In this document: one piece after another, positions 1 to 38,653 of the stretch
Position numbering within the stretch: the stretch's first letter is position 1
Layout: the number at the start of each line of letters is the position of its first letter
Source of the DNA: Deltaproteobacteria bacterium HGW-Deltaproteobacteria-13
GTDB lineage: Bacteria > Desulfobacterota > Syntrophia > Syntrophales > Smithellaceae
NCBI GenBank assembly: GCA_002840555.1
Contig: PHBJ01000019.1
Location: 1-38,653 of the forward strand
DNA length: 38,653 nucleotides
Direction: 5' to 3'
Made by a program: the position numbers and the translations under genes
The notes under the pieces: generated by a model
Told to the model about the DNA's origin: nothing
Seen by the model: only the letters and a program-made list of their open reading frames with translations
Database searches by the model: none

Positions 1-2
1 AA

Positions 3-983
3 GAAGCAAAAAGGCTGCTTTTGGAAAAGAAGGCCGACGTGATCATCGGTTATGAAAAAGGCACGCTTCCATTAACAGCGACGCCCTGCTTTATCACGGC
101 GCCGGAGGAAGCCGACAAACTTGTCTGGAATAATCTCTGCACGCAGAATCTGGCCAAGTATGTTCATGACTTGATCATGGCGCATAAAAATTCACAAAAG
201 CGGGTCAAGCCGGAAGACCGGAAGAAAAAAGTCATCGGTGTTGTCGCCCGCGGCTGCACCACTCGTTCGCTGATCATTCATCTGCAGGAAAGACAATACA
301 ACCGCGATGAAGTCTGTATTATCGGCGTTCCCTGCGATGGTTATCTGGATGGCAAGGGGTTAAAAGTTGCCATAGGCGGCGCGGACATTCTGGAAGGATC
401 GATTGACGGCGGCCAGATTAAGATGAAAACATCCGACGGTGATAAAACAGTCGCGCTCAAGGATGTTCTGGCAGACAGCTGTATCACCTGCCGTTTCAAC
501 AATCCGATTATTTCCGATATCATGATCGGCTCTCCCGCTCCGGCGATGAATCCCGACGCAGAATACGATGAAGTCAAGGAATTTGAAGGAAAATCGATAG
601 AAGAACGCTGGGCGTATTTTGCCAAGGAAATGGAAAAGTGCATCCGTTGCAATGCCTGCCGTCAGGCCTGTCCTTCGTGTTATTGCCCGACCTGTTTTGT
701 GGAACAGAGTCAGCCGCAGTGGGTAGGCATCGGTGAAGATAAAACCGATACCCAGGTGTTTCAGTTTATGCGCCTGTACCACATGGTTGGCCGCTGCGTT
801 GATTGCGGGTCCTGCGTTTCTGTTTGCCCGATGGGCGTTGACTTGCGCAAGTTCCTCAAGAAGATTGACAAGGACGGCTGGGAAATGTTCGGAAACCGCG
901 CCGGCTCTTCGATGGAAGATATGCCGCCACTCGGCAAGTACGATGAACATCACGATAAGGGAGACTTTGTCTACAACCCATAA
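3..983 (+). CDS. flxC: FlxC-like 4Fe-4S protein, copy 1 (5' end cut by window edge)
   Basis: This is an iron-sulfur subunit of a soluble NADH-linked Flx/Hdr electron-transfer complex. The frame is open from the left edge, and the residues before the first possible TTG (base 21) still align with the paralogue at 8381-9247 (EAKRLLLEKK against EAGKLLESGR). The real start is therefore outside the window and the TTG is not it. An N-terminal domain of about 200 residues, which may resemble FrhB/FdhB-type subunits, precedes two ferredoxin motifs. The first, from base 639, is CIRCNACRQACPSCYCPTC. The second, from base 795, is CVDCGSCVSVCP. Each is suited to a [4Fe-4S] cluster. hdrC follows 24 bases later in the same direction, so this is the tail of an flx-hdr operon. 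The general role is secure; the subunit name rests on gene order. Confidence 0.8.
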   Translation, partial: EAKRLLLEKKADVIIGYEKGTLPLTATPCFITAPEEADKLVWNNLCTQNLAKYVHDLIMAHKNSQKRVKPEDRKKKVIGVVARGCTTRSLIIHLQERQYNRDEVCIIGVPCDGYLDGKGLKVAIGGADILEGSIDGGQIKMKTSDGDKTVALKDVLADSCITCRFNNPIISDIMIGSPAPAMNPDAEYDEVKEFEGKSIEERWAYFAKEMEKCIRCNACRQACPSCYCPTCFVEQSQPQWVGIGEDKTDTQVFQFMRLYHMVGRCVDCGSCVSVCPMGVDLRKFLKKIDKDGWEMFGNRAGSSMEDMPPLGKYDEHHDKGDFVYNP

Positions 984-1007
984 TTAGTTTGAGTGAATGG
1001 AGTTTAC

Positions 1008-1535
1008 ATGGAAACTTTTCTGGAAGAAGTAAACAAAAAAATACACGGTGTGCCTATTCAAAGCTGTTATCATTGCCGCAAATGCACAGCCGGTTGTCCC
1101 GTGGCAACGCATATGGAATATAACCCTAACAAAGTTATTAAAATGATACAAAACGGCCAGCGGGACAAGATCCTGAACAGTTCGACGATATGGATGTGTC
1201 TGTCCTGCGAGACCTGTATTACCCGCTGTCCCAATCAGGTTGACATCGCGCGGATGATGGATGTTTTAAGGCAGATGGCGATTGAAGAAGGCCGAGCCGC
1301 AAAAGAAGCTAATGTATTGAAATTCCATGAAGCATTCCTCTCCAGCATTAAGTTTGGCGGCCGTATTCATGAAATGATGATGACGGTTCATTACAAACTT
1401 AAATCGGGAGACTGGTTCTCGGATGTGGACATCGCTCCGACGATGTTCCTGAAAGGAAAACTGGCGCTTCTGCCTCCGCGAACAAAGGATATGAAATCGG
1501 TTAGAAATATTTTTGAGAAAACAAAAAATATATAA
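1008..1535 (+). CDS. hdrC: HdrC-type heterodisulfide reductase subunit
   Basis: A 175-aa iron-sulfur subunit expected to relay electrons from HdrA to the catalytic HdrB subunit. It carries two classical motifs, CYHCRKCTAGCP near residue 20 and CLSCETCITRCP near residue 65. They are followed by a helical C-terminal part without further cysteines, which is the normal HdrC layout and length. I start at the ATG at 1008 because GGAG lies five bases upstream; an in-frame GTG at 993 has no such site. hdrB follows after a 75-bp gap. In organisms lacking coenzyme M the partner disulfide is unknown, so the electron acceptor cannot be named from sequence. Confidence 0.88.
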   Translation: METFLEEVNKKIHGVPIQSCYHCRKCTAGCPVATHMEYNPNKVIKMIQNGQRDKILNSSTIWMCLSCETCITRCPNQVDIARMMDVLRQMAIEEGRAAKEANVLKFHEAFLSSIKFGGRIHEMMMTVHYKLKSGDWFSDVDIAPTMFLKGKLALLPPRTKDMKSVRNIFEKTKNI

Positions 1536-1610
1536 TGGCAATATTGTTTCGTATCGGATCTTCAATGACCTGATACGAAGAAGTAACAAGTATAAAAGGA
1601 GGCTACTCTC

Positions 1611-2459
1611 TTGAAAGTTTCATATTATCCGGGCTGCTCGTTGCATGGAATGGCAAAGGAATATGATCAGTCCATGAAGGCTGTCAGTCGCGCCCTCAAC
1701 ATCGAACTGAAAGAAGTTGACGATTGGTCCTGCTGCGGAGCATCAGCCGCACACAACACGAATTTTGATTTGTCCATCGCCCTGCCGGCGCGCAATCTCA
1801 TCGCCGCTGAAAAAGATGCGATGGATGTCATGGTCCCTTGCGCCGCGTGCTTCAACCGCTTTAAAATGGCTGAGCATCATTTGAAAGCTGATAAAGATCT
1901 CAAAGCAAAAATTGAAGGTGTTGTCGGGGCCAAATATCAGGGCGGAATCGCCATTCGCAATCCGATTGACGTCATTTACACTGAAATCGGCATCGATGCA
2001 CTGGCGGCAAAAGTTGTCAAGCCGCTGGCCGGACTCAAGCCAGTTTCTTATTACGGATGTCTCCTGCTTCGTCCGCCGGAGGTTTGCGAGTTTGAAAATT
2101 ACGAAAATCCCTTCATGATGGATAAGATGATGGGCGCTATCGGAGCCGATGTGAAAAACTGGTCCTACAAGACGGACTGTTGCGGCGGATCGATGTCGGT
2201 CAGTAAAACGGCCATTGTTGTGGATATGTGCGATAAGCTCACGGGAGCTGCGCAGGAAGCCGGCGCAAACTGTGTGGTGACCGCCTGCCCCATGTGTATG
2301 GCCAATCTGGACATGAGACCCAGTGCAAATATGAAAATGCCGGTCTTCTATTTTACGGAATTGATTTCTTTGGCAATGGATTTACCCGGATCAAAAGAAA
2401 CATTCAAATCGCATCTGATCGATCCGCAGCCGCTGCTCAGGGGATTGGGGCTGATTTAA
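1611..2459 (+). CDS. hdrB: HdrB-type heterodisulfide reductase subunit (two CCG domains)
   Basis: A 282-aa subunit with two CCG (cysteine-rich) domains, the type that binds noncubane [4Fe-4S] clusters and performs disulfide reduction in HdrABC. The first domain has YYPGCS, then DWSCCGA and PCAACF. The second has YYGCLL, then TDCCGGS and ACPMCM. Both sets of C...CCG...CxxC ligands are complete, so both cluster sites look functional. The start is TTG, with a strong AAAGGAGG site about eight bases upstream. It lies between hdrC and flxB1 in one operon. Methanogen HdrB uses CoM-S-S-CoB; here the substrate is unknown and may be a small thiol disulfide such as that of DsrC. Confidence 0.9.
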   Translation: MKVSYYPGCSLHGMAKEYDQSMKAVSRALNIELKEVDDWSCCGASAAHNTNFDLSIALPARNLIAAEKDAMDVMVPCAACFNRFKMAEHHLKADKDLKAKIEGVVGAKYQGGIAIRNPIDVIYTEIGIDALAAKVVKPLAGLKPVSYYGCLLLRPPEVCEFENYENPFMMDKMMGAIGADVKNWSYKTDCCGGSMSVSKTAIVVDMCDKLTGAAQEAGANCVVTACPMCMANLDMRPSANMKMPVFYFTELISLAMDLPGSKETFKSHLIDPQPLLRGLGLI

Positions 2460-2531
2460 TAAATTGTAAGCGAATTTCGCCGCATGCTTTGTAAATAAAT
2501 AGTTGGAGAAAATTCTTAATTAGGGAAAATT

Positions 2532-3554
2532 ATGGAAAAACGTTTAATCAAGAAAGACGCACTGACGGGCATTGCCAAAAAGATGGCAGGGGATTTCCTG
2601 GTTTGGGCTCCGGTGAAAAAAGAAGACAATGTGCTTTTTGAACCTTTGGAAAAGGACGCTGAACCTTTCTTTTCTTATTTAAATTCCAAGAATGCACCGA
2701 AGAATGTATTTTTTCCGCACACGGAAACCATGATGAAATATACCCGGACGGAAAAGGGAATGGTTTTTTCCTCGGAAGAAAACAAGACCGCTCCTTCGGT
2801 TTTGTTCGGCGTGCGTCCCTGTGACGCGCACAGTTTCGCGCTGCTGGATAAACTTTTCAATCAGGAAAAATACAAGGACGGTTACTACATCGCCAAAAGA
2901 GAGAACACGACGGTTATTTCGATTGCCTGCGTGAAACCGCCTTACGCGAGTTGTTTCTGCACGTCGGTTGACGGTGAGCCTGTTTCCGCGGACGGCGCGG
3001 ACATTCTCCTGACCGATATCGGCAGCGACTATCTGGCCGAGTTCATGACTCCGAAGGGAGAGAAGCTGGTCAAGTATTTTGGCGATACAAAAGCCGATGC
3101 GGCAGCCGAGACCAAGAAAAATGAAATCGCGGCTAAAGCCAAAGAAGCGATCAAGTCCAAGATACCGGCGCACGAAATTAAACCGATTCTGGATAAAAAT
3201 TTTGACAATCCTTTCTGGAACACGATTTACGGTAAATGTCTGGCGTGCGGCACCTGCACCTATTTATGCCCCACCTGTCACTGTTTTGATATCAGTGATG
3301 AAGTCAAAGGCTCAGACGGTGTGCGTGTCCGGTCATGGGATTCCTGCATGTTCCCCATGTTTACCAGGGAGACGTCCGGTCATAATCCGCGATCCTCGCA
3401 GAAGGAAAGATGGCGTCAACGCACCATGCACAAGTTCAAGTATTATGTGGACATGTTCAATTCGATTGCCTGCGTAGGCTGCGGCAGATGCGTGATGAGT
3501 TGTCCTGTGAATATTGATATTCGAAAAATAGTTGAAGATATTTCAAAATTATAA
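2532..3554 (+). CDS. flxB: FlxB-like 4Fe-4S protein (sulfhydrogenase beta / AsrA-like), copy 1
   Basis: A 340-aa iron-sulfur subunit related to sulfhydrogenase beta and anaerobic sulfite reductase A. It should carry electrons between the FAD subunit FlxA and the rest of the complex. The middle has the family motif FGVRPCDAHS. It also has a cysteine cluster, C133, C141 and C143 (CVKPPYASCFC), as in canonical family members. Two C-terminal ferredoxin motifs follow: CLACGTCTYLCPTCHC and CVGCGRCVMSCP. A lysine/alanine-rich linker (about residues 185-215) precedes them. The gene sits 14 bases upstream of flxA1. The second copy at 9259-10314 has diverged strongly and lacks the middle cysteine cluster. 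Confidence 0.85.
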   Translation: MEKRLIKKDALTGIAKKMAGDFLVWAPVKKEDNVLFEPLEKDAEPFFSYLNSKNAPKNVFFPHTETMMKYTRTEKGMVFSSEENKTAPSVLFGVRPCDAHSFALLDKLFNQEKYKDGYYIAKRENTTVISIACVKPPYASCFCTSVDGEPVSADGADILLTDIGSDYLAEFMTPKGEKLVKYFGDTKADAAAETKKNEIAAKAKEAIKSKIPAHEIKPILDKNFDNPFWNTIYGKCLACGTCTYLCPTCHCFDISDEVKGSDGVRVRSWDSCMFPMFTRETSGHNPRSSQKERWRQRTMHKFKYYVDMFNSIACVGCGRCVMSCPVNIDIRKIVEDISKL

Positions 3555-3568
3555 CTAGGGAGTTAGTA

Positions 3569-4408
3569 ATGCAAAACCCGTATATACCTTATCCTGTTGT
3601 GGTGGATAAAATCATTACTGAGGTCGACACCAAAGACATCAAGACTTTTCGTTTTAAATTCGTCAATCCCGAAGATGAAGCGAAATACAGCTACATCCCC
3701 GGCCAGTTCGGAGAACTTTCCATTTTCGGGAAAGGCGAATCGCCCATCGGTATCGCTTCCTCTCCGACACAAAAAGGATACGTGGAATTTACCGTGCAGA
3801 AAGCCGGTGTGGTGACTTCCGCGCTTCATGAAATGGAAGAAGGCACGCGGATGGGCATCCGCGGCCCGTTGGGTAATTCCTGGCCGCTGGAATTTCTGGA
3901 AGGTAAAAATATCGTCATTGTCGGCGGCGGATTCGCTTTCACGACTTTGCGCTCTCTGATCAATTATATGATTTACGGCGACAACCGCAAACGTTTCGGC
4001 AACATCACTGTTATTTACGGCGCGCGGAACCCCGGCCTGCTGCTTTATAAAGATGAATTGATTGAATGGGGAAAGAGAACCGATTTAAATCTGAATGTCA
4101 CCGTGGATAAAGGTGATGCGACCTGGAAGGGCAGGGAAGGTTTTGTTCCCGCGGTATGTAAGGAAGTTGCTCCCAGCAAGGAAAACGCCGTGGCGGTGAT
4201 CTGCGGACCTCCCGTCATGATTCGTTTTACCCTGCCGGTGTTTTTTGATCTGGGTTTCTCCAAGGAAAATATCATCACTTCTCTGGAAATGAGAATGAAG
4301 TGCGGAATCGGCAAATGCGGACGCTGCAATGTGGGCAGTAAATACGTATGTAAAGATGGTCCGGTATTTTCTCTGGCCGAACTGGATAAACTAACGCCTG
4401 AATATTAA
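3569..4408 (+). CDS. flxA: FlxA-like FAD/NAD(P)-binding oxidoreductase, copy 1
   Basis: A 279-aa flavoprotein of the ferredoxin-NADP reductase / sulfhydrogenase gamma family, expected to exchange electrons between NADH and the FeS subunits. The FAD-binding region has PGQFGELSI and SPIGIASSP. The nucleotide-binding fold has IVIVGGGFAFTTLRSL. The C-terminus has a [2Fe-2S] motif, CGIGKCGRC with a fourth Cys in KYVCKDGP. An AGGGAG site precedes the ATG. A strong terminator follows at 4445-4469, making this the last gene of module 1. The protein is nearly identical to the copy at 10378-11238 over its C-terminal two thirds, but lacks about five residues near residue 82. Confidence 0.9.
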   Translation: MQNPYIPYPVVVDKIITEVDTKDIKTFRFKFVNPEDEAKYSYIPGQFGELSIFGKGESPIGIASSPTQKGYVEFTVQKAGVVTSALHEMEEGTRMGIRGPLGNSWPLEFLEGKNIVIVGGGFAFTTLRSLINYMIYGDNRKRFGNITVIYGARNPGLLLYKDELIEWGKRTDLNLNVTVDKGDATWKGREGFVPAVCKEVAPSKENAVAVICGPPVMIRFTLPVFFDLGFSKENIITSLEMRMKCGIGKCGRCNVGSKYVCKDGPVFSLAELDKLTPEY

Positions 4409-4444
4409 AAAAAAGTCCAGGTGCTTTAAAAGTGAATATTTAAG

Positions 4445-4469
4445 GGGGAGCCTGTAGGTTCCCCTTTTT
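4445..4469 (+). terminator. Rho-independent terminator after flxA1
   Basis: An 8-bp stem (GGGGAGCC with GGTTCCCC, one G-T pair) closes a TGTA loop and is followed directly by TTTTT. It lies 36 bases after the flxA1 stop codon and separates module 1 from the HdrD-like gene. Confidence 0.85.
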
Positions 4470-4580
4470 GTTAAAAGGGTGAAATTCCGCCCGAAGGTTG
4501 ATTCCGGCTATATGGAATTGCCGTTTTATGGACGCGCCGGCAACAAGATAAATTGACTTACAAATAACGGGAGATATTGA

Positions 4581-5774
4581 ATGTCACAAACAGTTACACC
4601 CTATCTGGAAATGTCTCAGGCCATCATGGAGGCGGGCGGCGAGGCGCTGAAAAAATGCTATCAGTGCGGCACTTGCGCAGGCACCTGTCCCTGGACCCCG
4701 ATCACCGATTTTAATATCCGCAAACTTGTTCGTTTCGGCCAGTTAGGCCTGGACGGCATTGAAGATTTCATGTGGGGTTGCTCCACCTGTAAATTCTGTG
4801 TGGATCGATGTCCCCGGGGGGTCGAAATTATTGATGTGGTTACGGCCATCCGTAATGTCTATAGCGGGGGAGGAATGCTTCCGCAGAGTTTGCGCGCCTT
4901 TGTCGGTTCCCTGTCGGCTCGCGGCAATCCCTGGTCGGGCGATCAGGCTAAACGAAACGATTGGGCCAAAGAAAAATACCCTCTTTACACAAAAGATAAG
5001 GAATATCTGTTCTGGAGTTGCTGCACGGTCTGTTATGATCCCCGCAACACCAGGCTGGCCAAGGCTACCGCAGAATTATTGAATCAGTCGGGTTTAAGCT
5101 GGGGGCTGCCGTCCGTTGATGTTAACTGCTGCGGAGAGAGTTTGAAAAAAGTCGGCGATCTGGAACTTTTTGAAAGGTTAAAAAACAACAACCTGGACTA
5201 TTTCAAATCAAACGGTGTTTCCAAAATTATCACGGTATCGCCGCACTGTCTGGCGTCCTTTAAGAAAGATTACGGCGATGATTATGAAGTTTTACATCTT
5301 AGTGAATTGATTGCGCGACTCGTAAAAGAAGGAAAGCTCACTCCTAAAAAAGATTTTGGCGGCGTCAAAGTCACCTATCACGATCCCTGCTATCTGGGCA
5401 GACACAGCGGCGTTTACGACGCGCCCCGCGATGTTCTTAAATCTATTGCGGGACTTGATTTTGTCGAGATGGGAAGAAACCGGGAACAGAGCATGTGCTG
5501 CGGCGGCGGCGGCGGCGGATTATGGATGGAGAAGCTTAAGGGGGAGCGTTTAAGCGATCTGAGAATTGAAGAAGCGTTGGAGACCGGGGCGTCTGTGCTG
5601 GCGACGGCCTGTCCGTATTGCATTACCATGTTTGAAGACAGTGTCCGGACGCTCAATGTTGATGACCGGATCAAAATAAAAGACGTGACGGAACTCTTTC
5701 TGGAGAGCCTGGATGTCAATATAGAAGAGTTGATGGCAGGAGCTTCCGATCTCAATTTTACATGCAAAATGTAA
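4581..5774 (+). CDS. HdrC-HdrB fusion, HdrD-like Fe-S oxidoreductase
   Basis: A 397-aa protein joining an HdrC-like ferredoxin domain to an HdrB-like double CCG domain, the layout of HdrD and related Fe-S oxidoreductases. The N-terminus has CYQCGTCAGTCP and CSTCKFCVDRCP. The first CCG domain (about residues 145-235) has VNCCGES, but its expected CxxC reads SPHC, so one cluster ligand is missing. The second is complete: YHDPCYLG, SMCCGGGGGG and ACPYC. It has a GGGAGA ribosome site and stands 58 bases upstream of hdrA. It probably supplies the terminal reducing site of module 2 in place of separate HdrB and HdrC. Confidence 0.85.
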   Translation: MSQTVTPYLEMSQAIMEAGGEALKKCYQCGTCAGTCPWTPITDFNIRKLVRFGQLGLDGIEDFMWGCSTCKFCVDRCPRGVEIIDVVTAIRNVYSGGGMLPQSLRAFVGSLSARGNPWSGDQAKRNDWAKEKYPLYTKDKEYLFWSCCTVCYDPRNTRLAKATAELLNQSGLSWGLPSVDVNCCGESLKKVGDLELFERLKNNNLDYFKSNGVSKIITVSPHCLASFKKDYGDDYEVLHLSELIARLVKEGKLTPKKDFGGVKVTYHDPCYLGRHSGVYDAPRDVLKSIAGLDFVEMGRNREQSMCCGGGGGGLWMEKLKGERLSDLRIEEALETGASVLATACPYCITMFEDSVRTLNVDDRIKIKDVTELFLESLDVNIEELMAGASDLNFTCKM

Positions 5775-5832
5775 AATAATTGAATATAAAATCGGCGTAA
5801 TGATTTTGAAGTAATTAAAGCTAGGAGAATCT

Positions 5833-7782
5833 ATGAGCAGAATTGGTGTCTTTGTTTGCCACTGCGGTTTGAATATAGCCAAAACGGTTCGGGTCAGTGA
5901 ACTGGCCCAGTTCGCGGCCACGTTGCCTGATGTGGTTGTGGCGAAGGACTACAAGTTCATGTGTTCCACACCCGGACAGGAGATGATCGCCAACGATATC
6001 AAACAACATAAACTGGACCGCATCATCGTTACCGCCTGTTCGCCGTTGATGCATGAGCAGACTTTCCGTAAGGTTTTGGCGGCTTCCGGCCTGAATCAGT
6101 ATCTTTTGACGATCGTCAATATCCGTGAACAGGTTTCCTGGGTCACCCATGATATAGAAGAAGGCACAGCCAAAGCCAAAGCGCTGCTCAATGGCGCTGT
6201 GTATCGCGCGCGTTTGCTCGCGCCTCTGACCTCGCGTGTGATTGACGTTAATCCCGATGTCATGGTGATCGGAGCCGGCATCGCCGGTATTCAGGCGGCA
6301 CTGGAGCTGGCCAATACCGGTAAGAAAGTCTATCTCGTCGAAAAGAATTCCACCATCGGCGGCCATATGGCGCAGTTTGATAAAACCTTTCCCACGCTGG
6401 ATTGCTCCGCCTGTATTCTGACGCCCAAAATGGATTCCATTTTGCAGCACAAAAATATCACCATGCTGACCTCCTGCGAAGTGAGTGAGGTCAAGGGTTT
6501 TGTCGGCAACTTTGATATTACCATCCGGCAGAAAGCCCGTTACGTTGATCACGGCAAATGTAACGCCTGTCTGGCCTGCACGGAAAAATGTCCCGGCAAG
6601 GGCGTATCCGAATGGGACGAAGGCCTGGTGAAAAGAAAAGCCATTTATATTCCCTTTCCGCAGGCGGTCCCGCAAAAACCGGTTATCGACAGAGATTCCT
6701 GCACCTTCTTTAAGAAGGGGAAATGCCGTCTTTGCGAAAAAGTCTGCGAACAGAAAGCCATTGATTTCGATCAGCAGGACACCTTCATCCAGGTGAAAGC
6801 CGGCGCGGTTATTCTGGCTACCGGCTATGATCTGATGGATACCAAACCGCTCATCCAATACGGCTACGGCAAATATCCGGGCGTTTATAATGCGCTGGAA
6901 GTGGAGAGACTCTTTAATTCCGCGGGGCCGACCGGCGGCAAAGTGACGATGCGCGACGGCAGGGAGCCTCAGGCCATCGCCGTACTGCATTGCATCGGCA
7001 GCCGCGATAAGAATAATTCTGAACATTGCAGCAGGGTGTGCTGCATGTATTCGCTGAAATTCGCTCATTTGTTCAAAGAAAAGACTTCCGCTGATGTTTA
7101 TCAATTCTATATCGACATGCGGGCGGCCGGTAAAGGTTATGAAGAATTTTACAACCGCATCATCGGGGAGGACGTGAAATTTATCCGCGGCAAGGGCGCG
7201 CGCGTGGCTCAAAGTCCTGATGAAGAGGGACGCCTGATTGTTGAAGCGGAAGACACGATTACCGGGAAATTTATCAAGGTGCCGGTGGATATGGTCGTGC
7301 TCTCACCGGCAATGGTTCCGCGAGCCGATTCCAGGGATATCGCCAGACTGTTTAATCTGAGCACGGACAAGCAGGGGTTCTTTATGGAGCGGCATCCTAA
7401 GCTCGCTCCCCTGTCCACCATGTCGGAAGGAATTTTTATCGCCGGTGTCTGCCAGAGTCCGAAAGATATTCCCGATACCGTGGCGCAAGCCAACGGTGCG
7501 GCCGCGGAAGCTCTGACGATTGTGGTCAAAGATAAGATGGAACTGGAAGCGACCACGGCAATGGTCAATCCCGCATCCTGCTGCGCCTGTCAGAATTGCG
7601 TCCGCGTGTGTCCATACGGCGCCCCGTTCTTCAACGAGAGCAAGGGTGTTTCGGAAATAAATGAGGCGCTGTGCAAGGGTTGTGGTCTTTGCGCTTCCGT
7701 TTGTCCGTCGTCAGCAATTATCGCGCGGCATTTTACGAATGATCAGGTGTTGGCCGAAATGGAAGGCCTCATGGAGTTTTGA
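5833..7782 (+). CDS. hdrA: HdrA, FAD-containing bifurcating subunit
   Basis: A 649-aa HdrA, the FAD subunit where flavin-based electron bifurcation occurs in Hdr complexes. The N-terminus has the typical IGVFVCHCG with an inserted alpha/beta segment. The FAD fold starts near residue 145 (VIGAGIAGIQAA), followed by GGHMAQFDKTFPTLDCSAC. A middle ferredoxin-like region has CNACLACTEKCP and CRLCEKVC. The C-terminal ferredoxin domain has CCACQNCVRVCP and CKGCGLCASVCP. No in-frame UGA suggests selenocysteine. The length matches the family. A palindromic element starts immediately after its stop codon, ahead of flxD. Confidence 0.93.
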   Translation: MSRIGVFVCHCGLNIAKTVRVSELAQFAATLPDVVVAKDYKFMCSTPGQEMIANDIKQHKLDRIIVTACSPLMHEQTFRKVLAASGLNQYLLTIVNIREQVSWVTHDIEEGTAKAKALLNGAVYRARLLAPLTSRVIDVNPDVMVIGAGIAGIQAALELANTGKKVYLVEKNSTIGGHMAQFDKTFPTLDCSACILTPKMDSILQHKNITMLTSCEVSEVKGFVGNFDITIRQKARYVDHGKCNACLACTEKCPGKGVSEWDEGLVKRKAIYIPFPQAVPQKPVIDRDSCTFFKKGKCRLCEKVCEQKAIDFDQQDTFIQVKAGAVILATGYDLMDTKPLIQYGYGKYPGVYNALEVERLFNSAGPTGGKVTMRDGREPQAIAVLHCIGSRDKNNSEHCSRVCCMYSLKFAHLFKEKTSADVYQFYIDMRAAGKGYEEFYNRIIGEDVKFIRGKGARVAQSPDEEGRLIVEAEDTITGKFIKVPVDMVVLSPAMVPRADSRDIARLFNLSTDKQGFFMERHPKLAPLSTMSEGIFIAGVCQSPKDIPDTVAQANGAAAEALTIVVKDKMELEATTAMVNPASCCACQNCVRVCPYGAPFFNESKGVSEINEALCKGCGLCASVCPSSAIIARHFTNDQVLAEMEGLMEF

Positions 7783-7909
7783 TATGCCGTTGAAAAGCAC
7801 TCATCTGCTTTGTTGCACTGCGGCCTTGCGTCGTTGCGGCGTATGTAAAAATACGCCTCACTCCGAAGGCCTTGCGCGCCGCGCATCTGAGCACTTTTGA
7901 ACGGCATAT
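7783..7909. repeat. MITE/REP-like long palindrome between hdrA and flxD
   Basis: The ends (ATATGCCGTTGAAAAGCACT, and near 7888-7909 its inverse GTGCTTTTGAACGGCATAT) form an imperfect inverted repeat of about 22 bp. A 7-bp central stem (GGCGTAT with ATACGCC) closes the loop, and the middle holds further G/C-rich partial pairing. The element encodes no protein. It sits inside an otherwise tight operon and is built like a non-autonomous mobile palindrome. When transcribed it would form a long hairpin, which could act as an mRNA processing or stability element. Confidence 0.75.
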
Positions 7910-7949
7910 ATTAAAGGTAGATTTTCTACAGGGAAAGGAAATATTTTTT

Positions 7950-8366
7950 ATGTCATTTGAACCGAAGATACTGGGCATTGCCTGCAACTGGTGCACTTAT
8001 ACCGGCGCCGATCTGGCCGGGACAACCCGGTTGGAATATCCGCAAAACTTAAGGGTTGTCCGGGTGATGTGTTCCAGCCGGATCAATCCTTCGTTTATAT
8101 TCCGGGCATTTCAGCTCGGCGCTGACGGTGTGCTGGTCGGCGGCTGCCATCCCGGTGACTGCCATTATAACACGGGCAATCTCTACGCGCGCAGAAGACT
8201 GGCTGTGACCAGAAAAATACTGGAGTTCGCGGGCATCGAACCGGGAAGATTCCGCGTGGAATGGATTTCCGCGTCCGAAGGCAACAAATTCGCCGAGGTT
8301 GTCACCGAGTTTACCCGGCAGATCAAAAACCTTGGACCGCAGAATAAGTTTAAGATATCACAGTAG
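7950..8366 (+). CDS. flxD: FlxD / MvhD-type [2Fe-2S] electron transfer subunit
   Basis: A 138-aa protein of the MvhD / FlxD family, which links a hydrogenase or Flx module to HdrA. It has all the expected cysteines: CNWCTYTGAD at the start, VMCSSRINP in the middle, then GGCHPGDCHY. These are ligands of the family's [2Fe-2S] cluster. I start at the ATG at 7950, preceded by AGGGAAAGGAA. An open frame upstream runs into the palindromic element and looks non-coding. The stop codon is 14 bases from the flxC2 start, so it is cotranscribed with flxC2, flxB2 and flxA2. Confidence 0.9.
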   Translation: MSFEPKILGIACNWCTYTGADLAGTTRLEYPQNLRVVRVMCSSRINPSFIFRAFQLGADGVLVGGCHPGDCHYNTGNLYARRRLAVTRKILEFAGIEPGRFRVEWISASEGNKFAEVVTEFTRQIKNLGPQNKFKISQ

Positions 8367-8380
8367 TGTCGGGAGAAGAT

Positions 8381-9247
8381 ATGACGAGCAGCTTTAAGAG
8401 CATTGAAGAGAATCTGAAAGCGGAAGCCGGAAAGCTTCTGGAATCCGGCCGTGTCGAGATTGTGTTGGCCTACGGCAGGGGTTATGATGAAAATCATCCC
8501 ATGCCCTTTGTCGCGAAACATCCGTCCGATGTCGCGAATATGGTCTTTAACGAATATTGCATCCACAACCTGGCCAGGTATCTTGTACGGTATCCCCGCG
8601 GCACAAAGATCGCCGTCGCGGTAAAAGCGGCGGACTGCCGCGCCGTGATTCAGCTTATTCAGGAAGAAAAAATCAAACGTGATGATGTGGTCTTTCTGGG
8701 TATTCCCGTTTACGGCATGAAGAATCCCAAGACAGGGGAAATCATTGACAGCAAAACAACCTGCGGCATGTATAATCCGGTGCTCTATGATGTGCTGCTG
8801 GGCGAAGAGGTGCATGGTCAGAAGATTGTGTCGCCATATGATGTTCTTGCCGATTATGAAGCGATGGATAAAGAGGCTCGCTGGGCGTTCTGGAAAAAGG
8901 AGTTTGACCGGTGTATCCGCTGCTACGCCTGCCGCAAGGCCTGCCCGATGTGCTATTGCGATCCCTGCTTTATCGACCAGAGCAAGCCCCGGTGGGGCGA
9001 CAAATCACCGCAGTCCCACGGCAATCTGATGTATCATCTGACCCGGTTTCATCATCTGGCCGGCCGGTGCATAGACTGCGGCGAATGTTCACGCGCCTGC
9101 CCCGTGGATATTCCCTTGTATCTGTTTCACAAGAAAGTGGCCAAGGAGTGTGAAGAAATGTTTGGCCAGGCCGCGGGCATGAGCATTGATGATAAGCCCG
9201 CGCTGGTGAATTTCCGGGTTGACGATTCCGATAAAATTCTGGAGTAA
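8381..9247 (+). CDS. flxC: FlxC-like 4Fe-4S protein, copy 2
   Basis: A 288-aa paralogue of the gene at the left edge, with the same plan: an N-terminal domain of about 175 residues, then CIRCYACRKACPMCYCDPC and CIDCGECSRACP. Both clusters are complete. Outside the cysteine motifs the two copies are only moderately similar. The ATG at 8381 is chosen because GGGAGAAG lies just upstream. A GTG at 8366, overlapping the flxD stop, is possible but less well supported. The gene sits between flxD and flxB2, the usual Flx order. Confidence 0.82.
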   Translation: MTSSFKSIEENLKAEAGKLLESGRVEIVLAYGRGYDENHPMPFVAKHPSDVANMVFNEYCIHNLARYLVRYPRGTKIAVAVKAADCRAVIQLIQEEKIKRDDVVFLGIPVYGMKNPKTGEIIDSKTTCGMYNPVLYDVLLGEEVHGQKIVSPYDVLADYEAMDKEARWAFWKKEFDRCIRCYACRKACPMCYCDPCFIDQSKPRWGDKSPQSHGNLMYHLTRFHHLAGRCIDCGECSRACPVDIPLYLFHKKVAKECEEMFGQAAGMSIDDKPALVNFRVDDSDKILE

Positions 9248-9258
9248 GGAGCTCTGCC

Positions 9259-10314
9259 GTGTTGAAAAAAACAGCAATCAATAAAATATCCGAATTGGCA
9301 GCCGTGCTGATGGAGAAGGGGACGCTGCTGGCTCCGGTTAAAGAAGCCGCCGGCTTTAATTTTCGGGAGATTTCCGACGCCGGGCAGGTCAATTTGCATT
9401 TTCACAATACCATCATCAGTCCGAAGTCGGCTTTCTTTCCCCAGATGGAAGATTTTGTCCGGTATCAGACCGGGAAGTCCATTCTGGAAGCCGCGCCTGT
9501 TGAGTTAAATTTGAAGCCGGTTTTTCTTTTTGGCGTCCGTCCCTGTGATGTCAAGAGCTTTGAGATTATGGATATTCATTTTTCCGGAACGGGCGCTGTG
9601 GATCCCTACTGGAAAAAAAGAAGAGAGGCCGCCACAATTTTCGGCCATGCCTTTGATCTGAACGAGGCCGCTGATCCCGCGGAATTTTATCATACGCTGG
9701 GCATTGGCGCCGCCGATCCTCAGGGCAGCGATATCTTCATGGTGACAAAAGATAATGATCTCCTGTTCAAAAGCATTACGCCCAAAGGGAAGAAACTGCT
9801 GGAGGAGTTGACCATGCTTACGGAAGCATCGGCCGGTGATCGAAAATATTTTGAAGACTATATTGCACGGGGACACGATTACAAAACCCGCTTCGCCAGC
9901 GTGGAGCCCAAAGCGATTGCAACAGAATTCGAATCAATCTTTGATAATAGAGAGTTTTGGAAAAATGTTTCCAATGCCTGCCTGAGCTGCGGCGTATGCA
10001 CGTTTGTCTGCCCCACCTGCTACTGTTTTGATATTTGCGATGAGACGCTTTTCAACAAAGGAACCCGCCGCAGAGTCTGGGATGCCTGCATGTTTACGGA
10101 TTTTACACTGGAAGCCAGCGGTCATAATCCGCGGACGAATGTGTATCAGCGGTTAAGACAGAAAATTTGTCACAAGTATTCTTTCTCCATTCGCAAATAC
10201 GGCGTGATCTCCTGCGTCGGCTGCGGCCGCTGCACGCGCTACTGCCCGGTCAATATCGATATTTTCTCAATCGTGGAACAGGCCGTGAAGGCGAAATGGT
10301 ATAAACGTTTGTAA
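9259..10314 (+). CDS. flxB: FlxB-like 4Fe-4S protein, copy 2 (lacks the middle Cys cluster)
   Basis: A 351-aa paralogue of the gene at 2532-3554. It keeps FGVRPCDVKS and both C-terminal ferredoxin motifs (CLSCGVCTFVCPTCYC and CVGCGRCTRYCP). The middle segment that holds C133, C141 and C143 in copy 1 is replaced here by a cysteine-free stretch (ATIFGHAFDLNEAADP). One metal site therefore appears lost. It starts with GTG, preceded by AAGGAG. It lies 11 bases after flxC2 and 63 bases before flxA2. It most likely links flxA2 to FlxC/FlxD, with fewer cofactors than copy 1. Confidence 0.83.
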   Translation: MLKKTAINKISELAAVLMEKGTLLAPVKEAAGFNFREISDAGQVNLHFHNTIISPKSAFFPQMEDFVRYQTGKSILEAAPVELNLKPVFLFGVRPCDVKSFEIMDIHFSGTGAVDPYWKKRREAATIFGHAFDLNEAADPAEFYHTLGIGAADPQGSDIFMVTKDNDLLFKSITPKGKKLLEELTMLTEASAGDRKYFEDYIARGHDYKTRFASVEPKAIATEFESIFDNREFWKNVSNACLSCGVCTFVCPTCYCFDICDETLFNKGTRRRVWDACMFTDFTLEASGHNPRTNVYQRLRQKICHKYSFSIRKYGVISCVGCGRCTRYCPVNIDIFSIVEQAVKAKWYKRL

Positions 10315-10377
10315 CCCTGTTCATTTAAAGGGTAAAATATTTTCAATATTTATTAACGATAAAGGATTTGAGGATAC

Positions 10378-11238
10378 ATGACGAACAAGAACCCTTACAT
10401 TCCCATGCCGGTGAAGATATCCAGGATTATTGACGAAGTGGATACTCACGATATTAAGACCTTCCGTTTTGAATTCCTGAACAAGGAGGACGAGGCCGGA
10501 TTTAAATACCTTCCCGGCCAATTCGGCGAGTTGTCCATTTACGGTAAAGGCGAATCGCCTATCGGCATTGCTTCATCGCCGACACAGAAAGGCTATGTGG
10601 AATTCACGGTTCAGCGGGCCGGAGCCGTTGTGCCGGGCATGGTCACTTCGGCGCTTCATGAGATGGAAGAAGGCGCGTTGATGGGCATCCGCGGCCCGTT
10701 GGGAAAGTCCTGGCCCCTGGAATATCTCGAAGGTAAAAATATCGTTATTGTCGGCGGCGGATTTGCTTTCACCACTTTGCGCTCTCTGATCAATTACATG
10801 ATTTACGGCAAAAACCGCGAACGCTTCGGCAGCATCACCATTATTTACGGCGCGCGGAATCCCGGCCTGCTGCTTTATAAAGATGAATTAATCGAATGGG
10901 GAAAAAGAACCGATTTAAATCTGAATGTCACTGTGGATAAAGCCGACGCGGCCTGGAAAGGCAGGGAAGGTTTTGTTCCCGCGGTATGCAAGGAAGTTGC
11001 TCCCGGCAAGGAAAATGCCGTGGCGGTCATCTGCGGTCCTCCCGTGATGATCCGCTTCACCCTGCCGGTATTCTTTGATCTGGGTTTTTCCAAGGCCAAT
11101 ATTATCACTTCTCTGGAAATGAGAATGAAGTGCGGAATCGGTAAATGCGGACGCTGCAATGTGGGCAGTAAATACGTCTGCACCGATGGCCCGGTATTTT
11201 CGCTGGCCGAACTGGACAATCTGACCCAAGAATATTAA
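10378..11238 (+). CDS. flxA: FlxA-like FAD/NAD(P)-binding oxidoreductase, copy 2
   Basis: A 286-aa flavoprotein with the same FAD (PGQFGELSI), NAD(P) (VGGGFAFTTLRSL) and [2Fe-2S] (CGIGKCGRC, KYVCTDGP) motifs as copy 1. From about residue 90 to the end the two differ at only some 15 positions, and long DNA stretches are the same. The first 50 residues differ more. This copy has a short insertion (AVVPG) absent from copy 1. It closes module 2. The next gene has a separate leader and likely its own promoter. Confidence 0.9.
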   Translation: MTNKNPYIPMPVKISRIIDEVDTHDIKTFRFEFLNKEDEAGFKYLPGQFGELSIYGKGESPIGIASSPTQKGYVEFTVQRAGAVVPGMVTSALHEMEEGALMGIRGPLGKSWPLEYLEGKNIVIVGGGFAFTTLRSLINYMIYGKNRERFGSITIIYGARNPGLLLYKDELIEWGKRTDLNLNVTVDKADAAWKGREGFVPAVCKEVAPGKENAVAVICGPPVMIRFTLPVFFDLGFSKANIITSLEMRMKCGIGKCGRCNVGSKYVCTDGPVFSLAELDNLTQEY

Positions 11239-11246
11239 TTTCACTC

Positions 11247-11273
11247 TTGACAGTTTGGCAAAAAATATATAGT
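11247..11273 (+). promoter_or_regulatory. Possible sigma70 promoter for nfnAB
   Basis: A perfect TTGACA (11247-11252) is followed after 15 bases by TATAGT (11268-11273), in an AT-rich 166-bp gap between flxA2 and nfnA. The spacer is short, so this is tentative. Confidence 0.35.
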
Positions 11274-11404
11274 TACAACACGTATTCAATCTGAAAAATT
11301 CTTAGTAATGGATATCTTTCTCTTTTACCCTGAATTTTTTTTCAAATTAACATAAAATAATAAGCAATACCCTGTATTTTTATTTAATAGAGGAGATATA
11401 AGGT

Positions 11405-12244
11405 TTGAATAAAATCATTGAAAAGGCAAGTTTGTCCGAGAATATCGTCAAAATGGTACTGGAATCTCCGGTCATTGCGAAAAAGAGAAAGGCCGGACAA
11501 TTCATTATTCTGAAGATTAATGAAAAGGGCGAACGAATTCCGCTGACCATTGTTGATTCCGATGTGCAAAAGGGAACCATCACCATCATTTTTCAGATTG
11601 TGGGAAAAACGACGGCGCAACTGGCTGCACTTAATGTGGGGGATTCGCTTCAGGATTTACAGGGACCCTTGGGCCATCCGACGGAAATTGCCCATTACGG
11701 CCGCGTGGTTTGCATCGGCGGCGGCGTCGGCGTCGGCGTTGTTTATCCGGTGATCGTTGCTTTGAAGAAGGCGGGCAATGAAGTGATTTCCATCATCGGA
11801 TCACGCACGAAAGCTTCGCTCATTCTGGAAAAAGAAATCAGAGAGAATTCCGATCGCCTGATCGTTACGACGGATGACGGAAGCTACGGTATTCATGGTT
11901 TTGTCAGCTCTGTCTTTGAACAGGAAGTGCTTGACAAAGGTGAGCATGTTGACCGTGTGTTTACCATTGGTCCGGTGCCGATGATGGTGGCCGTTTGCAA
12001 GATAACAAAACTGCATCGAATAAAAACAATCGTCAGTCTGAATTCGATCATGGTGGACGCGACGGGAATGTGCGGGGCTTGCCGTGTTAATGTTGCGGGA
12101 AAAACAAAATTCACGTGTGTTGACGGTCCCGAATTTGACGGCCACGATGTCGATTTTGATTTATTATCCGATCGGCTGAGAATGTATTGCGACATGGAAC
12201 GGGAGGCTTATGAAAAACATAAGTGCGGATGTGATGGAAACTAA
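11405..12244 (+). CDS. nfnA: NfnA / SudB, NAD- and [2Fe-2S]-binding subunit of transhydrogenase
   Basis: A 279-aa small subunit of the NADH-dependent ferredoxin:NADP oxidoreductase (also annotated as sulfide dehydrogenase SudB). It has an FAD region (RIPLTIVDSD) and a nucleotide fold (VVCIGGGVGVGVVYPV). A C-terminal [2Fe-2S] motif reads MCGACRVNV with a later Cys in FTCVDGPEF. It starts with TTG behind GAGGAG. It overlaps the next gene by 35 bases, as is common for this pair. Nfn couples NADH plus reduced ferredoxin to NADPH, so it would connect the Flx/Hdr pools to biosynthetic reductant. Confidence 0.9.
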   Translation: MNKIIEKASLSENIVKMVLESPVIAKKRKAGQFIILKINEKGERIPLTIVDSDVQKGTITIIFQIVGKTTAQLAALNVGDSLQDLQGPLGHPTEIAHYGRVVCIGGGVGVGVVYPVIVALKKAGNEVISIIGSRTKASLILEKEIRENSDRLIVTTDDGSYGIHGFVSSVFEQEVLDKGEHVDRVFTIGPVPMMVAVCKITKLHRIKTIVSLNSIMVDATGMCGACRVNVAGKTKFTCVDGPEFDGHDVDFDLLSDRLRMYCDMEREAYEKHKCGCDGN

Positions 12245-13649
12245 AGAGACGAAAGTAAAAAAAGAAAAAGTTCCGCGGCAGAACATGCCGGAGCAGGATC
12301 CCAAAAAAAGAATTCGTAATTTTGAAGAAGTTCCTTTGGGATATTCCGAAAAAACGGCGATCATTGAAGCGAAGCGTTGCATTCAGTGCAAAAATCCGGG
12401 CTGTGTGCGCGGGTGTCCCGTTGATGTCAAGATTCCCGAATTTATCCAGCAAATTGCCGAAGGCCGTTTTATTGAAGCGGCGTTAAAATTAAAGGAAACC
12501 AATGGACTGCCGGCTGTCTGCGGCCGTGTCTGCCCGCAGGAAGATCAGTGTGAGAAAGAATGTATCTTAGGCAAAAAGGGAGAACCGGTGGCTATCGGTC
12601 GTCTCGAACGCTTCGCGGCGGATTATGAACGGAACAGCGGCAAAATTTCGATCCCTCCGGCTGTAAAACCAAACGGTAAAAAAGTTGCCGTTGCCGGCGC
12701 AGGCCCCTCGGGACTCACCATCGCGGGCGATCTGGTCAAGCTGGGCTATGATGTTACCATTTATGAAGCCCTGCATAAAGCCGGCGGCGTACTGGTTTAC
12801 GGCATTCCGGAATTCCGGCTCCCCAAAGCCATTGTCGAAGCGGAAGTTGAATATTTGCGCAAACTCGGTGTAAAGATCGAAACGAATTTTGTTATCGGGC
12901 GCACAAAAACAATTGATGAGCTTTTTGCCGATGGATTTGACGCTGTCTTTATCGGTGTGGGCGCGGGCGCTCCCGTATTTATGAACATTCCCGGTGAAAA
13001 CCTGGGTGACATATATTCGGCCAATGAATATTTAACGCGCTCCAATTTGATGAAGGCCTATTTATTCCCCGAATACGATACGCCGATTGTCCGTGGCAAG
13101 AAAGTCGCTGTTGTCGGCGGCGGCAACGTGGCGATGGATTCCGTCCGTACCGCCTTGAGGCTTGGCGCCGAACGAGCGATGATTATTTACCGCCGCACCG
13201 GCGTGGAAATGCCGGCACGGCAAGAAGAAGTTCATCACGCAAAGGAAGAGGGCGTGGAATTTCTGATGCTGACGAATCCCCTGGAATATATCGGCAACTC
13301 TCTCGGCAGGGTAATCGGTATGAAATGCATCAGAATGGAGCTGGGTGAACCGGACGCCTCCGGGAGAAGAAGCCCGGTCCCGATCAAAGGCTCCGAATTC
13401 GTCATGGATGTGGATACCGTTGTTGTTGCGGTAGGCACCATGGCCAATCCGATTATTCCGGCAACCACGCCGAATCTGCATACCAACAAATGGGGCTATA
13501 TCTCGACACATGACGCTTCAGGACTAACCAGCCGCAAGGGCATTTATGCCGGCGGCGATATTGTCACCGGTTCGGCAACGGTTATCCTGGCGATGGGCGC
13601 CGGCCGCAAGGCGGCCAACGCGATCCATGAATACCTTTCGGGAAAATAA
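12210..13649 (+). CDS. nfnB: NfnB / SudA, FAD- and NADPH-binding subunit
   Basis: A 479-aa GltD-like large subunit of Nfn. The N-terminal Fe-S domain has CIQCKNPGCVRGCP and CGRVCPQEDQCEKEC. Two dinucleotide folds follow: VAVAGAGPSGLTIAGDL (FAD, about residue 155) and VAVVGGGNVAMDSVRTA (NADPH, about residue 295). The C-terminus has the usual GIYAGGDIVTGSATVI. The first 30 residues are lysine-rich. The start at 12210 has GGGAGG close upstream; an ATG nine codons later is the alternative. It is translated in overlap with nfnA. A lone NADPH-glutamate synthase small subunit is unlikely given the partner. Confidence 0.92.
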   Translation: MKNISADVMETKETKVKKEKVPRQNMPEQDPKKRIRNFEEVPLGYSEKTAIIEAKRCIQCKNPGCVRGCPVDVKIPEFIQQIAEGRFIEAALKLKETNGLPAVCGRVCPQEDQCEKECILGKKGEPVAIGRLERFAADYERNSGKISIPPAVKPNGKKVAVAGAGPSGLTIAGDLVKLGYDVTIYEALHKAGGVLVYGIPEFRLPKAIVEAEVEYLRKLGVKIETNFVIGRTKTIDELFADGFDAVFIGVGAGAPVFMNIPGENLGDIYSANEYLTRSNLMKAYLFPEYDTPIVRGKKVAVVGGGNVAMDSVRTALRLGAERAMIIYRRTGVEMPARQEEVHHAKEEGVEFLMLTNPLEYIGNSLGRVIGMKCIRMELGEPDASGRRSPVPIKGSEFVMDVDTVVVAVGTMANPIIPATTPNLHTNKWGYISTHDASGLTSRKGIYAGGDIVTGSATVILAMGAGRKAANAIHEYLSGK

Positions 13650-13675
13650 ATTAATATATTTTATAGAGGTTGGTT

Positions 13676-14080
13676 ATGAAGAAAATACTCTTAGCTGTTT
13701 CAACCTTGCTGATCAGCGCTTCATTCGCTTTTGCGGCGGACGATGGTTTTTCCAAACTTGATAAAAACAAAGACGGCAAAATCAGCAAACAGGAATATAT
13801 GGATGCCGCGACTAAAACCTTTGACAAACTTGATAAAAACAACGACGGAATATTGACGAAGGAAGAAATCACGTCGAACAGTAAAATCGACGCAGAAAAA
13901 TTCATCAAGATGATTGACCCCAACGGCGAAGGTAAAATTGTTAAAAAGATGTATCTGCAGGCCGCGGAAAAACAATTTAAATCCCTGGATAAAAATCAGG
14001 ACGGTTTTATCGACGTCAAAGAGTGGAAAATCGCCAAACCGTCTCAAAAGAAGCCGGGGCTGGTTATCTTTACTTTTTGA
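13676..14080 (+). CDS. Small exported EF-hand calcium-binding protein
   Basis: A 134-aa protein with a clear signal peptide (KKILLAVSTLLISASFAFAA, cut near residue 21) and four EF-hand-like loops. Three are canonical: DKNKDGKISKQE, DKNNDGILTKEE and DKNQDGFIDVKE. The third in order, DPNGEGKIVKKM, lacks two acidic positions and is probably weak. It should be a periplasmic or secreted Ca2+ binder. It starts 26 bases after nfnB behind AGAGG, so it may be read through from that operon, although a redox link is not evident. The ATG at 13676 is preferred over an upstream TTG. Confidence 0.85.
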   Translation: MKKILLAVSTLLISASFAFAADDGFSKLDKNKDGKISKQEYMDAATKTFDKLDKNNDGILTKEEITSNSKIDAEKFIKMIDPNGEGKIVKKMYLQAAEKQFKSLDKNQDGFIDVKEWKIAKPSQKKPGLVIFTF

Positions 14081-14148
14081 TCTCCTTTGATTATTTTTTC
14101 AGCAACAATGCCGCGATGCAGATTTGTAGCAATGAGGAATCAAGTATA

Positions 14149-14248
14149 GGTCTTCAGACCCGTTAAGCAGGCGAACCTGAAGGTTCGGACTCCATGGCTT
14201 TCATCGAAGCGTTAATTGCTTATTATTTATTAAAGTAATTTGCCTGCT
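14149..14248 (+). other. Candidate structured RNA in the AOR leader
   Basis: Hairpin GGTCT-TC-AGACC (14149-14160) is followed by a possible 7-bp stem pairing AGCAGGC (14166-14172) with GCCTGCT (14242-14248). That stem encloses GAACC-TGAA-GGTTC (14173-14186), GCTT-TC-ATC-GAAGC, and AATTGCTT pairing with AAGTAATT (14214-14240, one wobble). The result is a junction-like fold about 96 bases before the AOR start. It may be a cis-regulatory RNA, or decayed dispersed hairpin repeats. I cannot assign it to a known riboswitch. Confidence 0.35.
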
Positions 14249-14344
14249 GTCATAGAAGAACATCAAATTCAATCCTGTTTTTAATTATTGATTTTTATTC
14301 TTTATTGCTTTAACCTGCCTCAATTATTTCCAGAGGGATAAAAA

Positions 14345-16528
14345 ATGAAATATATCAAAACACCGCTTGTTCATGGGTATGCCAATCAAATTCTTTCCAT
14401 AGAATTGGGGAAAGACCGCATAACCGTCAATCCACTGGAGCCGATGGTCCGTGATTATTTTATCGGCGGCAGGGGGATGGGGCTGTATCTTCTGCATCAG
14501 AAAGTCAATTCCGGTACAACCGCTTATGACGCTCAAAATCCCCTGATATTTTCTCCCGGACCACTGGGCGGCGTTCCGCAGTTTCCAGGTACAAGCAAGT
14601 GTATGGCGATTTCCTTATCTCCGTTGACCCATATTCCCGGCGTTTCCAACTTCGGCGGCCATTTTGGCGCTTACCTCAAATACGCCGGTTTTGACGCTCT
14701 GGAAATAACCGGCATTGCCGAAGAGAACACGATGATTGTGATCGATGGATTTAAGGAAGAGATATCCATCATCAAAGCTCCCGCTTGCGATCAGGTCTTT
14801 GATCTGGAAAAAGCCATTATCGGGAAGTTCACTCAGGAAGGCCACGAGAAGAAGGATATCGTTTTCCTGTCCACCGGCATTGGCGCGGCCAACACGACAT
14901 ACGGCTGCATTAACAGCCATTATTTCGATGCCACCAAGCCTGTTGATGGAACCAAGGGGATTTTCCGCACGAAGCAGGCCGGACGCACGGGGTTAGGTTC
15001 GGTGATGAGCCATAAGCATATTACCGCGGTTGTAATACTGGCGGCATTTCCGCACGGCGAGAATCCCTATGGCGCGGCCGACTGGGATAAAGTCAAACAG
15101 GCGGGATTGAAGCTGCACAAAATTGTTAAAGAGGTAGATCCTCAAGCGCTCAAAATGCACAGCAAAGGATCGGCCGGTTTAATTTCTTTTATGAATAAAG
15201 ATGAATATCAGTCGCTGCCCGTGAATAATTATCAGTATGGCTCACACCCGCAAGCCCAGCAAATCTGCGGCACGACTTACGCCGAGCGTCTTTTTGAGCA
15301 TCGGGGCATGGACGGCTGTTTTCCAGGCTGCAACCTGCGCTGCACCAAGGGCGGTTGGGTCATTTTGACATCAGGCGAACATAAAGGGCAAAAGGTATGG
15401 GTGGACGGTCCGGAGTATGAAACCGCCGCAGGTTTCGGTTCCAACCTCGGTATGTGGCATCCGGAATTTATCATGGAAGCCAACTGGCATTGCGATAATT
15501 ACGGCATCGATACCATCACGACAGCGGTCATCATGGCATTTCTCATGGAATGCTACCAGCGTGGTTATCTGACGAAAGAAGATACGGATGACTTTGAACT
15601 GACCTGGGGCAATGAAAAGACCGCGTTGGAATTTATTCATCAACTGGCCATCAGAAAAACGGAATTAACCAGTATAGCCGGTTTGGGCATGATAGAGCTG
15701 ATCAAATGGGTTGCCGAAAAATACGTTGCCAGAACAGGCAACCCCAATCCGCAAAAAGAGCTCGAACAATTTGCCATGCAGACCAAAGGTCTGCCTTTTT
15801 CTCTTTACCGGACGCACAGGTCATTATCCATGCAGGCCTCTTATGCCGCGGCCAGTGATATCGGGGCGCATCATGCCGCCGCCTGGCTGGTTAAGGTGGA
15901 TTTGCTGGGCGCGTTTCCCACATTTGAATCCAAGGCCCGGGCTTTAATCACCTATCCGCGCGTTCGTCTGGGTAATGATAATCTGGGACTGTGTAAACTG
16001 CCCTGGGTGGATGTGTTTAATCCCGAATCAGGCCTTCGCAAGGATACCGATATTTACATCAATCCGGCATCGCAGGAAATATACGCCGATTTTTACAATG
16101 GCATGCTGGGCACGAATATGGTCTGGGAGAAGATTTTTGAGCAGACCGATCGCGATATTAATTTACAGCGGGTGATGAATGTCATGGCTTACGGAAAGGA
16201 AACCGGCGAGCACGATTGGATTCCCGACCGGGCAATCGGTCCCACGGAAGATGTTCTTTATGAACTGGAAAGGAAATATCACGATCAGCAATTGAGCGTT
16301 ATTTTAGATAAGACGATATCTGAAATTAAGCAGATGAAAACGACGGATAAGCGGGAAATTCTGATGAGTCACAGAAAAAAAGAATTGCGGAAATTAATCA
16401 GCGTCTATTACCATGAGCGCGGCTGGACCGGGCAGGGCATTCCGAAAGTGGAGACCCTTCAGCACATCGGCCTTTGGAATTTCTTAAGCGAAGAGGCAAA
16501 AGCCGTCATTGCGCAAATGAATGGCTAA
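14345..16528 (+). CDS. Tungsten-type aldehyde:ferredoxin oxidoreductase family protein
   Basis: A 727-aa AOR-family enzyme; these oxidise aldehydes to acids with ferredoxin, or run the reverse reduction of acids, using a bis-pterin tungsten cofactor and one [4Fe-4S] cluster. The N-terminal AOR_N domain has YFIGGRGMGLYLLH and FSPGPLGG. The cluster ligands appear to be C325, C329 and C333 (CFPGCNLRC) plus C550 (LGLCKLPW). The first spacing is C-x3-C, not the usual C-x2-C. The protein is longer than the classical 605-aa AOR, with extra C-terminal helices. It has no signal peptide and is cytoplasmic. Its own leader and GAGGG site suggest single-gene transcription. Substrate unknown. Confidence 0.88.
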   Translation: MKYIKTPLVHGYANQILSIELGKDRITVNPLEPMVRDYFIGGRGMGLYLLHQKVNSGTTAYDAQNPLIFSPGPLGGVPQFPGTSKCMAISLSPLTHIPGVSNFGGHFGAYLKYAGFDALEITGIAEENTMIVIDGFKEEISIIKAPACDQVFDLEKAIIGKFTQEGHEKKDIVFLSTGIGAANTTYGCINSHYFDATKPVDGTKGIFRTKQAGRTGLGSVMSHKHITAVVILAAFPHGENPYGAADWDKVKQAGLKLHKIVKEVDPQALKMHSKGSAGLISFMNKDEYQSLPVNNYQYGSHPQAQQICGTTYAERLFEHRGMDGCFPGCNLRCTKGGWVILTSGEHKGQKVWVDGPEYETAAGFGSNLGMWHPEFIMEANWHCDNYGIDTITTAVIMAFLMECYQRGYLTKEDTDDFELTWGNEKTALEFIHQLAIRKTELTSIAGLGMIELIKWVAEKYVARTGNPNPQKELEQFAMQTKGLPFSLYRTHRSLSMQASYAAASDIGAHHAAAWLVKVDLLGAFPTFESKARALITYPRVRLGNDNLGLCKLPWVDVFNPESGLRKDTDIYINPASQEIYADFYNGMLGTNMVWEKIFEQTDRDINLQRVMNVMAYGKETGEHDWIPDRAIGPTEDVLYELERKYHDQQLSVILDKTISEIKQMKTTDKREILMSHRKKELRKLISVYYHERGWTGQGIPKVETLQHIGLWNFLSEEAKAVIAQMNG

Positions 16529-16541
16529 GGAAAAAGATCTT

Positions 16542-16625
16542 CCCCTTGATAAAGGGGGATCAAGGGTGATTTCCCGGTTGCTTTACCTCCATCAAATCTC
16601 GCCTCGCCCCTCTTTAGAAAAGAGG
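16542..16625. terminator. Paired hairpins between convergent AOR and receiver genes
   Basis: Two hairpins lie in the 151-bp gap between convergent genes: CCCCTT-GATA-AAGGGG (16542-16557) and CCTCTTT-AGA-AAAGAGG (16609-16625). Both resemble dispersed CCCC(T)n/(A)nGGGG repeats known from many bacteria. They could stop transcription from both sides, though U-tracts are weak. Confidence 0.5.
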
Positions 16626-16679
16626 AGAAACATTCGTATCGGCATCACGGGTCAGTGGCGGCAGGGAAGTATTGGAGAA

Positions 16680-17126
16680 TCACGATATGCGAACGGGCGC
16701 CGGATTATTCATGATAAGCCAGTACAGCCCCAGCGATTTGATCGCATCGGAGAACTCTTTGAAATCGACAGGCTTGCGGACATAACTGTTGGCGCCCGTC
16801 TCATAGCAATTGATCAGATCATTCTTTTCGATTGAGGACGTGAGAATGACCACCGGAAGCAAACGAGTCATTTCATTGCTGCGGATTTTCTTTAACACCT
16901 CCAGTCCATTAATTCTGGGCAGTTTCAAATCAAGGAGAATTAAGACAGGTACGTCTTTCACGTCCCGGCCTTCATGCATGCCGATGCCATTGAGATAATC
17001 GAGGGCTTCCACACCATCTCTGGCGACAACCACCTTATTGGAAATATTGTTTTGCTTGAATGCCCGCAAGGTCAATTCCACATCGTCGGGATTGTCCTCC
17101 ACCAATAGAATTATTTTTTCGCTCAT
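16680..17126 (-). CDS. Stand-alone receiver-domain response regulator (Rcp1-like)
   Basis: A 148-aa CheY-like receiver with no output domain, of the type that follows phytochrome-like and PAS histidine kinases. It has the acidic pair in LLVEDNPDD, the phospho-acceptor D66 in LILLDLKLP, the conserved T/S in VILTSS and K in VRKPVDF. It should accept phosphate from the kinase encoded just upstream (17169-19388) and act by protein contact. The start has GGAGGA upstream. The 42-bp spacer to the kinase carries the local short repeat. It is the last gene of the minus-strand signalling cluster. Confidence 0.9.
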   Translation of the reverse strand: MSEKIILLVEDNPDDVELTLRAFKQNNISNKVVVARDGVEALDYLNGIGMHEGRDVKDVPVLILLDLKLPRINGLEVLKKIRSNEMTRLLPVVILTSSIEKNDLINCYETGANSYVRKPVDFKEFSDAIKSLGLYWLIMNNPAPVRIS

Positions 17127-17168
17127 AAATCCTCCTTCTATCGCGTATCTCGAAATGCGTTTTGCGAG

Positions 17169-19388
17169 CTACGAATTTCGCTCCGGCAGAGTGAAATAAA
17201 ATGTAGCTCCTTTTCCCGGTTCGGCCTCCGCCCAGATCTTCCCTCCATGGCGGTCAATGACACGCTTTACAGTTGCCAGCCCGATCCCCGTTCCGGGAAA
17301 CTCTTCGGTCCGGTGAAGACGCTGAAAAGCGCCGAAGAGCTTGTTTGCGTAAGCCATATCAAAACCCACACCGTTATCCCGGATAAAATACACCCTCTCG
17401 CCATCCCTGATAGCGGCGCCGAATGCAATACGCGGATGTTTTGTTTTGCCGGTAAACTTAAAGGCATTATCCAGCAGGTTCGTCATAGCGATATTAATCA
17501 GGCGCTGATCCGCCCGGACAATGATGTCTTCCTGAATGTCGACCACAAGGTTGGCAAGCGGACTTCTCTGCTGATTCACATCGGCGATATTGCGAACCAT
17601 GACGCTTAAATCCACATCATCGAGATGAAATTCGAATTGTGTCACACGCGAAAGATTGAGCATATCGTCGATCAACTGCCCCATGTGCTGTGTCGCCCGC
17701 CGAATTCTTTCCAGATAAATTTTCCCTTCGTCATCAAGCTTGTCTTCATAATCCTCCAGCAAAATATGACTGAATCCGTCTATGCTTCGCAGCGGCGCTC
17801 GTAAATCGTGGGAAACGGAATAACTGAAAGCAATCAATTCCTTATTGGTTGCTTTCAGCGATTGATTAATGGAATCGATTTTCTCGGCGCTTTGATTGAG
17901 ATCATCCACCAGATTGAGCAAAGCCATTTGGCTATTGCGCAGTTCGTGGGTCCGCTCCGCCACACGCGTTTCCAATTCAATATTTAGAGAGCTGACTTTC
18001 TCCTCTTCCTGTTTGCGTTTGGTAATGTCTTTGATGATGGATTGCAAAGAACCGTCAGCGGATACCGCCGCGCTTGCTTCTATCAAAAAAACGGACCCGT
18101 CTTTTCGCAGCATGGGACGTTCAAAGTAGAGGGCGTCACCGGTTCGCAAGGCGGCCAGCCGTTGTTTCCCGGCTTCTCTCAATTCCGGGGGATAGGTATC
18201 CAGGATGTTTATCCGCTGAATCTCTTCCCGGGTATATCCGAGCATATCGCACAACCTGGAATTTGCCATAATAAACTGTCCATCCGGACGGAGTGTAAAG
18301 AATCCGTCTGGAATCTGTTCGATCAGCTGACGGATCTGCCTCTCGCCCGCGGACTGCGCTTCCTCCGCCTGCTTGCGCGCGGTAATATCATTGATGCTGG
18401 AAAGGATGCATGGTTCATCGTTTATGGTGATCATTTCCGCCGTGTAAAGTCCCGTGAGTTTCTCCCCCGACTTTTTCCGAAACTGGAATTCTCTGTTGAG
18501 CACCTTGCCGCTCCTCGATAATTCATCTACGACAAATTCACGATCTTCTTCTTTGTCCCACAGATGCAAATTGATGCTCGTGTTTCCTTTTAAGTCCGCA
18601 TATTGATAGCCGGTAATATTTATAAAGCTGTCATTAACTTCTAAAATCTTTCCATCGGAGAGGCGGGTGAGGATAAAAGCATATGGCGAAGAACGAAACG
18701 CCTTGGAAAATTTTTCTTCCTGTATCGAAATATCCATGTGCAAACGTTTATTAATCATCAAAACCAGACTGTACGTCGCAACAATAAACAATATTTGATA
18801 CACAAGCATAACCAGTGCGTCGAATGTGCTGGTTTGAAAAAAATCAGTCTTCATATGAGCGCTTGTGAAAAACTCCGCAATCCTTATGATGCTGAGCAGA
18901 CAATAAAGAACAAACGTGATGCCGACGCCTCGCGTCAGAGGTCGTATGGGCGCCGGGACCTTGTATAGCAAAAGCCACGCGCATTGAAAGCACAGGAACA
19001 GTAAGCCAACGGATGTATTAATTCCTCTTGCCGCGAGATCAGGTTGCACAAAGGTGAAATAGTATTGAACAGAGACCGCTAAAGTTAAATAAATGTAATT
19101 GTGAATCTGAACGCTTTTCTGTCCGACGAATCTTAAAAGCCACATATAGCCCAGGAGTACTCCGACCAATACGAGGGCATTGGACAGCACCATGGATGCC
19201 CAATCCGGAATACTGCCGCGCAGGATTATCAGAATGAGCGCCAGCGTTTGCAGGGCGAAATCAAGCGCCAGCAAAGTTATGTCCGTAAATAATTTACGGC
19301 TCTGCCGCCACAAAAGAACGATAACCAGTAAGCAGACTAAATCAGTAAGCACCGTACTGAAGACGATTGTTCGCATATCCAGGATCAT
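17169..19388 (-). CDS. 7TM-PAS-PAS sensor histidine kinase
   Basis: A 739-aa membrane kinase. About residues 5-225 hold some seven hydrophobic helices (for example VLTDLVCLLVIVLLW), resembling the 7TM input region of histidine kinases. Two PAS domains follow (about 230-350 and 355-470), then a coiled coil (ELETRVAERTHEL) and a HisKA domain with H527 in SHDLRAPLRS. The HATPase domain has NLLDNAFKFT, DNGVGFD and GTGIGLATV. All kinase motifs are intact. I start at 19388, where AGAGGCG lies upstream. Its neighbours are two receiver proteins, so it is the only complete kinase of this cluster. Confidence 0.9.
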   Translation of the reverse strand: MILDMRTIVFSTVLTDLVCLLVIVLLWRQSRKLFTDITLLALDFALQTLALILIILRGSIPDWASMVLSNALVLVGVLLGYMWLLRFVGQKSVQIHNYIYLTLAVSVQYYFTFVQPDLAARGINTSVGLLFLCFQCAWLLLYKVPAPIRPLTRGVGITFVLYCLLSIIRIAEFFTSAHMKTDFFQTSTFDALVMLVYQILFIVATYSLVLMINKRLHMDISIQEEKFSKAFRSSPYAFILTRLSDGKILEVNDSFINITGYQYADLKGNTSINLHLWDKEEDREFVVDELSRSGKVLNREFQFRKKSGEKLTGLYTAEMITINDEPCILSSINDITARKQAEEAQSAGERQIRQLIEQIPDGFFTLRPDGQFIMANSRLCDMLGYTREEIQRINILDTYPPELREAGKQRLAALRTGDALYFERPMLRKDGSVFLIEASAAVSADGSLQSIIKDITKRKQEEEKVSSLNIELETRVAERTHELRNSQMALLNLVDDLNQSAEKIDSINQSLKATNKELIAFSYSVSHDLRAPLRSIDGFSHILLEDYEDKLDDEGKIYLERIRRATQHMGQLIDDMLNLSRVTQFEFHLDDVDLSVMVRNIADVNQQRSPLANLVVDIQEDIIVRADQRLINIAMTNLLDNAFKFTGKTKHPRIAFGAAIRDGERVYFIRDNGVGFDMAYANKLFGAFQRLHRTEEFPGTGIGLATVKRVIDRHGGKIWAEAEPGKGATFYFTLPERNS

Positions 19389-19412
19389 AAGGCGCCTCTT
19401 GTTTCGTGAAAC

Positions 19413-19465
19413 GTGAAGAGTGAATGGTGAATTTTATTTCTTACGTTTCACGCTTCACTCTTCAC
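19413..19465. repeat. Hairpin overlapping the end of the receiver-coil gene
   Basis: GTGAAGAGTGAA (19413-19424) and TTCACTCTTCAC (19454-19465) are perfect 12-bp inverted arms, with a further 5-6 bp inside after a mismatch. The right arm covers the last codons of the gene ending at 19448, so part of its C-terminal sequence (NVKSE) is repeat-derived. Confidence 0.7.
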
Positions 19466-20212
19466 ATTTTCTTTCTTTTCCAGCTCCGCAATCCGTTCCT
19501 TGAGCTCTGCCATTTTCATTTCTCTGCCAACGAATACACGATTCAATTCCTCGAGCCGGTCTATGACGGCATTGAGCTCGGCTGTCCGTTCGATAACTCT
19601 TTGCCCTAATTCTCGATTGAGCCTTGATAGTTCATCTTCCGCCTGTTTGCGCGCGGTGATGTCCTTCGAAAGCTCGCTGTTGATTCGCTCCAACTGTTCC
19701 ATTTTGGCTTCCAGCTTGCGGATGAGCACTTCATTATATTGCTTTAGATAAACGGAATCATCTTTCTCGGCCGCTTCCGGGGGAAGAGGGGATGAGTTGT
19801 TTGCTCCCGGCGTGGTTTGCGTAACGGCTATATTACCGGCTTGCTGGAGGGTTTCCCGAATGATGGTCATGAACACGTCCGACTCCTCCGGCTTGAGGAT
19901 GAAACGCTCGGCGCCAAGGCTAAGAGCGAATCTCCTGTCCCGCTCATCGGTATAAGTGGCGGTGTAGAAGATAAACGGGATCGACTTGAGGCGTTCGTCC
20001 TTCTTCCATTCACGGCACAGAGTAAACCCGTCCATTACCGGCATAAGGATATCGGAGATAATCAGGTCCGGCGGATTCTGCCGCGCCAGGTCCAGCGCTT
20101 CGGCGCCGTGGCTGGCGGTGACAACCTCGTAGCCGTTTCCGTGTAGCAGCGTGTTCAAGAGGTAGCGGTTTTCCTCTCTGTCATCGACAACAAGAATTCT
20201 GTTCATCTTCAT
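19448..20212 (-). CDS. Receiver domain plus coiled-coil protein, no kinase or DNA-binding output
   Basis: A 254-aa protein. Residues 1-125 form a receiver with VVDDREEN, phospho-acceptor D54 in LIISDILMP and K in FILKPEES. A linker is followed by a long coiled coil (about 150-254) of the sort found after PAS domains in kinases (KDITARKQAEDEL, RVIERTAEL). It ends in the tail FVGREMKMAELKERIAELEKK. No HATPase, GGDEF or HTH domain follows. The start is MKMNRIL at 20212 behind GGGAGA; the longer open frame upstream is repeat-rich spacer. It may be a scaffold or phosphate relay partner for the neighbouring sensors. Confidence 0.82.
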   Translation of the reverse strand: MKMNRILVVDDREENRYLLNTLLHGNGYEVVTASHGAEALDLARQNPPDLIISDILMPVMDGFTLCREWKKDERLKSIPFIFYTATYTDERDRRFALSLGAERFILKPEESDVFMTIIRETLQQAGNIAVTQTTPGANNSSPLPPEAAEKDDSVYLKQYNEVLIRKLEAKMEQLERINSELSKDITARKQAEDELSRLNRELGQRVIERTAELNAVIDRLEELNRVFVGREMKMAELKERIAELEKKENVKSEA

Positions 20213-20298
20213 GATGGATTCTCCCTGTTTTTCAATTCGTATTTCATGTTTCGTATCTTCGCGCCCTTTTTTACGAGACACGAACGACGGGATACGTC

Positions 20299-20427
20299 TT
20301 ATTTTTTTCCCAGTTCCGCAATTCGCTCCTGGAGTTCGGCCATCTTCAGTTCCCTGCCGATAAATCAGGAGATAACGCTAAGGTCGACCAGCAAAGATAA
20401 ATTAATAATCAAGTCGATGAAGATCAT
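20299..20427 (-). pseudogene. Collapsed sensor gene: N-terminus joined to C-terminal tail
   Basis: Forty-three codons with a good GGGAGG site. They encode MIFIDLIINLSLLVDLSVIS, then TGA, then FIGRELKMAELQERIAELG-KK and a stop, all in one frame. The first 20 residues look like the start of a LytS-type 5TM sensor protein (family memory: such proteins begin with a similar NLSLLVALSV stretch followed by SGFI). The last 21 match the tail of the two flanking sensors. The simplest reading is a large internal deletion that left both ends, with the TGA arising at or next to the join. The gene is not functional as a sensor. Confidence 0.65.
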
Positions 20428-20449
20428 ATGGCCTCCCGCCTATTATGTT

Positions 20450-21769
20450 TCACTCCTTTTCCATCTCTGCAATCCGCGCTTTGAGTTCCCGCATTCTGAT
20501 CTCCCGATTAACGAATACCTTATTGACCCGTTCCAATTCGGCAGTTTTGGCAGTCAGCTCCATGGTGCGTTCGATAACACGCCGCTCCAGTTCTTCGTTT
20601 AGTTTCTTAACTTCTGCTTGCGCCAGCTTGTTTTCTGTAATATCGCGGGCTGATGATAATACCCCTGTCACTTTTCCCTGAGCATCCTTAAGAACGCGGC
20701 ACCACCAGGCCAATAATCGTTTTTGTCCGTCTTTGCGCCTCTGCCAGCTTTCTACATAAATAATATCTTCACTGCCCCGAAAAAGAGGGTTTACTATATC
20801 ATAAGTATCCTGTTCCCCCTCGAAATAGAATACCGCTTCCCTGCCGATAACGTCTTCACCGAAGAATTCCAGGCCGGGTTCATTTGCCCACGTATAAATT
20901 TTGTTTACATCCACTTCCATCACGATATCGGGAATGGCGGAAAGCAATGCCTGCTGACGAAAGGAAATCTTTTTAAAGTTCTCTTCAGCCTTTTCACGCT
21001 CGGCGATTTCTATATTGAGATTTTCTATAGAGGTAAGAGAGTGTTTCAATTTGGCTGTCATCTCATTACTCGAGCGGGCCAAATCCGCCAGTTCGTCGTC
21101 GCCTGCCTCGTCTATTTGATATTCCAGGTTGCCTTCGCCGATTATTGCTATTCCTTCATTCAGGGCCCCCACTCGTTTTGTCATGATTCTATTGACAGCA
21201 ATTGAATTCATAATCACCGCCATGATGCCGCCGAAAATGAAAACGATGATTAAAAGAAGATTTATGTCGCGGGCCGTTGTCGCTGTTCGTATGGAGTACT
21301 CGTGCAATTTACTGATGCTGTCGTTTAAAGAATAAGCTTTTAAAATTACCTGATTGATCAGTCTTAATTCCGCTTCGGTAAAATCGACTTTCTTTTTTAC
21401 GGCGCCCTGCTTGTGTTTCTCTAAAAGTACGGAGAACGACGAAGCCGTTGCCTCAAAATCATACTTTGCATTTTGCAAGGTATCGATGGCTTCCTTGCCT
21501 GATAATTTTTGGGAAGCTGATTCCAATAATTGCCGGAGCGTCTCAGTCTTCGCGTACCACTGAATTCTCGCGCGATCTTCCCGATTTATCAGCCAATCGT
21601 CTCTCAACATGATGCGTTCAAAGACGATTTTATGTATTTGATCGACTAAACGCTCATTTTGCTCCGTCCTTCTGATTTCCCAAATGGACCAGGACATGGA
21701 AAGCAGTATGAGGGCAATCAAGCCCAGGGAAATCCAGGTATTAAGTTTGAGTCTCTCTTTAATTTTCAT
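20450..21769 (-). CDS. Membrane HAMP-PAS sensor protein without a kinase domain
   Basis: A 439-aa protein. TM1 (about residues 12-30) and TM2 (about 170-190) flank a periplasmic helical sensor region of about 140 residues. HAMP (about 190-245), a coil and one PAS domain (about 268-385) follow. It then ends in a coiled coil with the tail FVNREIRMRELKARIAEMEKE. No HisKA, HATPase, GGDEF or methyl-accepting domain is present, and the stop is clean, so it is not an obvious truncation. It starts at the ATG at 21769, with GGAG eight bases upstream. The binding-protein gene upstream may provide the ligand. It must signal through a partner, possibly the kinase at 17169-19388. Confidence 0.83.
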   Translation of the reverse strand: MKIKERLKLNTWISLGLIALILLSMSWSIWEIRRTEQNERLVDQIHKIVFERIMLRDDWLINREDRARIQWYAKTETLRQLLESASQKLSGKEAIDTLQNAKYDFEATASSFSVLLEKHKQGAVKKKVDFTEAELRLINQVILKAYSLNDSISKLHEYSIRTATTARDINLLLIIVFIFGGIMAVIMNSIAVNRIMTKRVGALNEGIAIIGEGNLEYQIDEAGDDELADLARSSNEMTAKLKHSLTSIENLNIEIAEREKAEENFKKISFRQQALLSAIPDIVMEVDVNKIYTWANEPGLEFFGEDVIGREAVFYFEGEQDTYDIVNPLFRGSEDIIYVESWQRRKDGQKRLLAWWCRVLKDAQGKVTGVLSSARDITENKLAQAEVKKLNEELERRVIERTMELTAKTAELERVNKVFVNREIRMRELKARIAEMEKE

Positions 21770-21902
21770 GTTTTTTTGCTCCGCAAACAAGACGATTACA
21801 ACAATTCAGAAGAATGGTTAATGGTTACAGTTATTAAAAAATCTCTGTAAGTCTGGTATTCATCGCCGTAATCTTTCCCCGGAATCTCTGTAATCTTGCT
21901 TC

Positions 21903-22922
21903 TCATCTTATAATCCTGACCGCATCGGGTTTAACCTCCGCAAGACCGTCAATATAAATAAAATCCAGATAATTGGGTATATTCTTGCGCGTGGTCCATC
22001 CGTTTTTGACGGCCCAGCGGCTCTGATCCTCAAAGTTCACCAACAGAGCCTGATCCAGTGTCACCTGAAAATTGAAACAATCCCAGGTTTCATCAAGAAT
22101 AGCCTGGTCTGCCTTGATGAATTTAGCAGCCACACGGCGCGCTTCAGCAGGGTTTTGCTTGGCAAAGACTTCGGCCTTGATGAGCGCACGCAGAACTTTT
22201 TTGATCGCTTCGGGCCGTTGTTTAACAAAATCCTGCCCTGCGACAATATTGAAGGTTTCGGTATAGATTGTCTCATCATGAAAAATACGTGCTTTATTCC
22301 CCAATTCCTTCTTCATTTTTGTCAGCATTGGATTCCAGGTAGAGACAGCATCCACTCTGCCTGTTTCCAGGGCGGCAGACATCTCGTCTGGTTTCATATC
22401 GACAATGGTCACCTGATTCCTTTGAATGCCATGGGCAAGCAGGAATGAATCGGCAAAAAAATCTCCGGTCGTGCCAAGGGTAACACCGATTTTTTTACCT
22501 TTAAAGTCGGATAGCTTAACAATTCCCCGGTCCTGCCGCGCCACAATGCCTTCATTTTTGTTGGCAGTCTGGATCGTTGCCAGAACTTTCATTTTTTTAC
22601 CGTTCATTACGGCAAAAACGAAGGGTGTATCCGCAACAGTTGCCATGTCCGCATTTCCTCCAAGAACCGACTTAAGCGCTAATTTACCGAAGGCATGAGG
22701 CTGCGGTGTAACGTCTAAACCCTCCGCCTTGAAATAACCTTTGGCAAGGGCGATATGCGCTAGTGTGGCATTGGATGCGGTAGAATAAGCGATAGTGATT
22801 TTTTCCGGTGGTCCGGCATTAAGATTTTTATTTTTTAAACGAAAGCCTGCATAGACTCCCAGACAGATCACAACAAATAAAATTGTAATCACGATAATCA
22901 TTCGTGTTTTGGATATTTTCAT
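21903..22922 (-). CDS. Membrane-anchored NitT/TauT-type substrate-binding protein
   Basis: A 339-aa periplasmic binding protein of the SsuA/TauA/NMT1 family. These bind small organic or inorganic ligands such as sulfonates, nitrate or thiamine precursors. It has an uncleaved-looking N-terminal helix (MIIVITILFVVICLGVYAGF) without a lipobox cysteine. The first lobe follows (ITIAYSTASNATLAHIALAKG), then the typical GKKIGVTLGTTGDFF and GRVDAVSTWNP. No ABC permease or ATPase gene is adjacent. It is instead first in a minus-strand signalling cluster, suggesting it is the ligand-sensing part of a signalling system. An AGGG site precedes the ATG. Confidence 0.87.
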   Translation of the reverse strand: MKISKTRMIIVITILFVVICLGVYAGFRLKNKNLNAGPPEKITIAYSTASNATLAHIALAKGYFKAEGLDVTPQPHAFGKLALKSVLGGNADMATVADTPFVFAVMNGKKMKVLATIQTANKNEGIVARQDRGIVKLSDFKGKKIGVTLGTTGDFFADSFLLAHGIQRNQVTIVDMKPDEMSAALETGRVDAVSTWNPMLTKMKKELGNKARIFHDETIYTETFNIVAGQDFVKQRPEAIKKVLRALIKAEVFAKQNPAEARRVAAKFIKADQAILDETWDCFNFQVTLDQALLVNFEDQSRWAVKNGWTTRKNIPNYLDFIYIDGLAEVKPDAVRIIR

Positions 22923-23135
22923 AGCATGACCCTAACAACCGTTTTATGAATCGTGTTTCACGAGATACGATTTACGCTTTTACGCTTCCCGCAAAGGTCC
23001 CGTTCTTTTTAAGGGTCTTTGGGTGTGTCTTTTTGATGATGCTTGCAGCACAGTAAGAAATTGCATGAAAGAGAAGTAAAAATCCCGGGATCGGCAAAGT
23101 GGTATCCCTAAGTTTAGCCAATCACGCAACTATAC

Positions 23136-23162
23136 TATAATCTTAATAATATTATGATTATA
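23136..23162. promoter_or_regulatory. 27-bp palindrome overlapping the -10 box, possible operator
   Basis: TATAATC (23136-23142) and GATTATA (23156-23162) are inverted arms, with inner TAATA/TATTA also paired and one mismatched pair. It covers the predicted -10 hexamer at 23151-23156, as expected of a repressor site. Confidence 0.4.
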
Positions 23163-23179
23163 TCGTTCAATAAAGTCAA
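23151..23179 (-). promoter_or_regulatory. Predicted sigma70 promoter for the binding protein/sensor cluster
   Basis: Read on the minus strand: TTGACT (23174-23179), a 17-base spacer, then CATAAT (23151-23156). This is about 230 bases upstream of the binding-protein start at 22922. Confidence 0.5.
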
Positions 23180-23198
23180 GAGGGAAAATAATGACACT

Positions 23199-23223
23199 CC
23201 GGAGCCGCTGGCCTTGGCGCCGG
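23199..23223 (-). terminator. Possible terminator downstream of the HAMP protein gene
   Basis: CCGG-a-GCC pairs with GGC-g-CCGG around a nine-base loop. A T-rich run follows on the minus strand about 80-100 bases after the stop at 23301. The U-tract is interrupted, so this is a weak call. Confidence 0.3.
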
Positions 23224-23300
23224 GAGAGATTAATGACGGTAAAAGGAATAATCATCCGTTGATATAAATTAATCCGCTTTCATATTCGGCAGGACACAAT

Positions 23301-23891
23301 TTATCGTTGCGTGTTGAACTTTTCCAGAGCCGCTTCGATATTTTTTCTGCTGGCCTGCACTTTGTTGATGATTTCTCTTCCCGATTCTTCAGTGAGTGCT
23401 TTGGCTTCAATTTTGCGTTCCAGTTCCAGGATATAGTCGGAAAGCAGGTCGTAATCATTCCTCAGGGTGGTCACAAAAGTTCGCAATTCTTCGATCAACA
23501 GGTTTACATGATCCGCGAGATCCTTGAGATCATCAAATTTTCTCAATTTGACAACGACGTTGAGGTTTCCTTTTGTCACTTCGGACAGGGATTTTTTTAC
23601 GCGATACAATGGTCCTGCAATTTTGTGAGTAATGAATATACTCAAGGCTCCGAAAATTAAAATAACCAGGCCGATCCCCGGCCAAACCTTGCCGTGCAGA
23701 AGGATAATGGTTCTTGCCGCTTCAGCTTTGTCGGCAAGAGGATAATTGAAGTAAAGCGTCAGCATATACGGGGCGAAAATAATGACGATAAAGATAAAAG
23801 TATAGATAAACAGAAGAAGCATGATCAGCAGCATATATTTTGCCTGAAAACGCTTATCGATAAAATAGTTTTTACGCTTTTGAAAATCCAT
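23301..23891 (-). CDS. Two-TM HAMP-domain membrane protein
   Basis: A 196-aa inner-membrane protein. TM1 (about residues 17-42, LLIMLLLFIYTFIFIVII) is followed by a short loop. TM2 (about 67-90) leads into a HAMP domain (HKIAGPLYRVKKSLSEV). A coiled coil (about 140-196) ends it. There is no catalytic or methyl-accepting output domain. The start MDFQKRKNYF at 23891 follows AAGGA and lies two bases after the pseudopilin stop. A longer open frame to 24035 overlaps that gene and is rejected. The tight coupling to a pseudopilin suggests a shared envelope function; the function is unknown. Confidence 0.8.
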   Translation of the reverse strand: MDFQKRKNYFIDKRFQAKYMLLIMLLLFIYTFIFIVIIFAPYMLTLYFNYPLADKAEAARTIILLHGKVWPGIGLVILIFGALSIFITHKIAGPLYRVKKSLSEVTKGNLNVVVKLRKFDDLKDLADHVNLLIEELRTFVTTLRNDYDLLSDYILELERKIEAKALTEESGREIINKVQASRKNIEAALEKFNTQR

Positions 23892-23893
23892 GA

Positions 23894-24334
23894 TCAGTGT
23901 CCTTGAATTGTAATATTGTCCTGAGTTAACGTGATAAGTGTTTTTTGGGTGTCTTTCGCCCGGGCTTTCAGTTCGAAACTTGAAGCATTGCCGGAATAAT
24001 TTTCGGTTAAGACATCTTCTTTCAGCTGCGCGCAAAGCTCCGGACCAAATACCGGATGATCTTTTTCGTCGAGGCAGCTGGTAAAATCAATACTGGCGGG
24101 ATAATTACCTTTGTCCATATTGTAGATGGCGAGGGTCTTTTTAACGTTAACCAGTACACTTTGGGCTACGGTAATTTTTGCTTTACTAATAGAATCTTTG
24201 TAGAAAGAAAATGCAAGGGTAACAATAATTCCCATCACAACCAGAGCAATCGTTAATTCAATTAACGTAAAACCGGAACATCTACATATGATTCCCGTCA
24301 CTGATACTGGATTTCCCTTTTTGCTTTTCCGCAT
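23894..24334 (-). CDS. Type IV pseudopilin-like protein
   Basis: A 146-aa prepilin-type protein. The class III signal is clear: a basic leader, then CSGFTLIELTIALVVMGIIV, with cleavage expected between G and F and a methylated Phe at the new N-terminus. The Glu at +5 needed for assembly is present. The globular part has two cysteines (TSCLDEK and ELCAQL) that may form a disulfide. The ATG at 24334 is used; a TTG five codons upstream is also possible. Its neighbours are not secretion genes, so whether it joins a pilus, a type II system or neither is open. Confidence 0.88.
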   Translation of the reverse strand: MRKSKKGNPVSVTGIICRCSGFTLIELTIALVVMGIIVTLAFSFYKDSISKAKITVAQSVLVNVKKTLAIYNMDKGNYPASIDFTSCLDEKDHPVFGPELCAQLKEDVLTENYSGNASSFELKARAKDTQKTLITLTQDNITIQGH

Positions 24335-24452
24335 TCCTACCTGACTCAACTCACCTGATTTTTGAATGACTGCCGAAGAATGACAAAAAGATAGGTTACA
24401 TCCAATGTGAACATCTGAAAATAAAAAGCATATTCTTCTTTGTGTGTGGCAA

Positions 24453-24481
24453 CATATAATAAATCGCGTTTTCTATGTCAA
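24453..24481 (-). promoter_or_regulatory. Predicted sigma70 promoter for the pseudopilin-HAMP pair
   Basis: On the minus strand: perfect TTGACA (24476-24481), a 17-base spacer, then TATATG (24453-24458), about 120 bases upstream of the pseudopilin start. Confidence 0.55.
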
Positions 24482-24540
24482 GAAATATATGAAAAAAGTT
24501 TTGAACCGGACATTTTAATATGGCAATTAAAAAGATAAAA

Positions 24541-25023
24541 TCAGAACTCAAAATAGAATTTTATCTGCGGTTGAATGATTTTACCGATGGTTTCCAATGA
24601 TTTTATTTTCGAATCATCGTAAATCAAAGATGTCATGGCATCAATAAATTTTGTTATCTGCTCATCATCGCTGTGAGTGTATATTTCATGTCTGTCGGTC
24701 ATATAAGTATTTTTCGGGGAAAAGTCTATTTTAATATTTTCCAGCACGGACTTTTTTTCTGACTTTGATGTTGAAACGGCACTTTGATCGGCAGACAGGA
24801 AAAAGCTATCCGGTGAGTCTTCACGGATCGATGCGCTTATATCAGCAGCAGGTAATTTTTTGATGAGAGCCTTCTTGTCCGGATTGCCTAGCGCCAGATC
24901 AGCATCAACAACAAAGGACTTCCAGTCAAAAATAAATCCGTCGGCGTTGGCTGACATTGCTGCTGATAAACAGAGAATAATAATGATGATGCTTAATCCG
25001 GTTATTTTCTTTAAATGGTTCAT
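24541..25023 (-). CDS. Hypothetical exported protein
   Basis: A 160-aa protein I do not recognise. It has a signal peptide (GLSIIIIILCLSAAMSANA, cleavage after about residue 27). The mature part is hydrophilic, rich in Ser, Asp and Lys, with no cysteines. Residues 65-95 look disordered; the C-terminal half is predicted mostly helical (ITKFIDAMTSLIYDD). It lies 17 bases after the amidase stop on the same strand, so the two are probably cotranscribed. That link hints at a cell-envelope role only. GGAAA precedes the ATG. Confidence 0.65.
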   Translation of the reverse strand: MNHLKKITGLSIIIIILCLSAAMSANADGFIFDWKSFVVDADLALGNPDKKALIKKLPAADISASIREDSPDSFFLSADQSAVSTSKSEKKSVLENIKIDFSPKNTYMTDRHEIYTHSDDEQITKFIDAMTSLIYDDSKIKSLETIGKIIQPQIKFYFEF

Positions 25024-25040
25024 TGAACATTTCCGGCTTT

Positions 25041-26633
25041 TTACGGCAACTTGATCTTGAGCCCATATAATAATGGATCTGTCATTTTCATATGATTAAT
25101 TTTGAGCAATTCATGCACAGTTGTTGAATTATTTTTCGCCACCAGGAAAAGCGTATCCCCTTTTTTTACGGTATAAAATTTGGGTGACTTTTTCCGGCCG
25201 GGAGGCTTTGTTTGGGGGGGAATTGCCGCGACACCCGTATTTTCTTCATGGTCCGTTTTATTGGCCGGCACCATGATTTTCCGGCCGACAAAAAGCGGAT
25301 CTTCTAATTTTAACTTATTAAGCCCTAAAAGCACTGCGACTTTTGTGTTATAATTTCTCGCCACTGAAAAGAGCGTGTCACCCTTTTTTACTCTATAATA
25401 GGTTGTCGCTATCTCATCCTTTTGTTTTTTGTCTGTCTTGCCGGCGGCATCATCTTTTTTAAATGTCTCTTCACTTTGCACAGCGGCGGCAGTGCCTGAC
25501 AAGTACTCACTTATCGAGGAGGATATAGCCACGGCCAGCGTCTTTTGAAAACCACTCTTTTTTAACAGACTTTCTTCTTGAAGATTGGACAGGTAGGCTG
25601 TTTCGATTAATACCGCCGGAATATCCGGCAGTTTTAACACGCGAAAGGGTGCTTCCTGAACGCTTTTATATTTTAAACAATTGACCATTTCAAGATGCTT
25701 CATGACAATGCCCGCGTAAATTTTTGACAGATTAATGGTATTGGTTTGAAACATATTCATTATGATTTGATTGGATTCATTGTTGCCTTCGCTCTCGGGA
25801 ACGCCGCCCAGAATATCGGATAAGTTTTCATTCCTGGCCAGAAGTTTTGCGGCTTCATTGCTGGCGGCGCCGGTGGACAGGCAATATACCGAACTTCCTT
25901 TGGCGCTGCGGTTTCTGGCCGCATCCGCATGGACGCTGATAAACAGGCTGGCGCCCAAATCCTTGGCTTTTTGAAGCCGCTTGGCAAAAGAAACATAATA
26001 GTCGCTGTCACGCGTCAAGACTGCGCGGTATCCGGGCATTTGGTTAATGGCCCTTTTAAGCTCCCGGCTGATGGAGAGCACAACATTCTTTTCATAGGTA
26101 TGCTTTTTCCCCACAGCCCCCGGATCTTCACCGCCATGACCGGGATCAATAACGATGATTTTCTTCTTCCTGAATTCCGGAATCTGCCCGGTTGTTTTTT
26201 CTTCTTCTTTAGAAATTTGCTCTAAAATAATATCCACAACAATCCGGTTAGGTTTATCCTGGAACTTTTTTAACTTAAAAACTTCAACTTTTTGGTATTG
26301 ATCCAGAAAAAATTCGATTTTAACATGATCTTCATCAAGGTGATGGAAGACCATCTTTTTAATTCCGGGTCTGTTAATGATGATTTTGGCCGGTATCGAT
26401 TTATGGAAGGAGGATTCCTTAAAATTTAAAACGAGAAGATTTTTACTTTCCGTCATTTCATAGCTGGGTTCGCCATCCACATCCAGAACAATGCGAGTAT
26501 GATCCGGCGCGCTCCAGTGACGAACATTCAATATTTCCAGAGATCCGTAACAATTTGTTGAAAACAAGCCAACAATAAGAATTGTCAGGATACAGGTGAT
26601 TTCCTTTAAAAAATATTTTTCTCCATACATCAT
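25041..26633 (-). CDS. N-acetylmuramoyl-L-alanine amidase: AMIN, Amidase_3, two LysM
   Basis: A 530-aa cell-wall hydrolase that cleaves the amide bond between MurNAc and the stem peptide. A signal peptide (ITCILTILIVGLFSTNCYG) precedes an AMIN domain (about 35-140) for periplasmic or septal targeting. The Amidase_3 domain (about 155-375) has the zinc ligands H166 in IDPGHGGED, the Glu in YEKN and the His in ISVHAD, plus the catalytic Glu in LIETAYLSN. Two C-terminal LysM repeats (YRVKKGDTLFSVARNY and YTVKKGDTLFLVAKNN) bind peptidoglycan. The exact start (26633, 26630 or a TTG at 26648) is uncertain because no clear ribosome site is seen. Confidence 0.92.
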   Translation of the reverse strand: MMYGEKYFLKEITCILTILIVGLFSTNCYGSLEILNVRHWSAPDHTRIVLDVDGEPSYEMTESKNLLVLNFKESSFHKSIPAKIIINRPGIKKMVFHHLDEDHVKIEFFLDQYQKVEVFKLKKFQDKPNRIVVDIILEQISKEEEKTTGQIPEFRKKKIIVIDPGHGGEDPGAVGKKHTYEKNVVLSISRELKRAINQMPGYRAVLTRDSDYYVSFAKRLQKAKDLGASLFISVHADAARNRSAKGSSVYCLSTGAASNEAAKLLARNENLSDILGGVPESEGNNESNQIIMNMFQTNTINLSKIYAGIVMKHLEMVNCLKYKSVQEAPFRVLKLPDIPAVLIETAYLSNLQEESLLKKSGFQKTLAVAISSSISEYLSGTAAAVQSEETFKKDDAAGKTDKKQKDEIATTYYRVKKGDTLFSVARNYNTKVAVLLGLNKLKLEDPLFVGRKIMVPANKTDHEENTGVAAIPPQTKPPGRKKSPKFYTVKKGDTLFLVAKNNSTTVHELLKINHMKMTDPLLYGLKIKLP

Positions 26634-26758
26634 GGGTAAAAATAGCAAATTTGTTCAGGAACTGCAACTGTTAGATAGAAAAGATATTGACAAGTTCTTT
26701 TGATAATGTCATTTTCTTGGCACAAAAGTTAAAGTGGAAAATTGAGGGTAATATCTCT

Positions 26759-28300
26759 ATGCGGGAAAATCTTTTTAAGGAGGCTCTGTTGAATCCCGAT
26801 ACGTTTCCGGTCACGTGGGAACTCGTGCCGGGAAGGGGAGCAAGGGAAGCAGCTCAGGAAAAAGCTATGGCGCTGGCCAAACAGGCAGCCGTTGGCGGAA
26901 AGATACAAGCCCTCACCGTTACAGACAATCCCGGGGGCACTCCGGCCATGTCCGCCGATTTCATGGGCAGCGAAATTCTGAAAATGGGCATCGAACCCCT
27001 CGTCCATTTTACCTGCAAAGACAAGAACCGCAATCAAATTGAAAGCCAGCTTTACGCTCTCGATCGGGCAGAAGTCAGAAACCTGCTGGTGATGAGCGGC
27101 GACTACCCGGTATCCGGTTATCAGGGAAGGCCCGCCCCGGTTTTTGATCTGGATCCGATTCATACCCTGCAACTGGTATCGGAGATGAACCGGGGGCTGG
27201 AATATCCCGGAATCAAAGGCACTGTCCGTCACCAACCCAGCGATTTTTTCGCGGGAGCCGTTGTTTCACCCTTCAAGGCGACCGAAGCCGAGCAGGTAAT
27301 CCAGTATTACAAATTAAAAAAGAAGATTCATGCCGGCGCCCGATTCATCGTCACCCAACTGGGATACGATGTCCGGAAGTTTCATGAATTAATTCTTTTT
27401 ATGAAATTAAACGGTTTTGATATTCCGCTGGTGGGAAATATTTATATTCTGCCGTACGGTGCGGCCAAAATGATGAACCGCAACGACTTGCCCGGCTCCG
27501 TCGTCACGGATAAACTTCTTGCGGATCTGGACCGGGAACGAAGCGACCCGGACAAGGGAGAGGGGGCCAGAATCCTTCGCGCTGCCCGGATGTATGCGAT
27601 CATGAAGGGGATGGGCTTTAGCGGAGTCCATATTGGCGGGCACAACATCAAATATGAACAGGTGGAGGAAATTATCCGGCAGGGCGAAGAATTGACTGCC
27701 CAGTGGACCGGACTTATCCGGTATTTCGATTACCCGATGGAAAACGGCTTTTATTATTTTGAACGCGATCCGGAGACAGGACTGAATAAGGAGACGCCGG
27801 AGAAACGGCAGGGACGGCCGCTGGATGCTGAAATTGAATGTACGTATGGTTTCTCAAGACTCTCTCATAAACTCATGTTTGAGCCGGGAAAGAAACTTTA
27901 CGGCATCATGAATAGACTCAGCCGCAAAGTGGCCGGTACAAAGATGGAGGGCCTTTTCCACAAACTGGAACATCTGACTAAAGTGATGCTGTTTGATTGT
28001 AAGGACTGCGGAGACTGCGCTCTCATTGATGTGGCCTACCTCTGTCCGATGTCGCAATGTCCGAAGAACCAGCGCAACGGCGCCTGCGGCGGGAGCTTTA
28101 AAGGGTGGTGCGAAGTCTATCCCGGAAAGAAGCAGTGTGTCTATGTCCGGGCCTATGCCCGGTTGAAAAAATACGGGGAGGAAGCGCAACTGGAGAAAAG
28201 CATCGTTCCTCCCTGCAACTGGGATCTTTATCAAACATCCGCCTGGATTAATTTTCATCTGGGAAAAGACCATACCTCAAAAGGACAAGGCCGCCGTTAG
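26759..28300 (+). CDS. Methylenetetrahydrofolate reductase, MetF-MetV-like fusion
   Basis: A 513-aa protein. The first 320 residues form a MetF-type TIM barrel (FPVTWELVPGRG, ALTVTDNPGG, MSGDYP, ARFIVTQLGYD). They reduce methylene-THF to methyl-THF. The last 180 residues are a MTHFR C-terminal (MetV-like) cysteine-rich domain with CKDCGDC, LCPMSQCPKNQRNGACGG, KGWCEV and KKQCVY. This domain is expected to carry Fe-S or zinc and to receive electrons. MetV proteins in acetogens couple MetF to Hdr-type or RnfC2-type donors. The start at 26759 has GAGGG ten bases upstream; a TTG at 26687 is weaker. It is a single gene, followed by tRNA-Arg. Confidence 0.88.
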   Translation: MRENLFKEALLNPDTFPVTWELVPGRGAREAAQEKAMALAKQAAVGGKIQALTVTDNPGGTPAMSADFMGSEILKMGIEPLVHFTCKDKNRNQIESQLYALDRAEVRNLLVMSGDYPVSGYQGRPAPVFDLDPIHTLQLVSEMNRGLEYPGIKGTVRHQPSDFFAGAVVSPFKATEAEQVIQYYKLKKKIHAGARFIVTQLGYDVRKFHELILFMKLNGFDIPLVGNIYILPYGAAKMMNRNDLPGSVVTDKLLADLDRERSDPDKGEGARILRAARMYAIMKGMGFSGVHIGGHNIKYEQVEEIIRQGEELTAQWTGLIRYFDYPMENGFYYFERDPETGLNKETPEKRQGRPLDAEIECTYGFSRLSHKLMFEPGKKLYGIMNRLSRKVAGTKMEGLFHKLEHLTKVMLFDCKDCGDCALIDVAYLCPMSQCPKNQRNGACGGSFKGWCEVYPGKKQCVYVRAYARLKKYGEEAQLEKSIVPPCNWDLYQTSAWINFHLGKDHTSKGQGRR

Positions 28301-28380
28301 TCTGAAAGCACGTTTCGTCTGCCGTATCCGGATAAATATTTATTGAGTATTACAGCAGTCTATAGTACAGACTATTCGAT

Positions 28381-28457
28381 GGGCGATTATCTCAGTTGGA
28401 TAGAGTACTGGCCTCCGAAGCCAGGTGCCGTGAGTTCGAGTCTCACATCGCCCACCA
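28381..28457 (+). tRNA. tRNA-Arg (anticodon CCG), CCA encoded
   Basis: A 77-nt cloverleaf. The acceptor GGGCGAT pairs with ATCGCCC, followed by A and encoded CCA. The D arm is CTC-AGTTGGATA-GAG. The anticodon arm is CTGGC-CTCCGAA-GCCAG with CCG at positions 34-36. The T arm is GTGAG-TTCGAGT-CTCAC. The usual G10-C25 pair is T and T here. The last 28 nt recur exactly at 33573-33600, marking this as an integration target. Confidence 0.93.
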
Positions 28458-28576
28458 TTTAAAATCAATAATTTACAATTATTTTAATATACGTAAAAAT
28501 TCGTTAAGAATGATTTCCAACCTTTAAGCCCGAAAATAGTTTATGAAATATCATAAGGCTAATATTACCTGAGTGA

Positions 28577-28828
28577 ATATTCCGACCACTGTATCACGGC
28601 ATCTTCGTGACCCATTGCGAATATAATGCTCAAAGCGAAAATCGTATCACTTCAGAGGGAAATGCCGATGCCGTGGCTTTTAGCAGCGCCTACATAGCAA
28701 ATCACGACCTGGTGGAGCACATCCACCAAGGCGTACTTTGGGCAACGCCAGATATAAATACATATTACACACAGGGGCCTAAAGGGTATGTAGACTATCC
28801 GGCCTTTATAGGTAGCTTTAGATTTTGA
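28577..28828 (+). pseudogene. Old Yellow Enzyme family (NADH:flavin oxidoreductase) C-terminal fragment
   Basis: About 83 codons after an in-frame TGA, with no proper start. The sequence RPLYHGIF, then GNADAVAFSSAYIANHDLVE and GPKGYVDYPAF, matches the C-terminal end of NemA-type alkene reductases. In intact members the matching region reads like ADAVAFGRPFIANPDL and EGYTDYP. The usual phosphate-binding Gly-Arg after the Phe is Ser-Ser here. The TIM-barrel N-terminal three quarters is missing. A short reading from GTG at 28607 is possible but would not fold as an enzyme. Confidence 0.7.
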
Positions 28829-29407
28829 CAGGTATTTCCCTGTAGATTCAAAACTGAAGGTTATTCCTCATATTATTCCAAAATCAGCAATGGTAAGTTT
28901 GTCCTACTTCTAAAATAAATAACAACCATTATTGTAAATTCAATTTCATCAGGTATTCTCTAAAAAAGAGGAATATTATCATGATTTTCACCGGAGAAAA
29001 ATTCATCAAGGGCTTTTTAGTTAAGGAAGATTAGTTTAATCCGGGTAGCATGATAATAAAAGAAGATCATCATGAGCGAGGCCTCTTCACTTATGACAAC
29101 TTTTCACTATTGAAATTTTGTAATCGATATCCAGTTCGTTTCATTTTTTTCTTGATCACTTTTGTGAACGGTTGAAAGAAATTTACTGCTATTTTGATTT
29201 AAATATAAATTTATTGAATGACCCCAAAATGCAATAAAGGTTAAATAGCAGGATCGCAGTATAAAAAATATCATTATCCGTAATAGTTTTTGTAATGCGG
29301 CTTTTCCGCAGACGCCTCTTCTGTAAACCGCACTTGATGTATTCTCCGAAATATGAGATGTTAAAAAGAGTAATACATTTATAACTATTCTCTCTGGAGA
29401 TTAGAGA
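28829..29407. other. 579-bp AT-rich non-coding region before the large kinase
   Basis: I see no gene of normal size. A tiny frame at 28981-29034 (MIFTGEKFIKGFLVKED) has no recognisable homology. The region is markedly AT-rich compared with flanking genes, fitting gene decay inside the island. It probably also holds the kinase promoter; GGAG lies upstream of its ATG. Confidence 0.55.
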
Positions 29408-32400
29408 ATGGCTGAATCCCTGCGTATACTAATTTTGGAAGATAACCCGACTGATGCAGAGCTGGTGCAGTTTGAACTGCAGGAAGCAGGGCTGGTCTTT
29501 ACCGCAAAAGTAGTTAAAACTGAAGAAGATTTTGTTCACGAATTGCAGGCATTTTCTCCGGATCTCATTCTTTCCGATTATGACCTTCCCGAATATAACG
29601 GAACATTGGCTCTTGCCGAGGCCGGAAAAATTTGTCCCGATACCCCTTTTATTCTGGTAACCGGAGCCGTGGGTGAAGACCGGGCCATTGAAATCCTCAC
29701 TCAGGGGGCTAAGGATTATGTCCTGAAAAGCCGGCTCCAACAGCGTCTTGCACCGGCTGTCCGGAGGGTCATTGCGGAAGCCCGGGAACAAAAGGCGCGC
29801 AAAAAAGCTGAAGAGGAACTCCGGGAAGCCCACAGGACTCTGGAAAGCAAGATTGAAGAGAGAACGGCGGAGCTTAAGAAACAAATAGAGCACCGCAGCC
29901 GGATAGAAGCATCCTTGCTCAAATACAATGAGCGGCTGGAGATCCTATCTTACACGGCAAGTCAATTGCTGGAAAGCGATACCCCCCAGCCGCTGGTGGA
30001 AGAGCTGTGCAGGAAAGTGATGAAATTTCTTGAGTGCGACGTCTTTTTTAACTTTATTGTTGATGATTCTTCGGGACGGCTGCACTTAAACGCCTGCGCA
30101 GGTATTGGGCCTGAAACTGCTCGCGAAATCGAGTGGTTGAGCTTCGGCGTGGCCGTATGCGGCTGTGTGGCGCAGGGCGGAGTCAGGATTGTTGCCGAGA
30201 ATATCCCGGCAACACCCGACGTGCGGACAGAACTGATAAAATCCTTCGGGATCAAAGCCTATGCCTGCCATCCGCTCATACAGCAAAATAAGGTGATCGG
30301 GACATTATCTTTCGGCACGCGTACCAGAATAAACTTCAGCGCTGATGATCTGGCTATGATGAAATCCGTTGCCGATCAAGTCGCCGTAGCCATTGCCCGT
30401 GTCAGATCGGAAGAAAAGCTTAAGGAGATAACCGAGCGTTTTGAAATGGCGCAGCAGGCGGCCGAAGTAGGCACCTGGGACTGGGATGTTGTCACCGGCC
30501 GTATCGAATGGTCAGATCAAATGTTTGATCTTTTTCGGCTTGACCCACAGGAAACCCCTGCATCCTTCGAGTCGTGGAAGAGCATCATACATCCTGAAGA
30601 TGCTGAAATAGCAAGCCTCCGGATTGATAAGGCATTGCGTCAGAAGACTATCCTGAACAGCGATTACCGTATTGTACTGCCGGACGGCGAGATTCGCTGG
30701 ATAGGCGCAGTTGGCGAAGGCAAATACGACGATCAGGGCCGGCCAATCAGGATGATTGGCATTTGCATGGACATCACCGGCCGCAAAAAAGCCGAGGATA
30801 TGTTACGCCAGAATGAGCTATTTCTGAGGAAAACCCAGGAAGTTGCCCGATTGGGAGGATGGAAAGCAAACCCGGAAAGTAATTTCCTGATGTGGACGGA
30901 AGGCGTTAATCGCCTTCTCGAGGTGCCGCTGGATTACAAGCCCGGTCTTATTGAGGGCCTGAAATTCTATGTTCCGAAATATATACCGGTGCTCCGCGAA
31001 CGTTTACTGCACACGCTGGCAACAAACGAGCCTTTTTCAGAAGAATGTGAAATTATTACGATGTCCGGCCGGCATGTTTGGGTTGAAGTTCGAGGTCTTT
31101 CGTCCGAGAGGGAAGGCGTAGCAACCTATGTCATAGGAACCATACAAGACATCTCCCAACGCAAAATCAGAGAAAATGAAAAGGAAAAATACAACCGGAC
31201 GCTTCAGGCGCTCTCCAGAAGCAGTCAGGTTATGATGCGTGCCACCGACGAACGCGCCTATATGGAAGAGACATGCAAAATTGTTGTCGAAGACTGCGGC
31301 TACACCATGGTGTGGATCGGTTTTGCCGAAGATGATGAGGACAAAACCGTCCGTCCTGTCGCCTATAGCGGTTTTGAAGAAGGATATATCGAAACATTGA
31401 AAATAACCTGGGCGGATACGGAACGGGGCCGCGGACCGACAGGCACGGCTATCCGTACGGGAAAACCGACGGCATGCAGAAATATGCTCAATGACCCTCG
31501 GTTCGAACCCTGGAGAAAAGAGGCGATCAAAAGAGGATACGCGTCGTCAATCGTCTTGCCTCTGATGGCAGGCGGCAGGGCATTCGGCGCGTTGACCATC
31601 TACTCAAAAGAACCCGATTCCTTTGCCGGAGATGAAGAGAAACTGCTTGCCGAACTGGCCAATGATCTTTCGTACGGTATCACGGCGATCCGGTTGCGCG
31701 AAGCGCTGAAAGAAAGCGAGGAACTCTTCCACGCCATAGCCGCGAACACACCGGATCACATCATGATACAGGACCATGATTTACGCTATCAACTTGCCAT
31801 CAATCCGCAACTCGGTCTTAACGAAGCTGACATGCTGGGAAAAACCGACTATGACATCCTCGACCTAAGGGACGCTGATAAACTCACGACGATCAAGCGA
31901 AAAGTACTGGAAACAGGCGACCCGTTTTCACTGGAATCATCGCTTCGGAATTCTCGCGGCGAACCTGAATATTTTGAGGGAACTTATGTCCCGAAGCTTG
32001 GTCCGGCCGGGCAGATCGAAGGTATCATCGGATATTTCCGTAACATCACTGAACATAAACGCTTCGAGGAAGCGATCCTACGCGCAAAGGATGAATGGGA
32101 GCGGACTTTCGATACAGTTCCGGACCTGATCGCCATTCTCGACAAAGAGCATCGTGTTGTCCGGGTAAATAAAGCGATGGCGCAACGTCTGAAGCTCAAA
32201 CCCGATCAATGCATCGGCGTCAGATGCTACGAGGCCGTTCATGGTCTCTCCTGCCCGCCGGAGTTTTGTCCGCATAGCCTGACTTGCCGGGATGGCGGGG
32301 AGCATATGGCCGAAGTGCACGAAGCAATTCTGGGCGGTGATTTTCTGGTGAGCACAACGCCGCTTTGCGATTCTAAGGGACAACTCGTCGGCTCTGTGCA

Positions 32401-33214
32401 TGTGGCGCGTGACATAACCGGACGCAAAGCCGTGGAAGATCAGTTGACGAAACAGGCGGCGCAACTACAGGAGCGCAAGGCCCAGCTTGAGGAGATCAAC
32501 AGCGAACTCGAAAGTTTCAGCTACTCTGTCTCCCATGACCTTCGCGCGCCTCTTCGGGCCATAGACGGTTTTTCCCGGATAATTCTCAGACAGCAGGGAG
32601 ATAAATTTGATGAGAAAACAAAACATCAATTCAACATGATCAGAGATAACATCAAGCTTATGGGAGCTCTGATTGAGGATCTGCTCTCTTTTTCCAGGGT
32701 GCAAAAAACCAGTATGAGCATTTCCGTAATTGACATGGACAAACTTGCCCGGGAAGTATTGCATGAAATAAAGGCGGTAAATAAGGGACAAAAAATAGAA
32801 TTCAAGATCAAAAAGATAAAGCCCGGATATGGAGACCTGACCCTCATAAGACAAGTGCTGGTCAATCTTTTATCTAATGCCGTTAAATTTACGAAGAATC
32901 AAAAACAAAGCATCATCGAAATGAACAGTTGCCTTGAGTCCGGCAAAACGGTCTATTGCATTAAGGATAATGGAGCCGGATTCGATATGGAACATTACGA
33001 CAAGCTCTTTGGCGTCTTTCAGCGTCTCCATAGCCATGAGGAGTATGAGGGAACGGGCATCGGGCTCGCGATAGTTCAGCGGATCATCAGCCGGCATGGC
33101 GGGCGGGTCTGGGCGGAATCGGCCGTGGGAAAAGGAGCGACATTCTTCTTTACACTGAACAGCTTTCCGGTTGATGGTGCGCCGGAACAACGCCGGAAAA
33201 AGAGAAACAGTTAA
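29408..33214 (+). CDS. REC-GAF-PAS-PAS-GAF-PAS-PAS histidine kinase, 1268 aa
   Basis: A large cytoplasmic kinase with no membrane segment. In order: receiver (1-125, D57 in LILSDYDLP), coiled coil (125-185), GAF (about 185-335), PAS (345-465), PAS (470-595), GAF (600-765), PAS (775-900), PAS (905-1035). HisKA follows with H1043 in SHDLRAPLRA, then HATPase (NLLSNAVKFT, DNGAGFD, GTGIGLAIV). The last PAS contains C935, C940, C949, C954 and C960 with H945 and H956, a possible metal or redox site. The receiver at the N-terminus suggests it is phosphorylated by another kinase. It stands alone in the tRNA-bounded island, with no cognate regulator adjacent. Confidence 0.9.
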   Translation: MAESLRILILEDNPTDAELVQFELQEAGLVFTAKVVKTEEDFVHELQAFSPDLILSDYDLPEYNGTLALAEAGKICPDTPFILVTGAVGEDRAIEILTQGAKDYVLKSRLQQRLAPAVRRVIAEAREQKARKKAEEELREAHRTLESKIEERTAELKKQIEHRSRIEASLLKYNERLEILSYTASQLLESDTPQPLVEELCRKVMKFLECDVFFNFIVDDSSGRLHLNACAGIGPETAREIEWLSFGVAVCGCVAQGGVRIVAENIPATPDVRTELIKSFGIKAYACHPLIQQNKVIGTLSFGTRTRINFSADDLAMMKSVADQVAVAIARVRSEEKLKEITERFEMAQQAAEVGTWDWDVVTGRIEWSDQMFDLFRLDPQETPASFESWKSIIHPEDAEIASLRIDKALRQKTILNSDYRIVLPDGEIRWIGAVGEGKYDDQGRPIRMIGICMDITGRKKAEDMLRQNELFLRKTQEVARLGGWKANPESNFLMWTEGVNRLLEVPLDYKPGLIEGLKFYVPKYIPVLRERLLHTLATNEPFSEECEIITMSGRHVWVEVRGLSSEREGVATYVIGTIQDISQRKIRENEKEKYNRTLQALSRSSQVMMRATDERAYMEETCKIVVEDCGYTMVWIGFAEDDEDKTVRPVAYSGFEEGYIETLKITWADTERGRGPTGTAIRTGKPTACRNMLNDPRFEPWRKEAIKRGYASSIVLPLMAGGRAFGALTIYSKEPDSFAGDEEKLLAELANDLSYGITAIRLREALKESEELFHAIAANTPDHIMIQDHDLRYQLAINPQLGLNEADMLGKTDYDILDLRDADKLTTIKRKVLETGDPFSLESSLRNSRGEPEYFEGTYVPKLGPAGQIEGIIGYFRNITEHKRFEEAILRAKDEWERTFDTVPDLIAILDKEHRVVRVNKAMAQRLKLKPDQCIGVRCYEAVHGLSCPPEFCPHSLTCRDGGEHMAEVHEAILGGDFLVSTTPLCDSKGQLVGSVHVARDITGRKAVEDQLTKQAAQLQERKAQLEEINSELESFSYSVSHDLRAPLRAIDGFSRIILRQQGDKFDEKTKHQFNMIRDNIKLMGALIEDLLSFSRVQKTSMSISVIDMDKLAREVLHEIKAVNKGQKIEFKIKKIKPGYGDLTLIRQVLVNLLSNAVKFTKNQKQSIIEMNSCLESGKTVYCIKDNGAGFDMEHYDKLFGVFQRLHSHEEYEGTGIGLAIVQRIISRHGGRVWAESAVGKGATFFFTLNSFPVDGAPEQRRKKRNS

Positions 33215-33555
33215 ATGATGATGTCTGGCCTAAATTAGTTTGAAGGTTAAGCACGCGAATGGCTTCTTCGAAACTTCCTTGGTTCCGGTGAGGGCGGTCA
33301 TCCTTGTCGATGAGGCGGGCGCGAACGCCTCATCGGAAATCGTGTTGTGTCATAAGAAAGCGGGCAACATAAAGATCGGGTATAGAAGCCTACAAGCAGG
33401 GAAATGCGGAACTTCCTCAAGACTAGCTACTCCTCATCAATAGCTCGCCGCCATGCCGCGGATAAAAAAACATCATCTTGTAACTTGCCTAAACTATTGA
33501 GATATAGTAAGTGATGGTAAATTGTTGAATGGGGTGGTAAAGAACATTTATCAGG
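33215..33555. other. 341-bp region between kinase and decayed tRNA copy
   Basis: No recognisable gene. An open frame at 33240-33443 (67 codons) has no start signal or known homology. A perfect 10-bp hairpin, CGATGAGGCG with CGCCTCATCG (33308-33335, 8-base loop), is the main visible structure; it lacks a U-tract. Confidence 0.5.
33308..33335. repeat. Perfect 10-bp hairpin near the island end
   Basis: CGATGAGGCG and CGCCTCATCG flank GGCGCGAA. It lies about 95 bases after the kinase stop. It could be a factor-dependent termination or recombination-related structure; no function is assigned. Confidence 0.6.
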
Positions 33556-33600
33556 CTCCAAAGCTAGGTGCTGTGAGTTCGAGTCTCACATCGCCCACCA
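33556..33600 (+). pseudogene. Decayed 3' half of tRNA-Arg (island right end)
   Basis: Compared with 28413-28457, the last 28 nt (GTGAGTTCGAGT...CCCACCA) are identical. Upstream, the anticodon arm is recognisable but has one deleted base and three transitions (GGCTCCAAAGCTAGGTGCT). The 5' half is not a working cloverleaf. It ends exactly at base 33600 with CCA. Confidence 0.85.
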
Positions 33601-33666
33601 ATTTCAATTTACCATCCGGGATTTTAGCTCATTGGTGTAAGTCAATAAAATTGTAACAGGCGAATT

Positions 33667-34596
33667 ATGAAATGGACCGGGAAAAAGGTTGGTCTTGCTT
33701 TGGGCGGCGGCGGTGTCCGCGGCTTTGCCCATATCGGCGTTCTCAATGTTCTGGAAGAGGAAGGCATTGGCATTGACCTGATTGTGGGAACAAGCGCAGG
33801 TTCTTTGATAGGCGGCGCTTATGCCAGCGGCCAATCACCCCGGGAAATTCAGGATAAAATTGAAGCCTATCTGCGCAGTCCCGAATTTAACGACTCAACA
33901 ATCAAATCCATCGGCATGACTTTATGTGACGAGAACAAGAGCATCTTCAAGAAGGCGAAAACATACGTGATGAACCGCTACTGGTTTGCCCAGGCCTTTT
34001 TTAAACCGTCCATACTTTCCTTCAATGATTTTAAATCTATGATTGATTATTTTGTGCCGGATATTGATATCCATGAAACAAAAATTCCTTTCAGCGCCGT
34101 GTCCACCGATTTGATTACCGGCAATAAAATTGTTTTTTCCGAGGGATCGCTTCGTCAGGCGGTGCTGGCGAGTTGTTCGGTTCCGGGAGCGGTCGCGCCG
34201 TTGCGTCACGGAGACTGGCTTCTGGCGGACGGCGGCATTACGAGTATCGTTCCCATTCACGCGACGCGCGAGGCCGGGGCTGATGTTGTTATTGCCGTGA
34301 TCGTCGATCGTTCTCCGTTGGAAGCCGTCACCATAGAGACGGGAAAGGATGTTTTATATCGCGCGGGAGAAATTACATCCGGCGCCCTCGAAGCTTCCGA
34401 ACTCAGAGAAGCGGACGTGATTATCCGTCCTCAGGTTGGAAATCTCCACTGGATGGACTTTAACCGGGCGGGCGATCTGGTCAAAATCGGAGAGCAGGCC
34501 GCCCGTGAATCTCTCGGGGCCATCAGTTCTTCTCTTCCTGTTTTCCGCCGTATCGTCCGCTTTGCCGGACAATTTATTAAAAAAGAAAAAAAATAA
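33667..34596 (+). CDS. Patatin-like phospholipase (RssA/NTE family)
   Basis: A 309-aa patatin-family lipid hydrolase using a Ser-Asp dyad. The oxyanion glycine loop is GGGGVRGFAHIG. The nucleophile S43 lies in VGTSAGS. The dyad Asp D188 lies in LLADGGI. All catalytic elements are present and the length is normal. There is no signal peptide, so it is cytoplasmic or peripheral on the inner membrane. Substrate is probably a phospholipid or lysophospholipid, not determinable here. It is the first gene beyond the island and ends at a terminator at 34636-34659. Confidence 0.88.
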   Translation: MKWTGKKVGLALGGGGVRGFAHIGVLNVLEEEGIGIDLIVGTSAGSLIGGAYASGQSPREIQDKIEAYLRSPEFNDSTIKSIGMTLCDENKSIFKKAKTYVMNRYWFAQAFFKPSILSFNDFKSMIDYFVPDIDIHETKIPFSAVSTDLITGNKIVFSEGSLRQAVLASCSVPGAVAPLRHGDWLLADGGITSIVPIHATREAGADVVIAVIVDRSPLEAVTIETGKDVLYRAGEITSGALEASELREADVIIRPQVGNLHWMDFNRAGDLVKIGEQAARESLGAISSSLPVFRRIVRFAGQFIKKEKK

Positions 34597-34635
34597 ATTT
34601 CTTTTTGCCGTCGGATTATCCGGGCACAGTAAAAT

Positions 34636-34659
34636 TGCCTCGACAGGCGAGGTATTTTT
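34636..34659 (+). terminator. Rho-independent terminator after the patatin gene
   Basis: A 7-bp stem (TGCCTCG with CGAGGTA, one wobble) around ACAGG is followed by TTTTT, 40 bases after the stop at 34596. Confidence 0.75.
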
Positions 34660-34809
34660 CTATTAGCTCTAATCGATTGATTTTATTGTTATTTAATAAA
34701 TAATAAAACCCCTTGATTTCTGCCCTGATTTGAGGTAGAAACCCGCCTACTAATTTTTAGGACTCCTTGCCTGTGATAACATGGGCTTTAGAGCCGAAAG
34801 GAGAACATT

Positions 34810-35298
34810 TTGCAAAGATATGAAGTTGTGGCTATAGTTTTAGCCGATTTAAATGATGAAGACATCACCGCTTTAATTGAACGCACCCAGACAATCATAA
34901 CCGACCGTAAAGGTGTTATTGCCAAAGTAGACAAGTGGGGCAAAAAACATCTTGCTTACGAAATCAAAAAACAAAAAGACGGGTATTATTTTCTGATAGA
35001 TTTTGCCGGTGATGGCGCCATTGTCTCGGAAATCGAAAGAACGTATAAAATTGACGACCGCATCATTAAATTCATGACCGTGAAAAAAGAGGGAGCGGCC
35101 ACCCGCGAGGGCATTGAGCAGGAAGCTGCGGACGCGGAAGCAAAACGTACCCAGGCGCGCGCGGAGATTGAAGCCGCCGGTTCGGGTGAAGTGAGGACGA
35201 TTAGCCAGGCGGATAAAGCCCCCAAAGATGCAAAGCCTGCCTTCTCTGCACCTAAGAAAATTTATAACAAAGAAGAACTCTCAACGAAAGGGGAATAA
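34810..35298 (+). CDS. rpsF: 30S ribosomal protein S6 with long C-terminal tail
   Basis: A 162-aa S6. Residues 1-95 are the canonical fold (RYEVVAIVLADL, KVDKWGKKHLAYEIKKQKDGYY, RTYKIDDRIIKFMTVKK). The remaining 65 residues are an Ala/Glu/Lys-rich tail of low complexity; bacterial S6 often has only a short acidic tail. It starts with TTG behind AAAGGAG. A small hairpin (GGCT-TTAG-AGCC) sits just upstream, in the place where S6-S18 feedback structures occur, but I cannot confirm that motif. rpsR starts three bases after the stop. Confidence 0.95.
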   Translation: MQRYEVVAIVLADLNDEDITALIERTQTIITDRKGVIAKVDKWGKKHLAYEIKKQKDGYYFLIDFAGDGAIVSEIERTYKIDDRIIKFMTVKKEGAATREGIEQEAADAEAKRTQARAEIEAAGSGEVRTISQADKAPKDAKPAFSAPKKIYNKEELSTKGE

Positions 35299-35301
35299 AC
35301 A

Positions 35302-35571
35302 ATGGAAGCACAAAATGGAGAAAGACCAAACCGGTATCCCCAGAAAAAATTTTTTCATAGAAAGAAATTTTGCCGTTTTTGCACGGATTCCAATATAAAG
35401 ATTGATTATAAAAACAGCACCATTCTCAATAATTTTGTGACCGAACGGGGCAAGATTATGCCGCGCAGAATTACCGGCAATTGCGCTTCTCATCAGAGAG
35501 AATTGGCCATAGCCATTAAGCGTGCCCGAATGATCGCTATTATGCCTTTTGTTACCGCCGACGGGAAATAA
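35302..35571 (+). CDS. rpsR: 30S ribosomal protein S18
   Basis: An 89-aa S18 with the family core [26 protein letters not shown] and [10 protein letters not shown]. It keeps cysteines of the zinc-type form (FCRFC near residue 27 and GNCASH near 61). It binds S6 and 16S rRNA in the small subunit platform. It is cotranscribed with rpsF, and a strong terminator follows 74 bases after its stop. Confidence 0.97.
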
Positions 35572-35644
35572 ACCGGTTTTCCTAAACGGTTATTTTTATA
35601 CAATTTGCATTAGATCCGGATTAACTTTGCGTAAACAACGATAA

Positions 35645-35679
35645 GGTAACGTCTTTCATAAGGCGTTACCGCTTTTTTT
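35645..35679 (+). terminator. Strong terminator or attenuator between rpsR and the DUF2232 gene
   Basis: An 11-bp stem (GGTAACGTCTT with AAGGCGTTACC, one T-G pair) around TCAT is followed by GC and TTTTTTT. It would split rpsF-rpsR from the DUF2232-rplI-dnaB genes, or reduce read-through. Confidence 0.88.
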
Positions 35680-35723
35680 AGATACGCAATCAGACCAATG
35701 TGGTTGTGTGAAGGTATCAGGTT

Positions 35724-36707
35724 TTGAGCAGATTATCGTCCTTGAAAAAATTCAGCATACCCTTTCGCAATAATCCTTTCCTGAAACTGTTGTTGGTTAT
35801 TGCTTTTTCTATTTTTGCGGCATTTTTTATTCCTGTAATGGGTTCATTTTTTCTTCTTATTCTGCCCATGATTTTATTTTTCAACGGCACGGTTAACGGT
35901 ATCAACAAAACCGCCGCGGCTTTCTTAATTTCTTTTTCGCTTTTTCTGCTTTTAGCGATGATGTTGAGCATCCATGTGCCAGCTATCCCCGTTTTTGCCA
36001 TGGCGGCAGCCGGATTGCTTATGGCACAAATTGCGGCTGGAAATGTTTCCGTTGAAAAAACAATTATTTATCCGGCGGTTTTTATTATTGCCGCGATTTG
36101 TTTCTATTTCATTTACGATGGTTTTGTTCATTCGGCAGATCCATGGCTGCTTGTGAAAAATTATATTGCCGCAATCATTGCGGAAAATGTGAAATTTTAC
36201 AGTCAGTTGCCTCTGAAAGCGGAAGATATTAACTTTATTAAAGATAATGAAAAGAACATCGTCAGTGGCATTACGCAAATATTCCCAGCGCTTGTTGTCA
36301 TATCGGCTGTATTTATCGTCTGGATAAATTTTCTTCTGGGGAAGAATTATTTAGGCAAAGCCGGAATAACTTATCATCAATTTACGGCGCTGACCCGCTG
36401 GAAGGCTCCTGACTTTACGATCTGGATTTTTATCGCATCCGCCGCGCTTTTTCTCATTTCGCATCAGGACATCAATCTTTTCGGCTGGAATATATTTCTG
36501 GTTGTGTGTTTTATCTATTTTCTGCAAGGTCTTACTATTGTTAGCTTCTTTTTTCAGACTAAAAATGTCCCCTTCTTTTTCCGGTATTTTTTTTATTTTT
36601 TAATTGCAGTTCAACAAATTCTTATGGTACCTATAGCCGCAGTTGGATGCTTGGATATTTGGATTGATTTCAGAAAACTTTTTCAAAAAGATCAGACAGC
36701 GGCTTAA
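35724..36707 (+). CDS. DUF2232/YybS-type integral membrane protein
   Basis: A 327-aa membrane protein with about eight hydrophobic helices (for example LLLVIAFSIFAAFFIPVMG and ALVVISAVFIVWINFLLG). It matches DUF2232 (YybS) family proteins by size, helix pattern and its fixed place between rpsR and rplI. The family function is unknown. It starts with TTG, with AAGG about nine bases upstream. It probably begins a transcript with rplI and dnaB after the terminator at 35645-35679. Confidence 0.8.
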   Translation: MSRLSSLKKFSIPFRNNPFLKLLLVIAFSIFAAFFIPVMGSFFLLILPMILFFNGTVNGINKTAAAFLISFSLFLLLAMMLSIHVPAIPVFAMAAAGLLMAQIAAGNVSVEKTIIYPAVFIIAAICFYFIYDGFVHSADPWLLVKNYIAAIIAENVKFYSQLPLKAEDINFIKDNEKNIVSGITQIFPALVVISAVFIVWINFLLGKNYLGKAGITYHQFTALTRWKAPDFTIWIFIASAALFLISHQDINLFGWNIFLVVCFIYFLQGLTIVSFFFQTKNVPFFFRYFFYFLIAVQQILMVPIAAVGCLDIWIDFRKLFQKDQTAA

Positions 36708-36745
36708 TATTTTCACCACTATTTATCACAAAACGGAGGATTTTC

Positions 36746-37195
36746 ATGAAAGTAATTCTGAAGCAAAATGTGCCTTCTTTAGGCAAGGCTGGAAGTTTAG
36801 TGAAAGCGAATGACGGATACGCCCGCAATTATTTAATTCCACAGGGATTGGCGATCGAAGCCAATGAAAAAAACATCAAACTCTTTGAGCATGAAAAAAA
36901 GAATATCCTGCGTAACCTGGAAAAGGAAACCAAATCCGCCAGGGAATTGGCAGCCTCTTTGTCTAATGTAACTCTTACGTTTTCCCGCAAAATGGGTGAT
37001 CAGGATAAAATTTTCGGTTCGGTAACAACCAAGGACATCGAATCGGCGCTTGAAGAAAAAGGCTATAAAATCAGCCGAAAAATGATCGTCCATGAACATG
37101 GTGAACATATAAAATCGCTAGGTGAATTTAAAGTAAAAATCAAATTGACACACGATGTGGAAACGGAAATTAATTTAAAGGTTGTCGGCGAATAA
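36746..37195 (+). CDS. rplI: 50S ribosomal protein L9
   Basis: A 149-aa L9 of full length. The N-terminal rRNA-binding domain has the signature VKANDGYARNYLIPQGLA. A charged connecting helix (residues 45-75) leads to the C-terminal domain (GSVTTKDIESAL). GGAGG precedes the ATG. The stop is two bases before dnaB. Confidence 0.97.
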   Translation: MKVILKQNVPSLGKAGSLVKANDGYARNYLIPQGLAIEANEKNIKLFEHEKKNILRNLEKETKSARELAASLSNVTLTFSRKMGDQDKIFGSVTTKDIESALEEKGYKISRKMIVHEHGEHIKSLGEFKVKIKLTHDVETEINLKVVGE

Positions 37196-37197
37196 TA

Positions 37198-38553
37198 ATG
37201 AACATGGATCCGTCTTTACATAAACTTCCGCCGCAGAATATCGAGGCCGAGCAGTCCATCCTGGGCAGTATTCTGCTGGAAAACAACGCGATTAACAGCG
37301 TGCTCGAAATTCTATCTCCGGGCGATTTTTACTCGGAAGCTCACCGGAAAATTTTTACCGTCATCATCGAGCTTTCCGAAAGAAACGAACCGGTTGATTT
37401 TATTACTTTGAGCAATGCGCTCAAGAGCAAAAACAGGCTGGACTCGGTAGGAGGCCAAACCTATCTTGCGTCGCTGGTGGATAATGTCCCGTCTGCGGCC
37501 AATGTCGCCAACTACGCCAGGATTGTAAAGGAGAAATCGATTCTCCGCGGATTAATCACTTCAGCAACCGATATTATCGGCAGCTGCTATGAAACGGGTT
37601 CCGATGTTGATGATATTCTGGATAAAGCCGAACACAGTATTTTTGAAATTTCCGAGAATAAAGTGCGTCCTGCTTTCTCCCCGATTCGGGAGATTGTCAA
37701 GGACAGTTTCCGTTCCATTGAAGATCTCTATGCCCGTAAAGAACTGATTACAGGAGTGCCGACAGGTTTTGATAAACTTGATGATTTAACGTCCGGTTTG
37801 CAGAAGTCCGAACTGATCATTATCGCCGGACGTCCCAGCATGGGCAAGACGGCTTTCGCGCTGAACATCGCGCTGAATGCCGCAATGGAAGGTCAGGTCC
37901 CCGCGGCTATTTTTTCTCTGGAAATGTCCAAGGAACAGCTTGCTTTTCGTCTTCTTTCCTCCGAAGCCAAGGTGGACTCGCAGCGTTTGAGAAAAGGTTT
38001 TCTGGGGGAAACCGATTGGCCGAAACTGACGACCGCCGCGGGTCGTCTTTCCGATGCTCCCCTCTACATTGATGATACGGCGGCCATAACTGTCCTGGAA
38101 ATGAAAGCCAAGTCACGCAGGCTCAAAGCCGATGTCGGACTGGGCTTGATTGTTGTAGACTACATTCAGTTGATGCGTTCCGGAAACAATCGCGATTCCC
38201 GCGAACAGGAAATATCGGAGATCAGCCGTTCCTTAAAGGCCCTGGCAAAGGAACTGAATGTGCCTGTTGTCGCGCTTTCGCAGCTAAACCGCCAGGTGGA
38301 AAGCCGCACCAACCGCCGTCCGCAAATGGCGGATTTACGCGAATCGGGCGCTATCGAACAGGACGCCGATGTCATTGCTTTTATTTACCGTGACGAGGTT
38401 TATAACAAATCTGAAGAAAATACGGAAAAAGGTATCGCGGAAATTATCATCGCCAAGCAAAGAAACGGACCCACCGACACCGTTAAACTCACTTTCGTGG
38501 ATAAATACACGAGTTTCGAAAATCTCTCCCGTGTAGAAACTTCCGAAAACTAG
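37198..38553 (+). CDS. dnaB: Replicative DNA helicase DnaB
   Basis: A 451-aa hexameric helicase, complete. The N-terminal primase-interacting domain (LPPQNIEAEQSILGSIL) is followed by a linker and a RecA-like ATPase domain. Walker A is GRPSMGKTAF (K217). The H2-H4 motifs are visible in SLEMSKEQL, VDYIQLM and SQLNRQVE. ADLRESGAIEQDADV is the conserved arginine-finger region. No intein is present. It starts at the ATG two bases after rplI; a second ATG two codons later is the alternative. Confidence 0.97.
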   Translation: MNMDPSLHKLPPQNIEAEQSILGSILLENNAINSVLEILSPGDFYSEAHRKIFTVIIELSERNEPVDFITLSNALKSKNRLDSVGGQTYLASLVDNVPSAANVANYARIVKEKSILRGLITSATDIIGSCYETGSDVDDILDKAEHSIFEISENKVRPAFSPIREIVKDSFRSIEDLYARKELITGVPTGFDKLDDLTSGLQKSELIIIAGRPSMGKTAFALNIALNAAMEGQVPAAIFSLEMSKEQLAFRLLSSEAKVDSQRLRKGFLGETDWPKLTTAAGRLSDAPLYIDDTAAITVLEMKAKSRRLKADVGLGLIVVDYIQLMRSGNNRDSREQEISEISRSLKALAKELNVPVVALSQLNRQVESRTNRRPQMADLRESGAIEQDADVIAFIYRDEVYNKSEENTEKGIAEIIIAKQRNGPTDTVKLTFVDKYTSFENLSRVETSEN

Positions 38554-38631
38554 CATAAAAAAATTGTCATTTCCGGTATATACATAGGTAAAGTGTTGCT
38601 ATTTAGCACCCATTTTTAAAGTTAATATACC

Positions 38632-38650
38632 AGGCAAAATAATTTTGCCT
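38632..38650. repeat. Perfect short palindrome at the right edge
   Basis: AGGCAAAAT and ATTTTGCCT around a single A, about 80 bases after dnaB. It may be the stem of a terminator cut by the window end, or a regulator site for the next gene. Confidence 0.5.
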
Positions 38651-38653
38651 ATG

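Follow-up and report, generated by a model that had tools for sequence, protein, structure and literature searches.

A conserved C-terminal tail on kinase-less sensors and a matching motif in neighbouring enzymes suggest a coiled-coil plug and socket

Sensor proteins without a kinase domain, encoded in the window (the whole 38,653-nucleotide stretch of DNA analysed, from Deltaproteobacteria bacterium HGW-Deltaproteobacteria-13), end in a conserved coiled-coil tail, and the histidine kinase encoded beside them carries a second motif, A-L/M-L-N-x-V/L-E/D-D-L, which is unrelated to the tail, is often found on the neighbouring enzyme and is referred to here as the socket. Sensors that share a tail and an adjacent enzyme with a matching motif resemble a plug and socket, and we consider it probable, on sequence evidence and without bench data, that the two form a trans-acting coiled-coil connection from the sensors to the neighbouring enzyme. 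This reading is based on conservation, C-terminal position, gene order, co-occurrence with the socket, heptad phase and helix prediction, while direct contact between tail and socket, the direction of the signal and the role of each sensor are inferred.

Results

Sensors, kinase and receiver in the window

The genes in question lie on the reverse strand, and the run opens with a periplasmic substrate-binding protein (NMT1/THI5-like, 21903..22922; Pfam NMT1, 1.3e-33); a gene that matches a profile of this protein lies directly ahead of a tail gene in loci L026, L028, L037, L043, L045 and L085. Sensor A (20450..21769) consists of an N-terminal region, HAMP and PAS domains, an ERT coiled coil and the tail, as assigned by Pfam HAMP, NCBIfam PAS S-box and the tail profile. 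Its PAS domain falls just under the Pfam cut-off (26.4 against 27) and passes that of NCBIfam TIGR00229 (36.9 against 22.9). The ATG start of sensor A is our choice, a longer frame being listed from a TTG at 21790. Sensor B (19448..20212; Pfam Response_reg, 6e-25) comprises a receiver domain, a long helix with the ERT signature and the tail, with its start taken as the ATG at 20212, although a longer GTG frame is also listed. It meets the test for a receiver fold, with 88 bits to Pfam PF00072, and Asp53 and Lys106, which we take to be the active residues of the receiver (phospho-accepting Asp and conserved Lys), are invariant across the 8 rows of alignment A4. SlyX scores 19.4 bits on sensor B, against a Pfam cut-off of 30. 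Neither sensor has a Pfam match to HisKA.

The sensor histidine kinase (17169..19388) contains two PAS domains, a socket-bearing linker, HisKA and HATPase by Pfam and, as a sequence-only reading of this DNA had observed, has no tail. Its socket, SQMALLNLVDDLN (17868..17951), lies between the ERT coil and HisKA; it matches profile A2 over 17874-17951 with an E-value of 8.6e-12, is itself a row of that profile, and no second A2 match occurs in the genome with an E-value of 0.01 or below. The kinase is followed by a stand-alone receiver of 148 aa (16680..17126; Pfam Response_reg, 4e-20), which is likely its phosphate acceptor, and the order of kinase and then small receiver is seen again in many of the loci drawn. 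MCP, CheA and CheW are absent among the Pfam matches of the scanned window proteins. No Pfam family covers tail or socket in the window proteins or, with a limit of E 1e-5, in proteins that carry the socket, and NCBIfam searches with five proteins gave no tail or socket family among the matches listed (for three of the proteins, the best 25 of 96, 83 and 81).

Within the 3.51 Mb, 29-contig genome only three tail matches were found (BLAST E up to 1; profile E up to 1e-4). Two are the C-terminal tails of sensor A (20453..20581; profile A1, E 2.7e-21) and sensor B (19472..19600; E 3.2e-22), both of which carry an ERT triplet, in agreement with the earlier description of a tail that follows an ERT-x-EL coiled coil. 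The third is a remnant gene of 21 codons plus stop, with a TGA ahead (20299..20364), recognised by its translation, a DNA alignment and a profile match at 20302-20364 (E 9.1e-8). The three tails first proposed are confirmed, with the correction that nothing of a receptor or ERT part is left in the third. The remnant DNA differs from both full tails at many positions, judged by eye, and is therefore not a fresh copy. The similarity of the tails is not due to chance; the tails of both sensors are rows of profile A1, to which the remnant did not contribute, and because both full tails helped to build the profile, independent support comes from the set of relatives.

The tail is widespread and almost always C-terminal

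Tail profiles match proteins in many phyla, archaea included, and up to seven tail genes occur in a 20-kb locus. One of the tail searches comprises the best 80 matches, in which phyla are not evenly sampled; genes throughout are long open frames and not curated genes, and domain assignments in the loci rely on custom profiles derived from the window proteins and their relatives, Pfam itself being applied to 35 proteins. The tail lies within 30 residues of the C-terminus in 207 of 211 distinct tail ORFs, and only four of the 211 contain a HATPase domain (three with the order HATP-PAS-tail, one with an internal tail ahead of HisKA). These data bear on the original proposal that the tail is a docking or pairing module on proteins lacking kinase domains, for which two refutations had been named: a tail found equally on full kinases, or one that arose only by recent local duplication. 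The rarity of HATPase domains answers the first and the wide spread of the tail rules out the second, so the proposal is supported, with docking itself still an inference.

An ERT-like triplet lies within 60 residues ahead of the tail in 140 of the 211 distinct tails, which meets the ERT test for a signaling helix (S-helix); the remaining 71 have no such triplet by the search pattern used. The further test, a position between two domains of one chain, is not met, as nearly all of these proteins end near the tail. The tail proteins contain an S-helix, and the tail itself is not classed as one.

Enzymes encoded beside tail genes carry the socket

Of 148 uncensored tail ORFs (173 in total, of which 24 reach the locus end and one was lost), 115 are followed on their own strand by a HATPase gene, compared with 10 of 269 uncensored control genes (321 in total, in 20 other stretches of DNA from some of these genomes). 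Of the HATPase genes that come first behind a tail, 50 of 77 carry the socket, while 4 of the 49 other HATPase genes of these loci do. The socket is not confined to kinases: it is also present, near the N-terminus, in HD-GYP enzymes beside tail genes (Pfam HD_5 in six of six scanned) and in SpoIIE enzymes adjoining tail genes, although at locus L230 the tail gene follows the SpoIIE genes. Socket-bearing GGDEF proteins have no tail neighbour in the fetched stretches (L214, L215, L219). The socket was no part of the sequence-only reading, which named no likely partner. Common descent of tail and socket was considered and rejected, hhalign showing no similarity between them. Profile A2 was built from genes beside tails, and is thus partly circular for the window's phylum, and the socket Ala and acidic columns were demanded by the search pattern.

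Across 395 genomes of the window's phylum, the tail is present in 28 of 35 genomes with a socket (3.5 expected), and in 17 of 24 (1.8 expected) without 11 possible seed genomes. In three other phyla it is found in 17 of 17 socket genomes (192-genome sample; 2.2 expected), 20 of 20 (158 genomes; 4.3 expected) and 5 of 6 (157 genomes; 0.3 expected). These three samples are even, with centre genomes picked for having a tail, and leaving out the centre genomes did not change the picture (16/16, 19/19 and 4/5); two of these centres, G451 and G454, also contributed to A2, and some rows of A2 and A3 stem from further genomes of those groups. At the level of neighbourhood, a same-strand tail no more than 5 kb upstream accompanies the socket at 15 of 17, 19 of 21 and 3 of 6 places in the 192-, 158- and 157-genome samples, respectively. 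The association is weaker in the window's own phylum, where profile A1 places an upstream tail within 5 kb of 23 of 40 sockets; five of the 17 without one (L212, L213, L222, L223 and L227) have a tail by profile A3, and without the seed genomes the upstream tail is present at 10 of 26 places and absent at 16. Tail numbers of one search are lower bounds, being counted among the matches listed, and neighbour counts drawn from it rest on one or two tail places per socket-bearing contig, the nearest upstream if any. In the other direction, 49 genomes chosen by tail alone include 43 with a socket (48 matches altogether), and 12 of these 48 sockets have no tail within 20 kb. Tail genomes without a socket at the cut-offs used number 12 of 40 in the window's phylum, and 8 of 25, 14 of 34 and 2 of 7 in the 192-, 158- and 157-genome samples.

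Heptad phase and the alternative readings

Tail, socket and phospho-histidine each keep a fixed heptad phase to the ERT signaling helix. The distance from ERT is 6 mod 7 to the invariant tail Arg (133/140), 2 mod 7 to the socket Ala (43/43) and 5 mod 7 to the phospho-His (51/51). AlphaFold2 predicts a single helix over residues 144-252 of sensor B, with pLDDT of 94-97 over residues 161-240 and 87 over 241-250. A model of a kinase with five sockets, built from one sequence, had a mean pLDDT of 49.9 and was not used. Among solved structures, a search with the tail yielded only coiled coils at chance level, and one with the socket yielded nothing.

As tail and socket both extend the coiled coil in frame and direct contact has not been shown, the tail could be a mere cap that locks the sensor dimer and the socket a stabiliser of the kinase coil, with the operon inherited as a cassette and the signal passing by another route, for example the receiver. 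Tail F20 occurs with socket V15 in 31 of 35 pairs, and residues other than F at that tail position occur with L, I or M in 44 of 45, but the best mutual information score (Z 5.7; permutation maxima with a mean of 4.3) is topped by the largest permutation maximum (Z 11.3), so the covariation is only suggestive. A tree-aware test found 4 independent pairs on well-supported branches, with an average of 1.6 agreeing and 0.0 opposing; with phylogeny taken into account the pairing lacks significance, and the paired changes may reflect co-inheritance. However, a cap would not call for the conserved residues off the a/d core, E24 and K31 (often N17) in the tail and A10 and D17 (often N13) in the socket, with the caveat that E24, A10 and the acidic pair are partly fixed by row selection (heptad letters after Anantharaman, Balaji and Aravind, 2006; PMC1592074). 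Nor does it readily explain why unrelated output enzymes beside the tail have the socket in common, why tail and then socket recur in that order in four phylum samples, or why a sensor-less kinase that follows a PAS-tail gene carries five tandem sockets at a spacing of 21 residues, equal to three heptads. We regard the cap as unlikely, though it is the alternative that survives best.

The position of the socket within the kinase raises a second alternative. About two thirds of socket kinases have the socket in the coil, 31-59 residues ahead of the phospho-histidine; such a near socket, if an ERT coil comes first, is a four-heptad insert, ERT and His being 47 or 54 residues apart in 35 of 38 kinases with a socket and 19 or 26 in 12 of 13 without. 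In the remainder the socket lies further upstream, with a PAS domain in between in the cases read, and in 27 of 79 socket kinases it is at least 122 residues before the phospho-His, which excludes an unbroken straight helix between socket and His as a general arrangement. Such distant sockets, and the 27 of 77 first HATPase genes after tails that have no recognised socket, would fit a tail that docks elsewhere on the kinase, for instance on the DHp bundle, leaving the socket for another partner of the same operon. Against this, four of five such kinases checked, from candidate phyla, have a looser socket pattern; genomes G443, G444 and G453 hold a socket kinase 16-19 kb further along the same contig; and the socket occurs in the scanned HD-GYP and SpoIIE partners, none of which matches HisKA. 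Docking elsewhere thus appears improbable, but we hold the plug-and-socket reading less firmly because of the far sockets and the 10 of 26 neighbours in the window's phylum without seed genomes.

The tail does sit about where HisKA would begin, as first remarked, and its V-G-R-E-L-R resembles V-S-H-D-L-R by eye, but descent from a decayed first helix of HisKA, with the phospho-His changed to Arg in kinases losing their catalytic part, is very unlikely and was rejected on profile comparison (hhalign probability of 1.5 against a 12-row HisKA profile, six coil columns aligned) and by heptad phase (6 against 5 mod 7), the tail moreover being conserved across phyla and not decaying, and failing the HisKA/DHp membership test (H-box His, two-helix hairpin).

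Discussion

Several known systems offer partial parallels. In chemoreceptor/CheW/CheA arrays, a single kinase serves many separate coiled-coil receptors; the likeness lies in many sensors and one kinase, but the tail-linked kinases are of the ordinary HisKA and HATPase type, and some have PAS domains of their own. Polyketide synthase docking domains pair a C-terminal helical plug with a helical segment of the protein encoded next in the operon, a similar layout in proteins of unrelated kind and purpose. In RetS-GacS and similar pairs one sensor modulates another kinase in trans, but both partners are sensor kinases, whereas the tail sensors have no kinase domain. RsbQ-RsbP bipartite sensing (PMC3183031), as far as the available part of that paper describes it, is alike in that a PAS protein coupled to diverse outputs acts together with a second, separate protein; the latter is an alpha/beta hydrolase, unlike a tail-bearing coiled-coil sensor. 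Closest is the S-helix, which, in the accessible portion of its description (Anantharaman, Balaji and Aravind, 2006; PMC1592074), lies nearly always between two signaling domains within a single chain. The ERT-x-EL coil ahead of the tail bears the ERT signature of that family, and the S-helix outputs named there (histidine kinase, HD-GYP, PP2C, diguanylate cyclase) overlap the socket-bearing outputs found here; the chain of the tail proteins instead ends after the helix. That portion contains no mention of the tail and socket motifs, and no description of them was found in the open-licence PMC literature by title or abstract start, nor by queries with the motif letters.

Taken together, these observations suggest how a plug and socket could work. 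Output-less sensors with HAMP, Cache, PAS or receiver domains would dimerise through the known ERT signaling helix, which would continue into the tail in the same heptad frame; the tail would dock on the socket in a helix of the enzyme encoded alongside, and a change in the sensor would travel to the enzyme via the joined helices. With the signal passing through joined helices, one enzyme could read several sensors. In the window, the kinase would take input from the receiver protein and from the HAMP-PAS sensor, the latter perhaps in concert with the binding protein, and would hand its phosphate to the small receiver that follows.

More tentatively, and with somewhat less than even confidence, we propose a general plug-and-socket system of bacteria and archaea, in which any tail sensor may be wired in trans to any socket enzyme (histidine kinase, HD-GYP phosphodiesterase, SpoIIE phosphatase, perhaps diguanylate cyclase), tandem sockets would serve as multi-port hubs, and specificity of wiring would lie in residue pairs (F20/V15, and K31 or R31 with N13 or Y13). 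Many sensors encoded in genomes lack an output domain, and their annotation as PAS or receiver proteins leaves their role unknown. Should the tail bind the socket, orphan sensors of this kind could be assigned to a named enzyme by sequence alone. The system would also provide a portable route for wiring new sensors to kinases or c-di-GMP enzymes, and it makes testable the idea that several inputs are integrated by one enzyme without fusion in one chain.

A shared tail on sensors without kinase domains

The signaling genes of the window form an ordered run on the minus strand, beginning with an NMT1-like binding protein (21903-22922) and continuing with a HAMP-PAS protein without a kinase domain (sensor A, 20450-21769), a tail remnant of 21 codons (20299-20364), a receiver protein (sensor B, 19448-20212), a PAS-PAS-HisKA-HATPase kinase (17169-19388) and a stand-alone receiver (16680-17126). 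As the sequence-only reading had claimed, the same conserved helical tail closes both sensors and the remnant, and is absent from the kinase; the remnant is reduced to its final 21 codons and lies behind a TGA stop. At the cut-offs used, no further tail match was found in the organism's own genome (3.51 Mb) beyond the three in the window.

Short similar stretches with TTTCACG/CGTGAAA-like words were seen by eye at 19390-19470, 20220-20290 and 22930-22990; they occupy gaps between the signaling genes, adjoin the tail stops and are perhaps small intergenic repeats. The opposite strand beside these genes encodes an aldehyde ferredoxin oxidoreductase (14345-16528) and a Fer4_20/Pyr_redox protein (12210-13649). 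A large REC-GAF-PAS-HisKA-HATPase protein (29408-33214) has neither the tail nor its proposed partner motif, the socket, at the profile-search cut-offs used.

Distribution of the tail and gene order

This C-terminal module is widespread: the tail is present in 15 of 60 genomes (the organism's own and 59 relatives), eight of which have two matches on one contig (the window's three counted apart), and in 40 of 395 genomes sampled evenly across the window's phylum. The best 80 matches of a 21-row profile to public genomes gave 73 tail loci, with record titles naming Syntrophaceae, Geobacteraceae, Nitrospirae, Chloroflexi, Treponema, Bacteroidetes, several candidate phyla and archaea. Profile A3, of 60 rows, gave 211 distinct tail ORFs across the loci at hand; the tail lies within 30 residues of the C-terminus in 207 of them, and four also contain a HATPase domain. 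Columns L6, L13, R23, E24, M27, E29, L30, K31 and L37 of A3 are conserved at 90% or more; R-E-x-x-M served as an anchor when rows were selected. Custom profiles found no PAS or receiver domain in 37 tail ORFs, and Pfam analysis of ten of these identified HAMP, dCache_1, sCache_3_3 or DUF1638 in eight.

The four tails further from the end are in L161:3728-8506 and L213:3370-6711, where a Cys-rich domain follows that we take to resemble PocR, L230:6821-9748, followed by approximately 190 residues of unidentified sequence, and L235:5494-6732, with 76 residues beyond the tail. Single proteins in L144, L148 and L152 have a HATPase match first, then PAS, then a C-terminal tail; a gene for a binding protein and a further HATPase gene lie next to them.

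Gene order was assessed for 148 tail ORFs, after 24 of the 173 distinct ORFs in wide loci had reached the locus end and one was lost. A same-strand HATPase gene lies downstream in 115 of these, with nothing but tail genes intervening in 79, compared to 10 of 269 uncensored control genes of at least 150 codons from 20 other 20-kb stretches in genomes with tails. Several genes between tail and kinase start like periplasmic binding proteins (first 70 residues, by eye), and as many as seven tail genes share a single 20-kb locus (L042). In L157 and L160, from two genomes of one family, a 594-residue frame directly follows the tail gene, with no socket gene close by; in L157 this frame begins like an aspartyl-tRNA synthetase.

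A socket motif linked to the tail

Kinases behind tails were read to have a common linker segment, the socket (A-L-L-N-x-V-D/E-D-L), exemplified by SQMALLNLVDDLN in the window kinase. In tail-chosen loci it occurs on 50 of 77 first HATPase genes after a tail versus 4 of 49 other HATPase genes, and on none of the five HATPase genes that the 20 control stretches contain. As the socket was discovered in these same loci, whole genomes were searched for it (profile A2).

In the window's phylum the socket was found in 35 of 395 genomes, 28 of which also have the tail (3.5 expected); with 11 possible seed genomes removed the figure is 17 of 24 (1.8 expected). A same-strand tail lies within 5 kb upstream of 23 of 40 socket places (10 of 26 without seeds) with tail profile A1, and five more gain one with A3. 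Three other phyla were sampled around the centre genomes G466 (record title Paceibacterota, containing locus L083), G451 (Nitrospirae, L056) and G454 (ANME-2 cluster archaeon, L059). There the tail accompanies the socket in 17/17, 20/20 and 5/6 socket genomes, occurs overall in 25/192, 34/158 and 7/157 genomes, and lies on the same strand within 5 kb upstream of 15/17, 19/21 and 3/6 socket matches, respectively. These centre genomes were selected by tail, and G451 and G454 also contributed rows to the socket profile; without the three centres the genome counts are 16/16, 19/19 and 4/5. Six of the seven socket matches without an upstream tail in these three phyla come from genomes with tails on other contigs. 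Selection by tail alone gave 49 genomes from many groups, of which 43 have the socket; of the 48 socket matches in these, at least 31 have a tail no more than 5 kb upstream and at least 36 have one within 20 kb. The genetic link between tail and socket is strong. Tail genomes without a socket are common: 12/40 in the window's phylum, and 8/25, 14/34 and 2/7 in those of G466, G451 and G454.

An archaeal genome (G740:C37:59443-59991) has a tail match and a weak match to the socket, each in a 462-aa open frame; the two frames are perhaps one protein bearing both motifs.

Enzyme classes, helix register and paired residues

HD-GYP enzymes account for nine of the socket proteins encoded next to tail genes: each of the six run through Pfam has HD_5 (L149, L153, L222, L225, L228, L231), and three were assigned by reading alone (L155, L212, L226). 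Two SpoIIE-like socket proteins precede the tail gene of L230, one confirmed by Pfam. GGDEF proteins with sockets exist (Pfam, L214 and L215), with no tail neighbor within the stretches fetched. A kinase without a sensor domain (L150, 2224-3390), behind a PAS-tail gene, has five tandem sockets at 21-residue spacing, or three heptads each, which reads naturally as several docking places; L208 has two consecutive copies by pattern match.

PMC1592074 describes the ERT signature as that of the signaling helix, placed almost always between two signaling domains. The distance from the ERT Thr is 6 mod 7 to the tail Arg in 133 of the 140 tails with an ERT-like triplet (absent by the pattern used in 71 of 211), 2 mod 7 to the socket Ala in 43/43 (of 98 distinct sockets) and 5 mod 7 to the phospho-His in 51/51 kinases. 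Thr and His are 47 or 54 residues apart in 35 of 38 socket kinases versus 19 or 26 in 12 of 13 others, which amounts to a four-heptad insert in the socket kinases. Among 79 socket kinases, the socket Ala precedes the His by 31-59 residues in 52 and by at least 122 in 27, where another domain separates the two in those read. By our own reckoning, with the heptad letters of PMC1592074 (ERT = c, d, e), heptad position e is taken by tail N17, E24 and K31, and position g by A10 and D17 of the socket. AlphaFold2 predicts a single helix for sensor B residues 144-252 (pLDDT 94-97 for 161-240; 87 for 241-250).

In 80 neighboring tail-socket pairs (82 prior to thinning), socket V15 accompanies tail F20 in 31/35, and L, I or M accompanies non-F20 tails in 44/45; tail R31 occurs with Tyr or Phe at socket position 13 in 8/8, and K31 with Asn in 66/72. 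These paired changes are compatible with contact, although kinship could also produce them: covariation scores remain inside the permutation extremes, and a tree of 68 kinases yields only four independent pairs on well-supported branches, with means of 1.6 agreeing and 0.0 opposing. The pairing is suggestive only.

Discussion

The most economical explanation is a plug-and-socket arrangement acting in trans, by which output-less sensors would join a neighboring enzyme via the conserved helical tail; the contact itself and the route of signal transfer are inferred. Receptor-kinase arrays are alike in that many sensors feed one enzyme, and polyketide-synthase docking helices are alike in layout; the tail-socket system is filed with neither. 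Neither motif was found in the searchable libraries or papers (most subscription papers lay outside this scope), and a single connector would serve enzymes of several classes. The components that it joins are all well known.
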